The notes beneath the pieces are model-generated. The model did not search any database, was not told the origin of the DNA, and saw only the letters and a list, made by a program, of their open reading frames with translations. From contig NZ_LUKF01000002.1 of assembly GCF_001592755.1 (NCBI RefSeq), positions 66,332-121,367 of the forward strand: a stretch of 55,036 nt of DNA, read 5' to 3'. The stretch comes from Bdellovibrio bacteriovorus (GTDB lineage: Bacteria > Bdellovibrionota > Bdellovibrionia > Bdellovibrionales > Bdellovibrionaceae). The translations under genes were made by a program, and so were the position numbers. Shown here in pieces: positions 1-55,036 of the stretch (positions within the stretch are counted from its first letter, which is position 1; each line of letters starts with the position of its first letter).

Positions 1-318
1 CCTCTAAAGGCTTTCCCTCCCCTCCTCCACGACGTCTTGGTTCTTTAAGTCCGCTTTATTTTTTGTCTTTGAAAGCACATTCGTGTTTGGAAATGTTAGA
101 ATCACCAGTGAATTTTCAAAGGCAAAAAGCTCGATCTCGTAAAGTTCTGAAAGCTTTTCTGTTTGTGAAGTTTTTCAGAGGTTGGCACTTACGGATTTTA
201 ATAGTTCGGTGTGGGGATCTGGATGCTGTTTTGGTCTTGAAAATTGAATGATGTGAATGACTTTTTTTGTCGTTTGTTTCTTTGAGTTTTCTTTTCTTTA
301 TTTATCTTTGGAGGAACG
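1..318. other. Leader region without a recognisable gene
   Basis: I see no convincing gene here. A 62-codon open frame at 63-251 on the plus strand lacks a ribosome binding site and has no recognisable domain, so I leave it out. The last bases (310-315, GGAGGA-type) are the ribosome binding site of the following prpB gene. The promoter of prpB probably lies in the AT-rich stretch between about 225 and 300, but I cannot fix its boxes. The left edge may be the intergenic tail of a gene outside the window. Confidence 0.5.
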
Positions 319-1218
319 ATGTTATTTCCTGAAATTACTCCCGCTCAAAAACGTAAGAATTTTCGTGAGGCTTTGAAATCGGGGAAACTTTTGCAGTTTC
401 CCGGGTCTTGGTCGCCGCTTGTGAGTATGGCTATTGAGAAAGAAGGCTTTGATGGGGTTTATATCTCGGGGTCGGTTCTTTCTAATGATCTTGGGTATCC
501 TGACATTGGTTTGACTTCTTTGACTGAGGTGGCTCAGCGTGGGCGTCAGATTGCTCGTACGACAAAGCTTCCAACTATTATTGATATTGATACGGGCTTT
601 GGTGAGCCGATGAGTGCGACTCGCACAGTGCAAGAGATGATTGAGATGGGGCTTGCGGGTTGCCATATTGAAGATCAGATCAATCCGAAGCGTTGTGGTC
701 ACTTGGATGGTAAAGGTCTTGTGACTCGTGATGAAGCGACTCGCAAAGTGGCGGCAGCCGCTCGTGGTAAGAAGTTGGATGAAAACTTCCTTTTGATTGC
801 TCGTACGGATGCTCGTGCGGTGGAAGGCTTGGATAAAGCTATTGACCGCGCGAAGGCTTACATCGATGCCGGTGCGGATTGTATTTTCACTGAGGCTTTA
901 GAGACTGAAAAAGAATTTGAAACTTTCCGTAAGGCGGTTTCTGTTCCTCTTCTTGCGAACATGACGGAATTTGGTAAAGGTCGTTTGTACACTTATCAAG
1001 AGCTTTCAAACCTGGGTTACAATATCGTGATCTATCCTGTGACGACGTTCCGTCTTGCGATGGGTGCAACTGTGGCGGGTCTTAATGAAATCAAAGCTAA
1101 AGGAACTCAAGAAGGTCTTTTAGACAAAATGCAAACTCGCAAAGACTTGTATGCGCTATCCCGTTATGACGAATACAATTCTTTCGACACAAGCATCTTC
1201 AACTTCACGTTGAAATAG
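319..1218 (+). CDS. prpB: 2-methylisocitrate lyase (PrpB), isocitrate lyase/PEP mutase family
   Basis: A 299-residue cytosolic enzyme of the isocitrate lyase/PEP mutase superfamily, expected to cleave 2-methylisocitrate to pyruvate and succinate in propionate breakdown. The family's catalytic loop K-R-C-G-H is at residues 124-128, and the metal-binding D-I-D-T-G-F-G segment is at 89-95. Length equals the usual PrpB length (about 295). GGAGG lies just upstream of the ATG. It stands alone: no prpD or acnD is next to it, although a (methyl)citrate synthase is 7.4 kb downstream. Related lyases such as oxaloacetate hydrolase or carboxyvinyl-phosphonate mutase share the fold, so substrate is inferred from overall similarity. 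Confidence 0.88.
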   Translation: MLFPEITPAQKRKNFREALKSGKLLQFPGSWSPLVSMAIEKEGFDGVYISGSVLSNDLGYPDIGLTSLTEVAQRGRQIARTTKLPTIIDIDTGFGEPMSATRTVQEMIEMGLAGCHIEDQINPKRCGHLDGKGLVTRDEATRKVAAAARGKKLDENFLLIARTDARAVEGLDKAIDRAKAYIDAGADCIFTEALETEKEFETFRKAVSVPLLANMTEFGKGRLYTYQELSNLGYNIVIYPVTTFRLAMGATVAGLNEIKAKGTQEGLLDKMQTRKDLYALSRYDEYNSFDTSIFNFTLK

Positions 1219-1259
1219 GTACCTGCTTCCCTTTGTTCACAAAAGGAACAGGGTTCGAA

Positions 1260-1290
1260 GGGAAAAAGGCGTTGTCCTTTTTCCCTTTTT
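1260..1290 (+). terminator. Rho-independent terminator after prpB
   Basis: A perfect 10-bp stem GGGAAAAAGG / CCTTTTTCCC (1260-1269 with 1276-1285) with a 6-base loop is followed by a run of T. It sits 42 bases after the prpB stop codon and before the next gene's ribosome binding site, so the two genes are probably separate transcripts. Confidence 0.85.
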
Positions 1291-1349
1291 ATTTTCTCAC
1301 ACTGAAAAAAGCAGAAGTTCGTTCAGCATTTTTCTAACAGGAGTTTTTC

Positions 1350-1934
1350 ATGAAAAAAATCTGTGTGTTTTGCGGTTCTAGTTCGGGGGTTCGTCCTGAA
1401 TATTTAGAGATGGCGCGTGAGTTGGGAAAGACGTTTGCGATGAACGGCATCACTTTGGTTTATGGCGGTGCTAAGATCGGATTGATGGGGGCGATGGCGG
1501 ACTCTTGCCTTGCTCACGGTGGGAAGGTTATTGGCGTTATTCCTCAAGTGATTATGCAAAAAGAAGTGGCGCATACGGGGCTCACGGATTTGCAGGTTGT
1601 GGATTCTATGCACACTCGCAAGGCGCGCATGGCGGAGCTGGCTGATGCCTTTATTGCTTTGCCTGGTGGGTTTGGAACTTTTGAAGAGCTTTGTGAGATT
1701 GTCACTTGGGCGCAGTTGGGTCTTCACCAAAAGCCCATTGGGATTTTGGACGTCAATGAATTCTATAAACCTTTGAAGGAACTGATTGAGTCTGGAATGC
1801 GTGAAGGATTTATTCGCGATGAGTATAAAGACCTTGTCGTGTTCGCGCAGTCGCCAGAAGAGATTTTGAATAAGTTTGCGAACTATGTTCCCGCGCCGAC
1901 TCCCCAATGGCTTAAGTCGACGGCACAGACTTAA
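1350..1934 (+). CDS. LOG-family phosphoribohydrolase (cytokinin-activating enzyme family)
   Basis: A 194-residue protein of the LOG (Lonely Guy) family, Rossmann-fold enzymes that hydrolyse nucleoside 5'-monophosphates to a free base and ribose 5-phosphate. The two family signatures are present: P-G-G-F-G-T-F-E-E at residues 105-113 and M-H-x-R-K at 87-91. The N-terminus K-I-C-V-F-C-G-S-S-S-G is also typical. A ribosome binding site (CAGGAG) is placed correctly. Bacterial members often carry the name TIGR00730 or 'lysine decarboxylase', which is a historical misnomer. The real substrate in this organism cannot be read from sequence; nucleotide clean-up is more likely than hormone synthesis. 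Confidence 0.9.
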   Translation: MKKICVFCGSSSGVRPEYLEMARELGKTFAMNGITLVYGGAKIGLMGAMADSCLAHGGKVIGVIPQVIMQKEVAHTGLTDLQVVDSMHTRKARMAELADAFIALPGGFGTFEELCEIVTWAQLGLHQKPIGILDVNEFYKPLKELIESGMREGFIRDEYKDLVVFAQSPEEILNKFANYVPAPTPQWLKSTAQT

Positions 1935-1941
1935 AAAATAG

Positions 1942-1970
1942 AAAAGCCAGTGAGACCACTGGCTTTTTTT
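1942..1970. terminator. Bidirectional terminator between convergent genes
   Basis: AAAAGCCAGTG and CACTGGCTTTT form an 11-bp stem with a 4-base loop, flanked by A on the left and T on the right, so it can stop transcription from both the LOG gene and the convergent minus-strand gene. Confidence 0.88.
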
Positions 1971-1991
1971 CGTTTACGGAGTCTCAGAGCT

Positions 1992-2540
1992 TTAGCAGCC
2001 TGAACCTTCCATGTCGATTTGGTGAATCTTTCCGTTTTCAGTGTCGATGATTAATAATGACGAAAACGTCACTCCACATTGAACGGCGCCGATAGGAGCC
2101 ACACCATATTTAACTGATTTGATCGAGCGAAGAATGAATTCTGCACGATTTACTTTCAATATTTGCTCGGCAAATTTGATTTTATCCTCTTGAGTTTGTT
2201 CACCCTCTTCAAGTCTCAGCTCAAGTTGACCGCGGATATAGTCGGAAGCGCCACCCCAAGTCTCTGGTCCCCAAGTCATGCCGTCGGTTTCCCATGCGGA
2301 GCCATCCTCGGCCCAGTGCTCTTCGAACTCTTCAACGGACTCAACATAACCTGTTTGCAGTGCAAGCTCTAGAATCATGGCTTTGGGGTCTTTGTTCGGA
2401 GCCACTGTGTATGTTTGCGAGCCTTCAGCTACTTCTGCAAGTAAAGTCGCTGCATAATTGATGCGCTCTTCAATGCTTTTAGATTTTGCGTTCGCAGTAA
2501 AAGAAAAAGCAAGTGAGGCAATAAGAATTAATTTTTTCAT
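1992..2540 (-). CDS. Secreted hypothetical protein, 182 aa
   Basis: I do not recognise this protein. It begins with a clear Sec signal peptide (M-K-K-L-I-L-I-A-S-L then A-N-A at residues 17-19, a likely signal peptidase I site), followed by an acidic, mostly helical-looking body rich in Glu. Only two cysteines occur, at about residues 155 and 182 (the last residue), and could form a disulphide in the periplasm. The start is supported by AAAGGATGG 5 bases upstream. It is convergent with the LOG gene and in the same direction as the exporter gene upstream, but with its own spacing. Confidence 0.75.
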   Translation of the reverse strand: MKKLILIASLAFSFTANAKSKSIEERINYAATLLAEVAEGSQTYTVAPNKDPKAMILELALQTGYVESVEEFEEHWAEDGSAWETDGMTWGPETWGGASDYIRGQLELRLEEGEQTQEDKIKFAEQILKVNRAEFILRSIKSVKYGVAPIGAVQCGVTFSSLLIIDTENGKIHQIDMEGSGC

Positions 2541-2649
2541 CGGGCCATCCTTTAAAAAGTGATTTGGAATGGCCCGTGTATATGCCGAATTCAGGTGAAA
2601 ACAAAATCAATGCTTCACCTGAATATATTCATGAATTGAATAGTAATTA

Positions 2650-2985
2650 TTACTCAGCCCCAGAGGTCATTTTTAAACCAATGATGGACACAAGAAGCAA
2701 GACCAAGAAAAAGATCCTTGCGGGTGTCACAGCTTCTTTAAATAAGACGATACCTAAAATAGCCGCCCCTAAGGCGCCGATCCCGACCCACACTCCATAA
2801 GCGGTTCCGATAGGAAGGACGTTTGCAGCTTTGGCTAAAAGGAACATACTCCCCGCTAAAGTCAGCAGAGTAAAAACGCTAGGGCCTAATTTTGTAAAGC
2901 CGGCTGTGTATTTAAGACCGATCGACCAGCCCACTTCAAGAAGGCCTGCGACCAATAAAAGAATCCATGCTGTTGTGTTAGACAT
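2650..2985 (-). CDS. gdx: SMR-family guanidinium exporter (Gdx/SugE type)
   Basis: A 111-residue small multidrug resistance protein with four membrane helices. The first helix holds the essential Glu in L-L-E-V-G-W (about residue 17), and the P-I-G-T-A-Y-G-V-W-V-G-I-G segment matches the SugE/Gdx branch rather than EmrE. Gdx proteins exchange guanidinium for protons as dimers in the inner membrane. An upstream in-frame start would add 20 residues, but that extension lies over a guanidine-III riboswitch, so I place the start at the ATG at 2985, which has AGGAG 7 bases upstream. The riboswitch independently supports guanidinium as the substrate. Confidence 0.93.
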   Translation of the reverse strand: MSNTTAWILLLVAGLLEVGWSIGLKYTAGFTKLGPSVFTLLTLAGSMFLLAKAANVLPIGTAYGVWVGIGALGAAILGIVLFKEAVTPARIFFLVLLLVSIIGLKMTSGAE

Positions 2986-3011
2986 ACCAACACTCCTTTC
3001 GTTAGAAAAAA

Positions 3012-3053
3012 GCGTCGTCTTGTCTTGACCGGGTACGTCGCACATCGTCCGGG
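3012..3053 (-). promoter_or_regulatory. Guanidine-III riboswitch (ykkC-III) upstream of the SMR exporter
   Basis: Read on the minus strand, the segments CCCGGACGA, GTGCG, CGTACCCGGTCA, GACAAGACG and CGC occur in the order and spacing of the guanidine-III aptamer. The helix GCGACGT / ACGACGC forms with one A-A mismatch; the CCGG segments form the second pseudoknot helix. The aptamer ends with a T run about 13 bases before the AGGAG of the exporter gene. Guanidine-III riboswitches are known to switch on guanidinium exporters by freeing the ribosome binding site when guanidinium binds. Recognition is by eye from the known consensus; the fold was not computed. Confidence 0.92.
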
Positions 3054-3090
3054 TAAAGGTTCAAATGAAAATGAACCGAAATACAGCCTT

Positions 3091-3119
3091 ATTTAAATCG
3101 TTCTCAGCGAAAATGTCAA
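3091..3119 (-). promoter_or_regulatory. Sigma-70-like promoter for the riboswitch-exporter transcript
   Basis: On the minus strand a perfect -35 box TTGACA (3119-3114) is followed after 17 bases by TTAAAT (3096-3091), four of six matches to the -10 consensus. Transcription would start near 3084, giving a leader of roughly 100 bases that contains the whole riboswitch. An inverted repeat GGTTCA/TGAACC (3058-3077) lies between start and aptamer. Confidence 0.65.
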
Positions 3120-3150
3120 CTTTCCTGCCCCGACTTGGGACCCTGCTCTC

Positions 3151-3179
3151 TTGACGACAACGGGGACAGGGAATAGGTT
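3151..3179 (+). promoter_or_regulatory. Possible promoter giving a leaderless lplA mRNA
   Basis: TTGACG (3151-3156), a 17-base spacer and TAGGTT (3174-3179) resemble a weak sigma-70 promoter. The expected start point is at or one base before the lplA ATG at 3187. The -10 match is only partial (three of six), so this is tentative. Confidence 0.35.
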
Positions 3180-3186
3180 ACGCCCT

Positions 3187-4206
3187 ATGCAAAAACTCAA
3201 AGTTTTCCTGTCTGACAGTTTAAATCCTCATCTTAATCTTGCGACGGAAGAGTGGATCTTTCACAATTTGGATCCTTCTCAGCAAATTCTTTTCTTATGG
3301 CGCAATGAAGAGACTGTCGTCATCGGCCGCAACCAAAATCCTTGGACCGAGTGCAACCTTGCGCAAATGAAATCAGACAATGTTCATTTAGCGCGCAGGA
3401 CAACCGGTGGCGGCGCTGTCTTTCACGATTTAGGAAATACCAACTTCACTTTTCTTTCTCCGAAAGAATCTTATAAGCGTGAAAACAATGTGCAGATCAT
3501 TTTTGATGCTTTGAAAACTTTTGGCATTCAAGGAGAGGCTTCAGGTCGTAATGATTTACTGATCCCTTTCCATGATGGCCCCCGTAAGTTCAGCGGCAGC
3601 GCTTATCGCGAAAAGAAAGACCGTGCTTTCCATCATGGGACACTTCTTCTGCATACCGATCTAACTCGCCTTGGAAATTATCTGACTCCGAATCCAAAAA
3701 AATTGCAGGCCAAAGGCAAAGAATCCGTTCGCGCGCGCGTGGCAAACTTAAATGAAGTGGCGTCAGAAATCCGTCACGAACAGATTGTTGAAACCATGGT
3801 GGCTTCTTTTGAAAAATTCTATGGCGCCAAGGCCGAGATCGAGTCTTTGACGATGGCAAGCTTAAAAGAAATGCCGGAGCTTAAAACTCAGTACGACTCA
3901 TTAAGTTCTTGGGATTGGTTGTATGGAAATACTTTAGAGTTCAGTCACAAGATGGATGAGTATTTGTCTTTGGGCTTTTTTGATTTTCATTTCAAAGTCG
4001 AAGACGGCGTGATCAAGGAACTTCGTATTTTCACAGATTGTTTGTACCCGCAATTGATCGAAGACCTCACGAATGAACTTCGTGGGTCCCCTTACCGCGG
4101 CGACGTGATTAAACACGCGTTTGGAAAAATCCAAAGCAAGTACCCGGATCTTTCCGCGGGACTGACAGAGCTTGAACAATGGCTCTGCCGCCAAATCGAA
4201 ATTTAA
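3187..4206 (+). CDS. lplA: Lipoate-protein ligase A family protein
   Basis: A 339-residue ligase of the biotin/lipoate ligase superfamily, which activates free lipoate with ATP and attaches it to the lysine of E2 and GcvH lipoyl domains. The diagnostic R-R-T-T-G-G-G-A-V-F-H-D motif and the downstream N-D-L-L and K-F-S-G-S-A segments (lipoate and lysine contact positions in the family) are present, and the C-terminal accessory domain brings it to normal LplA length. I place the start at the ATG at 3187, where homology begins (M-Q-K-L-K-V-F); an upstream frame adds 12 unlikely residues. No ribosome binding site is seen, and a promoter ends just before the start, so the mRNA may be leaderless. 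Confidence 0.88.
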   Translation: MQKLKVFLSDSLNPHLNLATEEWIFHNLDPSQQILFLWRNEETVVIGRNQNPWTECNLAQMKSDNVHLARRTTGGGAVFHDLGNTNFTFLSPKESYKRENNVQIIFDALKTFGIQGEASGRNDLLIPFHDGPRKFSGSAYREKKDRAFHHGTLLLHTDLTRLGNYLTPNPKKLQAKGKESVRARVANLNEVASEIRHEQIVETMVASFEKFYGAKAEIESLTMASLKEMPELKTQYDSLSSWDWLYGNTLEFSHKMDEYLSLGFFDFHFKVEDGVIKELRIFTDCLYPQLIEDLTNELRGSPYRGDVIKHAFGKIQSKYPDLSAGLTELEQWLCRQIEI

Positions 4207-4207
4207 A

Positions 4208-4702
4208 TTATCTTACGCGTTTCAAGTTACGGCATTCGTATTGTTTGTAAGTGCGAGTGCCGTCAGCTTGGAATTCGTGATCGAAATAAAGGTTTGCAGC
4301 CAATACGCGACCCGTACCATCGCTAGCAATCTTCACTTCCGCTGAAGAAACTTTATCTAAGTTAAAGCTATAAGCATGAAAGCCATCTTTATATAGATAA
4401 GGCCCTTTCACAGAGGTCTTGTATTGCGCTTTACGAGCGTCACCTTTATTTACCGCTTCAGGAGCTTCTACCTCGATGCTTTTTACTTCGCCTTGGCCGT
4501 TAATATTTAAAGCCACTGCGCAAGCTCTTTCAGAGATCGCAAGCTTCTTACAGCCCAGATCTTTCGCAAAAAATCCACTGCCTGTATCCGCACACTGCTT
4601 GCGAGCCGCCAAAGTGCCGTGGAATACCAATGATTCGCCCGCTTGAGCTCCGATGGAGAACATCATTACGATCGCTTGTACCAGAAACGCTCTTTTCGTC
4701 AT
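4208..4702 (-). CDS. Secreted hypothetical protein, 164 aa
   Basis: Not recognised. A Sec signal peptide ends near A-Q-A (residues 18-20, before G-E-S). The mature part contains four cysteines (about 37, 51, 61 and 157) that could pair in the periplasm, and alternating polar and hydrophobic stretches suggesting beta structure. GGAGG upstream of the ATG supports the start. It is tail-to-tail with lplA, one base apart, with no terminator between. A copy of the 16-bp palindromic element described elsewhere in this report lies 45 bases upstream of its start. Confidence 0.72.
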   Translation of the reverse strand: MTKRAFLVQAIVMMFSIGAQAGESLVFHGTLAARKQCADTGSGFFAKDLGCKKLAISERACAVALNINGQGEVKSIEVEAPEAVNKGDARKAQYKTSVKGPYLYKDGFHAYSFNLDKVSSAEVKIASDGTGRVLAANLYFDHEFQADGTRTYKQYECRNLKRVR

Positions 4703-4746
4703 AAGAAAAACCTCCGTTAATATTCGTGAGGCTTAGGAGCAACATG

Positions 4747-4762
4747 TGTTCCATTATGAGAT
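4747..4762. promoter_or_regulatory. Copy 1 of a recurring 16-bp palindromic element
   Basis: TGTTCCATTATGAGAT lies between the divergent secreted-protein genes at 4702 (minus) and 4954 (plus), 45 bases upstream of the minus-strand start. It matches the consensus TGTYYYAWTWTGAGAC shared with five other intergenic regions in the window. Confidence 0.45.
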
Positions 4763-4953
4763 CAAAGACAACGAATCCTCGCCTTTATTCGAGTGCTCAT
4801 GCCTTTACCAGGTGACGATTTTGGGCGTCTTTTCGGCAGGTGTTCTTGAGCGCTAAGCAAATAAACGGGCTTTAAACTAGGCATACTCGTCGCTAATAAA
4901 CTTCCTGACTATTTAGACACCGGTTTTGCAACGTTTTAAAAAAGGGAGAACCC

Positions 4954-5517
4954 ATGTTCGCTAAGAAATCTATTTCTATTACAGCTGCGGCACTTTTACT
5001 CAGCCTGGGAAGCCAAGCCATGGCCGCCTCCATGGAGTGCACTGTCAGTCTGACTACGGCGACCGCTGGAGGATTGATGCCGATGGAACGCACTATCACT
5101 TTAAAAGCCAGCCCAGTTCGTCCCGAGTCAAAAATGGAGCTCAGTGAGTGTACGGACTCTGATATCTTGGGCATGAACATCATGCTCTGTGCAACAGAAG
5201 ATGGAGATGCCTTGGGTGTATTCCACGCCGAACTACTTATCAATAACGATGGTGGTGAGGAACTGGAGTTCACATCGGCGAAAGATATTTTCGCATATTC
5301 AAAAAAGCGTGCTGGCGCCTTGGTGTCGCTAGCCTCTGAAGGAACTTTGACTCCACAATTCATGAAGAAGATGGATGATGCGAATCTGACTTATCCAGAA
5401 TACAAAGGGGGCGATTCTTTGGCGATTGACGATGCCGTTTCTGCCGCCTTCAAAAAGGGCGTGCTGAACAAAAACGACATCGTTTCTTTGAGCATCGAAA
5501 GCTGCCGACTTAAATAG
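4954..5517 (+). CDS. Secreted hypothetical protein, 187 aa
   Basis: Not recognised. A good signal peptide (M-F-A-K-K-S then a hydrophobic run ending A-M-A at about residue 24) is followed by a mature domain of about 160 residues with four cysteines near 29, 51, 64 and 184. GGGAGA upstream supports the start. It is divergent from another small secreted protein (start 4702), with 251 bases between them, and its stop abuts the stop of the following minus-strand SDR gene with no gap. Confidence 0.72.
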   Translation: MFAKKSISITAAALLLSLGSQAMAASMECTVSLTTATAGGLMPMERTITLKASPVRPESKMELSECTDSDILGMNIMLCATEDGDALGVFHAELLINNDGGEELEFTSAKDIFAYSKKRAGALVSLASEGTLTPQFMKKMDDANLTYPEYKGGDSLAIDDAVSAAFKKGVLNKNDIVSLSIESCRLK

Positions 5518-6294
5518 CTATAAAGAAGGAGTTCTGCCGCCGTCGACAGGCAAGTTGATACCTGTGATGTAAGAGGCGGCGGGACTTGCTAAGAAGGCGA
5601 TGGCTTCGGCCATCTCTTTCGGTTCTCCGATTCTTCGCATAGGCACAGACCTCTTCCAATTTTCTTCAACTTGATCCAATGTCGTTTGCGATGACTTCGC
5701 CGACGCATCCATTAAAGATGTCAGACGATCCGTCAGAATATAACCCGGTAAAACATTGTTGACGGTGATTCCGAAAGGAGCGAGTTCTCCGGCTAAGGTT
5801 TTTGACCAACTGGCCATGGCTCCCCTGACCGTATTAGAAACTCCTAAATTTGGCAGAGGATTTTTTACTGATGTGGAAATGACATTTAAGATGCGCCCAT
5901 AGTGAGATTGCTTCATGGACGGAAGAAGTGTCTGAACCAACAAGTGCGCGGCATGCAAGTGCGATTTAAACGGAGCTTCGAATTCTTCGACGTTTGCGGC
6001 GTGAAGAGGACCCCCTTTAGGTCCTCCAGAATTATTAATAAGAATTTGCACTGATTCTTTTTGTAGCTGAGGTAAAAGTTTTTTTAAATTTTCGGTATCA
6101 CCCAGATCGACGGTAAAATACTTGTGACCACTTCCCGAAAGTTCGTTCATTAAAGATTTTAGTTTTTCTTCGGTGCGGGCTAAGGCGATGATCTTCGCGC
6201 CCCGTTCAGCAAATAAAAGGGCTGTGGCTTTCCCGATTCCTCCAGAGGCTCCACAAACGACTGCTGTTTTTCCATTAAGACTCCACGAATTCAT
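5518..6294 (-). CDS. SDR-family oxidoreductase, atypical (no YxxxK)
   Basis: A 258-residue short-chain dehydrogenase/reductase, close to the FabG-like branch. The nucleotide-binding motif G-A-S-G-G-I-G (residues 15-21) and the C-terminal dinucleotide/structural motifs L-A-G-E-L-A-P-F-G-I-T-V-N-N-V-L-P-G and P-V-D-G-G are clear. The catalytic Y-x-x-x-K is missing: the aligned segment reads S-N-T-V-R, so both Tyr and Lys are replaced. This pattern is known from a beta-ketoacyl reductase-like SDR subgroup (CDD describes one without a perfect catalytic tetrad), so the gene is unlikely to be simply broken, but its reaction is unknown. GGGGG about 6 bases upstream acts as ribosome binding site. Confidence 0.85.
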   Translation of the reverse strand: MNSWSLNGKTAVVCGASGGIGKATALLFAERGAKIIALARTEEKLKSLMNELSGSGHKYFTVDLGDTENLKKLLPQLQKESVQILINNSGGPKGGPLHAANVEEFEAPFKSHLHAAHLLVQTLLPSMKQSHYGRILNVISTSVKNPLPNLGVSNTVRGAMASWSKTLAGELAPFGITVNNVLPGYILTDRLTSLMDASAKSSQTTLDQVEENWKRSVPMRRIGEPKEMAEAIAFLASPAASYITGINLPVDGGRTPSL

Positions 6295-6318
6295 TCTTAG
6301 CCCCCGCGCTGGTTTGGA

Positions 6319-6978
6319 TCAAAAATTGGCTTTAAGCCATTCACTTATATCATCTCTCATTTCTGGAGTGATTTCATGACCCGCATTGTAAGTCTTAAAG
6401 TTAAATGCAAAACCGGCTTTTTTCAAAGTTTCCGCCGTGGCTTCAGCATGAAACAAAGGGAGCTTGTTATCGTGCACACCGTGCAGGAGCAAAACCTTCG
6501 GCGTCGATGTCACTGTGCCATCAGGCACCACACCTTGCGAAATCTCTTGCAACGTGCGTCCGCCGATTGCGACGATGCCGCGAACAAGCTCGGGCTCCGT
6601 AAATCCTAAGGACAGACTCATGATGGTCCCTTGGCTGAAACCTAAAAGAAGGACTTTGCGGGCATCAACGTCGGGATGAGATTTTAGATCTTTAATAAAT
6701 TCTTTGAGCAGGCGACGAGATTGTTCCGCTTCTTCGCGATTGTGAACGGGTCCCTCCGCAGTGAAGCGAACCTGGAACCACGCAAAACTTTCTGCACCGA
6801 TCACTAAAGGTGCGCGCAAACTAAAGACGGCGAAACGTGGATCGAGCGAAGAAGCAAACTCCGCCAGATCCTTTTCGTTCGAACCGACGCCATGCAGAGC
6901 GATGATGACGGGCGACTTACCCTGGCCTTTTTCTTTCGCCGGAATGTAAATCGCCTGCAGCTTGTTTTCTGTTTTCAT
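6319..6978 (-). CDS. Alpha/beta hydrolase, phospholipase/carboxylesterase family
   Basis: A serine esterase of the Abhydrolase_2 family (219 residues from the chosen start). It has the oxyanion segment L-H-G-V-G-S, the nucleophile elbow G-F-S-Q-G, an Asp in H-D-N-K-L-P and the catalytic His in N-A-G-H-E, all in order. I chose the ATG at 6978: it has AGGAT upstream and lies one base after the stop of the dioxygenase gene, typical of translational coupling. An alternative ATG at 7068 has an even better AGGAG and would add a 30-residue hydrophobic leader, but overlaps the upstream gene by 89 bases. Small-molecule ester substrate is inferred; it may act together with the dioxygenase. Confidence 0.85.
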   Translation of the reverse strand: MKTENKLQAIYIPAKEKGQGKSPVIIALHGVGSNEKDLAEFASSLDPRFAVFSLRAPLVIGAESFAWFQVRFTAEGPVHNREEAEQSRRLLKEFIKDLKSHPDVDARKVLLLGFSQGTIMSLSLGFTEPELVRGIVAIGGRTLQEISQGVVPDGTVTSTPKVLLLHGVHDNKLPLFHAEATAETLKKAGFAFNFKTYNAGHEITPEMRDDISEWLKANF

Positions 6979-6979
6979 A

Positions 6980-7903
6980 TCATCCTTTTTTACCCAAGCT
7001 AAACCCACGCATAGAAATAGAACCCATGTCATAACCTTCAAACTGGAACGCCAGTTCATCTTTCTCATCAGCGGCTCCTAAGACATAGAGCATTGGTAAA
7101 TAGTGATCCGGTGTCGGCACACTAAGGCGACCGGCCGTCGACTTCATAAACTCTTCAGTGAGTGCCTTAAAGTCGCGATCGACCAGTTTTGCCTTTGCCC
7201 ATTCATCAAACTCGATGGCCCAATCCTCACCTTGCAATGGCTTATCCCAATTCGCGCGGCGCAGGTTGTGAACAATGTTGCCGCTTCCGACAATCAAGAC
7301 ACCTTGCTCTCTTAATTTTTTTAAAGTGCGACCCAATTCAAAATGAAATGCCGGAGGCTCGGACATATCTATACTCAACTGCAAAACGGGAATATCGGCC
7401 TGCGGATACATCTTACGAAGCACCGCCCAGGTTCCATGATCCAATCCCCACGAACTGTCGTCGCCATGAATTTGCGGCTTACTGGAAAGGCTTTGAATTT
7501 GTTTTGCCAACTCTGGATCACCGGGCGCAGGATACTGCACGTTGAATAACTCTTGCGGAAAACCGTAGAAGTCATGAATCGTGCGTGGCTTTTCCATCCG
7601 AGTCACCCACGTGCCCGCGCTCAACCAGTGCGCAGAAACAACCAAGATGGCTTTTGGCGTGGCGATTTCATTTCCCAGATTCGCCAAACTTTGCGTGAAT
7701 GGATTATCTTGGATGGCGTTCATAGGATTGCCGTGCCCAACAAAAAGCACGGGCATTTTTTCCCCGTCTTGTTTTGAAGTCAGATTTAAAAGAGTTTTTA
7801 ATTGATCAGGCATATGCAATCTCCATAGACCTAAAGCTGTCAGCGCACTACCTGCGCCCATCAGCAAAGACCTTCGACTTAAGGAACGTGTTTCCTTACT
7901 CAT
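6980..7903 (-). CDS. Tat-exported extradiol dioxygenase (4,5-DOPA dioxygenase/YgiD family)
   Basis: A 307-residue LigB-type class III extradiol ring-cleaving dioxygenase, resembling 4,5-DOPA dioxygenase. Family signatures are F-V-G-H-G-N-P-M near the start, V-S-A-H-W, the L-D-H-G-T-W segment and G-S-G-N-I-V-H-N-L, which supply the His ligands of the metal. Unlike E. coli YgiD it starts with a twin-arginine leader (S-R-R-S-L-L-M around residues 9-15), so it is probably exported folded with its metal. The start is uncertain: ATG at 7903 has GGAGG only one base away, and an in-frame TTG lies at 7936. Coupled to the downstream esterase. Confidence 0.82.
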   Translation of the reverse strand: MSKETRSLSRRSLLMGAGSALTALGLWRLHMPDQLKTLLNLTSKQDGEKMPVLFVGHGNPMNAIQDNPFTQSLANLGNEIATPKAILVVSAHWLSAGTWVTRMEKPRTIHDFYGFPQELFNVQYPAPGDPELAKQIQSLSSKPQIHGDDSSWGLDHGTWAVLRKMYPQADIPVLQLSIDMSEPPAFHFELGRTLKKLREQGVLIVGSGNIVHNLRRANWDKPLQGEDWAIEFDEWAKAKLVDRDFKALTEEFMKSTAGRLSVPTPDHYLPMLYVLGAADEKDELAFQFEGYDMGSISMRGFSLGKKG

Positions 7904-7999
7904 GCCTCCATTATTATGGAAAAAGCACTGTTCCAAAAGACGTCAAATTTGCATAACACTGTTCTATTTTTGTCTAGTCACCCTGAGTCCTCTGCACTA

Positions 8000-8374
8000 T
8001 CAGCTTTTCAGATAGGGAACCAGAGCGATGGCTGCGGGCACGAATTGAATCAAGGCTCCGCGCCACATCTTGCGTGGATTTGACAAAAGCAGGACTAAGC
8101 CCGCCCCACATATAGAAAGAAGAGCATAGATAATAAGTGTTGTTCCCATGGAATAGGTCATCTCTGCGGTTCTCAAATGCAGTCCCGCAAAAATCGCGAT
8201 AGCCAAGAAGAGATTGTAAAAGCCCTGATTGAACGCAAGAGGCTTTGTCGCCGCCACATCTTGAGCCTTCACGCCAAAAATGCGATTGATGCGCGGGCGC
8301 CCCCAAAGAAGGCTTTCTAAAATAAAGAAGTACACATGCAAAAATGCCGGAAGAAGAGCGAACGATATTTCCAT
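8000..8374 (-). CDS. DUF1304 integral membrane protein
   Basis: A 124-residue membrane protein with four predicted helices. The pattern of a His/Tyr/Glu-bearing first helix (H-V-Y-F-F-I-L-E-S-L-L-W), the Q-G-F-Y-N-L-F-L segment and G-A-G-L-V-L-L is typical of the DUF1304 family, small membrane proteins of unknown function found in many bacteria. I start at the ATG at 8374; a GTG at 8404 would add ten polar residues. Neither start has a strong ribosome binding site. It is transcribed toward the dioxygenase gene but about 100 bases away from it. Confidence 0.8.
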   Translation of the reverse strand: MEISFALLPAFLHVYFFILESLLWGRPRINRIFGVKAQDVAATKPLAFNQGFYNLFLAIAIFAGLHLRTAEMTYSMGTTLIIYALLSICGAGLVLLLSNPRKMWRGALIQFVPAAIALVPYLKS

Positions 8375-8577
8375 GCATTCAGTCTTTAGATCACGGGCTC
8401 TCACGTCAAGTGGTCTTCAAGTGGGCTCTCCCCCTCGCCGCAGCTGGCAAAGGCAGGCTTCATTGTTTCGGAGAGGTTGACCCACGCAGAACCCCGAGCT
8501 AGCTTGAGCCATTACTTTAACGACACATTGTGCGCCGCATTTTAAAGCAAATGCCGACGCCTTCTTGCGGAGGAAAA

Positions 8578-9744
8578 ATGGCTGAATATATCAATCCAGA
8601 TTACGTTCCAGAACCGGATAAAATGAACGTGAAAAAGGGCCTTGAGGGCGTGGTTATGGATACTTCAAAAGTATCTAAAGTAAACCCTCACACAAACTCT
8701 TTGATCTACCGTGGTTACCCAGTTCAAGACTTGGCTGAAAACTGCTCATTCGAAGAAGTGGCTTACCTTCTTTACAACAACGAGTTGCCAACAGCTTCTC
8801 AACTTGCGGACTTCACGAAAAAAGAGCGCGGCTACCGTGAGATCTCGACAACTTTGTTGAATGTGATCAAAGCTCTTCCACAAAAATGCCACCCGATGGA
8901 TTCTATCCGCACGGCGGTTTCTTTCTTGGGAACTGAAGACGCTCGTATCTGGGATGCGACTCCCGCGACAAACATGGATAAAGCAATCCAGTTGCTAGCA
9001 AAAATTCCAACAATGGTTGCTGCCGACTACCGCTTCAAAAAAGGTTTGGACTTCATTCCTCCAAAAGCGGATCTTTCTATTTCTGAAAACTTCTTCCACA
9101 TGTGCTTTGGTAAAGTACCTCAAAAAGAAGTTGTAAAGGCTTTCGACGTATCTTTGATCCTTTACGCTGAACACAGCTTCAATGCTTCTACTTTCACAGC
9201 ACGTGTTGTGACTTCAACTCAATCTGATATCTACTCTGCAACTGTGGCGGGTATCGGTGCGTTGAAAGGTCCTTTGCACGGTGGTGCGAACGAAATGGTT
9301 ATGCACATGATGAAAGAGATCGCAGACCCTGCGAAAGCAGAACAATGGATGTTGGATGCTCTAGCTCAGAAGAAAAAAGTCATGGGCTTCGGTCACCGCG
9401 TTTACCGTTCTGGTGACTCTCGCGTTCCAACAATGAAAAAATACGCGCAAGTTATGGCCGACGTAACTGGCGAGCAAAAATGGATGCAAATGTACACGTC
9501 GCTTGAAAAAGTGATGGTAGAGAAAAAGAAAATCTACCCTAACTTGGACTTCCCAGCGGGTCCTGCTTACTACATGATGGGCTTTGAGATCGACTTCTTT
9601 ACGCCGATCTTCGTTATGGCTCGTACAACAGGCTGGTCTGCTCACATCATGGAGCAAGCTGCAGACAACCGTATCATCCGTCCTCTTTCTGAGTACGTGG
9701 GTCACGAACAACGCAAAGTTGTTCCTTTGTCTGAAAGAAAATAA
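8578..9744 (+). CDS. Citrate synthase / 2-methylcitrate synthase
   Basis: A 388-residue type-II-like small citrate synthase. Catalytic motifs are complete: G-P-L-H-G-G-A-N-E, G-F-G-H-R-V-Y and the D-F-P / F-T-P-I-F...G-W-S-A-H region followed by E-Q-A-A-D-N-R-I-I-R-P. Length and the N-terminal K-G-L-E-G-V-V segment fit the short citrate/2-methylcitrate synthase group (E. coli PrpC is 389 residues). GGAGG four bases before the ATG at 8578 fixes the start; a 16-codon upstream extension is unlikely. With prpB in the window it may feed the methylcitrate cycle, but it could equally be the main TCA-cycle enzyme, and many members do both. Confidence 0.92.
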   Translation: MAEYINPDYVPEPDKMNVKKGLEGVVMDTSKVSKVNPHTNSLIYRGYPVQDLAENCSFEEVAYLLYNNELPTASQLADFTKKERGYREISTTLLNVIKALPQKCHPMDSIRTAVSFLGTEDARIWDATPATNMDKAIQLLAKIPTMVAADYRFKKGLDFIPPKADLSISENFFHMCFGKVPQKEVVKAFDVSLILYAEHSFNASTFTARVVTSTQSDIYSATVAGIGALKGPLHGGANEMVMHMMKEIADPAKAEQWMLDALAQKKKVMGFGHRVYRSGDSRVPTMKKYAQVMADVTGEQKWMQMYTSLEKVMVEKKKIYPNLDFPAGPAYYMMGFEIDFFTPIFVMARTTGWSAHIMEQAADNRIIRPLSEYVGHEQRKVVPLSERK

Positions 9745-9764
9745 TTTAGAGAAATCTAGAATGA

Positions 9765-9794
9765 AAAAGGGAGCTGCAAAGCTCCCTTTTTTTT
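9765..9794. terminator. Bidirectional terminator after citrate synthase
   Basis: AAAAGGGAGC / GCTCCCTTTT form a 10-bp stem with a 6-base loop and an 8-T tail. It lies between the convergent citrate synthase and the minus-strand gene ending at 9799. Confidence 0.9.
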
Positions 9795-9798
9795 GGCT

Positions 9799-10338
9799 CT
9801 AGTGGATGGAAAGCTGCTGGCGTTCGTGGCTGTAAGCCACTAAAATGCGCTCGATCTCGGGATCTTCAGTATCTAAGCTTTCCTTCGTCGTAGGTAAAGC
9901 CATCAGATAATCGCTTTTGCGAACCATATTTTGAAAATCGAATTCTTTTAAATCTTTAAAGCGTCCCATTTGACGGCGCACTTTGAATAGTGACGTCATG
10001 GATTTTAAATGCGCCAAAGTTCCTTCCGCGTATTGGGTCTTCATCGTTGTTAGATCAATATTTTGACGCCATCTTTGCAGTGTCCCCATTGATGAGGCCT
10101 TAAGGATCTCACTGGATTGGGTATCTAAAACCTCGGCCCAACGCTTCGCTGTCTGCATATGCAGTGAAATGTCGTGACGGCGTTTGGATAACGGCTGAAC
10201 AGCGACGCCATTTGTGGGCTGTCTCACTGTGGGATTGGTGCTTTTGGCTCCAACCAATGCGAGTTCAGAGGCCATGATGGCTAGTCCTACAAAGCAAAGC
10301 GCGGCAGTTCTTAAAAATAGTAGCATCTTCTTGTTCAT
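9799..10338 (-). CDS. Hypothetical exported or membrane-anchored protein, 179 aa
   Basis: Not recognised. An N-terminal hydrophobic segment (about residues 5-28, after M-N-K-K) looks like a signal peptide or anchor. The rest is basic and helical with many Met, Gln and Lys residues and no cysteine after the leader. I start at the ATG at 10338; a TTG frame six codons upstream is less likely. No strong ribosome binding site. It is divergent from the PhoD-like lipoprotein gene and shares with it an intergenic region holding copy 2 of the palindromic element. Confidence 0.68.
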   Translation of the reverse strand: MNKKMLLFLRTAALCFVGLAIMASELALVGAKSTNPTVRQPTNGVAVQPLSKRRHDISLHMQTAKRWAEVLDTQSSEILKASSMGTLQRWRQNIDLTTMKTQYAEGTLAHLKSMTSLFKVRRQMGRFKDLKEFDFQNMVRKSDYLMALPTTKESLDTEDPEIERILVAYSHERQQLSIH

Positions 10339-10367
10339 ACTTCTTAGGATATCCAAGAGTTGTGCCG

Positions 10368-10383
10368 TGTTCTAATTTGAGAC
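10368..10383. promoter_or_regulatory. Copy 2 of the recurring palindromic element
   Basis: TGTTCTAATTTGAGAC lies 30 bases upstream of the minus-strand start (10338) and 67 bases upstream of the plus-strand start (10450). Confidence 0.5.
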
Positions 10384-10449
10384 GAAAGAATTTGACCGCA
10401 AGAACGTCCTCGCTTGAAATGAAGGCGCGTTTTTTAGGAAAAGGACTGT

Positions 10450-11511
10450 ATGAAAAAGATTTTACTGCTTTCGTTATTTATTCTTGGCTGTGCACAGACG
10501 GCGAAACATGATTCGGGCTCGTCAACTTCTGCAACGTATATCTCCTCCCTGCCATCCCAGGAAATCGTGTATGAAAAGCCAGTGAATAAAATCGCTTTTG
10601 GTTCTTGCGCAAATCAAGATCAGCCAGAGCCATTATGGAAGGACGTTCTTCAAGCCAAGCCCGATCTTTTTCTTTTCATGGGTGATAATGTCTATGCCAG
10701 CCACCCGACTCAACAACCTATCGCCGAACAATATCGCAAGATGGATCAAATTCCTGAATACATCGCCATCCGCAAAGAAGTTCCTTTCATGGCAACCTGG
10801 GACGATCATGATTTCGGCGAACGCGATGGCGGATCCGACTTTAAAGGCAAAGACAATGCTCGCCGCGATTTCTTAAACTATTGGGGTTATGTTAAAAACA
10901 GCATTCCTTTAGAACAAAAGGGCATCTATCACGCGAAGATGATCGGACCAAAAAAGAAATCCGTGCAAGTGATCATGCTCGACACTCGCTATTTCCGCAG
11001 TCCTTTAAAAGAAAGCCCGGGGAATGAAGGCAAAGCGCAGGATTATATCCCGCAAGATGAAGGCACGATCTTAGGAGAAGCTCAATGGGAGTGGCTGGAA
11101 ACACAGCTGAAGCGTCCTGCGGAAGTGCGCTTTATTGTTTCAAGTATTCAGTTGATTGCGAACGATCCCAAATACGAAAAATGGGGCAACTTCCCGAAAG
11201 AACGTCAGCGCTTCTTTGACTTGTTAAAGTCCACGCGCGCGAAGAATGTGATTTTGTTAAGCGGCGATCGTCATATTGCTTCGATCTCTAAGATGGATCT
11301 GAAAAATTACGGTTCTTTGTACGAAATCACCTCTAGCTCTATCAACCGCGCCAATAAATACAGCGATGCGGATTCTCACTATGTCGGCCCGGTTTACAGC
11401 AAAGAAAATTTTGGTCTGGCTGATATCGACTGGAAAAAGAAGCTTGTCACTGTCGACATTCGCGGCTTCAACAATGAAGTCGTTAATTCTGTTAAAATCA
11501 AATTGCGCTAA
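10450..11511 (+). CDS. PhoD-like metallophosphatase lipoprotein
   Basis: A 353-residue protein of the PhoD/calcineurin-like phosphatase group. The signal peptide ends in the lipobox I-L-G-C (Cys14), so the mature protein is probably lipid-anchored in the periplasm or outer membrane. Metal-site motifs occur in order: F-G-S-C-A-N, F-M-G-D-N-V-Y, W-D-D-H-D-F-G, D-T-R-Y-F and L-S-G-D-R-H. Such enzymes are phosphodiesterases or alkaline phosphatases depending on Ca/Fe, and could liberate phosphate or break down teichoic-acid-like or nucleotide substrates. AGGA-rich sequence before the ATG serves as ribosome binding site. The exact substrate is not readable. Confidence 0.88.
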   Translation: MKKILLLSLFILGCAQTAKHDSGSSTSATYISSLPSQEIVYEKPVNKIAFGSCANQDQPEPLWKDVLQAKPDLFLFMGDNVYASHPTQQPIAEQYRKMDQIPEYIAIRKEVPFMATWDDHDFGERDGGSDFKGKDNARRDFLNYWGYVKNSIPLEQKGIYHAKMIGPKKKSVQVIMLDTRYFRSPLKESPGNEGKAQDYIPQDEGTILGEAQWEWLETQLKRPAEVRFIVSSIQLIANDPKYEKWGNFPKERQRFFDLLKSTRAKNVILLSGDRHIASISKMDLKNYGSLYEITSSSINRANKYSDADSHYVGPVYSKENFGLADIDWKKKLVTVDIRGFNNEVVNSVKIKLR

Positions 11512-11515
11512 TTAT

Positions 11516-12100
11516 TTATTTATCCGCGCGACTCCAATCCACTAACGGTGGATTGGGGTTTTCGGCAAACTTTCCGTTAAACAGAGTTCGCGCCCACATC
11601 ACTGTTTCATCGATCGCCGAATCCAGGTGAGTTTCATCGACAACCACTGTTGGAATATCCAGATCTTGCGCTTTGTTTTGTGCATCATCGTAAGGTCCTT
11701 GAATCATCACTAAGCCTTTACAGACATTGGATTCGCGACAGACTTGCGCCATGTATTCCGCTCCGACACTGACTCCGACGCCGATGATTTTTTCTGGATT
11801 GATGGTACCGTGCTTTTGCATAAAGCTAAGAGCGCAATGGATGTCTTCAGTGCGCTTTGAAGGCGACTCCCATGATTGCGCCGCCCCTTCATCTTCCGAA
11901 TAGTAGCTATGATCCATCACGAGGCAGGCAAAACCTTCTTCACTCACTTCGCGCGCAATATAGTGCGTGATTTGGTTGGTGGCTCCTGTCATCGAACCTT
12001 CAAATAACAATCCGACCAGATGTTCGGAAGAATTTTTAGGTAGATAAAGGCAGCCTTCCAACAAACGTCCTTGCGAAGTAAACGTGATGGTGAGTTTCAT
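11516..12100 (-). CDS. Small alpha/beta hydrolase (dienelactone-hydrolase-like)
   Basis: A 194-residue cytosolic alpha/beta hydrolase. The elbow is G-V-S-V-G-A rather than the classic G-x-S-x-G with two glycines around a catalytic Ser; this still fits G-V-S-V-G, and the order G-S-M-T-G-A, then V-M-D-H-S-Y, then V-G-V-S-V-G, then D-E-T-H near the C-terminus matches short DLH/osmotically inducible esterases. The ATG at 12100 has GGAGG seven bases upstream; the longer upstream frame is not coding. Convergent with the PhoD-like gene (4 bases between stops). The upstream region contains the long tandem repeat. Confidence 0.75.
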   Translation of the reverse strand: MKLTITFTSQGRLLEGCLYLPKNSSEHLVGLLFEGSMTGATNQITHYIAREVSEEGFACLVMDHSYYSEDEGAAQSWESPSKRTEDIHCALSFMQKHGTINPEKIIGVGVSVGAEYMAQVCRESNVCKGLVMIQGPYDDAQNKAQDLDIPTVVVDETHLDSAIDETVMWARTLFNGKFAENPNPPLVDWSRADK

Positions 12101-12333
12101 AGCGGACCTCCCCGTTTCTAGTAGGATAGAAAATCTTGTCCTTATTCGGAAATGAGGGTTTGTTTGGTTGAGGAAAAACAAAGGTTGTTGTGTTGAAAGG
12201 CAATCAAATGCGTACAATAGGGACGATTTCACTTCCACCGTGGCAGTAAGCACTTGCGTCAGCGGGAAGAGCTTTAGTTCGATTCGGAAGGCCTGCTTTA
12301 AAAGCTTTGATTATTTTTTTGAGCTATTCTTCG
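12101..12333. other. Non-coding spacer upstream of the hydrolase
   Basis: No gene seen. It should contain the promoter of the minus-strand hydrolase. A short GTTCGATTC sequence near 12269 resembles the T-loop of a tRNA, but no tRNA stems can be built around it. Followed directly by the tandem repeat. Confidence 0.5.
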
Positions 12334-12475
<142 letters not shown>

Positions 12476-12559
12476 CTTAATAAATAATAGCTTAGTAACC
12501 TATTAAGTTAATAAAAAATCTATCTATTAAATTAACAATTCGATACCCACTCAATTAAA

Positions 12560-12934
12560 TTAGTTGTCCATCAAACTTAAATTAATCATAAAATTCCGCG
12601 CAATCCGCAGCGCCCTCGATTTCGCCTCGGAAGCTTTTAAGCCCACAAAATTCTCATCCACAGTCTGCGTGAATAAGCGCAGCCATTGCTCGAAGTGACC
12701 CTGTTGCAAATTCAACTTCATATGCGGAGGGAAAGGCCTGCCGCGATAGGTATCTTCTCCCAACAACAAGTCAGCCCAAAAGTTGTAAAGCTTTGGCAAA
12801 TGTTCTTCCCAATCCACTTTCGCGACGTCGGTGAATATGGGACCAATATAAGGATCTTGACGCACCTTCGAGTAAAACTCGTCGACTAACAACCTGATGT
12901 CTTCGCGGTTCTCAATGGGTTTTCTTGTTTTCAT
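12560..12934 (-). CDS. Group 3 truncated haemoglobin
   Basis: A 124-residue globin of the group III (P) truncated type. The segment Y-I-G-P-I-F-T-D-V near residue 30, W-E-E-H-L-P-K-L-Y-N-F-W, the Y-R-G-R-P-F-P-P-H segment and the proximal-His region G-H-F-E-Q-W-L are diagnostic for this group. Members such as Campylobacter Ctb bind O2 and NO and are linked to nitrosative or oxygen stress. Only a weak ribosome binding site (AGAAAGA) precedes the ATG. It follows oxyR in the same direction after a 173-base gap that may hold a degraded frame. Confidence 0.88.
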   Translation of the reverse strand: MKTRKPIENREDIRLLVDEFYSKVRQDPYIGPIFTDVAKVDWEEHLPKLYNFWADLLLGEDTYRGRPFPPHMKLNLQQGHFEQWLRLFTQTVDENFVGLKASEAKSRALRIARNFMINLSLMDN

Positions 12935-12956
12935 AATATCTTTCTTTTGCCTTCGT

Positions 12957-13100
12957 GAAATTACTTCTCCACGAACTCTTCAAGTGCTTTGTCGCCAGTT
13001 CATTCCGACAAAGATGCAATGACCTCAGCTACATTTTCGCGAATCACTTTATCACTATAAAAATATTCCGTTCACTCAACCGCTTCCGCGAAAAAGAGCC
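12957..13100 (-). pseudogene. Possible small degraded reading frame between oxyR and the globin
   Basis: On the minus strand one frame reads as protein-like sequence interrupted by two TGA codons: ...L-F-F-A-E-A-V-E-stop-T-E-Y-F-Y-S-D-K..., then ...A-S-L-S-E-stop-T-G-D-K-A-L-E-E-F-V-E-K-stop. The composition is like a soluble helical protein, but there is no start codon, no ribosome binding site and no recognised family. It may be a remnant or simply chance. Confidence 0.2.
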
Positions 13101-13107
13101 TGGTACC

Positions 13108-14067
13108 TTAAGCGATGGGAAGGACGTCGAGATCTTTTTGGCGGATCTTGCGCAGTTCTTCCGGAATGCTTTTTAATATCGCTTCGCCTAAAGCTTCGAT
13201 CAATTCGTTTTTGTAGTGCTCGCGGCGATACACCAAACCGATTTCGCGGGCTGGGATCGGTCGTTCGAATTGCACTAAGTGACTGCGATCGCCAATGTGT
13301 TCGGCCGCTAGGTAAGGCAGCAAAGTGTAGCCTCCATACAGATCGACGAGGTTCTTCAGCGTTTCTAAACTTCCGCTTTCGAATTTATAACGTCGACCGC
13401 CGCCCTTATTTTTTCTGACCGAACACAGATCCAATACTTGATTGCGCAAGCAGTGACCTTCTTCCAGCAACCAAATATCTTCCATACTGAGACTTTGATA
13501 TTTTATCTTTTTCATTTGCGCGTACTCGTGATTTTTTTCGCACAAGACCGAAAATGGCTCATAGTACAAAGGGTACTCAAACATCTTTGCCATCTTCGTC
13601 GGCGTCGCTAAAATTCCAACGTCGATTTCATCGGCATTCAAGGCTTCCAAAATCTGATCGGTTTGCAGCTCTTTAATGTTGAGCTCTACCTCGGGAAACA
13701 GTTCTTCGCAAACTGGCAGCAGGCGCGGCAATAAATATGGAGCCACGGTGGGGATGACACCGACCACCAAGCTTCCCTGCTTCGCCCCCTTTTTTTCGTG
13801 TTGAATCAGACTTTCGATCTTTCGTGCCTCAAACAGGACTGTTTGCATTTGAGATATTAGCTTTTTTCCCATCTGTGTCAGAAGAACTGGCTTTTTCGAG
13901 CGGTCAAAGATCACGACGCCCAAATCCTCTTCTAATTTCTGGATCTGCATACTCAACGTAGGTTGAGTCACAAAGCAGGCCTCTGCCGCCTTCGCAAAAT
14001 GTCCGTATTTATGCACTGCCATGACGTATTCGAGCTGCGTCAAAGAAAAGTTCGTTTTTGGCGTCAT
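13108..14067 (-). CDS. oxyR: OxyR-type LysR-family peroxide sensor
   Basis: A 319-residue LysR-type regulator. The N-terminal winged helix (S-L-T-Q-L-E-Y-V..., H-F-A-K-A-A-E-A, V-T-Q-P-T-L-S-M-Q-I-Q-K-L-E) is followed by a substrate domain with the redox pair of OxyR: G-H-C-L-R-N-Q with Cys206 and, nine residues on, Cys215, equivalent to Cys199 and Cys208 of E. coli OxyR. It is divergent from ahpC, the classic OxyR target, which strongly supports the assignment. AAGGAG six bases upstream fixes the start. OxyR normally controls its own promoter from the shared intergenic region, where suitable half sites are present. Confidence 0.95.
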   Translation of the reverse strand: MTPKTNFSLTQLEYVMAVHKYGHFAKAAEACFVTQPTLSMQIQKLEEDLGVVIFDRSKKPVLLTQMGKKLISQMQTVLFEARKIESLIQHEKKGAKQGSLVVGVIPTVAPYLLPRLLPVCEELFPEVELNIKELQTDQILEALNADEIDVGILATPTKMAKMFEYPLYYEPFSVLCEKNHEYAQMKKIKYQSLSMEDIWLLEEGHCLRNQVLDLCSVRKNKGGGRRYKFESGSLETLKNLVDLYGGYTLLPYLAAEHIGDRSHLVQFERPIPAREIGLVYRREHYKNELIEALGEAILKSIPEELRKIRQKDLDVLPIA

Positions 14068-14091
14068 AAACTGCTCCTTTATGAGGCAATT

Positions 14092-14123
14092 CTATCGAGA
14101 TAGAGAAAATCTATCAATGGATA
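14092..14123. promoter_or_regulatory. Candidate OxyR operator between oxyR and ahpC
   Basis: Half sites CTATC (14092-14096), GATAG (14099-14103), CTATC (14111-14115) and GATA (14120-14123) alternate in opposite orientations. GATAG-N7-CTATC matches the core ATAG-N7-CTAT of the known OxyR consensus. It is 25 bases upstream of oxyR and about 145 bases upstream of ahpC. Spacing to the last half site is shorter than the consensus, so the outer half is imperfect. Confidence 0.6.
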
Positions 14124-14266
14124 TTTATAATCGATTTCACCAAAAGGGGTTGATCCTCTATTCTGATCGACGAAAGATGTTCACTAACAGAAAGCTGCTA
14201 GTGGACCTCATAATTTTTAGGCTCACGAGCCCATACAAAACAACCATTTTATTCGAAGGAGAATAA

Positions 14267-14833
14267 ATGCTTACTCTAATCAACACGCAAGTGCCTGAAT
14301 TCAAAGTTCAAGCTTATCACCACAATGATTTCAAAACTGTGACTCACAACGACCTTAAAGGTAAATGGTCTATCTTCTTCTTCTACCCAGCAGACTTCAC
14401 ATTCGTATGCCCTACTGAATTGGGTGACATGGCTGATAAATATGCTGATTTCCAAAAATTGGGCGTAGAAGTTTACGGTGTTTCTACAGACACTCACTTC
14501 ACACACAAAGCATGGCATGATGCTTCTGATACAATCAAAAAAATCAAATACCCAATGTTGGCTGACCCTACATTCCAATTGACTCGCGCTTTCGGCGTAC
14601 ACATTGAAGAAGAAGGTCTTGCTTACCGCGGTACTTTCCTAGTGAACCCTGCTGGTAAAATCGTACTAGCTGAAGTTCAAGACAACGGTATCGGCCGTAA
14701 CGCTGATGAGTTGTTCCGTAAAGTCCAAGCGGCTCAATACATCGCTGCAAACCCAGGCGAAGTATGCCCAGCTAAATGGACTCCAGGTAAATCTACTTTG
14801 AAACCAGGTCTAGACCTAGTTGGTAAAATCTAA
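14267..14833 (+). CDS. ahpC: Alkyl hydroperoxide reductase subunit C (2-Cys peroxiredoxin)
   Basis: A 188-residue typical 2-Cys peroxiredoxin, reducing H2O2, organic peroxides and peroxynitrite. The peroxidatic Cys48 is in D-F-T-F-V-C-P-T-E and the resolving Cys167 in G-E-V-C-P-A-K-W, the AhpC arrangement. GAAGGAG precedes the ATG by the proper distance. Codons look strongly optimised (AAA, GGT, GCT, ATC), as expected for a highly expressed protein. It is divergent from oxyR and followed by ahpF, its reductase, after a structured 160-base spacer. Confidence 0.97.
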   Translation: MLTLINTQVPEFKVQAYHHNDFKTVTHNDLKGKWSIFFFYPADFTFVCPTELGDMADKYADFQKLGVEVYGVSTDTHFTHKAWHDASDTIKKIKYPMLADPTFQLTRAFGVHIEEEGLAYRGTFLVNPAGKIVLAEVQDNGIGRNADELFRKVQAAQYIAANPGEVCPAKWTPGKSTLKPGLDLVGKI

Positions 14834-14852
14834 TTTAGATTTTCGCTTTCTT

Positions 14853-14914
14853 CCCCGCTGGCAACGGCGGGGACACTTTTCCACCGGAACTTCTTAGCAC
14901 GGAAAAGTGTTTTT
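14853..14914 (+). terminator. Hairpin pair after ahpC, likely partial terminator
   Basis: A GC hairpin CCCCGC/GCGGGG (14853-14858 with 14867-14872) is followed directly by a 10-bp stem ACACTTTTCC/GGAAAAGTGT (14873-14882 with 14901-14910) with an 18-base loop and five T (14910-14914). This looks like an intrinsic terminator of moderate strength. Its right arm can instead pair with a downstream segment (next entry). Confidence 0.6.
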
Positions 14915-14982
14915 ATAAGGGTCAAATCCGCGGCGTGAGCGCAAGTCAGCGACAAGACGTTGACCTTTATAAAAACACTTTT
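14903..14982 (+). promoter_or_regulatory. 23-bp hairpin just before the ahpF ribosome binding site
   Basis: Bases 14903-14925 pair with 14960-14982 over 23 positions with only one G-U pair, leaving a 34-base loop. The stem ends immediately before the GGAGG (14983-14987) of ahpF. The left arm overlaps the right arm of the preceding terminator-like stem, so the two structures exclude each other. The arrangement resembles an attenuator, an mRNA processing site, or a stabiliser that sets the AhpC to AhpF ratio. Pairing was checked base by base; energies were not computed. Confidence 0.7.
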
Positions 14983-14993
14983 GGAGGTTTGAA

Positions 14994-16559
14994 ATGTTGG
15001 ATTCTTCTCTCTTAGAACAACTCAAATCAGTCTTCGCATCTCTCGAAAATACAGTCGAACTTGTAGTTGAAAACAGCACGCACGACGACAACAAAGATCT
15101 TCTTGAAATGTTGAACGAAGTGGCGAGCACTTCAGATAAAATCACCGTTCGCAATAGCGGCGGTACTTCGCCGATGCCTCAGTTTCATATTGCTTACAAA
15201 GGCAAACCGACGGGCATCGTGTTTAAAGGCATTCCAGGTGGTCACGAATTCACTTCGTTGATCCTGGCGATCTTAAACACCGATGGCAAAGGAAAAGCTC
15301 TAGACAGCTTGATGGCAAGTCGGGTGAAGCGTTTGAAAAAGAACATCACGATTCAGTCTTACATCTCTTTGACCTGTGAGAACTGTCCTGACGTGGTTCA
15401 AGCCTTGAATCAATTTGCGCTTGTTCACGGAAGCATGCGCCATGAGATCATTGATGGTGGCTACGTTCAAGACGACGTTCAAGCTTTGGGCATTCAAGGT
15501 GTTCCAAGTCTGGTTGCGAATTCCAAGATGTTCCACTCGGGCCGCATTCAACTTTTGGATCTTTTAACGAAACTTGAAAACACATTCGGCGTGGACGACT
15601 CCGCTCCCGTTGAAGAGCCTGTGAACAAAAACTTGGGTCACTTCGATACTTTGGTGATCGGCGGTGGGCCTGCGGGCGCATCGGCTGCGATTTACACAGT
15701 TCGTAAGGGCTTAAGTGTTGCGATGATCACTGAAAAAATCGGCGGTCAGGTGCAAGAGACCAAAGGTATTGAGAATTTGATCTCTGTTGTTTACACGGAA
15801 GGTCCTCAATTGGCAGCGCAGTTGAATCAACACGTTGCTAGCTACCCGATTAAACTTTTTGAAAACCGTCGTGTTAAAAAGATTCACACGAAAGACGGCA
15901 TCAAAGCCATCGAACTTGAAAGTGGCGAACATCTGACAGCCGATGCGGTGATCGTGACAACGGGTGCGAAGTGGCGTGAGCTGAACGTCGAAGGTGAAAA
16001 AGACTATCTGGGTCGTGGCGTCGCTTACTGCCCTCACTGTGATGGTCCTTTCTACAAAGGTAAAAAGGTGGCCGTTATTGGTGGCGGAAACTCTGGCGTG
16101 GAAGCTGCGATTGATCTTGCCGGGATCGTTCGTGAAGTTGTGGTCTTTGAATACAACGATCAGTTGAAAGCGGATAAGATTTTGGTGGATAAACTTAAAT
16201 CTTTGCCAAACGCTTCGATCATCACGAGCGCAAAAACTCAGAAAGTGATTGGCGACGGCCAAAAGGTCACGCAATTGGAGTACGTGGATCGCAGTTTAGA
16301 TAAAACTGAAAAAATCGATCTTGATGGTGTCTTCGTTCAAATCGGTTTAGTTCCAAACAGTCAGTTCTTGAAGGACACTGTGAACTTAAGCAAGTTCGGT
16401 GAAATCATCGTCGACGAAAAAGGACGTACTTCTGAAGCGGGTATTTATGCTGCCGGAGACGTAACAACGACTCCGTACAAGCAGATCGTGATCGCCATGG
16501 GTGAAGGTGCTAAAGCCGCCCTCGCCGCCTTCGAAGATCGCATGTACAAACACAATTAA
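14994..16559 (+). CDS. ahpF: Alkyl hydroperoxide reductase subunit F
   Basis: A 521-residue flavoprotein disulphide reductase that passes electrons from NADH to AhpC. Order of parts: N-terminal tandem thioredoxin-fold domain with its redox pair C-E-N-C (Cys128/131), a FAD-binding V-I-G-G-G-P-A-G-A-S segment (about 221-230), the thioredoxin-reductase-like pair C-P-H-C (Cys346/349) and the NAD-binding V-I-G-G-G-N-S-G. Length is that of E. coli AhpF. Strong GGAGG seven bases before the ATG. Second gene of the OxyR-controlled ahpCF unit. Confidence 0.97.
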   Translation: MLDSSLLEQLKSVFASLENTVELVVENSTHDDNKDLLEMLNEVASTSDKITVRNSGGTSPMPQFHIAYKGKPTGIVFKGIPGGHEFTSLILAILNTDGKGKALDSLMASRVKRLKKNITIQSYISLTCENCPDVVQALNQFALVHGSMRHEIIDGGYVQDDVQALGIQGVPSLVANSKMFHSGRIQLLDLLTKLENTFGVDDSAPVEEPVNKNLGHFDTLVIGGGPAGASAAIYTVRKGLSVAMITEKIGGQVQETKGIENLISVVYTEGPQLAAQLNQHVASYPIKLFENRRVKKIHTKDGIKAIELESGEHLTADAVIVTTGAKWRELNVEGEKDYLGRGVAYCPHCDGPFYKGKKVAVIGGGNSGVEAAIDLAGIVREVVVFEYNDQLKADKILVDKLKSLPNASIITSAKTQKVIGDGQKVTQLEYVDRSLDKTEKIDLDGVFVQIGLVPNSQFLKDTVNLSKFGEIIVDEKGRTSEAGIYAAGDVTTTPYKQIVIAMGEGAKAALAAFEDRMYKHN

Positions 16560-16566
16560 TTAAAAC

Positions 16567-16595
16567 AAAAAAGGGACCTCGAAGGTCCCTTTTTT
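16567..16595. terminator. Bidirectional terminator between ahpF and the VOC gene
   Basis: AAAAAAGGGACC / GGTCCCTTTTTT with a 5-base loop, between convergent genes. Confidence 0.92.
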
Positions 16596-16614
16596 ATTTT
16601 AATTTGAAACTGAT

Positions 16615-16971
16615 TTATATTTCACAAAGTTCGATGGAATGACCGTCTGGATCTAAGACAATCGCCTTTTTTCCGTCTGGCATCTCTGTTGGGTCCAAAA
16701 TACACATGCTGCCTGGAATTTTCATCAACTCACCGACAGTACGTTCTAAATCTGTAATTCTAAAACCCAACTGCAAGCTCGGGATTTGAGCTTTTTGAGC
16801 GTTTTTGATGGAATACAAAGAAAATTCAACTCCATTGTGAAGGGCACGATGCACTTCACTTCCCTTATCAACTTTTGACGCTGTAAATTGAAAGCCGATT
16901 ATTCCATAGAATCCCAGCATGTCTTGTAGATGCGGGGTGTTTATTGTGATAGAAGTGATTAACAAACTCAT
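16615..16971 (-). CDS. VOC-superfamily (glyoxalase-fold) protein
   Basis: A 118-residue single vicinal-oxygen-chelate unit. It shows the pattern of short family members: a first beta-alpha-beta module beginning L-L-I-T-S-I-T-I-N-T-P (with M-L-G-F-Y-G-I-I-G-F) and a second ending D-P-D-G-H-S-I-E-L-C-E-I, which carries the usual C-terminal metal Glu. These proteins include glyoxalases, dioxygenases and antibiotic-binding proteins, so no substrate can be assigned. The start is placed at the ATG at 16971; an upstream frame would overlap the divergent pepN start region. Confidence 0.8.
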   Translation of the reverse strand: MSLLITSITINTPHLQDMLGFYGIIGFQFTASKVDKGSEVHRALHNGVEFSLYSIKNAQKAQIPSLQLGFRITDLERTVGELMKIPGSMCILDPTEMPDGKKAIVLDPDGHSIELCEI

Positions 16972-16998
16972 CGTCTCTATTATCTGAATCGAGGGCTT

Positions 16999-19617
16999 AT
17001 GAAACAAGAAAAAATTTATCTTAAAGACTATAAAGGACCCGCTTTTTCTGTGGATTCAATAAACCTCGACTTCGTCATCAACGAAGACTTTTGTCGAGTT
17101 GTCGCAAAAAGTAAGATGAATAGAACCGAAGACGGCGCAGAGCTGCGTTTAAACGGCGTTGAGCTGAAACTAGTTTCCGTAAAAATTGACGGAACACCTC
17201 TTAAAACCGATCAATACCAAATCACTGAAGAAGAACTGATCATCCCTTCAACTCCGAAAAAATTTGAACTTGAAATTGAGACTGAGTTGCAACCACAGCA
17301 CAACACGTCTTTGGAAGGCCTCTATAAATCCAACGGCATTTTCTGTACTCAGTGTGAAGCCCAAGGCTTTAGAAAAATCACTTACTTCTTAGACCGTCCG
17401 GATGTCATGACTTCTTATTCTGTGACGATTGAAGCCGACAAAAAGAAATACCCTGTCCTACTTTCAAACGGTGATCGCATCAAAATTGAAGACTTAGGAA
17501 ACGGTCGTCACAAAGCTTTCTGGCGTGATCCACATAAAAAGCCTTGTTACTTGTTTGCTTTAGTCGCTGGAGATCTGGGTGTTATTCGTGACACCTTCAC
17601 GACTTCTTCCGGTCGCAAAGTGAATTTAGAAGTCTATGCCGTGCATGGAAAGCAAGAGCGCTGCTGGCATGCGATGGAGTCTTTGAAAAAATCCATGAAA
17701 TGGGATGAAGAGACTTTCGGGCTTGAATACGATCTTAATGACTACATGATCGTCGCGATTGATGATTTCAATGCGGGTGCGATGGAAAATAAAGGTCTTA
17801 ATATCTTCAACTCTCGCTTAGTTCTTGCCGATTCCAATTCAGCAACAGACGTGGATTTCCACAGCATCGAGTCGGTTGTGGCCCATGAATACTTCCACAA
17901 CTGGACAGGCAATCGTGTTACTTTGCGTGATTGGTTCCAACTTTCTTTAAAAGAAGGTTTGACGGTTTTCCGTGACCAAGAGTTTTCCGCCGATATGACA
18001 GATCGTGGAGTGCAAAGAATTGAAGACGTCGATGCTCTTCGCACAGGCCAATTCGCCGAAGATGCAGGACCTAACTCTCACCCGGTTCGTCCGGAATCCT
18101 GCATGGCCGTTGATAACTTCTTTACCATGACGATCTATGAAAAAGGATCTGAAGTGATCCGCATGATGCAAACGATTGTGGGACGAAAAGGTTTCCGCAA
18201 AGGCATGGATGAATACTTCAAACGTCACGATGGCCAAGCCGTAACGACTGAAGATTTCGCCGCCGCGATCGCCGAACCGAACGGCAAAGACTTCACACAG
18301 TTTAAGCGTTGGTACCATCAATCTGGAACTCCTGTAGTTCACGTGACAGAAGCTTATGACCAAGCTAAAGGCGAATACACTCTGTCATTGGAACAAACTT
18401 GCCCGCCAACACCAAATCAACCGCATAAAGAACCCTTCCACATTCCATTGATGATGGGTCTACTAGACAAGAACGGAAAAGAACTTGCTTTGAATTGCGA
18501 TAAAATCCAGGTCAACACGGATGGAAAAAATCTAATTGAACTGAAAGAGCGCAAAGAGACTTTCGTATTTAAAGGTCTTAAAGAGCGTCCCGTACTTTCA
18601 TTCCTTCGTGAATTCTCGGCACCTATTAATTTGCGTTGGGAAGCTGGTGAAGATGATTTGTACTTCCTTATGGAAAAAGACACGGACTCTTTCAACCGTC
18701 GCGAGATGGCTCAAAAACTGGGTTTAAATCTTCTGCACAACTTGATTGCGCGTCACCGCGAAGGAAAGCCTTTAAATATCGACAATCGTTACTTGAAGGC
18801 GATCAGCGCGACGATTCGCGATGCGGATATGGATCCTAGCTTCAAAGCTAAGATGCTTCAGATTCCAAGTCATGCCATCTTGGCGCAAGAAGAAGAAGTC
18901 TTAGATTCAGAAGCATTCCATAATGCACGCATCACTTTGCGATCTGCGATTGCTCGAGAGAACCGCACACAGCTTTTGGATATTTATCACAAGTATCATG
19001 GTGTTGAGCCGAAAAGCCACGACCCGAAAGTTTTCGGTCATCGTGCTTTGAAAAATCAAGCCCTGCACTACTTGGCTGAGCTTCACGATCTAGAAATTTT
19101 AGCGATTGCGAATAAGCAGTACTGGGAAGCACAAAACATGACCGACCGTATGACGGCGTTGATGATTCTGGCGGATACCGAGTCTGAATTCCGCGATAAG
19201 GCTTTAAGTGACTTCTATAACAACTGGAAAAACGATTCGGTTGTTATCAATAAGTGGTTCACAGCCCAAGCAACGACGACACGCAAGCAAACTTTGGAAG
19301 ATGTGAAGGCTTTAACGAAACATCCGGCTTTCAACATCACAAATCCAAATAATGTGTATTCGCTTCTAAGAGCTTTCGGTGCGAACATTGTTCGCTTCAA
19401 TGACCCGAAAACAGATGCTTACGAATTCTACGCAGATAAGATTCTTGAAATCGACGCGAAGAATCCACAAGTGGCGGCTCGCTTGTGTGCGGCTTTCAAC
19501 TTTGTGAAAAAGTTAGATCCTGTGATGAAAGAAAAAGCGATCAAACAAATCAAACGTATGGTCGCGGTAGAAAGTCTGTCAAAGAACTCTCGCGAGCTTT
19601 TACAGTCTTCCATCTAA
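16999..19617 (+). CDS. pepN: Aminopeptidase N (M1 family, PepN type)
   Basis: An 872-residue zinc metallo-aminopeptidase that trims peptides in the cytosol. The exopeptidase motif G-A-M-E-N is at 260-264 and the zinc site H-E-Y-F-H at 296-300 with the third ligand Glu319 in K-E-G-L-T. Length and the C-terminal helical half match E. coli PepN (870 residues) rather than the shorter eukaryotic-like M1 enzymes. No signal peptide. GAGGG precedes the ATG. Only 27 bases separate it from the divergent VOC gene, so their promoters overlap coding or leader sequence. Confidence 0.96.
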   Translation: MKQEKIYLKDYKGPAFSVDSINLDFVINEDFCRVVAKSKMNRTEDGAELRLNGVELKLVSVKIDGTPLKTDQYQITEEELIIPSTPKKFELEIETELQPQHNTSLEGLYKSNGIFCTQCEAQGFRKITYFLDRPDVMTSYSVTIEADKKKYPVLLSNGDRIKIEDLGNGRHKAFWRDPHKKPCYLFALVAGDLGVIRDTFTTSSGRKVNLEVYAVHGKQERCWHAMESLKKSMKWDEETFGLEYDLNDYMIVAIDDFNAGAMENKGLNIFNSRLVLADSNSATDVDFHSIESVVAHEYFHNWTGNRVTLRDWFQLSLKEGLTVFRDQEFSADMTDRGVQRIEDVDALRTGQFAEDAGPNSHPVRPESCMAVDNFFTMTIYEKGSEVIRMMQTIVGRKGFRKGMDEYFKRHDGQAVTTEDFAAAIAEPNGKDFTQFKRWYHQSGTPVVHVTEAYDQAKGEYTLSLEQTCPPTPNQPHKEPFHIPLMMGLLDKNGKELALNCDKIQVNTDGKNLIELKERKETFVFKGLKERPVLSFLREFSAPINLRWEAGEDDLYFLMEKDTDSFNRREMAQKLGLNLLHNLIARHREGKPLNIDNRYLKAISATIRDADMDPSFKAKMLQIPSHAILAQEEEVLDSEAFHNARITLRSAIARENRTQLLDIYHKYHGVEPKSHDPKVFGHRALKNQALHYLAELHDLEILAIANKQYWEAQNMTDRMTALMILADTESEFRDKALSDFYNNWKNDSVVINKWFTAQATTTRKQTLEDVKALTKHPAFNITNPNNVYSLLRAFGANIVRFNDPKTDAYEFYADKILEIDAKNPQVAARLCAAFNFVKKLDPVMKEKAIKQIKRMVAVESLSKNSRELLQSSI

Positions 19618-19655
19618 GAAACGGGCGGCCTTGGGCCGCTCAGGGGCTTTAAAAC

Positions 19656-19688
19656 AAAAAAGCAGAAAGGAACCCTTTCTGCTTTTTT
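19656..19688. terminator. Bidirectional terminator between pepN and folE
   Basis: A 15-bp stem AAAAAAGCAGAAAGG / CCTTTCTGCTTTTTT with a 3-base loop. A second GC-rich inverted repeat lies just upstream (about 19624-19640). Confidence 0.92.
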
Positions 19689-19711
19689 TATTTTCAAATA
19701 TAATTCTTCAG

Positions 19712-20428
19712 TTATTTCGTACGGCAGTGCTGCAAGAACTCTTCGCGCGTTTCCATGCGAGTTTTAAAGTGCCCGCGAAGATCCGCCGTGGAAGTCGTAC
19801 TCCCCGTGTCTTCAATACCTCTCATCACCACGCAGTAGTGTTTGGCATTGATGTGAACGGCGACATGCTCAGTCCCCAAGATGTATTGCAAACAGTCGGC
19901 GATCTGCTTTGTCAGGCGTTCTTGCACCTGAGGGCGACGTCCGAAGTACTGCACAATGCGATTGATCTTGGAAAGACCGATCACTTTTTTACTTGGAATA
20001 TAAGCCACGGTGGCAAAACCATCGATCGGTAGGAAGTGATGCTCGCAGAAAGAAAGACAGCTGATATTTTGGACCACGATCATTTGATCGTAATTCATTT
20101 TGTTTTCAATAACTGTCATTTTCGGGAACTTCTTAGGATCTAGACCACTAAAAACTTCGTTCACATACATTTTAGCCACGCGACGCGGAGTCTCGCGAAG
20201 ACTGTCGTCGGCAAGATCCAGTCCCAACGTCTCCATGATATCGACGAATTTTTCGGTGATTTTTTCGATCTTTTCTTCGTTTGAAAGACCATTGTGGATC
20301 ATCGGCGTCGGACGCACATTATCCAGGATCTGCTTTACGGCGATCGCAACTTCATGCGGTGAAGAGGGGTCTACAGGAGGCAGTTTTTTAGAGACTTTTG
20401 CCGACTTTTTCTTTGTTGTTTTAGCCAT
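19712..20428 (-). CDS. folE: GTP cyclohydrolase I
   Basis: A 238-residue enzyme converting GTP to 7,8-dihydroneopterin triphosphate, the first step of folate (and possibly queuosine) synthesis. The zinc-site motif S-F-C-E-H-H-F-L-P and the I-G-L-S-K-I-N-R-I-V and R-R-P-Q-V-Q-E-R-L segments are intact. Compared with the usual 190-220 residues it has a Lys-rich N-terminal extension (K-K-K-S-A-K-V-S-K-K) of about 25 residues, seen also in some other FolE proteins. AAGGG precedes the ATG. Convergent with pepN. Confidence 0.96.
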   Translation of the reverse strand: MAKTTKKKSAKVSKKLPPVDPSSPHEVAIAVKQILDNVRPTPMIHNGLSNEEKIEKITEKFVDIMETLGLDLADDSLRETPRRVAKMYVNEVFSGLDPKKFPKMTVIENKMNYDQMIVVQNISCLSFCEHHFLPIDGFATVAYIPSKKVIGLSKINRIVQYFGRRPQVQERLTKQIADCLQYILGTEHVAVHINAKHYCVVMRGIEDTGSTTSTADLRGHFKTRMETREEFLQHCRTK

Positions 20429-20490
20429 GGTTCTACCCTTAGATGAAAATGCTTTTATGCCCTAAAAACCCTGGGTGAGAAAGCTTAAAG

Positions 20491-21162
20491 CTAAACTTTC
20501 TGTAAATTTTGACTGTTTAACCACTGGCGAAGCATCTCTTTATCTGAAGCCGAAGTACCTTCGAAGTGAACGCGGACATGGTCGGCCTTCACATCAATGA
20601 CTTTTGCAGAGCATTGAATGTCGTTGATATCGGTGAATTGCACAGAAAGCCTATCGCCCGCCTTATAGGAAGCCGCATTGGGCACGGCAATACGCGCGCC
20701 CGTGTAAGAAAGATCCAAGGTCTGAGTCTCTGTCCCGTTCAATATAACAGGCGTCGCGATAGAAAAACGCTCTCCCGTCGGGGCAAACCAATTTTGGCGG
20801 CGATCCAAGTAAGGATAGCGGAAGAAATAAGAAACTGTGCCCACAATAAAAAGAACCAGCAGACAATCTAGAAGCTTCGCTGTGCTGATCAAAGGGTCCA
20901 CATGCTCCATGTCACGAATCAGGCCATAGCCCGTGTTTAAGACGAAAAGAGCGCAAAGAACGATCCCTAAAAGCCACGAGGATTTGTGACGAATCATCAA
21001 ACTGACGCCAGCACCGAAGATCAACAACCACCCCACCCAACTAAAAATCTGAGTTCCAGTTCGCTGATACATGAGGATGTCCAACACGGGTGTGAGAATC
21101 AAGACGGCAGCGGCCATCTGCACTGTTCGAGGACGTTCTAAGGTGGTTGCTTTTGTTTCCAT
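20491..21162 (-). CDS. Membrane protein with C-terminal PilZ domain
   Basis: A 223-residue protein with about four membrane helices in residues 15-120, followed by a cytosolic PilZ domain of about 95 residues. The domain keeps D-L-S-Y-T-G (consensus D/N-x-S-x-x-G), but the arginine motif is degenerate: only R-F-S-I-A is present where R-x-x-x-R is expected, although R-R precedes it by several residues. It may bind c-di-GMP weakly or sense by protein contact. The start is the ATG at 21162, since the upstream frame begins with TTG. Copy 3 of the palindromic element lies 43 bases upstream. Confidence 0.8.
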   Translation of the reverse strand: METKATTLERPRTVQMAAAVLILTPVLDILMYQRTGTQIFSWVGWLLIFGAGVSLMIRHKSSWLLGIVLCALFVLNTGYGLIRDMEHVDPLISTAKLLDCLLVLFIVGTVSYFFRYPYLDRRQNWFAPTGERFSIATPVILNGTETQTLDLSYTGARIAVPNAASYKAGDRLSVQFTDINDIQCSAKVIDVKADHVRVHFEGTSASDKEMLRQWLNSQNLQKV

Positions 21163-21204
21163 ACAAGGTCTCTTATCGGAAAACAAAGCCTGAAGTTAAA
21201 TCAA

Positions 21205-21220
21205 TGTACCAATTTGAGAC
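21205..21220. promoter_or_regulatory. Copy 3 of the recurring palindromic element
   Basis: TGTACCAATTTGAGAC lies between the divergent PilZ gene (start 21162) and the haem-motif barrel gene (start 21291), just upstream of the latter's likely promoter. Confidence 0.5.
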
Positions 21221-21253
21221 GGAACACACAGTGCGTTCAGAGGTCGATTTTTA

Positions 21254-21281
21254 TTGATTCCCTCGACGCGTCCAATAGAAT
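21254..21281 (+). promoter_or_regulatory. Sigma-70-like promoter just upstream of the haem-motif barrel gene
   Basis: TTGATT (21254-21259), a 16-base spacer and TAGAAT (21276-21281, five of six matches). Transcription would begin about two bases before the GTG start codon, consistent with the absence of a ribosome binding site. Confidence 0.5.
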
Positions 21282-21290
21282 TTTCCCATC

Positions 21291-22454
21291 GTGATACATT
21301 ATAAAATTACATCCGCATTGATCGTATTGGCTTCATTATTCACCTTTAGACAGGCCCAGGCTTATCCTGACTTTATCGGCTATGCTTATTCTTCGTGCAT
21401 TACCTGTCATTACAACGGCCTTGGTGGAGGCGCCCTGAATGACTATGGTCGCGCTTTGTATGCCACAGAGATCACGGCTCGTGATATTTACCCTAAGAAC
21501 GTCGACGAGGAAGAGATTGCGGCTCAATCCGGTTTCTTAGGAAAAAAATCACTTCCTTGGTGGGTGCGTCCCGGAATTAAATACCGTGGCCTGTGGTTGA
21601 AGATGGATCCAGGATCGCAAGCGACTTCTGAGCGATTCATCAACATGCAAAATGATGTGAATCTGACTTTCTTCTTCGACAAGAAACAGAAATACACTTT
21701 GGTCACAACACCTTCTTATACGGGCATTGAACCTTACTATGGAAAAACCAACACATGGTTCATGAAGGAATATTACCTTCGCTACAAACAAAGCAACAAC
21801 TTGTGGTGGTACGTCGGACAAATGGACAAAGCCTTCGGTCTGCGCAACGTGGACCACACGGCCGTCAATCGTCGCGTCATTACTTTGGGTCAATTCGACC
21901 AATCACAAGGTGTCATTGCTCACTTCACCTATCCTGATTGGGATATCGCTGCGAACGCGTTCTTCGGAAACGGTGCTCAAGAAGAACCTGAAAAACAAAA
22001 AGGTTACTCGGTCACCGGAGAATACCAGGTTTTTGAAAAATTCAAAATCGGCGGCTCTTTCTTGAGTTCCGAAAGTGAACAGAGCAAATGGAATCTTTTG
22101 GCCTTCACCACGCGCATGGGTCTTTCCAAAGGTTCGGCGATCATGGCCGAAGCTGGATTTAAAGAGCGGACGAATAAACTATCTGGCGCCGATGCGATGT
22201 TAGGAACTTATGCTCTGGTTGAAACGCTTGTGAATGTGCGCCGTGGATACAATATTTTGTCGGTCGTAGAGCACAGCAAAGAGGACATAAAAAAATCCTC
22301 ACCGGAAGTGATGAAGTGGAGCTTAGGCGCTTTGATGTTCCCATTGCCTCGCCTTGAACTTCGCGCCATGGCCACAAACGCCAAAGTCTACGCAGATCAA
22401 ACGGGCTCTCAAGATGCCTGGGCTCTGCAAGGTCAAGTTCACGTTTCTTATTAG
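21291..22454 (+). CDS. Outer-membrane barrel-like protein with N-terminal c-type haem motif
   Basis: A 387-residue exported protein. After a signal peptide ending Q-A-Q-A (about residue 24) comes Y-S-S-C-I-T-C-H, a CxxCH haem-attachment motif (Cys36, Cys39, His40), and then about 300 residues of alternating aromatic and polar strands ending in V-H-V-S-Y, as in outer-membrane beta-barrels. Several segments (W-W-Y-V-G-Q-M-D-K-A-F-G-L-R) resemble porin-like cytochrome-associated proteins. It could pass electrons across or at the outer membrane. The start is a GTG without a ribosome binding site. It forms an operon with the next gene. Confidence 0.75.
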   Translation: MIHYKITSALIVLASLFTFRQAQAYPDFIGYAYSSCITCHYNGLGGGALNDYGRALYATEITARDIYPKNVDEEEIAAQSGFLGKKSLPWWVRPGIKYRGLWLKMDPGSQATSERFINMQNDVNLTFFFDKKQKYTLVTTPSYTGIEPYYGKTNTWFMKEYYLRYKQSNNLWWYVGQMDKAFGLRNVDHTAVNRRVITLGQFDQSQGVIAHFTYPDWDIAANAFFGNGAQEEPEKQKGYSVTGEYQVFEKFKIGGSFLSSESEQSKWNLLAFTTRMGLSKGSAIMAEAGFKERTNKLSGADAMLGTYALVETLVNVRRGYNILSVVEHSKEDIKKSSPEVMKWSLGALMFPLPRLELRAMATNAKVYADQTGSQDAWALQGQVHVSY

Positions 22455-22462
22455 GAGAGGTC

Positions 22463-23119
22463 ATGAAAAAGTTTATTTTATTTTTCTTAGTAAGCTCGTT
22501 GTTATCGACCTCTTTTGCCCAAGAAGAAGCGTCATCTGACGAAGAGGCTTCTGCAACGGCGGAAGAGACCACAGAAGCGGCCCCCGCCCCCACAAGCACC
22601 GCGAAGGCAAAAAAAGTGACTTCGCGTGAAACCTGGGGCGTGAACATCGCAGCCTTGCAATGGAATGAAAAATTAAAACTGCAGCAGGGACTCACGAGTG
22701 AAAGCGATAATGCCAATTACAACGGTATGATCGTCACGATTCAAAAGGAAGTAACCTACTATCGCTGGGGTTGGAACTTTGGCGCGTTTATCGGCGCCGG
22801 TCGTGCCAATGGTGGCGGAGACAACTCTTTGGATTACTCGGAAGGAAAAGTGGCGTTCACAGTTTACGGCGTTTCCCCACGGGCGTTTTATCGTTTCTCG
22901 GGTCGAATTAATGCGGGAATTTCAGTGCTCGCTTTTATGAAGAACGCGGATTGGCCGGCAGCTTCCGGTCAAACTATTGACTCTGGTCGCAATATGAACG
23001 TGATGCCGATGGCGGATCTTAACATTCGTTTGTTTCAAAAGTGGGATTTCTATCAAGGCTTAGGGCCTTTGGCGGAAGGGTCCACAATGTGGAAAGTCGG
23101 AGCCACGTACCGATTCTAA
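22463..23119 (+). CDS. Probable outer-membrane protein, 218 aa
   Basis: Not recognised by name. A signal peptide (ending S-F-A at residue 19) is followed by a low-complexity Glu/Ala/Thr linker (about 20-50) and then a predicted beta-barrel of eight or so strands ending in Y-R-F, the typical C-terminal aromatic signal of outer-membrane proteins. GGAGAGG precedes the ATG, eight bases after the upstream stop, so it is co-transcribed with the haem-motif barrel and may be its partner. Confidence 0.72.
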   Translation: MKKFILFFLVSSLLSTSFAQEEASSDEEASATAEETTEAAPAPTSTAKAKKVTSRETWGVNIAALQWNEKLKLQQGLTSESDNANYNGMIVTIQKEVTYYRWGWNFGAFIGAGRANGGGDNSLDYSEGKVAFTVYGVSPRAFYRFSGRINAGISVLAFMKNADWPAASGQTIDSGRNMNVMPMADLNIRLFQKWDFYQGLGPLAEGSTMWKVGATYRF

Positions 23120-23136
23120 AAGGCTTTAAGAGAAAT

Positions 23137-23170
23137 AAAAAAGGCGCAGTCAATAAACTGCGCCTTTTTT
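23137..23170. terminator. Bidirectional terminator
   Basis: A 14-bp stem AAAAAAGGCGCAGT / ACTGCGCCTTTTTT with a 6-base loop, between the outer-membrane protein gene and yceI. Confidence 0.93.
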
Positions 23171-23189
23171 ATTTTGTGATTTCGAAAAT

Positions 23190-23669
23190 CTATTTCACAG
23201 GAACAGCAACATGAAGAGTCACTTCATCTTCAACGCCAACACCCATGTAGTTGATGTCACTGATTCCAAAGTCAGACAAAGTCAGTTTGAAATTCGCTTT
23301 CAAAGTTTTGCCTTCCACTTTGTATGTGCCTTCAACGTCTTTTTCTACGCCCTTGATTTTGATTTTGCCTTTACCCTTACCACCTTTACCCGTTGCGGAC
23401 ACTAGAACAGCTTCTGGGAAAGCTTTTGTGTCCAGGTGCTTTTGCGTGTGCTTGTCACGAAGCTCAACACCGGTTTTTAGCGTGCGAAGATCCACGATGA
23501 TATTTTCCGCGGAAACTTCGTCACCTTTCACCGTCGCTTGGCCTTTCACAGAGCCAGTCTTCGCTTTGAAATCCCCCATCGGATTTAGAATCACATCTAC
23601 AGTGACACTTTGAGCAAAAGCTGCGCATGATAAACTTGTTGTTAAAAACAAAGTTGCTAAAAACTTCAT
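23190..23669 (-). CDS. yceI: YceI-family periplasmic protein
   Basis: A 159-residue protein of the YceI family: an exported lipocalin-like barrel that binds long isoprenoid chains in the structures known. A signal peptide ends A-F-A (about residue 19). The family pattern V-D-L-R-T-L-K-T-G...R-D-K-H-T...L-D-T-K-A-F-P-E-A is present. It is somewhat shorter than E. coli YceI (191) and has a Gly/Lys-rich insertion G-K-G-G-K-G-K-G near the middle. AGGGGGA is the ribosome binding site. Function in this organism (lipid or quinone carriage) is inferred. Confidence 0.88.
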   Translation of the reverse strand: MKFLATLFLTTSLSCAAFAQSVTVDVILNPMGDFKAKTGSVKGQATVKGDEVSAENIIVDLRTLKTGVELRDKHTQKHLDTKAFPEAVLVSATGKGGKGKGKIKIKGVEKDVEGTYKVEGKTLKANFKLTLSDFGISDINYMGVGVEDEVTLHVAVPVK

Positions 23670-23714
23670 TAGAAAAATCCCCCTAAATTCAGTGATTGTT
23701 TTAGTTCAATTAAA

Positions 23715-24728
23715 TTATTTAATGCTATTGATCCAGTCAGCGATCGCCTGCACTTCCGCCGCAGAAATACTTCCGCCTGAAGGCATACTTTTCGCCCCGC
23801 CGCCTGAAGATCCTTTAAGTACATTGTACAAAGTAGATCCTTGAGGATTTCCTTTGACCACCCACCCGTTCGATAGCGCTTTGCTTTCAGAGAGATTCAC
23901 AAGATTCGGAGAGTTGCCTCCCGATTTGTGACAGCTGATACATTTCGCATCATAGATTGCCTTCGCAATAACAAACTTAGGATTCACTTCATCCCCGTCC
24001 GAACTCGGCGCTGTCAAACTTGGATCCCAGAGCACATTTGCAATCATATTATTGTTGGCAATATAGCGAGACATGACGTTGAGCTGTTGATCTGTGAGTT
24101 TACCCTCTTTGTAGTAGCTATCTCCACCAAAGACCATGTATTCATAAACTTGCCCGCCCACGGGAGCAGCCTGCACACTTTTAGCTACCATCGAGAAGTC
24201 GCCAGGAGGTATCGTGGATTTCTGTAAAGTCGCTGTCTGCAAAATTCCATTCACCATTAAAGAAATTCCGCCGGCTTTAGCACCAAACGTCGCCGCCAGT
24301 ACCATTTTATCGCCACTAGCTGGAACATTCGTTTCAAGATATTCACTCCAAGTGCCCGCACCTCCAGTACTTGTGCGAACGGCGCGGATTTTTCCGCTAG
24401 CAATGTTTATATAACTTTCTTCATTGGCTAAGCCCGAAGAAACAGTGATGATCTTTCCCGTGGCAGCTCTATCTGCGGCCACAATTAAGGACCACTGATC
24501 TGCCATCCACATTCCATCATTCACGAAATTGGGATTACCCGGCTTAGACCAGGCATTCAAAGATTCCGAATCCAAAAGAGCCGGGATTGTTTTTGAATCA
24601 AGTTCAAAGATACCTTGTTCATAGATCACTTGATCCTGCAAAGCAAAGTCACTGCAATTTTGAAATGCCACAACCAAACCGGTCATAGCTCCCACTGCAA
24701 TAATACTTCTTTTCATCCCCACGAACAT
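23715..24728 (-). CDS. LamG-like protein with C-terminal c-type cytochrome domain
   Basis: A 337-residue exported protein. An N-terminal hydrophobic leader ends in A-F-Q-N-C (Cys25), a non-canonical lipobox-like motif. Residues about 35-210 look like a concanavalin/LamG jelly roll (W-S-L-I-V-A-A-D, G-I-S-L-M-V-N-G, Y-E-Y-M-V-F). The last 75 residues are a mono-haem cytochrome c with C-I-S-C-H at 263-267 and a likely axial Met in K-S-M-P near 315. The start at 24728 has GGGGGA upstream; the longer frame is unlikely. Last gene of a four-gene exported cluster; its start lies 17 bases inside the 3' end of the preceding gene. Confidence 0.8.
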   Translation of the reverse strand: MFVGMKRSIIAVGAMTGLVVAFQNCSDFALQDQVIYEQGIFELDSKTIPALLDSESLNAWSKPGNPNFVNDGMWMADQWSLIVAADRAATGKIITVSSGLANEESYINIASGKIRAVRTSTGGAGTWSEYLETNVPASGDKMVLAATFGAKAGGISLMVNGILQTATLQKSTIPPGDFSMVAKSVQAAPVGGQVYEYMVFGGDSYYKEGKLTDQQLNVMSRYIANNNMIANVLWDPSLTAPSSDGDEVNPKFVIAKAIYDAKCISCHKSGGNSPNLVNLSESKALSNGWVVKGNPQGSTLYNVLKGSSGGGAKSMPSGGSISAAEVQAIADWINSIK

Positions 24729-24744
24729 TCTTCCCCCGAAAACC

Positions 24745-25455
24745 CTATTGTAATTGCCAACCTGGCGATTCGCAAACTTGAAGAGCCAAAGCTCGCCATC
24801 TTTCAAGTGGCGTCTCGTTCTTAGCCAACAAAGCCCGATCTAAATCTAATAGAGAGTTCACAATCAGCTCTGAAGCTTCATCTCCCCGATAAAATAAAGC
24901 ATAGACCTGACGTATCGTATCGGCTGTTGGCGCCGTCGCTCGATTTGTTAGCTTTTCTAAAATCGCATTCACACCTTGGTCCATACCAAGCACGTTCTCA
25001 CAGAACTGCACACGGAAGGATTCACGAACGGTGTTGTCATCGGTTGTGATCGGAAGATTGGAGTTAGAGATATCTCCACCGCAATCGCGACCTGAATAAG
25101 AACCATAAGGATTACAACCTAAGCCGTACTGAGCCCCGCGATTGATGATCCATTGATTGATCAGGGCTTCTAAATTGGGAACTGGAGTCGCTGAACTCGT
25201 GAATATCTCGCGCATTAAATCGGCAACGTATTCCCGATTCACCACCAAAGTTTTTTGTGTCGGCAACAGGACTTCTTTCTGCGCCGGATGCGATTGATCC
25301 GTTGCACCCTCCATACCCATAGAAAGATTCATCGAAGCCATATCCAAAGTTTCAAAACCGCCCATCCCCATCTGCCCACAGTTTTGGTACATCTGAGTCA
25401 GGACTAAACCAGTGATCGCTAAAGTAAAGATTTTTGTTTTTTGCGACTTCAACAT
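24745..25455 (-). CDS. Exported protein with YQNC motif, unknown function
   Basis: A 236-residue protein I cannot assign to a family. The N-terminal leader (M-L-K-S-Q-K-T-K-I-F then hydrophobic) ends in M-Y-Q-N-C-G-Q (Cys26), closely like the FQNC of the next gene. A Met-rich stretch follows, then a helical domain with a C-N-P-Y-G-S-Y-S-G-R-D-C loop, which may bind metal or hold a disulphide. The end of the protein resembles the helical tail of DUF1585/1592-associated proteins (A-L-F-Y-R-G-D, L-D-L-D-R-A-L-L). Two bases separate it from the upstream gene stop. Part of the exported cytochrome cluster. Confidence 0.7.
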   Translation of the reverse strand: MLKSQKTKIFTLAITGLVLTQMYQNCGQMGMGGFETLDMASMNLSMGMEGATDQSHPAQKEVLLPTQKTLVVNREYVADLMREIFTSSATPVPNLEALINQWIINRGAQYGLGCNPYGSYSGRDCGGDISNSNLPITTDDNTVRESFRVQFCENVLGMDQGVNAILEKLTNRATAPTADTIRQVYALFYRGDEASELIVNSLLDLDRALLAKNETPLERWRALALQVCESPGWQLQ

Positions 25456-25457
25456 CT

Positions 25458-27143
25458 TTACCCCACAATCTTTGCTGTTTTCATAACACGCAGGCTGTTG
25501 CCTGAAAGTTCAACCAACGGCGCTGCCAAGTTTTCGTAAGGATTTTTGGGGACACGTAAAAGGGCTGCCACTGTCGAAGCTGCCATCGTCGGCGTGGGGC
25601 GACCCGCTTGATTGTAACCATCAATTGCGGCTCCAATACCTTGAGTCCCCGTGTAACCACCGCCATGACCACCTTTACTGATATTGCCGACGACGTAAGG
25701 ACCATTCGAGAAAGCGCCTGTATAAACACTTGTGACCATTTGATTGAAACCATGGTCACTGCCCGTCCCATTGGCACGCGCACTGCGATTGAATTCAGAA
25801 ATAATTTGCACAACAGTTTCAGACCAAAGATCTGTGTTGTTCACTTTTGTTTTCTTCAATTGATCAATCAACTCTAAAAGACCTGCTGCCAATGCGCGAT
25901 AGTAAGCTGTCGTTAGCAACACCGCTGGGATAGCCCCGGTTTCGTGCATGTCTTTAATTCCTGTATGCGCCATCGTGACGCCGTTCGCAGCATCACGCAA
26001 AGTCACGTTGTTCAAATCACCCACTTGAATGTTGAGTGAACTCACGAGACCTTCTTTTAAAACATACTCTGCTAATGCCAAGCCTTCGCTAAGACCACCG
26101 GACTCAGTCATTGTTGAAACGGCACTTCTCATATCAAAATCGGGATGCACTGTAAGACCCCGATTTCCGTCAGCAACGTGCACACGCCAGAAATTTCCTT
26201 GGTCCGAAATCAAAGGGATATCACTGATACCAACAAGACCTGATTGGCGCATGCTGGATTCAATGATCCTGCGATATCTGTTCACGGCCGCTGTCCAATA
26301 TCCATCGATATTGCCGATGCCTTTTTTCATAAGATCCGAAGCATTGGAAAGATTTTTTGCTAGAACTGTCGAGCCCGCGAAATCGGACTGAGCATAAGCA
26401 CGTAAGCGCGCTTGCGCTAAGTCAAAGGCATCACGGTTGCGGGTCTTTAAATCCCGACCTTTGACCCTTCCCCCTTGAGGACCACCAAAGCCTTCAAGCA
26501 AGGAATGCAAAGGACTGCCGGTAAGTTTATTGAGCGCCTTGCCTTTAAGAGACATGTAGTTTCCGTAAGCCCCACGGTTCGGCCACTCCACCGCTTCAAA
26601 AGTTTTTGAAGAGTAGTCGGCAGCCAAACCCATCACTGAAGAAACACCACCCACAGGTGCTTGCTGAACAGTCGCATTGAACGGATGGCCGTCAAAGCCC
26701 GTACCGAAACCACGAATCACCAGCATGTGTTTTAGAAGATCCGTTAAAGGACGTTGGCCGGCACTGCTATTCACCGTGTGAGAAAACATGTGAGGAACTA
26801 AAACACCATTATAATTAAAAGAGCTGTATTCAACACCCGTGACTCTGCCACCCGAGCTTACGTATTTCGTCGCGACCATCGGATTAAAATCCAATTGAGT
26901 GTCGGAAGGATTGGTTCTCATCCAGGCATCAAAAGTATAACGAAGAGGTCCGCCTGCCATCAAAATATTGATGTAGTTGCGAGCTCCCGCTGTGCCGTTG
27001 GCTTCAGCTTGCGCTTCATGAATAAAGCCTGTGCTTAACACATTCAGCAGACGCTCAAGCGGAGTCGGAATTAAAGCTGTCGCACCGATAACGGCGCCAC
27101 CAGCCATAAAACCCCTGCGTGAAAAATTATTTTCGTCCCCCAT
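25458..27143 (-). CDS. Tat-exported DUF1501-like protein
   Basis: A 561-residue exported protein with a twin-arginine leader F-S-R-R-G-F-M-A-G-G. The body resembles the DUF1501 family (alkaline-phosphatase/sulphatase fold): A-G-G-P-L-R-Y-T-F-D-A-W near residue 65 and I-I-S-E-F-N-R-S-A-R-A-N-G-T-G-S-D-H-G near 450, matching the family's S-E-F-G-R-T...G-x-D-H-G. In planctomycetes and myxobacteria DUF1501 or DUF1552 genes are paired with haem-containing DUF1549/1588/1592 genes, exactly as here. No enzymatic role is established. GGGGGA is the ribosome binding site. Thirteen bases follow the upstream gene. Confidence 0.78.
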   Translation of the reverse strand: MGDENNFSRRGFMAGGAVIGATALIPTPLERLLNVLSTGFIHEAQAEANGTAGARNYINILMAGGPLRYTFDAWMRTNPSDTQLDFNPMVATKYVSSGGRVTGVEYSSFNYNGVLVPHMFSHTVNSSAGQRPLTDLLKHMLVIRGFGTGFDGHPFNATVQQAPVGGVSSVMGLAADYSSKTFEAVEWPNRGAYGNYMSLKGKALNKLTGSPLHSLLEGFGGPQGGRVKGRDLKTRNRDAFDLAQARLRAYAQSDFAGSTVLAKNLSNASDLMKKGIGNIDGYWTAAVNRYRRIIESSMRQSGLVGISDIPLISDQGNFWRVHVADGNRGLTVHPDFDMRSAVSTMTESGGLSEGLALAEYVLKEGLVSSLNIQVGDLNNVTLRDAANGVTMAHTGIKDMHETGAIPAVLLTTAYYRALAAGLLELIDQLKKTKVNNTDLWSETVVQIISEFNRSARANGTGSDHGFNQMVTSVYTGAFSNGPYVVGNISKGGHGGGYTGTQGIGAAIDGYNQAGRPTPTMAASTVAALLRVPKNPYENLAAPLVELSGNSLRVMKTAKIVG

Positions 27144-27156
27144 TGTGTCCCCCGGT

Positions 27157-28710
27157 TTACTGCTCTCGGAAATTCGCTTCTTTATAGTACTTCGAAGACA
27201 TGATTCGTTTGATCATGCGACGAACGGATTGAGAATCGCGAAGCTCTGCCCCCAAAGCTTCTACGAACTCGCGATCCGCTATAGATTCGCTAGATAATTT
27301 TCTGTTCAACTCGGCATTCGCTGGATTTGAACGGTCGTAAAGAGCGACTTGGATACCAGTGAAGTACTCGAAGTATCTTTTTGCCGCGCAATTATAATAG
27401 TCCGGCGTATTCGCCATCGCCTCGCCCAACTGCGCCACTCCATTTACAGGTTTATCAATCAAAGTTCCTGTCATTGATCTAAAGAACAAGCGACCGGTTG
27501 GTTGTTGACGATGGAAGTTCGCCACCGGCTCTGAAGGCCAACCACCGACGGAAGGCAAATCAGGTTTATAAGTCACCATGTGCAATGCGGTTTTAGAATG
27601 TGTGCGAGATCCTTCGCTCATGACGAAGTAATCTGAACCCGCCATCACCACATTGCGAGTCGTGTAGGCCATAGGATCTAAAGTCGCGTGGCACATCACA
27701 CAGCTTGCAGAGTTTCTAAATGGCGCAGAAGAGTTTCCAACCACCATTGTGCGAATGTCCGATTCACGCAGCGCCGGCAACTCCTGGCAAAGGAAAGAGT
27801 TCATATTGGTTTGCGACCAGCGACGAGGAACTTTCGTCGTTCCGTTCGCTTCAAGACCACGGCCATGTCCATAGTTCAAAAGAATATAAATGGGTGTTCC
27901 TAAAACACCACCGCCCAATGTGGCGTTAAGATTGAAAGAGTGATTCAATCCTTCCTGCTCATTTCCACGACGGTCCGCACCGAGTGGCTGCAAGCTGACG
28001 TTGGGAATCATCACGCTCTCGCTTTTTATACGAATCCCCACTAATTCACCGACTTCAATTTTAGGTAAATGCAGAAACATCGAATTTGTCGTATCCGAGT
28101 TGCCGTTAAAGCCCCCCGTCAAGGCACGGAAGTTAAAAAGATTTTCGTTAAAGCCCGCGTGATTTCCATAAAGGCGACGCGCTGGAAAATTCACGTTCCA
28201 GCCAATTTGACTGCGAACAGCTGCGTTTTCTTCACGCTGAGCGTGCACGCCCCAACCCAAAGTCAAAACGTCTTTGTACTCGGCCCCACGAGCAAACATG
28301 GCGCGGGTCAAAGCTAGACCTGGCTCTGTGGAATCATAAATATCCATTGTTCCGCGAGCCAACTCTTCATTGTACTCTTGAATTTGCTCGACAGCGTTCG
28401 TGGGAAACCAAGTGCGATGAAAATTATAGAAATTATTAAGAACGGCTCTAGCTTCTTTATCGTTGCGATTGATCAACGGACCAGAAGCATCCAGCTCGGC
28501 TTTATCCAAAAGACTATTGCAGGCATCTAAGGCTTTCACCTTTCCTGCTTTGATCTGGATCATCGTAGCGTGTTTAAGAGGTACGGGCTTCCCCGTCAGC
28601 TGAGTATAGCAACGATTAAAGAGCGCCGCCTCAGACATGGTCTGAGCAGATGACGAAACCGACGCCAACAGGATCATAACTGTAACAGTAATAAAATGTG
28701 TCACGGTCAT
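27157..28710 (-). CDS. Exported haem protein, DUF1588/DUF1592-like
   Basis: A 517-residue exported protein and first gene of the cluster. A signal peptide ends S-S-S-A-Q-T. The segment S-A-S-C-V-M-C-H-A-T-L-D-P-M-A-Y (C337-x-x-C340-H341) is the c-type haem site with the L-D-P that typifies DUF1588, where C-x-x-C-H is followed by M-D-P. The C-terminal part (A-K-R-Y-F-E-Y-F-T-G...) resembles DUF1585. GGGGGA lies directly before the ATG. Upstream at 28770-28785 is copy 4 of the palindromic element, so the whole cluster may be under that control. Confidence 0.75.
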   Translation of the reverse strand: MTVTHFITVTVMILLASVSSSAQTMSEAALFNRCYTQLTGKPVPLKHATMIQIKAGKVKALDACNSLLDKAELDASGPLINRNDKEARAVLNNFYNFHRTWFPTNAVEQIQEYNEELARGTMDIYDSTEPGLALTRAMFARGAEYKDVLTLGWGVHAQREENAAVRSQIGWNVNFPARRLYGNHAGFNENLFNFRALTGGFNGNSDTTNSMFLHLPKIEVGELVGIRIKSESVMIPNVSLQPLGADRRGNEQEGLNHSFNLNATLGGGVLGTPIYILLNYGHGRGLEANGTTKVPRRWSQTNMNSFLCQELPALRESDIRTMVVGNSSAPFRNSASCVMCHATLDPMAYTTRNVVMAGSDYFVMSEGSRTHSKTALHMVTYKPDLPSVGGWPSEPVANFHRQQPTGRLFFRSMTGTLIDKPVNGVAQLGEAMANTPDYYNCAAKRYFEYFTGIQVALYDRSNPANAELNRKLSSESIADREFVEALGAELRDSQSVRRMIKRIMSSKYYKEANFREQ

Positions 28711-28769
28711 TCCCCCGAATTCTTCCGCTCCCTAATAGTATCGGATGGTTACGGTAAAAGACGACCTCG

Positions 28770-28785
28770 CTTCTTAAATTGAGAC
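28770..28785. promoter_or_regulatory. Copy 4 of the recurring palindromic element
   Basis: CTTCTTAAATTGAGAC in the divergent region between the exported cytochrome cluster (start 28710) and the outer-membrane protein gene (start 28904). The right half is perfect, the left half is degenerate. Confidence 0.4.
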
Positions 28786-28903
28786 ACAAAAAAACGAATT
28801 CGTGTTCCGCGAAGGAAGCCTAAGCAAATCTATCCAGAATTTACGTGTAATGGAGGGTCTGGTTTTTCTTTAGTTTCATTTTGATTCTGACGATAGTATC
28901 ACT

Positions 28904-29737
28904 ATGAAAATCATCATTACAGCTCTGCTATTATCAGCTCTTGTTTCACCAGCTTATGCGATTCGCACGCTCAGTGTAAAAAAAGACCGCGTTCTTCTAG
29001 ATCTCGAAGGAGAATCCGTGCAAGCCGGAGAAAAATTGGGAGCCCGTGATGGTGATGGTAAAGCGCGCGCCCTTCTTGAAATCAAACAAGTCAAAAACAA
29101 CCGAGCTGTGGCCGCGATTCTTAAAGGTTCCATGAGTCCTGACTTTTCCATCGAAAAGCTGTCTCGTGGCGCGAAGTCTTCTCAAACTGCGAGCCGTGCG
29201 CCGAAATCTCAATCTGCTTGGGGATTGACTGCGGGTTACGCGATGAACACGATGACCGTGAAACCCACAGGCACATCAAGCATCTCTCTTTCAGGAAATA
29301 GCTTTAATCTTTCGGGCTTTTATCAAATGCAGCTCGACGGAAATATCAGCGCCCGCATTTTGGGTGGCTATGAATCCTTGCAAGCTTCCGGAACTTCTTC
29401 TGCGGCTTCGTGTACGGGTAGCTCCGACTGTAAGGTCGAAATTGGTTACTTGGGTGTTGAAGCCTTGGTTCGCTATACGTTCTTAAAAACGAAAACTATG
29501 GAATTCAACGCCGCCGCAGGTTTAGGATTCCTTTTTGCCATGAATAAAAGCAGTAACGTTCTAGACACTAGCAAAATTTCCACAAATCAAACCATCGTGG
29601 TGTCTGCAGGAATGGACTATCATCTTAACCGCAACAATTTTATTCCGGTTCAACTTGATTACGCTATGTACCCGGACAACAACACATCTTCCGCAAAACA
29701 AATCATCCTTCGCGCGGGATATGGATTTAACTTTTAG
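28904..29737 (+). CDS. Outer-membrane barrel protein with N-terminal SH3-like domain
   Basis: A 277-residue exported protein, not recognised by name. Signal peptide to about residue 19 (A-Y-A), then a small beta domain of about 60 residues (V-L-L-D-L-E-G, V-Q-A-G-E-K-L-G-A-R-D-G) of the kind used to regulate or anchor, a Ser/Lys linker, and a C-terminal beta-barrel of about 170 residues ending G-Y-G-F-N-F, an outer-membrane assembly signal. A Cys pair near residues 168-174 may be disulphide-bonded in a loop. No strong ribosome binding site. Likely operon with the next gene (12 bases apart). Confidence 0.75.
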   Translation: MKIIITALLLSALVSPAYAIRTLSVKKDRVLLDLEGESVQAGEKLGARDGDGKARALLEIKQVKNNRAVAAILKGSMSPDFSIEKLSRGAKSSQTASRAPKSQSAWGLTAGYAMNTMTVKPTGTSSISLSGNSFNLSGFYQMQLDGNISARILGGYESLQASGTSSAASCTGSSDCKVEIGYLGVEALVRYTFLKTKTMEFNAAAGLGFLFAMNKSSNVLDTSKISTNQTIVVSAGMDYHLNRNNFIPVQLDYAMYPDNNTSSAKQIILRAGYGFNF

Positions 29738-29749
29738 TTAGGTTGATAA

Positions 29750-31420
29750 ATGAAAAAACTGGTTTGTGCAGCGCTTGCTCTGACAGCGATGGTGGTTTCT
29801 TTTAAACTGCTTCGTCCCAGTTCGTCCATTGAAGGTTCGGGCTCTTTTTCCTCTTTGAATAAAAACAAATATGCGCCCTTAAAACTTCCCGCTTTTCCTA
29901 AGACTGGATTGAATCAATTCAATTCTCCCGCGGAAGTCGCGAACTTTTTAGAAAGTTATCACGAGCGCAAAGTTTTTGCCTGGGAGCCCGGTTATCCCAT
30001 TTACATCCCCGCCTTCGACAGTTTCAATCGACCTTATTTTCGAAGTCACGAACGCAGCCAGACAGCACCTCTTGCCAGCGGATTTAAAAAATATCAACAC
30101 GGTGTTTGGATGGATCTGCCCTTTGATATTTCCGCAGTGAAAAAACATTTTCCGAACTCCACCGTGGATGAGATCGCTTCCATGAACCGACAAGATCTGA
30201 TCTGGGACCCGAAGATGGCGGTCTTTGATAAAGACGACATTCTTTACAGCGTCGTACGTATCAAAACAAAAGACTCGGCGAATAAACACTATGTTTTGAT
30301 GTACTCGAAGGATCACGGGACCACTTGGAAAAGTCAGGTCCTTCTAAGTTCTTCAACCCTGCCGGAATGGTATGACCTTGAAAGACCTTACACTTCAAAA
30401 CCTCTGCCGGGTCCGCCTGCTTTCTTGTACTTTCAAGCTAGTGGCAAAGTCTCTGGCTACGAAAGCGGATTTGAGTACTGGCAAGGAACTGTCGGGACCT
30501 TGACGCTCCAAACAACTTCATTTGACAAAAATGGAGAGCTGGTCGCTGACACTCCCCTCACCCTGAGCACCACAGCCCAACCCATTGGCTATCGCAGTGG
30601 CAGTGCCGTTAAACTTCTGCGCTCCGGAGATAAATATTTTGTCGTCTGGTTAGAAGCTACCTTGGATCACAAGTTAGAACGAAATCAAAGAGGTCGTCCG
30701 ACGAATACGGTGCCCGATAAAAATGGCAATCCCTATTCAGGAATTTGGGTTGCCGAGTATGACATCAAATCCGGATTGATCAGGAAAAAAGAAATTCTTA
30801 AAACCTGGCCTTTGAATGACAATCACAATCAACCCGGCATTGTGCGCTCAAGCCAAGGGATCTTGCACGTTATTGGCGGATCGCATGGTGGCCACTTCAC
30901 ATATACCTCGTCAACAAAAGCGGACTCCATCGATACTTGGTCTGCCCCCCAATTTGTGAACACGACGGACAGTGGGTATAGCGCGAACTTCAATATTCCT
31001 GGTGTTCCCGGCGGCAGCCAAACTTATGTCTCTTTCATCATCGACAGCAAAGACAAGCTTCATGTGGCCTATCGCCTGTGGGCTTACGATAAGTCCCTTT
31101 TTGATTTTGAATATTTCGGAGCACTGGCCTACCAAACGGCGGAGCTTGCAAGCGAATCGAATCTTTACAAATGGAGTGCTCCAAAGATTTTGGTCTATCC
31201 TAATGCGCAAGAGTACACACACTTTTATCAGGTAATGACTATTGATCGTCGCGATCATCTTTACTTAGAGTACAGTCAGATGCGCCCCTATGCGCCTTAC
31301 TATTTTAAGACTCCATCCGGAGAGGCCATCAACACCTCGGCCATGCAGAACTCCGCCTTACTGAAAACCAGTGACGGCGGACATTCTTGGCATTTGGTGG
31401 AGGATGAGGATTTTCGCTAA
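29750..31420 (+). CDS. Exported BNR-repeat (Asp-box) beta-propeller protein
   Basis: A 556-residue exported protein with an N-terminal hydrophobic leader (M-K-K-L-V-C-A-A-L...). Asp-box motifs typical of sialidase-like propellers are seen: Y-S-K-D-H-G-T-T-W-K near 185 and T-S-D-G-G-H-S-W-H near the C-terminus, with further W-rich blades between. The family contains sialidases and carbohydrate-active or binding proteins; the arginine triad of true sialidases is not evident to me, so catalytic activity is unproved. It could process or bind surface glycans of prey or self. Located 12 bases after the barrel gene. Confidence 0.72.
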   Translation: MKKLVCAALALTAMVVSFKLLRPSSSIEGSGSFSSLNKNKYAPLKLPAFPKTGLNQFNSPAEVANFLESYHERKVFAWEPGYPIYIPAFDSFNRPYFRSHERSQTAPLASGFKKYQHGVWMDLPFDISAVKKHFPNSTVDEIASMNRQDLIWDPKMAVFDKDDILYSVVRIKTKDSANKHYVLMYSKDHGTTWKSQVLLSSSTLPEWYDLERPYTSKPLPGPPAFLYFQASGKVSGYESGFEYWQGTVGTLTLQTTSFDKNGELVADTPLTLSTTAQPIGYRSGSAVKLLRSGDKYFVVWLEATLDHKLERNQRGRPTNTVPDKNGNPYSGIWVAEYDIKSGLIRKKEILKTWPLNDNHNQPGIVRSSQGILHVIGGSHGGHFTYTSSTKADSIDTWSAPQFVNTTDSGYSANFNIPGVPGGSQTYVSFIIDSKDKLHVAYRLWAYDKSLFDFEYFGALAYQTAELASESNLYKWSAPKILVYPNAQEYTHFYQVMTIDRRDHLYLEYSQMRPYAPYYFKTPSGEAINTSAMQNSALLKTSDGGHSWHLVEDEDFR

Positions 31421-31427
31421 TTAATTT

Positions 31428-32069
31428 TTAGCGCACACTTCGACAGTTGCGAAGTTCAACGGATCTGTATCCGATCTTTTGCTGACATTTTCTTTGGACT
31501 TGCGCTTGAGCGCGCGGAGCACTCACAGCTTCTGCCGCAAGATTGGTGAAGTAATTCACTTGATACGCGTTCGCACGTCCCCAACATTCACACTCAACCA
31601 TCACAAGATTCTGTGGAGGAGTTGGCTGAGACATCGTCACTTCATCAAAGCCATTCAAACCACAGCGATGCGAGTAATCACATCGTACTTGCACTAAGAA
31701 CTTTTCTTTGATTTTCGAAACACTCACGGACAAAGAAAGCGTAGCTAAGTCCGTTAAAAATGGCGGAAGCATCGGATATTCCACTGTTGATCCCAATGGC
31801 ACAATAACTTCATGAGGGAAACCGGCAAATGAAGAAGAGCAATTCACAGTCGCCACAGCCGACACAGGCACCTTCACCTGATCCCCCATCACCTCGAGTG
31901 AAATAGCCCGCGACGATTTTGGATAGATGTAATTCTGAGTTCCTTCATAGGCGCAAGCCGCTCCATACTGCGGATACTCGCTGCGCGCGACCACGTCCAT
32001 ATTTCCCTGAATCACTTCGGCCAAGGTGATTGTTGGTAACAAAAATAGAATTGCCAGAATCGTTTTCAT
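31428..32069 (-). CDS. Cys-rich secreted hypothetical protein, 213 aa
   Basis: Not recognised. A signal peptide ends T-L-A (about residue 17). The mature part has nine cysteines, including C-E-C-W and a C-terminal K-C-Q-Q-K...R-N-C-R pair, so it is probably disulphide-stabilised in the periplasm or outside. GGGGG precedes the ATG by seven bases as ribosome binding site. It ends eight bases from the stop of the convergent BNR gene and is divergent from the trypsin-like protease gene. Confidence 0.72.
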   Translation of the reverse strand: MKTILAILFLLPTITLAEVIQGNMDVVARSEYPQYGAACAYEGTQNYIYPKSSRAISLEVMGDQVKVPVSAVATVNCSSSFAGFPHEVIVPLGSTVEYPMLPPFLTDLATLSLSVSVSKIKEKFLVQVRCDYSHRCGLNGFDEVTMSQPTPPQNLVMVECECWGRANAYQVNYFTNLAAEAVSAPRAQAQVQRKCQQKIGYRSVELRNCRSVR

Positions 32070-32123
32070 AGAACCCCCGGGCCGGTCACTATCGCAAATC
32101 CCGAGGACTTTTCAACCAAGATG

Positions 32124-32216
32124 CCTAGGGTCATTGTAAAGCACTTGAAATTTGCTCCCTAAAACACCCCTAGGTTTGAGCTGAGGGACAAAGAAGTGTC
32201 AATTTTTTGTCCTAGG
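32124..32216. promoter_or_regulatory. Three CCTAGG palindromes upstream of the trypsin-like protease
   Basis: CCTAGG occurs at 32124-32129, 32169-32174 and 32211-32216, with spacings of 45 and 42 bases (about four helical turns each). They sit in the 236-base region between divergent secreted-protein genes. Possibly operator sites for a dimeric regulator; no known regulator can be named. Confidence 0.35.
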
Positions 32217-32305
32217 TAAAAATGTTTTCACCTCGCACGAAAGAACTTACCACCACGTCAAAATTTGGTAAATGTGGGCGGTTCTTTTCGAATCAAGGAG
32301 TCTTT

Positions 32306-33109
32306 ATGTTTAAAAAGCTATCTCTTTCTTTGGCCGTTGCATTAACGTTAAGTGCCTGTGCCGAAACCGCTCAGCAAGCGCAAATGGAGTTAAGTGGCCA
32401 ACAAAAAGGTGTCATTGGCGGTGATAAAGTTTCTGCAAATAGCCGCATCAGCCGTTCAACAGTAGGTCTTTATGATGAAAATGCCAAAGCCCTTTGCACG
32501 GGGACTTTGATTGCACCCAATCTTGTATTAACAGCGGCCCACTGTATCGATCCTACTTCCGACAAAATGGTTGTTTTATTCGGTCAGGAATTTAAAAACG
32601 CGGATGCTTCTCAACTTCGTCGCGTGGTTAAAAAAGTTCAGCATAAATACTACGGAGAGATGAAAGCCGAAGACATGTACGATATCGCGATGCTTCGCTT
32701 TGAAGGCACGGCTCCAGCGGGATACGCTCCAGCTCCCCTTTTATCTGACTTTTCTAGCATCAGAAAAAACACCGAAGTCGTGGTTGCGGGTTTTGGTTTG
32801 AACTGGGCTTGGGGAGTTAAAAAAGGTGCGGGCACTCTGCGCACAACAACTTTGAAAGTGAAATCTCCAATGAACGGATCTACAGAAATCATGCTGGATC
32901 AATCACTTCGCCGTGGTATCTGCAGCGGTGATTCTGGTGGGCCTGCGTATCTTGATGTGAACGGTCAGTTGTATCTCTTGGGTGTTGCAAGTCGCGGCGA
33001 TTCTTTGCCGATTCCATTGACTCCGGATTGCTTTATTCTTTCCGTTTTCACTCGCGTGGATGCTCATGCGGATTGGATTAACGAAACGGCTCTTGAGTTG
33101 TTGAAATAA
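32306..33109 (+). CDS. Trypsin-like serine protease lipoprotein (S1 family)
   Basis: A 267-residue chymotrypsin-fold protease. The leader ends in the lipobox L-S-A-C (Cys18), so it is probably membrane-anchored. Catalytic triad: His79 in T-A-A-H-C, Asp126 in Y-D-I-A-M-L and Ser210 in G-D-S-G-G-P. An activation-like V-I-G-G is at 36-39, so the enzyme may be made as a zymogen cut after K-G. AAGGAG six bases before the ATG fixes the start; an upstream in-frame extension of 28 residues is not supported. Predators use such proteases in prey digestion, but it could also act in envelope quality control. Confidence 0.9.
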   Translation: MFKKLSLSLAVALTLSACAETAQQAQMELSGQQKGVIGGDKVSANSRISRSTVGLYDENAKALCTGTLIAPNLVLTAAHCIDPTSDKMVVLFGQEFKNADASQLRRVVKKVQHKYYGEMKAEDMYDIAMLRFEGTAPAGYAPAPLLSDFSSIRKNTEVVVAGFGLNWAWGVKKGAGTLRTTTLKVKSPMNGSTEIMLDQSLRRGICSGDSGGPAYLDVNGQLYLLGVASRGDSLPIPLTPDCFILSVFTRVDAHADWINETALELLK

Positions 33110-33136
33110 TATTTCTTTAAGTTTCTAAAGCTAAGT

Positions 33137-33166
33137 AAAAACCCCGAAAGCAATTTCGGGGTTTTT
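33137..33166 (+). terminator. Terminator after the trypsin-like protease
   Basis: A 13-bp stem AAAAACCCCGAAA / TTTCGGGGTTTTT with a 4-base loop. Confidence 0.92.
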
Positions 33167-33221
33167 TATTGTGATCTCGCTAGTATATACCTCTCGGAAC
33201 AGACTGCCCTTTTGGGGCCCC

Positions 33222-33237
33222 TGTCTCAATTTTAGAC
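33222..33237. promoter_or_regulatory. Copy 5 of the recurring palindromic element
   Basis: TGTCTCAATTTTAGAC; here the palindrome is extended to CTGTCT...AGACAG (33221-33239). It lies 116 bases upstream of the TULIP-like gene. Confidence 0.5.
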
Positions 33238-33352
33238 AGCTGTCGAAAAGCTCTCCTCCATCGTATTGGAGCTAAGGCCTATAAAGCATTGGAACTTTCA
33301 TTGCACCAGGCCCCATTGGATCATAGCCCCTACACGAACGAGGTTTAACTAT

Positions 33353-35068
33353 ATGGTACGTCGGCTTCAAACATCGCGCATGTTGATTCCCCTGTTACTG
33401 TCGTTGCATGGCTTTAACGCCTTAGCTGCGGACTTGAGTCCTCAGATTGCGAACAAACACCTCTTGCCTAAAGCAGTGCAAGTGCAAGTTACGCAACGTG
33501 GAATGAAGTACTTTGATAACCGTTTGAGCGATCTATTAGGAAACCTCGGTGTGAAGCTCGATGAAGGTTATTTCCCAGCGATGAGCTATACTTTTGAAAA
33601 GCCCATCAATCCGGATGATTTTAAAGACTCCAATCCTGAAATCGTCAAAATGTATGCGCAAGTTCGCGACCTTTTGACTCAATGGTTGGTCGGTTTTTCA
33701 TTGGACGAACACCGCCCGTCAATTGAGATCGGCGAATCCGGTTATATCGCCAATTTTTCTCGTTTCGGTTTGGTGACGGATGAAGCCTTGATGAAATCAC
33801 TAGGAAAGCGCGACGGTGCGGTCTTAGCTATTGAGCTTGAAGTAAAAAAGCTTTCTATCGCCACTCACTCGGTCAAAGCATGGGATATGAATAATGAGTT
33901 TCTGGGCCAAGTGGGCCTAGAAGATGTTTCTATCACTGCGGGCGATGACACGACTCCTTTGAAAATTCGTCTTCCATTCTACATTCGCTCTAATGCCAAT
34001 GGCGGTTTGGACTTCGAAGCTTTAGAGATTGATAATAATCTTTCGGAAACTCCGATCGCTTATCAATACAAAAAATTAATCGTTCCTCAGATCGCGGTTG
34101 AAATTAATGGGAAGAAGTTCCAGCTCAACACCGCACAGCTTGATGCGATGTTAATGGAACAAGCTCCGGTTATCTTACAAAAAGTTCGCGAGAGCTTGGG
34201 TGACTTTGCTCGTAAGCAATTGCCAGAACTTTTAAATCAAAAGGCCAAAGAATTTTTAAGTGGTTCTTTGGAGCAGGTTCAAGACATGGTTCCGCCAGGA
34301 ACTGAAGAATATGACCGTCGACCTAACTTCAAATGGGGTTTGCAGCTTCAAAATATCAATTTGAAAAAATCTTTGAACATTGAGCTGACGGCTTATGTTG
34401 AAGACCCAATCAATCCCAAAAGTCGCCCGGTTGCGTCCAATGGTCCTCGCGGGTTGCCGCAAGTCAATTTGATGCCTCAGGAAAACTACGACCTGGCATT
34501 GACGTTAGATCGCGCGTTGATCAATCGCGTGTTGCAATTGAGTTACGAACGTAAAAACTTTGAGACCATCCGCCAATCCAACGGCACTGTATTGAAACTG
34601 AAGGCGGCGCCAACGATTGACTATGTAAAAACTCCAGCCGGCGCGGTCTTAAAGCCACAGGAAGCTTTCGTAAAACTGCATGTTTCAGTTGAAAACGAGC
34701 CCAACCACATTGCTCTTAAAGATAAAATCGTGATCGATTTCGACATCATTGCAAAATTACGTCAGTTGAGCGATAAGTCCGGCATGCAGCTGCAGTTGCA
34801 TTCCATTGACGTGGACTCTTTGGTTATGGACAACAAATACCTTTCACTTGTGGGTAAGTTGATGCCAGGCAAAGTGCGCGAAGGTGTGAAAGACAGACTG
34901 CGTGAGCAAAGTGCAGGCTGGAAAACTGTGGATGAAGTCATCCCGGGAAGTTTGCCACTTCCACCTGTGATTTTAGGAATTAAATTGGATATCAATCGCG
35001 TTGCTGTAGATCCAAACGGTCACATCGTCATGTATCTAGACTACGCGAAAACAGGAGCTAAAAAATGA
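33353..35068 (+). CDS. Secreted TULIP/BPI-like lipid-binding protein
   Basis: A 571-residue exported protein with a leader ending N-A-L-A-A. It has no name I recognise, but its layout fits two TULIP (BPI-like) modules: near the N-terminus V-Q-V-Q-V-T-Q-R-G-M-K-Y-F resembles the start of BPI/LBP domains, where a V-x-I-T-Q-K-G-L-x-Y pattern is typical, and near 380 Y-D-L-A-L-T-L-D-R-A-L-I-N-R-V-L resembles the second module. Such tubular domains bind lipid or LPS. No cysteine pair is visible. The start at 33353 has GAGG nine bases upstream. It overlaps the next gene by ATGA-type coupling. Lipid binding is inference. Confidence 0.6.
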   Translation: MVRRLQTSRMLIPLLLSLHGFNALAADLSPQIANKHLLPKAVQVQVTQRGMKYFDNRLSDLLGNLGVKLDEGYFPAMSYTFEKPINPDDFKDSNPEIVKMYAQVRDLLTQWLVGFSLDEHRPSIEIGESGYIANFSRFGLVTDEALMKSLGKRDGAVLAIELEVKKLSIATHSVKAWDMNNEFLGQVGLEDVSITAGDDTTPLKIRLPFYIRSNANGGLDFEALEIDNNLSETPIAYQYKKLIVPQIAVEINGKKFQLNTAQLDAMLMEQAPVILQKVRESLGDFARKQLPELLNQKAKEFLSGSLEQVQDMVPPGTEEYDRRPNFKWGLQLQNINLKKSLNIELTAYVEDPINPKSRPVASNGPRGLPQVNLMPQENYDLALTLDRALINRVLQLSYERKNFETIRQSNGTVLKLKAAPTIDYVKTPAGAVLKPQEAFVKLHVSVENEPNHIALKDKIVIDFDIIAKLRQLSDKSGMQLQLHSIDVDSLVMDNKYLSLVGKLMPGKVREGVKDRLREQSAGWKTVDEVIPGSLPLPPVILGIKLDINRVAVDPNGHIVMYLDYAKTGAKK

Positions 35069-35580
35069 GATCTCTTAAACTCATCGTCATCAATGCGCTA
35101 ACTCTGATCATCGGTCTGGGTTTGATGAGTGGTTCTGTTTCCCAAAGAAGTGCGGAAGCCGCTCGTTTTGAAACCATCCCTTCACTTCAAGTCAATCGCT
35201 TGGGGAACTTGCGTGGACAATACCTGACAGTTCTTTACGCTGTCGGTTCCCGTCCGTTTATTTCTACGGACTCTTCGCAAATCACGATCTCTCAAGTGAA
35301 AGAGTCACGCACGGTTTATATCTCTGCGGACTCGATGTCTTTGCCTTCGGTGCAGGTTGAAAAAGAAGGTTTCCGTCCTTCTTACAACATCATCGTCTTC
35401 GTGGTTTCTCCTCAGCCGAACTACAGCTGGGTGAATGCGGACGGTTCTGCCCCTCAAGGTATGAGCATCACAAGCAATCGCATGAGCTCTTTGATCAATG
35501 CGATTAATAAAACAGATGTTGATAGCTTTATCGCCGCTCAAGGTGAAGCTGGTACACTGCAAGTGAATCTCGTGAAGTAA
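35065..35580 (+). CDS. Small secreted protein coupled to the TULIP-like gene
   Basis: A 171-residue exported protein, not recognised. Its hydrophobic leader (about residues 5-24) is followed by a beta-rich mature domain with no cysteines. It starts four bases before the upstream stop with AGGAG placed seven bases before the ATG, so the two genes are translated together and probably work together at the same envelope location. A strong terminator follows. Confidence 0.72.
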   Translation: MRSLKLIVINALTLIIGLGLMSGSVSQRSAEAARFETIPSLQVNRLGNLRGQYLTVLYAVGSRPFISTDSSQITISQVKESRTVYISADSMSLPSVQVEKEGFRPSYNIIVFVVSPQPNYSWVNADGSAPQGMSITSNRMSSLINAINKTDVDSFIAAQGEAGTLQVNLVK

Positions 35581-35593
35581 TTTTGAAAAAATC

Positions 35594-35627
35594 AAAGGGC
35601 GATGGTGAAAACCATCGCCCTTTTTTT
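35594..35627. terminator. Bidirectional terminator
   Basis: A 13-bp stem AAAGGGCGATGGT / ACCATCGCCCTTT with a GAAA tetraloop and T tail. Confidence 0.93.
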
Positions 35628-35643
35628 ATTTCTGAATCCTTTG

Positions 35644-37149
35644 TTAAATCTGAATTTCTGAAGCGGCTCGAACACCGCTCTCCAAGGCCCCGTGCAAAGT
35701 TCCCGCAAATCGAACACTGGTGTGTTCACCGGCGAACTGGAATCTGCCGCCATACTCAGCTTCGGCCGCAGCTCCTTTGTAGCGCATATACTGACCTGGC
35801 TTAAATACCGCCATGGAACCTAAAGACCATTTGCGCTGCTGCCAATTAGCAACTTCGGAAGAGCCTTCGGCAATAGCCGGAAGATCATTATAGAAAATAT
35901 CTAAATCTTTCAGCGCCTCACCCGAGGCCGCAGCTCCCGCTTTGGCTCCGGAAGTTCCCGCACGTTGGAAGGTCAATAGACCTTGTGTTCCTTTCTGTGC
36001 ACGGCCCGAATCCCAGATTTTTTGAGTTACGAAATCTCCAGTGAAGTTTCCGACATTTGCCGGCACCGTCCCGCGACGATCACGCCAGAATGGTGAAGCA
36101 AAGCCCAACGTTCCTTTAGAGTGGGTCGCATAAGCCTGCGACATGATGTTCTCTTTTTTCACTTGCGAGAAATTCAAATTCTGAATGCCGCTGACTTCGC
36201 GCAGCTTTGAAAACGGCAAAGTGCAAATCACATGTCGGGTTGTGAACGTCTCTTTTCCTTCCGGTGTCTGGAATGTAAGTTCAAATGTTCCATCATCTTC
36301 AGAGATCGAAGTCAGTGGACTATTTAGACGAACGACGTAATCAGGAATCACTCCCGCGACCCGTGCAGAAAGAGTTTGCATTAGATTTGAAAGTCCCCCG
36401 TCCATGCGAAACACCGGACGCCCCGCTAGCAATGAGCTGCCTTCAGCATCTAACGTCGACAAAAAGTGCAACGCCGATTGATCTTTTGCATCCACACCGA
36501 AGCGGCTGACAGCTTGAGCTTCAATCAACTGTAATACCAAGGGATCGACTTCACTTTTCCAACTATCAAGAAGGTCGGTTAATGACAAAGAGTCATAGTA
36601 AGCCGCCCTTTCGAACTGAAAAGAATTTCGATAAGTCAGAATGACATCCTGTTCGCGATACAGCTCTGTGCGGATGCGACGGAAGGGACTCTGCAAAGTC
36701 TTTAAGCGTGATGCGATGTCTTTGACACGATAAACTTTTTTATCGAATGAAAAGAGATGAGCCTCAAGGCCGGCCGCTGTTTTTACTTCGCTTGTCGGAA
36801 TATTGAGCTCTTTGGCTAACTCAAAGACGCGGGTGTGCGTGCTATCAAAAAACTCCGCACCCAATTCGGCCACCGGTCCTCCTTGAGGAAAAACGGTCAC
36901 GGATTGCACGCGGCCCCCAACTCGTGAGGAGGCTTCGAATATGCGAAAAGGGATTTTGCGTTTTTTCAGTTCAAACGCGGCAGACAAACCTGCGGCCCCC
37001 GCGCCCAGAATGACAACTTCGTTTTTAAAATTTCTTTTATCACCCATGAAATAACGGTCTAAGCTAGTGCAACTGCTAAGTGCCATAGCAGACGTGCCTA
37101 GAGCAGAAACTTTTAAAAATTCGCGGCGAGTAAAAGAACTTTTTGCCAT
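35644..37149 (-). CDS. Tat-exported flavin amine oxidase-like lipoprotein
   Basis: A 501-residue FAD-dependent amine oxidase-family protein. A perfect twin-arginine motif T-R-R-E-F-L-K (7-13) is followed by A-L-S-S-C (Cys27), which would make it a Tat-exported lipoprotein. The dinucleotide motif G-A-G-A-A-G-L-S-A-A-F-E-L and R-V-G-G-R-V near 90 bind FAD, and the C-terminal F-A-G-E-H-T-S...G-T-L-H-G-A-L-E-S-G is the classic ending of the MAO family. Substrate (polyamine, amino acid or other amine) unknown. GAGGGG six bases before the ATG at 37149. Divergent from the 2OG oxygenase gene. Confidence 0.88.
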   Translation of the reverse strand: MAKSSFTRREFLKVSALGTSAMALSSCTSLDRYFMGDKRNFKNEVVILGAGAAGLSAAFELKKRKIPFRIFEASSRVGGRVQSVTVFPQGGPVAELGAEFFDSTHTRVFELAKELNIPTSEVKTAAGLEAHLFSFDKKVYRVKDIASRLKTLQSPFRRIRTELYREQDVILTYRNSFQFERAAYYDSLSLTDLLDSWKSEVDPLVLQLIEAQAVSRFGVDAKDQSALHFLSTLDAEGSSLLAGRPVFRMDGGLSNLMQTLSARVAGVIPDYVVRLNSPLTSISEDDGTFELTFQTPEGKETFTTRHVICTLPFSKLREVSGIQNLNFSQVKKENIMSQAYATHSKGTLGFASPFWRDRRGTVPANVGNFTGDFVTQKIWDSGRAQKGTQGLLTFQRAGTSGAKAGAAASGEALKDLDIFYNDLPAIAEGSSEVANWQQRKWSLGSMAVFKPGQYMRYKGAAAEAEYGGRFQFAGEHTSVRFAGTLHGALESGVRAASEIQI

Positions 37150-37219
37150 CAACCCCTCACATGCATAGAATGGCAACACTTTGGCACAGAATCAAATCAA
37201 TCTCATAAATCTAGAAAGA

Positions 37220-37810
37220 ATGTTTGATGATTTAGCACAGAATAACTGGGCTGTTTCATCCACTGTTTTCACTCGAGAATTCTGCCAAAACCTTGCCCAC
37301 GAGTGTCAAAAGCTTCACTCTGACGGCGCCTTTCACAAAGCTTCTATCGGACGCGGAGCTACAAAGACAGTTCACACGGAAATTCGAGGCGATTTCACAC
37401 TGTGGATTGAAGAAGCCCAGGCGACTTCTTTGCAAAAAGATTTTTTGTCAAATCTGCAGCTGCTTTTACAAAAGCTTAATCAGGATTTTTACTTAGGATT
37501 GAAAAGGTACGAAACGCATTTTGCTCTCTACCCACCGGGGGCGGGCTATGATAAGCATATCGATAATCATCGAGGTTCTGGAGCAAGAAAGATCACTTTC
37601 ATTCTCTACCTTAATGAAAGCTGGCAAAAGGGATACGGTGGCGAGTTGAGTCTCTATCAGCCTGATCAGGAAAATATTCTGATCACTCAGATCGAGCCTG
37701 TGCTTGGCACTTTTGTTCTTTTCCGCAGTGACCTCTTCCCTCATCAAGTCGAGAAGAGCTTTCAACCACGCCTGAGTATCACGGGCTGGTTTAGGGACGA
37801 TGCATCATGA
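37220..37810 (+). CDS. 2-oxoglutarate/Fe(II) oxygenase (prolyl 4-hydroxylase-like)
   Basis: A 196-residue double-stranded beta-helix oxygenase. Iron ligands are H-x-D in Y-D-K-H-I-D-N-H (His113, Asp115) and the distal His175 in F-P-H-Q-V, with Arg184 in P-R-L-S-I-T-G-W-F for 2-oxoglutarate. This ending is typical of the P4Hc group that hydroxylates proline or other residues. The start is uncertain: I use the ATG at 37220, where the family usually begins; a TTG at 37181 would add 13 residues. It overlaps the ABC gene by ATGA, so it belongs to that operon. Target unknown. Confidence 0.82.
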   Translation: MFDDLAQNNWAVSSTVFTREFCQNLAHECQKLHSDGAFHKASIGRGATKTVHTEIRGDFTLWIEEAQATSLQKDFLSNLQLLLQKLNQDFYLGLKRYETHFALYPPGAGYDKHIDNHRGSGARKITFILYLNESWQKGYGGELSLYQPDQENILITQIEPVLGTFVLFRSDLFPHQVEKSFQPRLSITGWFRDDAS

Positions 37811-39588
37811 AGTCACTCTTTTATCAGGTCGTATTCACTCGCTTCTATGCGCGAGTTTTGATTCTTATCACGTCCCTTTTTGGTGCGGTGTTTGGACTAT
37901 TAGGCCCTTTCTTTCAAAAAGAATTCATTGACCAACTGACGGGACAGCAAGGGCATTTGCATCTTGTCGATTTTTCTAATCCCCTCACCTACGTGCTGGG
38001 TGCATTCTTCTGCGTATTGATTGCGCAGGCGTTCTCACAGCTGACAAACTATTTAAGCATTCGAGAATCTTTGTACATGCAAAAAATCTTTGCCCAAAGA
38101 CTTTACGAAAAGACGCTGCACTTGCGTGTCGATACTATGAGCGGCAAGCCTGTCGGGGAAATCGTCTCGTTGTATGCCACGGACGTCCAAGGGGCGACCG
38201 TGTTTTTAGATCAAACATTGCCAGCGGGAGCTTCTACGCTCTTTCCATTGATCTTGGCGCCGTTTGCGATCTCCATTCTTTTTGATGTTCCGATCTGGCC
38301 TACGGTTCTTTTGATGTTTGCTATTGCCACACTGAATACCTTTATGGCCTTTCGCCAATCGAAATTCTTTTTTAATTTTAAACAGCTGGCGGCAGAACGC
38401 ATTGGCTTGGTGAATGAATGGATTCAAAATATTCGTACGATCCGCATCCTAGGTTGGATTCGTCATTTTGAAGCTAATATTTTTGTCAAACGTGAAGTGG
38501 AAACACGCAATCGTGTCTTGATGGTGACGAATGGTCAGATCATGAACTCGATTTCGTCTTCGATTACGTTTTTCTTAAACGTCGTGGCTTTGGGATCTTT
38601 GGTGCTTTATACAAAACACCAAATGACCAGTGGCGAGCTTTTGGCTCTACTTTGGATTGTCGGCGTTTTCTTGACTCGTCCCTTCCGCCAAATGCCTTGG
38701 TTCTTCACTTTCGCTTTTGATTCTTGGACCTCGCTAAAACGTCTGGAAGATTTTCTTTCGACGAAAAACAATGAAACCAATGGCGAAAAAGAGCTTTCGA
38801 AACAAGAAAGAAAACGCGAAGAAAAATTTGCTCTGCAAGTTCGTAACTTAAATCTTTCTATCAGCGGCAAACGCATTCTGAAAAACATCAATCTCGATGT
38901 AAAACATGGCGAATTCGTCGCGGTCGTGGGAGAAGTGGGTGCCGGGAAATCCATGCTGCTACTTTCTTTACTGCGCGAAACGGGAGCAAGCTTTGAATCT
39001 TATCACTTCGGCGAAAAAAATGCGCTGGAGATGACTTTAGACGAAGTGCGCGCACAATATGCCTATGTTCCGCAAGAAGGCTTCATTATGAATGCGACAT
39101 TGCGTGAAAACGTGGCCTTTATTTATGACATCGAGCCCGAACGCGATCCGATGATCGAAGAATCCTTAAAGCTCGCGCAATTTGATTTAAATACTGAGCG
39201 TGTTGAAAAAGGTTTAGCCACAGAAATTGGCGAGCGTGGCGTGAATCTTTCAGGCGGTCAAAGACAGCGTGTGGGTTTGGCGCGTGTGCACTTTCATAAA
39301 GCCCCCGTGTTGCTTTTAGATGACTGCCTTAGTGCGGTGGACGTCGACACGGAACAAAAACTTTTCGAACAGCTTTTATTAGGCGCTTGGGCCGGGCGCA
39401 CTCGCCTTTTAGTCACGCACCGTTTGAGCGCCCTTCATCAGGTGGATCGCATTTTATTTATGGAAGAAGGACAGATCGTCGACTCTGGAACTTTTGAGGA
39501 GCTTTTAGGAAGAAATCAAAAGTTCCGTGAATACACTACGACCGTCGCCAAAGAGGCCACGCAAAAGACGGAGGTGAGTCATGTCTAA
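37807..39588 (+). CDS. ABC exporter half-transporter with degenerate catalytic site
   Basis: A 593-residue ABC half-transporter: six membrane helices (about 15-310) then a nucleotide-binding domain. Walker A is G-E-V-G-A-G-K-S, the signature L-S-G-G-Q is canonical, but Walker B ends L-L-L-D-D with Asp where the catalytic Glu should be. Together with the next protein, which has the opposite set of changes, it forms an asymmetric heterodimer like ABCC/MRP transporters. It follows the 2OG oxygenase with an ATGA overlap and overlaps the next gene by 8 bases. Substrate unknown; peptide, lipid or drug export are all possible. Confidence 0.88.
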   Translation: MKSLFYQVVFTRFYARVLILITSLFGAVFGLLGPFFQKEFIDQLTGQQGHLHLVDFSNPLTYVLGAFFCVLIAQAFSQLTNYLSIRESLYMQKIFAQRLYEKTLHLRVDTMSGKPVGEIVSLYATDVQGATVFLDQTLPAGASTLFPLILAPFAISILFDVPIWPTVLLMFAIATLNTFMAFRQSKFFFNFKQLAAERIGLVNEWIQNIRTIRILGWIRHFEANIFVKREVETRNRVLMVTNGQIMNSISSSITFFLNVVALGSLVLYTKHQMTSGELLALLWIVGVFLTRPFRQMPWFFTFAFDSWTSLKRLEDFLSTKNNETNGEKELSKQERKREEKFALQVRNLNLSISGKRILKNINLDVKHGEFVAVVGEVGAGKSMLLLSLLRETGASFESYHFGEKNALEMTLDEVRAQYAYVPQEGFIMNATLRENVAFIYDIEPERDPMIEESLKLAQFDLNTERVEKGLATEIGERGVNLSGGQRQRVGLARVHFHKAPVLLLDDCLSAVDVDTEQKLFEQLLLGAWAGRTRLLVTHRLSALHQVDRILFMEEGQIVDSGTFEELLGRNQKFREYTTTVAKEATQKTEVSHV

Positions 39589-41458
39589 AAGAAAAGTGAC
39601 GAACCCCGCGGTGAAAGCCAAATATCTTTCTGACGGCGAAGTTCGCAAAGAAGGCGGCTACAGCCAAAGCCTCTTTGAAACTTTGCGCTTTGCTTATGGA
39701 CCTTTCTTAACCCGCATTCTTTTGTGCATGGGGGTCGGATTTATCGGTCGCGGCCTTTTATTAGCCAACACCAACGTTATCGGTTATTGGGTGGATAATC
39801 TTGTTGGAAAAGAAACGCCCTTGACCGGCTTTACCTCGCAACAGTTTATCATTCTTTTAGGAGTGATGGCGATCAGTGGTTTTTTAATGACCTTGCTTTT
39901 CCGCGTGGGTTTTTCAAGGCTGTCGGCGCAAGCCATTTCAAGTTTCTATGACGAAGTGACGTTAAGAACGTCTCGCCTGCCGATGAGTTTTTTTGATAAC
40001 ACACCGGCGGGCCGTATCATCACGCGCTTTTCTAGCGACTATGGGAACATCTTCCGTTTATTCGGTGGTCCCCTAGCCGAGTTTATTTCCATCATTTTTG
40101 ATCTAAGTATGATGGTGATTTTAATCACGGTCGCAAACCCGATTTACCTGGTCTTTGTGCTTTTCATCGGCGTGATGAACTTCTTGGTTTATAAACTAAA
40201 TCAGCAAAAATTGCGCACCTCTCGACGTGAGCTTTCTGCCAGCCGCTCCCCGAGCATTGCGCATTTCGCAGAAACCACTCAAGGAGCAAGCACCATTCGC
40301 TCTTTCCGCCGTCAGAAATCCTTCGCCGAACGCTTTGAGCGTTTGGATCGCTATTTCCTGACACAAAAAATGAATACGACAAAGCACTTGATCAGCTTTT
40401 CATTCCAAATGAACAGTTTAACAGCACTCCTGCTTTTAGTGACGGGTGTGTCGGCTTACTTCATGGTGGAAAAAGGTTGGGCCACGGTGGGCTCTGTCGG
40501 TGTGGCCTTCAGCTTTATTGCTTTATCGGGAAATACCGTTCAAATGTTTTTTGAGTGGTTGACTCAGTTTGAAGAAGCCATGATCGGTGTGGAACGTCTT
40601 GATCAATACATGCGCATGCAAATTGAAAATGGCAGCCATCTGCCCGCTTCGGCGAAGTTTGCGACAGGTCACCCCGTATACTCGGAGTCGGTTGAAAAAT
40701 ATCTGCACAACCGTCGTTTGACAGAGGATCGCAGCGCCTCGGTGCAAGTCAAAGATGTGTGGTTTAGATATCGCGAAGATCTGCCGTGGGTTCTTAAGGG
40801 CGTAAACTTTGAGGTGAAAGCCGGTGAACGCTTGGGCATCGTGGGTCGCACAGGATCTGGGAAGTCCAGCTTGATTCAGGCTCTTTTTTATCTTTATCCC
40901 GTCGATAAAGGTCATATCTCCATCAACGAACATCTTCCAAAATTCAACGAAGATGCCACGGGTGTGGATCTGAATCTTTATCGTCAATCCATGGCCTTCA
41001 TCGCGCAGGAACCGATTCTTTTCCAAGGAAGCTTGCGCTTTAATTTGGATATCAAAGACACTTTGCCTGATGAACGTCTGATTCAAGTCATTGAGCAAGT
41101 AGGTCTGGGGGATTGGCTCAGGTCACACCCTGAAGGCCTTCTGATGCGTATTGAAGAGCGCGGGAAGAATCTATCATTGGGTGAGCGCCAATTATTATGT
41201 ATGGCTCGCTGCCTTTTGCAGGAATCTCCGATTGTGATCATGGATGAGGCGACAAGCTCTGTGGATCCACAGTCCGAAGAGATCTTAGTGAAAGCGACGG
41301 AAGAATTTTTCTCGGATCGCACACAATTGATCATTGCCCACCGTCTTTCGACTTTAGCGAAGTGTGATCGCATATTATGGTTGCAGAATGGCGAGATCGT
41401 CGCCTTGGGACCGACAGAAGAAGTGCTTCCTCGCTTTAAAAAAGCAGAACTGGTCTAA
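39581..41458 (+). CDS. ABC exporter half-transporter, catalytic partner
   Basis: A 625-residue half-transporter with six helices and an NBD. Walker A is G-R-T-G-S-G-K-S, Walker B I-V-I-M-D-E-A with the catalytic Glu, and H-loop I-I-A-H-R. The signature reads L-S-L-G-E instead of L-S-G-G-Q. So the consensus ATP site is formed by this Walker A/B with the partner's L-S-G-G-Q, and the degenerate site by the partner's D-D with this L-S-L-G-E, the arrangement known from ABCC and other asymmetric exporters. GGAGG seven bases upstream. Third gene of the oxygenase-exporter operon. Confidence 0.9.
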   Translation: MSKRKVTNPAVKAKYLSDGEVRKEGGYSQSLFETLRFAYGPFLTRILLCMGVGFIGRGLLLANTNVIGYWVDNLVGKETPLTGFTSQQFIILLGVMAISGFLMTLLFRVGFSRLSAQAISSFYDEVTLRTSRLPMSFFDNTPAGRIITRFSSDYGNIFRLFGGPLAEFISIIFDLSMMVILITVANPIYLVFVLFIGVMNFLVYKLNQQKLRTSRRELSASRSPSIAHFAETTQGASTIRSFRRQKSFAERFERLDRYFLTQKMNTTKHLISFSFQMNSLTALLLLVTGVSAYFMVEKGWATVGSVGVAFSFIALSGNTVQMFFEWLTQFEEAMIGVERLDQYMRMQIENGSHLPASAKFATGHPVYSESVEKYLHNRRLTEDRSASVQVKDVWFRYREDLPWVLKGVNFEVKAGERLGIVGRTGSGKSSLIQALFYLYPVDKGHISINEHLPKFNEDATGVDLNLYRQSMAFIAQEPILFQGSLRFNLDIKDTLPDERLIQVIEQVGLGDWLRSHPEGLLMRIEERGKNLSLGERQLLCMARCLLQESPIVIMDEATSSVDPQSEEILVKATEEFFSDRTQLIIAHRLSTLAKCDRILWLQNGEIVALGPTEEVLPRFKKAELV

Positions 41459-41535
41459 AAAATAAGTTTGCGGCTTCCGATGAAAAGGGGTATTTGTCGG
41501 ACACAGATTTATTTTGCAACTAGCGGAGCGCGGTG

Positions 41536-42876
41536 ATGGAAGACAACAACCAAGCACACGACGAAATCCAGGAGCAGGACTCCCTCATGAGTCTGACCGA
41601 CACGTGGTCAGCATTGAGCCCCGATGAACGTCGTGAAAAGTTCAAAGAACTGCCGCGCACCGAAGCCGAAGAGTTGTTTCTAAGCCTTAAGACCCATGAC
41701 CAGGCCGAACTGATCATGGAAGCGGCTCCCCTTGAAAAACGTTCTTGGATTCGCCTTCTCGCCCCGGATGACGTGGCCGATTTGATCCAGGAGATGGGTT
41801 CTGATTACCGTGACGAACTTCTAGCTCTTTTAGATCCTCAGACAAAACGCGAAGTGACGGCCCTTCTGGCTTATGCAGAAGACGCGGCCGGGGGACTGAT
41901 GAGTTCTCGTTTCGTTCGTCTTCGCCCCGACATGACGGTCGATGAAGCCATCACTTACATCCGCATTCAGGCGAAAACTCACGTCGAGACGATTTATTAC
42001 GCCTATGTTTTAGACTCAGATCAAAAACTTTTGGGCGTGGTTTCTTTCCGCGAATTGTTTTCAGCGACTCCGGGCAAGCGTATTTCTGAAATCATGCACA
42101 CCGATGTTTTGAAAGTTCCGGTTGAGATGGATCAGGAGCAGATCGGTCGTATTTTCTCTCAGCAAGATTTGATGGCCGTTCCGGTTGTAGATGAAAATGG
42201 CATCATGAAAGGTATCGTTACGTTCGATGACGTGGCGACAGCGATTCAAGAAGAAGCGACAGAAGATATCCATAAGCTCGGGGGGGTTGAAACCCTGGAT
42301 GCGCCTTATTTAAAAATCTCGATGCTAGAGATGATTAAAAAGCGCGGCGGTTGGCTTTTGATTCTCTTCTTAGGTGAAATGTTCACTGCGACGGCCATGG
42401 CTTATTACGAAGATGAGCTGGCGAAAGCCGTTGTTCTTTCTATGTTCATTCCATTGATTATTTCTTCTGGTGGTAACTCGGGCTCTCAAGCCTCCACTCT
42501 GGTGATTCGTGCCATTGCCTTGGGTGAGGTGCGCGGTCGTGACTGGTGGCGCGTTCTAGGCCGTGAAGTTCTGACAGGCTTAACACTAGGTCTGCTCTTA
42601 GGTGCGATTGGTTTTATTCGTATTCTGCTTTGGCCTAACCGCGAAAGTCTTTACACGGCTCACTACATGCTGGTCGCAGCGACAGTGGCGGCTTCGGTTG
42701 TGGGGGTTGTTTTATGGGGAACGATTTCAGGATCCATGCTTCCCTTCATTCTTAAGAAAGTGGGATTTGACCCCGCTTCGGCTTCAGCTCCTGCGGTTGC
42801 GACTCTTGTCGACGTCACGGGACTTGTGATCTATTTCACGGCGGCAAGTTTATTCTTAACAGGTGTTCTGCTTTAA
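41536..42876 (+). CDS. mgtE: Magnesium transporter MgtE
   Basis: A 446-residue MgtE-type magnesium channel/transporter. An N-terminal superhelical MgtE_N domain (about 20-130, ending A-Y-A-E-D-A-A-G-G-L-M-S-S), two CBS domains (about 135-255) that sense Mg, then five membrane helices (about 280-446). The family motif P-L-I-I-S-S-G-G-N-S-G-S-Q-A-S lines the pore. Start at the ATG at 41536 with GGAG seven bases upstream; the GTG just before is a worse fit. It is gated by intracellular Mg through the CBS domains rather than by a visible riboswitch. Confidence 0.95.
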   Translation: MEDNNQAHDEIQEQDSLMSLTDTWSALSPDERREKFKELPRTEAEELFLSLKTHDQAELIMEAAPLEKRSWIRLLAPDDVADLIQEMGSDYRDELLALLDPQTKREVTALLAYAEDAAGGLMSSRFVRLRPDMTVDEAITYIRIQAKTHVETIYYAYVLDSDQKLLGVVSFRELFSATPGKRISEIMHTDVLKVPVEMDQEQIGRIFSQQDLMAVPVVDENGIMKGIVTFDDVATAIQEEATEDIHKLGGVETLDAPYLKISMLEMIKKRGGWLLILFLGEMFTATAMAYYEDELAKAVVLSMFIPLIISSGGNSGSQASTLVIRAIALGEVRGRDWWRVLGREVLTGLTLGLLLGAIGFIRILLWPNRESLYTAHYMLVAATVAASVVGVVLWGTISGSMLPFILKKVGFDPASASAPAVATLVDVTGLVIYFTAASLFLTGVLL

Positions 42877-42897
42877 TAAGTTTGAAAATGAAAAAAG

Positions 42898-42930
42898 AAA
42901 AAGGCTTCGTGATTGCACGAAGCCTTTTTT
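42898..42930. terminator. Bidirectional terminator between mgtE and the subtilase
   Basis: A 14-bp stem AAAAAGGCTTCGTG / CACGAAGCCTTTTT with a 4-base loop and T tail. Confidence 0.93.
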
Positions 42931-42952
42931 GTTTTTGAATTAAGTTCTTAGA

Positions 42953-44824
42953 TTAAGTCTTGATCAGACCTGATGTCCAATCGCGGATCATAGCCAGAGT
43001 TCCCTGTTTCGCGTTGGCGAACTGAACACCGTAGGCTTGGTTCTTCTCGCTCCACACGACTTGACCTTGCACCTCGATGACTTCATGGCCATCTGGACTT
43101 TGGATTCGCATCGTGACGATACCACCTTTATCAAGGGCCGCATCGGCGTTGAATGACAAACCACCTTCAGAGATCGTGTTCACATTACCGACGAGTTCGC
43201 GGTCTCCGACCATCACGCGGATTTCAGAACTCATTTTAAAGCGATCATATTTACGTTTATTTTTTGGATCACGAGATCGCAACACTTGCCAGAAAGCCAG
43301 TGGCGCCATCAAAAGACCGATCACCACCGCAATAGCACCCGCTCCACCACCTTGACCCGAGCCAGGACCGTTTTGTGTGACGGCTTTCACCAAACCACAA
43401 CCCGCACCACCACCGCCCGGAGACGAAGACGCTTGCTCTGTAAGATAATAAGGCTTGTAGTCAGGTTGCACGGAAGATGTCGTCGCCATTTGCTGAGAAG
43501 TGCGGATCATTTCATAAGCATCAATCCGAGCACTCGTGTAGACGAAATTATTCAGGTAACTATTCGCCGCACTCGTTCCCAAAATCAATTGCTTCATTTG
43601 GTAGCCCGACAAGGACGGGGCCTCACGGAAAGCCAACGCCGCAACACCCGCTACAAACGGAGCTGCCATACTTGTTCCTGACATTTTAATGGTCGTATTA
43701 CCAGGGACTGTACTTTCAATATACTCACCCGGACTGGCGATATGAACTGTCGAAGCGCCATAGTTTGAAAATCCCGAAAGATCATCAAAACGTGTTGAAG
43801 AGGCAATCGAGATATTGCTTGGAACATCATAGTTCGCCGGATACATCGGCTTCGCATCGTTATTGTTTCCGTAGTTACCAGCGGCAGACACCACAAGCAC
43901 ACGACGGTCATAGGCATACGTGATTGCATCATGAAGGGCACGGCTGTAATTACCACCACCCCAAGAGTTATTAATCACGCGCGCGCCATTATTAATAGCG
44001 TAATAAATCGCGCGAATCGCATTTGACGTAGAACCCGATCCATCCGCGCCCAAGAATTTCAAAGGCATGATTTGGATTTTAGATTCCTGCAATGGACGAG
44101 CGAAAATATTTTGGCCGGTACCGACGACAATACCCGCAACGTGAGTTCCGTGATCGTCATCATCCATAAAGTTGCTGTTGTTAGTAATGAAATTCCAGCC
44201 ATTGACGTCGTCGACATAACCATTTTGGTCATCGTCAACACCTGGAGTGCCGGCCGCTTCTACCGGATTCACCCACAAAGCACCTGTTCCACCAGAGCCA
44301 TAAGGCTTAAAGACATCATGGTATCTATCAAGCCCCGTATCCACGACCGCCACGACGACTTTGCCATTTTGTGCACTCAAAGGTGAAAGAAGGGGCCACG
44401 AACGGGCGATGCCCGTTGAAGCATCGGACTGCGAATAGACATTTGAATCCGTCGCCGCAAAACTGCTGTGGGCGAATTGCTCATAAGTCAAACGCTCAAC
44501 AGGTTCGTTCGGAGTGATTTCTGTTTTATCCAAAATATAGTTGGGCTCGATGTACTCGACATCGGGGTCATTTTTCAGGGCCTCAAAGTTGGTTTTTTCC
44601 TCGGCACCCGACTTCATCGTGACTTGCATGATGTCCAAGCCCGGGAAGCTGGCCTTCATCGAAGCCTTACCTAAAAGCTTTGTTTGGGCAATCGCAGCCC
44701 CCCCTGAAGAGGCCTTAAATTTAATAAGGTACTCCCCAGGAACAACCCTAGGTTCGTTCTGCGCAAATGCCGCAGAGCTCAGAAGACTGTAAGAAATAAA
44801 TAGACCGCCTAGAATCCGTTTCAC
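42953..44824 (-). CDS. Subtilisin-like protease with C-terminal membrane helix and PilZ domain
   Basis: A 623-residue fusion. Signal peptide (1-21), inhibitor I9-like propeptide (about 27-100), then an S8 catalytic domain with Asp162 (V-V-D-T-G), His225 (D-H-G-T-H), oxyanion Asn317 and Ser385 (G-T-S-M-A-A-P). A Gly-rich linker with G-C-G (about 470-495) leads to one membrane helix (495-515), a basic stop (R-S-R-D-P-K-N-K-R-K) and a PilZ domain (523-615) with R-x-x-x-R at 524-528 and T-I-S-E-G-G in place of D-x-S-x-x-G. So the protease faces the periplasm and the PilZ domain the cytosol, suggesting c-di-GMP control of an outside protease. Start is GTG with AGGAG six bases upstream. Confidence 0.9.
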   Translation of the reverse strand: MKRILGGLFISYSLLSSAAFAQNEPRVVPGEYLIKFKASSGGAAIAQTKLLGKASMKASFPGLDIMQVTMKSGAEEKTNFEALKNDPDVEYIEPNYILDKTEITPNEPVERLTYEQFAHSSFAATDSNVYSQSDASTGIARSWPLLSPLSAQNGKVVVAVVDTGLDRYHDVFKPYGSGGTGALWVNPVEAAGTPGVDDDQNGYVDDVNGWNFITNNSNFMDDDDHGTHVAGIVVGTGQNIFARPLQESKIQIMPLKFLGADGSGSTSNAIRAIYYAINNGARVINNSWGGGNYSRALHDAITYAYDRRVLVVSAAGNYGNNNDAKPMYPANYDVPSNISIASSTRFDDLSGFSNYGASTVHIASPGEYIESTVPGNTTIKMSGTSMAAPFVAGVAALAFREAPSLSGYQMKQLILGTSAANSYLNNFVYTSARIDAYEMIRTSQQMATTSSVQPDYKPYYLTEQASSSPGGGGAGCGLVKAVTQNGPGSGQGGGAGAIAVVIGLLMAPLAFWQVLRSRDPKNKRKYDRFKMSSEIRVMVGDRELVGNVNTISEGGLSFNADAALDKGGIVTMRIQSPDGHEVIEVQGQVVWSEKNQAYGVQFANAKQGTLAMIRDWTSGLIKT

Positions 44825-44884
44825 CGGTTCTCCTTTGACCCTCTTCTTGTCGGTCGGAAGTCGGGGGTTGTTTAGTGAAAAAGC

Positions 44885-44900
44885 TGTCTCATTATGAGAA
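44885..44900. promoter_or_regulatory. Copy 6 of the recurring palindromic element
   Basis: TGTCTCATTATGAGAA, containing the perfect palindrome TCTCAT-T-ATGAGA (44887-44899), between the divergent subtilase-PilZ gene and the DUF502 gene. Confidence 0.5.
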
Positions 44901-44911
44901 TGCGCAAGGTC

Positions 44912-44940
44912 TTGAAGAGCCTCGACTTAGCTGATATTTA
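44912..44940 (+). promoter_or_regulatory. Sigma-70-like promoter for the DUF502 operon
   Basis: TTGAAG (44912-44917), a 17-base spacer and TATTTA (44935-44940). The palindromic element copy 6 lies directly upstream of the -35 box. Confidence 0.5.
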
Positions 44941-44979
44941 AATTGAACCGATACGCGAACAAAGACGGGACATCCAGCT

Positions 44980-45588
44980 ATGAAACAACTTCAGAAAATC
45001 TTCTTGCAAGGTCTTGTGACTTTCTTACCGATTGCGCTGACGATCTACATCATCTACGCCGGTATTGCTATTGTCGATAGCTTCTTAGGAGATGCTCTTC
45101 GCCAAGTTCTTCCCATTTACATTCCTGGTTTGGGTTTCTTGCTCACTGTTCTTCTGATTTTCTTATTGGGCTTGATGCTGAACAACCTTCTTGCAGGTGG
45201 TATCTTTTCCAAGATGGAACAGCGACTGACGCAAGTTCCTTTTATCAAAGCAATCTACTCTCCCCTGCGCGATCTAATGAATCTGTTTTCTAAAGGTGGC
45301 GGACCGGGTGGCCTGCAAAAGGTTGTCTTGGTCGACCTGGGAGACACTGGCATTCGTGCTTTGGGCTTAGTGACTCGTGAAAACTTCCGTGACGTTCCTG
45401 CTATTGAACAAAACGCCGATGATCGCATCGCGGTTTACATCCCGATGAGTTATGGTTTAGGGGGATTCACTTTGATGGTGCCTCGCTCTCGCCTGACTCC
45501 ACTGGATATGCCGATTGAAAAAGCGATGAGCTTAGCCATCACAGGTTGGGTGAAAGCCGATAGCAAGCCCGAAGGAGAAAAGAAATAA
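44980..45588 (+). CDS. DUF502-family membrane protein
   Basis: A 202-residue inner-membrane protein with two helices near the N-terminus (about 10-32 and 48-70) and a cytosolic or periplasmic beta-rich tail. The G-L-V-T-F-L-P-I-A-L-T-I-Y, P-G-L-G-F-L-L-T, V-P-F-I-K-A-I-Y-S-P-L-R-D and P-M-S-Y-G-L-G-G-F-T segments are typical of DUF502 (COG2928), widely conserved and without known function, although plant homologues (COV/LCV) affect membrane traffic. It overlaps the next gene by one base, so it is translationally coupled to it. Confidence 0.9.
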   Translation: MKQLQKIFLQGLVTFLPIALTIYIIYAGIAIVDSFLGDALRQVLPIYIPGLGFLLTVLLIFLLGLMLNNLLAGGIFSKMEQRLTQVPFIKAIYSPLRDLMNLFSKGGGPGGLQKVVLVDLGDTGIRALGLVTRENFRDVPAIEQNADDRIAVYIPMSYGLGGFTLMVPRSRLTPLDMPIEKAMSLAITGWVKADSKPEGEKK

Positions 45589-47003
45589 TGTCTGAAGCTC
45601 CGGCGGTAGAAACCACTTTAGGTAAAGCGCTAAAAATAAATAAAGACCTGAGTCGCTACGGGGCTTTTGCAGAAATCGGCGCGGGTCAGGAAGTTGCTCG
45701 TCACTTCTTTCAAGCTGGAAAAGCTTCGCAAACTATTGCCAAGACGATCTCTGCTTACGACATGATTGTCAGTGATGATATCTATGGTCGCGAAGCCAAC
45801 GGACGTTATGTCTGTGAATCCCGTCTGCAAAAAATGTTAGGTCACGAGTACGATCTTTTAGTGGATCGTTTGGCAGAGACCCGCGGTAAAAACACCTGTT
45901 TCTTTTCTTTCGCTAACACCGTCGCCACGGCTTCTTCTGGAAGCAACAAACAGTCTCACGGCTGGATGGGTGTGCGTTTTCAAACAAAGCCTAACGGTCC
46001 TTCCAACGATATCATCTTGCATGTTCGCATGTTGGATCGCCATCGCTTGCAACAGCAAGAAGCCCTGGGTGTTCTGGGTGTGAATCTTTTGAATTGTGCC
46101 TTCTATGGTATTGAGAAAGTGACAGAGTTCATTCCGCATCTAGTGGAAGGACTTAAAGAAGGTCAGATCATCATCGACGTTATTAAATTCAATGGTCCTG
46201 CCTTAAAGCACTTTGATGTGCGTTTGATGAACTTAGAACTTGTCCGTCGTAAGCTTGCAGAGGCGATTTTATTCTCTCCACAGAATGAGATCCTGAATGT
46301 TTCTGACGCGATTTACGGAAAGTCTTTGTTGATTCAACGAGGCACCTTCCGTCCCGTCACTTCCACTCACCTGGATGTCTTCCAAAAAGGTCTGGCGCAA
46401 ATGAAGGGCGATGTGCGCTTGAGCGAAGGCAAAGATTTAGATGTCCTGCCGATGATGGAACTGACCATGCACAATCTGCAGATGGACGGTCACCTTAACG
46501 AAAAAGACTTCTTGGACCGTGTTGAAACTTTGACGAGTCTGGGTTTTCACGTTTTGATTTCGAACTTCTTCCTGTTCTATAACTTAAAAAGATTCATCCG
46601 TCGTTACAACTCGCACTTTATGGCGTTGGTTGTAGGCGCCACACATTTAGAAAAGCTTTTCACGGAAGATCACTACAAGAATTTAGAAGGCGGTCTCTTA
46701 GAAGGCCTTGGCAAACTGCTTGAGCAGAAAACCAAGGTTTATATTTATCCGCATAAAACATCGCAGGTGTGTTTAACGACGAAGAGCTTTTTTCCGGCTC
46801 CGCACCTTCGCCATATCTATGCTTACTTTTCAGAGAATAAGCAAATCGTGGATATTTCTGGCTGTGATGAGACGGCAGATTATCTGCACTCTATCGACGT
46901 GATGAAGATGATCGAAGCTGGGAATCCGGCGTGGGAAAATCTGGTTCCCGCAAGCGTGCGTGACCTGATCAAAGCAAAACAGCTTTTCGGCTATAAGAAA
47001 TAA
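45588..47003 (+). CDS. Conserved protein of unknown function, 471 aa
   Basis: A cytosolic protein of a widely conserved but uncharacterised family. The N-terminal motif G-A-F-A-E-I-G-A-G-Q-E-V-A-R-H-F-F, followed by A-K-T-I-S-A-Y-D-M, and H-G-W-M-G-V-R-F near 125 are characteristic of proteins that databases label loosely as nicotinate-nucleotide adenylyltransferase or TonB-dependent receptor; neither label is supported by visible motifs (no nucleotidyltransferase H-x-G-H, no signal or barrel). AAGGAG precedes the start. It overlaps the DUF502 stop by one base (TAATG), so the two are made together and may act in the same process. Confidence 0.75.
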   Translation: MSEAPAVETTLGKALKINKDLSRYGAFAEIGAGQEVARHFFQAGKASQTIAKTISAYDMIVSDDIYGREANGRYVCESRLQKMLGHEYDLLVDRLAETRGKNTCFFSFANTVATASSGSNKQSHGWMGVRFQTKPNGPSNDIILHVRMLDRHRLQQQEALGVLGVNLLNCAFYGIEKVTEFIPHLVEGLKEGQIIIDVIKFNGPALKHFDVRLMNLELVRRKLAEAILFSPQNEILNVSDAIYGKSLLIQRGTFRPVTSTHLDVFQKGLAQMKGDVRLSEGKDLDVLPMMELTMHNLQMDGHLNEKDFLDRVETLTSLGFHVLISNFFLFYNLKRFIRRYNSHFMALVVGATHLEKLFTEDHYKNLEGGLLEGLGKLLEQKTKVYIYPHKTSQVCLTTKSFFPAPHLRHIYAYFSENKQIVDISGCDETADYLHSIDVMKMIEAGNPAWENLVPASVRDLIKAKQLFGYKK

Positions 47004-47009
47004 GAAATT

Positions 47010-47138
47010 TTAATTCAGACCTTTTTTGCGACGGGCTTTGTGTTCATAGATCACATAGCCCACGATAATTGTCGAAGAGATGAAAACAATCCCGAAGATG
47101 ATCTCAATGTTGTAGATAAAATCAAGAAGCCTAAACAT
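47010..47138 (-). CDS. 42-residue single-helix membrane protein
   Basis: A short frame, easily missed: M-F-R-L-L-D-F-I-Y-N-I-E then an uninterrupted hydrophobic helix (I-I-F-G-I-V-F-I-S-S-T-I-I-V-G-Y-V) and a basic tail (K-A-R-R-K-K-G). This is the shape of a real small membrane protein with its C-terminus in the cytosol. It is convergent with the preceding gene, ending 6 bases from its stop. No clear ribosome binding site is seen, so evidence rests on composition. It resembles the small membrane proteins that bind and regulate transporters or enzymes. Confidence 0.5.
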   Translation of the reverse strand: MFRLLDFIYNIEIIFGIVFISSTIIVGYVIYEHKARRKKGLN

Positions 47139-47229
47139 TATAAAGTTGATCGGCTTATACTCAATTTAAGTAAACCTCACAAACGTTATAAAGACGAATT
47201 CCTAACAAATTGTAATCATGTGTTCCAAT

Positions 47230-47258
47230 AAAAAAGCCCCTTCTTCAGGGGCTTTTTT
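47230..47258. terminator. Bidirectional terminator before the leucyl aminopeptidase gene end
   Basis: AAAAAAGCCCC / GGGGCTTTTTT, 11-bp stem with a 7-base loop. Confidence 0.92.
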
Positions 47259-47265
47259 GGTAATT

Positions 47266-48807
47266 CTACTCTTGGGTCCTGTTCCGTAAAAATTCAATCA
47301 AACACTGCACAGGTTGTCCGCTCCCTCCGCTGGAAGTCAAAGCACCTTGAGCTTTATCCGACCATGCGTAGACGTCTAAGTGAGCCCATTTTTTTCCACG
47401 TACGAATTTTTGTAAGAACAAGGCAGCCGTGATAGCTCCTCCGAATCCGCCACCTGAGTTTTTGAAATCCGCAAATGGCGAAGACAAGTCACCGAAGTAC
47501 TTATCAAACAAAGGCATGCGCCAGTTCAAATCACCTGCTCTTTGACCGGCACGAGTGATGGCGGTTGCTAGTTCATCATCGTTCGAGAAAAGACCGGCAA
47601 TCTCAGCACCCAATCCTACTTTGATTGCGCCCGTCAATGTCGCCACGTCAATAACGTATTCTGGTTCGTCAGCACCTTTCACGGTGCAAGCCACATCAAG
47701 AACATCGGCAAGCACCAAACGCCCTTCGGCATCGGTGTTGTCAATTTCGACGCGAAGTCCGTTGCGAGCGGTGATGACATCACTTGGACGGAATGACTTT
47801 CCGTCCACCGCATTTTCAGCCAAAGCCAAATAAAAATCCACTGGACCTGGGTAAGCACTTTCTGCCACCCACAAAGCCAGACCGATGACACTCGCCGCCC
47901 CACCCATGTCTTTTTTCATCAAGCGCATTGCGGAAGAAGGTTTAATATCCAAACCACCGGTATCGAAAGTGATACCTTTACCAACAAAGGCGATAGGTTT
48001 TAGTTTTGATTTTTTAGCCGGACGGTATTTAAGGTGAACCATGCAAGGGCCGTGTTCAGCACCTTGTCCTACTCCCACATGCAGACCCATTTTTTCTTGA
48101 ACCAATTTCTTCGTATCCCAGATCGCCACTTTCAAAGTGGAGGGGAACGAAAGTTTTTTTGCCGCGATTTCGGCAAAAGACTCTGGGTTTAAATCATTCG
48201 GTGGCAAGTTCACTAAGTGACGAGCCAAGTTCACCGCGCGTGCACGGATCATGGCTTCTTTCACCGTGTTTTTATCAAAGCTTCCCAAAGTTTTTCTTAA
48301 AGAGACCTTTGGAAGATCAGCCAACTGCTTGCCGTCAACGAACTGACGGAAGTTATAAGTCGCCATGTCCATGCCGACCAAAGCTCCCAAATCTTGATCC
48401 TCTTCAGTTCCGTGGAACTCAATTTGCACGGCGCTTAAGTGATGCGCTTTAAAGTGAGCGACTAAAGAACCAAATTGATCGCGAGCCCATGTGTAGCCAG
48501 ATTCATCAATCAAACCGTCGTGGCCAACTGAGTTCTTCTTGCGAGAGCGAAGAATCCAAACCGGTCCCTGCTGCCCTACAAAATACACGAGGTCTTTCTC
48601 ATTTTGTTTCAAAGACGAAGCCTGCCAGTCCAAAGCATGCTGCTTAACCCACGAAGTAAACTTCGCCGTATCATCGACGCCCAAGAAATAGACAAAGCCT
48701 GTCAATTCATTCTTTACTTTAAGTTCTTTGCCGATATCGAAAGTTTCAATCCAAGAACGGAATTGAAGCTTATTCGATGTTTTTGAAGGGGCGGATTTCT
48801 TAGCCAC
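47266..48807 (-). CDS. pepA: Leucyl aminopeptidase (M17 family)
   Basis: A 513-residue cytosolic dimetal aminopeptidase. The family signature N-T-D-A-E-G-R-L-V-L-A-D is present, as are the metal-site segments F-V-G-K-G-I-T-F-D-T-G-G-L-D-I-K and K-K-D-M-G-G-A-A. The N-terminal macro-like domain precedes it, giving normal length. The gene starts at GTG with GAGG eight bases upstream. Active-site residues appear intact, so it should release N-terminal amino acids, useful both in normal turnover and in digesting prey peptides. Some PepA proteins also bind DNA; nothing here shows that. Confidence 0.94.
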   Translation of the reverse strand: MAKKSAPSKTSNKLQFRSWIETFDIGKELKVKNELTGFVYFLGVDDTAKFTSWVKQHALDWQASSLKQNEKDLVYFVGQQGPVWILRSRKKNSVGHDGLIDESGYTWARDQFGSLVAHFKAHHLSAVQIEFHGTEEDQDLGALVGMDMATYNFRQFVDGKQLADLPKVSLRKTLGSFDKNTVKEAMIRARAVNLARHLVNLPPNDLNPESFAEIAAKKLSFPSTLKVAIWDTKKLVQEKMGLHVGVGQGAEHGPCMVHLKYRPAKKSKLKPIAFVGKGITFDTGGLDIKPSSAMRLMKKDMGGAASVIGLALWVAESAYPGPVDFYLALAENAVDGKSFRPSDVITARNGLRVEIDNTDAEGRLVLADVLDVACTVKGADEPEYVIDVATLTGAIKVGLGAEIAGLFSNDDELATAITRAGQRAGDLNWRMPLFDKYFGDLSSPFADFKNSGGGFGGAITAALFLQKFVRGKKWAHLDVYAWSDKAQGALTSSGGSGQPVQCLIEFLRNRTQE

Positions 48808-48827
48808 TGTATTTCCTCACTTTTAGT

Positions 48828-48857
48828 TTGTGATTACGACGAAAAATTCCGTAAAAT
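48828..48857 (+). promoter_or_regulatory. Promoter suggesting a leaderless mRNA for the EEP gene
   Basis: TTGTGA (48828-48833), an 18-base spacer and TAAAAT (48852-48857). The expected start point falls at or next to the ATG (48864), which has no ribosome binding site. Confidence 0.45.
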
Positions 48858-48863
48858 CATAAT

Positions 48864-49895
48864 ATGACGTGGACTGAGACCACAAATTTAAAATTATGCT
48901 TACTCAATGCAGAGAACCTCTTTTTGATGTTCGACGGAACACCAGGGAAAGAGGTTCTGGATTTGAAAGAGACTCAGTGGCAGCGTCTTTCCACTTCCGT
49001 TTACGAAAATAAATCACTTAAGAAGACCGAAGACATCGCCAAAGCTTTGAAAGAGATCAATGCCGACATCGTTATGCTGTGCGAAGTCGGAGGTTTTGAG
49101 TCCTTAAAAAACTTCAACCTTCTCTTTATGGATGAGGCCTATTCGCCTTGTTTGATTGAAGGAAACTCAGAACGCAATATCGACGTGGGTTTTTTAATCC
49201 GCAAAAACTCTCCGTTTTACTTTGATCTTCAATCCAATAAAAACCGCCCGATCAATTATCTTTATCCGCACGAAAGACAAAGCCTGCAACACGGCTACCC
49301 GGTCAAAGGCGGCAAGGTCACCACCAGCCATCGCTTTTCTCGCGACGTTGCGGAGCTGCGCCTTTTTAAAAATGATAAAGAAAAGCCGTTTTTAATTATT
49401 TTGCTCGCCCATTTAAAATCCCGTTTGGATCCTGAGCGCATTGATCCGAACGGCTTTGAACGCCGCCAAGCCGAGCTTCGCACTTTGCTAGAAATCTATC
49501 GGGAGTTGGAAATCGTTCATCCCGACGTCCCTATTTTAGTGGCCGGAGATTTTAACGGGAACGCGAGCCTGATTAATACAGATGAAGAATTCAAAGATAT
49601 CTATACCCAAACTCCGCTGAAGGATATTTTTGAAGTGATGGGGTTGCCAGCCGAAGCCCGCGCAACTTTTTATCAAGTTCGCAACGGCCAACGCGTGGAA
49701 GGTCGACAGATCGACTTCGCCTTTCTTTCGCCGACTTTGCAGAAGTTGATCAAGCCCGGATCCGCCCATGTTCATAAGTTTAAAGATGAATTTGGCATGG
49801 AAAGAGACGTGCCAAGAACTATGGACGCAAAATCCCATTTTCCTTCGGATCACAATCCCATTGTGTTTGAAATCGAGAACCTCATTCTCAAATAA
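48864..49895 (+). CDS. Endonuclease/exonuclease/phosphatase (EEP) family protein
   Basis: A 343-residue cytosolic protein of the Mg-dependent DNase I-like EEP fold. Motifs in order: N-A-E-N-L-F near the start, M-L-C-E-V-G-G (metal Glu), A-G-D-F-N-G-N, I-D-F-A-F-L-S-P and S-D-H-N-P-I-V-F (catalytic Asp-His). It has no signal peptide and could be a DNase, RNase or phosphodiesterase. Members with the first motif I/N-x-E-N-L-F are often nucleases. Not coupled to its neighbours. The absence of a ribosome binding site suggests a leaderless transcript. Confidence 0.85.
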   Translation: MTWTETTNLKLCLLNAENLFLMFDGTPGKEVLDLKETQWQRLSTSVYENKSLKKTEDIAKALKEINADIVMLCEVGGFESLKNFNLLFMDEAYSPCLIEGNSERNIDVGFLIRKNSPFYFDLQSNKNRPINYLYPHERQSLQHGYPVKGGKVTTSHRFSRDVAELRLFKNDKEKPFLIILLAHLKSRLDPERIDPNGFERRQAELRTLLEIYRELEIVHPDVPILVAGDFNGNASLINTDEEFKDIYTQTPLKDIFEVMGLPAEARATFYQVRNGQRVEGRQIDFAFLSPTLQKLIKPGSAHVHKFKDEFGMERDVPRTMDAKSHFPSDHNPIVFEIENLILK

Positions 49896-49976
49896 CTGTA
49901 TTTTCGCACTACATTGCAGATCTAAAAGGTTCGCCCATTGACCTTTTTCGAGGACGAATTTATCCTTTATTTCACT

Positions 49977-50366
49977 ATGGCAATGCAAAAAACAACGACT
50001 CCTGATTTTCAGATCTCCGCGAAAGTGGTCTACGTGCCCTCAGAATCACGTCCTGAGCAGGGTTATCACTTTTTCGCGTATAAAATCGCGATCACGAACA
50101 AAGGCGAAGTTCCTGCTCAATTGATGAGCCGCCACTGGGTCATCACGGATTCATCAGGCAAAAAAGAAGAAGTTCGTGGCCCCGGAGTTGTCGGTGTGCA
50201 GCCAAAAATCCAACCCGGTCAAACTTTCGAATACGACAGCGCCTGCCCGCTCAATGCGTCAACTGGCAGCATGCAAGGTCGCTATTACTTCGTAGCCGAA
50301 AATGGAGAGAGCTTCAGCGTCGAAATCCCTGAGTTCTTCCTTATTGCTCCTCACGCTCTTCACTAA
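49977..50366 (+). CDS. apaG: ApaG-domain protein
   Basis: A 129-residue fibronectin-like ApaG protein. The sequence V-V-Y-V-P-S-E-S-R-P-E-Q-G-Y-H-F-F-A-Y-K-I, then S-R-H-W-V-I-T-D-S-S-G, the G-x-G-V-V-G-V-Q-P segment and G-S-M-Q-G-R-Y-Y match ApaG along its whole length. ApaG influences Co/Mg levels in Salmonella; its molecular role is still unclear. I use the ATG at 49977, giving the usual length of about 125; the upstream TTG frame is unlikely. It has no operon partner. Confidence 0.92.
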   Translation: MAMQKTTTPDFQISAKVVYVPSESRPEQGYHFFAYKIAITNKGEVPAQLMSRHWVITDSSGKKEEVRGPGVVGVQPKIQPGQTFEYDSACPLNASTGSMQGRYYFVAENGESFSVEIPEFFLIAPHALH

Positions 50367-50447
50367 AAAACAGGTCCAGTTTTTCAATAAAACGCTAGAA
50401 CTTGAAAACCAAGCCGTGCTAAACCCTTTTTCGATTTAGGGGGCGTT

Positions 50448-50756
50448 ATGGCTTGGTTTAAAAATCTAAAAGAACTTTTGGGATTTGATAAAGCTCCACA
50501 CTGCCTTTGCATGGTGGTCTCTGAACAAGAAGGTGCTGAAATCTGGATCGAGGGTAAAAAAACCAACTACCGCACCCCGAAAGCCATCGCGATTCCTAAG
50601 AAAAAAGATGTGAATATCACCATTAAGATGGTGGGCCACCACGATCACCACGCCACAGTTCGCAGTGAACACACTTTATCCTATTACTATTGCAACTTAG
50701 ATCGTGTGCCACTTAGACTGATCAAGAATGAAATCCATAGATCTGCCTCTTTATAA
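50448..50756 (+). CDS. PEGA-like small protein, 102 aa
   Basis: A small protein with no signal peptide. Its central part G-A-E-I-W-I-E-G-K-K-T...T-P-K-A-I-A-I-P-K-K-K...I-T-I-K-M-V-G has the shape of a PEGA domain (G-A-x-V-x-I-D-G...T-P), which folds as a small beta-sandwich and often mediates contact on the cell surface or in signal proteins. There is no membrane segment, so its location is unclear. GGGGGCG precedes the ATG. It overlaps the following acetyltransferase gene by 29 bases. Confidence 0.6.
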   Translation: MAWFKNLKELLGFDKAPHCLCMVVSEQEGAEIWIEGKKTNYRTPKAIAIPKKKDVNITIKMVGHHDHHATVRSEHTLSYYYCNLDRVPLRLIKNEIHRSASL

Positions 50757-51300
50757 AAAAACCAAGCGCTTAGTCATCCGACCCTTAGAAGACTACGATT
50801 ACGAAAACTGGGCGCAAGCTTACTCGTCTCTTCTTCCCCCACAAAATGAATGGGATGAAACCAATTGGGATGAGAGCGAACTCACGAAAAAGAAATTCAA
50901 AGATCTTCTAAAAGAACAACACAAACAAAGACAGTCGGATGAGTTTTACTCTTTCGGCATCTTCCGCAAAGACGACGGCGTTCTTTTGGGCCGAGTCACT
51001 TTGATGGATATCTCACGCGGCATTTTCCAAAACGCTTACTTGGGATATCAAATCTTCAACGTCTATTGGGGAAATGGCTACGCGCAAGAGGCTTGCAAAG
51101 CCGTGATGCAATTGGCATTTAAAAACCTAAAACTTCACCGCGTAGAAGCCGGGATTTCTCCGGCAAATAAAAAATCCATCAAGACCGCCAAAGCTTTGGG
51201 CTTACGTAAAGAAGGCGTGAGCAAACGACGCCTGCACGTGAATGGCAAGTGGACCGATATGGAAATTTGGGCACTGACGAAAGAAGAATTAAAAAAATAA
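50728..51300 (+). CDS. GNAT-family N-acetyltransferase (RimJ-like)
   Basis: A 190-residue acetyltransferase. The core V-I-R-P-L-E-D-Y at the start, L-G-Y-Q-I-F-N-V-Y-W-G-N-G-Y-A-Q-E-A (acetyl-CoA loop, Q/R-x-x-G-x-G/A-like) and I-S-P-A-N-K-K-S-I-K-T-A-K-A-L-G-L-R-K-E-G are those of RimJ/RimL enzymes that acetylate protein N-termini or small amines. Acceptor cannot be predicted. It begins inside the preceding gene in another frame, with only a weak ribosome binding site, which suggests translation coupled to that gene. Confidence 0.85.
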   Translation: MKSIDLPLYKKTKRLVIRPLEDYDYENWAQAYSSLLPPQNEWDETNWDESELTKKKFKDLLKEQHKQRQSDEFYSFGIFRKDDGVLLGRVTLMDISRGIFQNAYLGYQIFNVYWGNGYAQEACKAVMQLAFKNLKLHRVEAGISPANKKSIKTAKALGLRKEGVSKRRLHVNGKWTDMEIWALTKEELKK

Positions 51301-51304
51301 CCCC

Positions 51305-51344
51305 CCCTTTTCTCTGCGCCCAGGAAAAGGGCATCGTAGTTTTT
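51305..51344 (+). terminator. Weak terminator after the acetyltransferase gene
   Basis: CCCTTTTC (51305-51312) pairs with GAAAAGGG (51324-51331), an 8-bp stem with an 11-base loop, followed after eight bases by a T run. The gap before the T run makes it imperfect. Confidence 0.45.
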
Positions 51345-53865
51345 ATTTCAGCTTATTTTCAATCGCCAGCAGGCGACGCTTAAGATCTTCGTTTTCGCTT
51401 TGCAAGTGACTCAATTGACTTTCAAGTTTTTGAATTTGGGCCACGCTCTGTTCGCATTTCCCGTGGATTTCTTTTGTCGCTTCAATCAAAGGCGGAACCA
51501 GCTTCGAATAAGCAACCGATTTATAACCTTTCTTGTCAGTTAAAACCGCCTCTGGAAAAACCTTTTCAACTTCTTGGGCGATCACCCCGATATCGTGCAC
51601 CTGACCAAAGTTCCATTCAGGAAATTCATCTTGTTTCCAGTCAAAATAAACTCCGGACAATTCTAGAATTTTTCCAAGAGCCCCTTCAATAGGAACTACA
51701 TTGCGCTTAAGTCTTTTATCAGAAGCATTCACGTAAGCACCGACGCCCGCAACGACACCATTTGCATGCAGCTTATAGCTGGGAGTTAAGCTAATCCCGA
51801 CATTCCCATCTAATATCGTATGGCTGATCCTTTCGCTTCCGGCACTACGATACGCGTGAAGAATTGTTGCACCCGCCGTGTAGGCATCATTCATAGTACG
51901 CAAAGTCACAACACCATTGCTATCAGAATACAGCTCGGCCCAACGCATATTTGCCGGTGCGTTCTTGTTGTACATTTCAAATGCACCGAAAGTGCCAGTG
52001 GGTGAGGAGGTGCGAATTCTACCAACAACATCAAGTTGAGAACTAGGCGTACTTGTACCAATTCCGACTGCACCACAATTGAAATAGGAAGGACCGAAAC
52101 TAGCTAGCAGAACACAATCCGTGAAAGTGCCAGAAGCGTCGGCGTTTTGAACGATGACTGTTGCCAGTCGATTTCCTGCCGTTCCCCAGCCCGGACGAAA
52201 TATATATGGTGTGTGTGTGCCTGCCGTCGGAACACCGCTAAAGATCATTCCTCCGCTATTATACAATGTCGCAGCTGAACCATTATCGACACGAATATTT
52301 CCGTTCACATGCAGAGCCTGAGATGGAGAGGCGTTACCAATCCCGACTCTTCCTGAAGTATCAATAGTCATGCGTGTGACTCCGGCTGTTTCGAATGCCA
52401 CATTGTGCGAACTGTTGGAACCTAACACGGCCGTCCCGGTTACCGTATTGCCACCAAGAGCGAAGGCATCCGTAATTCCGTGCCCTGCAAGAGTGCTCGG
52501 ATTTGAGCCGGCAGTCACTCTTCCTTTCGCATCGACTGTCACAGACTGAAATGTTCCAGCAGTTACTCCGGTATTGGTGAGCGACGGGTTAGGATAAGAT
52601 CCAGTCAAATCTCCGCCGGCGACTCCACCGGGAGCGACACCCGAAATTGTCACGCTCGAAGCGGCCGTCAATCGTCCTTGCGCATCCACGGTAACCACTG
52701 GCACTTGGGTGCTAGAGCCGTAGCTTCCAGCGGTGACGGCCGTGTTAGCCAAAGAAACAACAGGTGTTGTTCCCGAGTTCGTAACGACAATGTGTCCCGC
52801 AGTTCCTGAAATAGACGTCACAGCGAAATTGATGTTTTGACATTGAAAACTGCCAGTTACCGAATTCCAGTAGAGGGTCTGTGTTGCGGAACAGTTTGCA
52901 GAAGCCACCGTCGCATTGAATGCAGATTGGGTCATGAGCGAGCCGAGAGTTGCCACGAGGCCTGTCACATCATTCGTGCTAATCGCTGCCGGCCCCCACT
53001 GACTTCCGTTGTGTTTAAGAAAATTTCCTGAGGAAGGAGCTGTACTTGCGATCGGCACGCCTTGCAAGCCTGCTACCTGTGGTGACGGATAACTGCCTGT
53101 TAAATCACCTGTAGCGGAACCTTTTGGTACTCGAGCATCAGAAAGCCTTACGTCGTCTCCTGCCGCCACCGTTCCCGCGGTCGTGCCGACTTTCAATGTT
53201 AACAAAGGTGTTGAGGTGTTGTTCGAAACGGAAAGATAACTATTGGCTGAAGTCACGTTCGTGACTGTGCCGCCATTGGCGCCGCTGATTCCTTCACAAA
53301 TTAAGTCTGTTCCATTCCATGAAAGAAAAGTTCCCGCAGAACACAAGGGCAAAATATTTTTGAGGATGAATTCCGAAGCGGTGTAGTTTCCTAACTTTGA
53401 AGCGCTTCCGGCAAAAGCGGCGTAAGGCACAGTACGAATGACAGTATCGGGTGACACTGTCTTCCATCCATCACCGTCATGGAATCTTACACGAAGCCGT
53501 CTGCCGTCATCATGGGCCGGTGTATAGGTGGCGCCACCATCGCAAGTTTTAGAGACGGAATTGTTAAAGGTATCAATAACGCTAAAACTCGCACTCCCGG
53601 GATATTGTTTTGAACCAGAGCCAATGGCCAAATCAAAAACTCCTCCGGAGTTAACCATATTGATCCCATTGATTTGTTCCCGGTAAATCACGCAAAGACC
53701 ATCAGGACTTGTAATTTCGAAACTAAAACTGACGTTGTTGAATTCTAATGCCTGACCGGAGTTTTTTAAAATTCGGCCTTGATAGGTCAAAAGAGGAGGC
53801 GCCGCCTGTGCAACCCCAGGAATAAACATGAAAAGAGCAAACCAAAACGTGAATAAAAGCTCCAT
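51343..53865 (-). CDS. S74-chaperone fibre protein (mosaic adhesive trimer-like)
   Basis: An 840-residue exported protein. Signal peptide (1-21), then an N-terminal domain starting [11 protein letters not shown] found in many such fibres, then about 500 residues of Gly/Ser/Thr/Val-rich, beta-helix or collagen-like repeats (two G-D-L-T-G-S-Y-P-x-P units and V-T-V-D-A-x-G-R-x-T-A units). The C-terminal Peptidase_S74 intramolecular chaperone begins S-D-K-R-L-K-R-N at 715, with the self-cleavage Ser at that position, and ends in a trimeric coiled coil. Bdellovibrio fibres of this type (mosaic adhesive trimers) help prey recognition. No ribosome binding site precedes the ATG. Confidence 0.85.
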
Positions 53866-53960
53866 GTATTTAAAATCGGTTTGTTCTTTGTTTAACTGAA
53901 TGACTAAATTTCAAGAAACAGTCAAAGCAAGGAGCGCTCATATACGAAATCTTCTTTTAA

Positions 53961-53990
53961 AACAGAAACACGCGCCTGTTTCAAAAGACA
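53961..53990 (-). terminator. Possible terminator for the gene at 54027-54911
   Basis: On the minus strand GAAACA/TGTTTC arms (53977-53982 with 53965-53970) with a GC-rich 6-base loop precede TGTTTT. A 6-bp stem only, so weak. Confidence 0.3.
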
Positions 53991-54026
53991 GTGCTTTGCA
54001 ACCTAACGAGCCTCTTGGGAGCACTT

Positions 54027-54911
54027 TTAATCTTTTTGTGCTTTTGCACTCTTAAGATTTTTTTTCACTTCAAGCGCTAGATTTTTCATACTCTCTGGAC
54101 TTCGAACACTGATCTCAATCAGAACAGTCGGCCGCGGCTTCCAAAAAGACGTTATGTGGTTCCACCAAGCCCACAGTTTGGCGGCAAAGCGGTTTCGAAT
54201 GATCCTATTTAATCCTAATGCTTTAAACTCGCCCAATAAGAAACCCACATCTCGAGTTTCAAAACGTTTTTTATGTCTGTATTTTCTTTTGTACTCAAGA
54301 ATATTGCGAATGAGGTAAGTCCAATCATCCGAGGATTGGAGTGTTCTTCCGGCGCTTCCCGCAATTATTTGCGACAGGAACTCTGGGAGACCAAACTGCG
54401 GCTGAAACTGATTATGTCCATCAACGTGAGTGAGTAAAGGTGGCGCATCTAGGAAAATATTCTGCAAAGCTTTCACATGTTCTTTAGCGGGAAACATAAA
54501 CCAAAACCCACTTTTCTGGATGTCGGCCGTATTTTGCAAATCCCGCCACGGCTTTTGAGGATCAATGGCTCGAGGCTGATCTACGCGAATCAACTTCTGC
54601 CAAAGAAAAAGACTCTTTTGTCTTTCTGTAGACTCCCCCGACTCATTCTCATCTTGCTTCACCTGAAAAATGTAAGCTCTTTCCTCCACCAAGTTCTGCT
54701 GATTATCCTGAAACTTAAAATAAAAAAGCACATCCGCAAGCTCCACAGAATAGGTTTCAGACTGAGGCTGCACTTTAGGACTCTTATCAAGATGGGCAAC
54801 ACTTACCGTAAACTCAGAAGCTTGACGCCCCAAAAGAGCCCCCACAGTATTACAAAGCTCAGAAAAAAACTCTTCACCCAAAAGCTTCTCTAAATACTCA
54901 AGCTCACCCAT
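54027..54911 (-). CDS. Hypothetical protein, possible PD-(D/E)xK-like fold
   Basis: A 294-residue soluble protein that I do not recognise. The segment E-L-A-D-V-L-F-Y-F-K-F...A-Y-I-F-Q-V-K-Q near residues 55-90 resembles the D...(E/Q)-x-K core of the PD-(D/E)xK nuclease fold, with Gln in place of the acidic residue, as in some defence and unknown proteins. The remainder is helical and basic near the C-terminus (K-R-K-Y-R-H-K-K-R). GGGG a few bases before the ATG may be the ribosome binding site. The fold is only a suggestion; no function is assigned. Confidence 0.65.
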   Translation of the reverse strand: MGELEYLEKLLGEEFFSELCNTVGALLGRQASEFTVSVAHLDKSPKVQPQSETYSVELADVLFYFKFQDNQQNLVEERAYIFQVKQDENESGESTERQKSLFLWQKLIRVDQPRAIDPQKPWRDLQNTADIQKSGFWFMFPAKEHVKALQNIFLDAPPLLTHVDGHNQFQPQFGLPEFLSQIIAGSAGRTLQSSDDWTYLIRNILEYKRKYRHKKRFETRDVGFLLGEFKALGLNRIIRNRFAAKLWAWWNHITSFWKPRPTVLIEISVRSPESMKNLALEVKKNLKSAKAQKD

Positions 54912-55036
54912 ACCCCATCACCCCACAAACCAAATTAAAGTTTGCCAACCCCCACGAAGCAACATCAATCCAAAAAAAACCAGACCAACGGAAACAAACG
55001 AAGCCCAGAACGCCGACCTTCCGCTCCGCTAATTTC

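Follow-up and report, generated by a model that had tools for sequence, protein, structure and literature searches.

What is the long hairpin between ahpC and ahpF of Bdellovibrio bacteriovorus, and how did it come to lie there? We analysed a window of 55,036 nucleotides (assembly GCF_001592755.1, contig NZ_LUKF01000002.1, positions 66,332 to 121,367 of the forward strand), for which an earlier note had proposed two mutually exclusive hairpins in the ahpC-ahpF spacer, acting by attenuation, RNase III processing or mRNA protection. The features of the spacer and its flanking genes are as follows.

14267-14833 (+): ahpC, peroxiredoxin of 188 aa (ORF; Pfam AhpC-TSA, 1.2e-40)
14852-14873 (+): first hairpin 3' of ahpC, 9 bp, -18.0 kcal/mol
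14873-14882 (+): 5' arm of the short stem (inverted repeat; stem -10.9 kcal/mol)
14901-14910 (+): 3' arm of the short stem, followed by a T-run; 8 nt are common to the long stem
14903-14925 (+): 5' arm of the long stem of the element (inverted repeat)
14926-14959 (+): decayed apical core, 34 nt; G018 has the conserved core in this position
14960-14982 (+): 3' arm of the long stem of the element (inverted repeat)
14983-14987 (+): ahpF ribosome binding site GGAGG (read from the sequence; predicted probability of being unpaired 0.20)
14994-16559 (+): ahpF, 521 aa (ORF; Pfam Pyr_redox_2, 6.1e-47)

The neighbourhood also contains a LysR-family regulator at 13108-14067 on the minus strand (Pfam LysR_substrate, HTH_1), divergent from ahpC in the position often occupied by OxyR, and a strong terminator-like hairpin with a T-run directly 3' of ahpF at 16567-16595 (+).

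Both inverted repeats of the earlier note were recovered at its coordinates, the long stem pairing over 23 nt (96 % complementary, the single exception being a G-U pair) and the short stem pairing 10/10 around an 18-nt loop. Free-energy folding of 14840-15000 identified a strong and real hairpin, with -60.6 kcal/mol against -41.6 +/- 4.0 kcal/mol for 200 dinucleotide shuffles of the same segment (z -4.73), none of which equalled it. The view that the folds exclude one another held in so far as their arms overlap, but they do so by 8 nt only; by energy alone the long stem (-33.2 kcal/mol) dominates the short stem, and when the short stem is enforced (-57.9 vs -62.5 for the long fold) 15 bp of the long stem persist. 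The long stem ends right at the ahpF ribosome binding site as previously noted, its last base being 14982 with GGAGG directly after it and 6 nt upstream of the ahpF ATG, and the outer CTTTT of its 3' arm is like the sequence preceding this site in G002, a relative without the element. Control of the ahpF ribosome site by the hairpin was considered and rejected as showing no clear effect, the ranges of predicted exposure overlapping between the seven spacers with the element (0.04-0.24) and the 22 without it (0.02-0.92).

In an attenuator the short stem would terminate transcription after ahpC and the long stem would be its antiterminator, the AhpC:AhpF ratio being set by a signal, and the arm common to both stems, the T-run and the retention of the short stem in G018 and G008 are all in keeping with such an arrangement. 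The short stem is terminator-like in its T-run, but its 18-nt loop departs from the GC-rich short-loop hairpin of an intrinsic terminator and it was not listed by a terminator scan allowing loops of 3-8 nt. Competition between the folds involves just 8 bp, so that exclusion is not strict and attenuation of the classical kind is unlikely. The order of synthesis, as read from the sequence, also argues against it, since transcription finishes the short stem and its T-run before it reaches the 3' arm of the long stem, and the long stem cannot therefore decide termination at the short one. The long stem is moreover missing from 22 of 29 ahpC-ahpF spacers. No sensor is indicated for the suggested response to a signal: no known riboswitch lies in the spacer, Rfam 15 at gathering score gave no match there or in nine copy-bearing loci, and the sole Rfam match of the window, at 3009-3081 on the minus strand, is to a guanidine-III riboswitch (49.9 bits). 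The attenuator reading was dropped because of the loop size, the energetics of the shared arm and the order in which the arms are made, and we regard it as very improbable.

The same spacer was read in relatives, an ahpF search over 59 genomes giving 29 loci that contain both ahpC and ahpF. A covariance model of a hairpin family, named R1 in the present analysis, finds the element in seven of the 29 spacers (G018, G023, G001, G005, G008, G000 and G015). The refuting condition of the earlier note, a pairing not conserved in close relatives, applies in part only by this count. The two closest relatives, G018 and G008, keep the hairpin with the arms of the window copy. Between G000 and G018 two pairs of the hairpin are changed on both sides in a compensatory manner, the loop differing greatly in length and sequence. 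G018 carries a full core on the same arms at the same place as the window copy, G005, G001, G023 and G015 have another long hairpin with different arms at the same spacer position, and a similar apical core is common to the spacer hairpins of G018 and of G005, G001 and G023; in G000, G008 and G015 the stem is kept and the core is shortened or lost. A GC-rich stem at the position of the first hairpin passes the cut-off in 23/29 spacers, and those of G022, G011, G010 and G021 (L024-L027) have a different hairpin followed by T's, with no R1 model match. The A/T-rich arms could be taken to favour a chance inverted repeat, an origin with a practically negligible probability given the folding result (z -4.73, 0/200 shuffles) and the compensatory change with the stem kept in G018 and G008; it is already refuted by the R1 family match and by the G018 ortholog.

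The best explanation of the spacer hairpin is that a member of the dispersed R1 family has decayed there. An intact R1 copy is ~105 nt long, has ~23-bp arms with a small bubble, and carries at its apex a conserved core of ~55 nt which reads roughly CAAGGCG..AG.AGGAAG..GTAC..GTAC..CGACGACG..CAACG.AG. The arms differ in sequence at each locus with complementarity kept, and the core recurs elsewhere in these genomes on wholly different arms. The model was built from seven copies, two of them from ahpC-ahpF spacers, and at E<=0.01 has matches in 36 of 59 relatives, with 11 matches in the present genome and 27 in G011. Across the phylum (Bdellovibrionota) 47 of 240 genomes have matches at E<=1e-5, the phylum counts being lower bounds as stricter filters applied beyond 40 genomes. 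The window copy itself matches the model at 14903-14982 (+) with 36.7 bits (E 2.7e-6), placing it in the family with its core largely lost, although this score is not independent because the G018 ortholog was included in model training. Pairing is supported by double changes in 26 of 33 pairs in a MAFFT alignment of the seven copies (0/500 shuffles). In 60 rows fitted to the model, an alignment that by its construction leans towards structure, 31/33 pairs have double changes, 89.4 % of cells are paired and covariation is 0.671 vs 0.169 shuffled (0/500). We consider it likely that the 23-bp hairpin belongs, as a decayed copy, to a dispersed, non-autonomous and probably mobile family of Bdellovibrionota.

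An exact-pattern scan of named genomes returned three stretches, all from Bdellovibrionia, the pattern being strict enough that this does not bound the range of the family. A phage or plasmid origin was considered and rejected: a phage search returned no match to R1, two exact patterns had no match in viral contigs, and plasmids gave two weak partial matches, from Halorussus (E 3e-3). No description of the family in Bdellovibrio was found in the open-licence papers that the searches covered. Tandem arrays of the core were observed at L105 4283-4472, L106 3390-3633, L204 4632-4948 and L205 4698-4977, those of L105 and L106 consisting of the core with its 5' arm as 82-bp units and the 3' arm present once. 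There is also an apparent second subfamily, mostly of 126-129 nt with a longer apical part and following the same strand rule as R1 (L103 2982-3107, L108 2971-3096, L111 329-436, L113 2825-2953, L114 446-574 and L120 2867-2994).

R1 is apparently mobile, with copies at sites that are empty in relatives. Two R1 copies of G000 are absent from its near relative G018. At the first compared site the model matched G000 alone among 18 loci, and at the second it matched G000 and G006, the latter with another stem (E 4e-4), among 16 loci. An apparent remnant of the outer right arm was found in G018 at the first site and in G008 at the second, so that some absences of R1 are deletions rather than ancestral emptiness, and no target-site duplication could be defined at these two sites. 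The G000 copies at L094 and L097 have the core and inner arms in common and differ in their outermost pairs, the pattern that a copy and the element it came from would be expected to show. In several genomes the second subfamily is present ~1 kb beyond the second compared site.

The orientation of R1 is strongly biased. In five genomes starting at dnaA, with the terminus taken as the half-way point from that start, R1 occupies the strand that runs against the fork in 56/62 strong copies and in 21/21 weak matches of 124-131 nt. For a broader view we used 92 strong copies, a fetched subset of all matches, drawn in unequal numbers from nine genomes (G000, G001, G004, G011, G012, G015, G017, G021 and G022), of which 22 were dropped as likely orthologous duplicates (flank score >0.62 or element score >0.9) to leave 70, among which some duplicates may remain. 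The core strand has negative GC skew in 61 of these 70 copies, and the window copy fits the rule (skew -0.02 to -0.04). With genes taken as ORFs from an in-house script, the right end of R1 falls -8 to +3 nt from the stop codon of an opposing gene in 33/70 copies and its left end at the stop of a sense gene in none of the 70; gene direction is correlated with replication direction, and the two are only partly separated here. The abutted stops are TAG in 20 cases, TAA in 13 and TGA in none, compared with 14 TAA, 5 TGA and 3 TAG for left-hand sense genes (TAG enrichment p 0.0007). TAG is not supported as a general R1 target: of 37 copies that do not abut a stop, 8 have it at the 5' end of the minus strand and 10 at that of the plus strand.

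These placements bear on the possibility that R1 is purely a cis-acting RNA, a non-mobile RNase III or stability signal of 3'-UTRs and spacers that spreads or recurs through its usefulness at operon boundaries and before tRNAs, as might be expected from the 33/70 copies abutting stop codons. The strand that folds suggests otherwise. When arms were positioned to maximise Watson-Crick pairs alone, with G-T not favoured, G-T mismatches on the core strand exceeded A-C mismatches 60:16 (p 4e-7; 69 of the 70 copies usable); all copies were found with a core-strand model, a bias that we judge small as scores are far over threshold. From this excess it is apparently the core strand that folds, the one antisense to the abutted gene, strand-specific mutation being a conceivable alternative source of the asymmetry. 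At stop-abutting copies the ratio is 34:9 with the favoured strand again antisense to the abutted gene, leaving the mRNA as the A-C-mismatch strand, which speaks against R1 serving simply as a 3'-UTR structure. The occurrence of one core on different arms at unrelated loci, the sites empty in relatives and the replichore bias of copies are likewise difficult to reconcile with cis action alone.

The copies in the translation operon speak in favour of a cis-acting RNA. Of 22 tuf loci from the same genus (within L272-L294), 12 have an R1 copy 4-6 nt upstream of tRNA-Trp, always in sense, and 4 have a further copy whose end coincides with the first base of tRNA-Thr(GGT). The 12 orthologous tRNA-Trp copies have double changes in 9 of 22 stem pairs with the core kept, which argues that at least this copy would have a function at the RNA level, the simplest being that of a processing site. 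For the family as a whole we regard a purely cis-acting nature as unlikely. In L174 and L190 an R1 copy adjoins the end of what is presumably the RNase P RNA gene. Of the roles put forward in the earlier note, RNase III processing and mRNA protection are still plausible for ahpC-ahpF, whose co-directional genes are separated by a 23-bp stem and where the element has a relative in the tuf-tRNA spacer. The place of the hairpin within the ahpC-ahpF mRNA suggests that its role there is probably in mRNA processing or stability.

R1 resembles REPINs, doublets of REPs that form hairpins with conserved REP ends and a variable middle (PMC3116915), in being a dispersed intergenic hairpin of ~100 nt that is non-autonomous, has compensatory change in its arms and some tandem clusters, and would move in a way linked to fork ssDNA; unlike the REPINs described there its arms vary and its middle is conserved, and no R1 copy lies beside 19/20 of the Y1 loci examined. 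The GTAG and CGTC REPs are 20-40 bp long, have stems of 5-13 bp and carry an unpaired tag at the terminus (PMC3733652, a paper whose main text does not contain the word 'Bdellovibrio'). R1 shares with these superfamilies (PMC3733652) palindromes placed mostly 3' of genes, between co-directional or convergent genes, and differs in its 105 nt, 23-bp stem and lack of a constant tag. In common with IS200/IS605 single-strand transposition as described in PMC6006769, R1 has hairpins and an orientation set by the replication strand; it differs from the account there in having no associated Y1 gene, no evident guide or target tetranucleotide, and a G-T-pair strand other than the strand on the lagging-strand template. 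E. coli REPs <=15 nt from stop codons lower translation (PMC12306157), and R1 is similarly placed against stop codons, although at a distance of ~0 and with fixed core orientation.

That R1 is an ordinary REP/REPIN moved by a RAYT (Y1) transposase would suit a palindromic, intergenic element with several copies per genome, near stop codons and with some (G/C)TAG feet, in a group where 31/34 genomes have PF01797 (Y1). The outer ends of R1 however vary around a conserved centre, some beginning (G/C)TAG, rather than carrying a terminal REP or a GTAG/CGTC tag. Of 20 fetched Y1_Tnp (PF01797) loci, at which a REP/REPIN would flank the RAYT gene, only one has an R1 copy within 1.5 kb, copy number correlates weakly with PF01797 count (rho 0.21, p 0.23 in 34 genomes; for the 24 genomes within the genus, rho 0.43, p 0.03), and some copy-bearing genomes lack PF01797, among them G012 with 18 R1 matches. 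A RAYT partner is not supported on these grounds, and no transposase partner was identified among the 20 Y1_Tnp loci and the PF01797 counts of 34 genomes. R1 behaves as REPINs and other single-strand MITEs do, yet departs from REPINs in two respects, its ends and its want of a repeat-flanked RAYT gene; that it is a conventional RAYT-driven REP/REPIN seems rather improbable.

The preferred reading of R1 as a dispersed mobile family would have it spread at the replication fork as a nucleic acid that is single-stranded and structured, recognised through its core, with arms that have only to pair. The ahpC-ahpF spacer would then have received an old R1 insertion whose core was lost and whose stem persisted through compensatory change, and which in the mRNA most likely serves as an RNase III processing site or stability block between the messages. 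More speculatively, and to us a doubtful proposition as a whole, R1 may be a reverse REPIN with a conserved core and paired arms of free sequence, moving as the structured core strand (RNA or ssDNA, G-T-tolerant) into the new lagging strand at forks, its insertions surviving mainly at stops and tRNA genes and some becoming fixed as RNA-processing sites.

If the preferred reading of R1 is right, predators of the Bdellovibrio group would carry an uncharacterised set of dispersed hairpins whose architecture is the opposite of a REPIN's and whose orientation is very strict, and which lie against stop codons and within the translation operon (tuf-tRNA). Covariation across hairpin copies need not then signify a regulatory RNA. 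The family would offer a testable handle on the spread of short palindromes for which no transposase is obvious, on how arms can be variable yet paired, and on how copies turn into RNA-processing sites, a change that the copy between ahpC and ahpF may have undergone.
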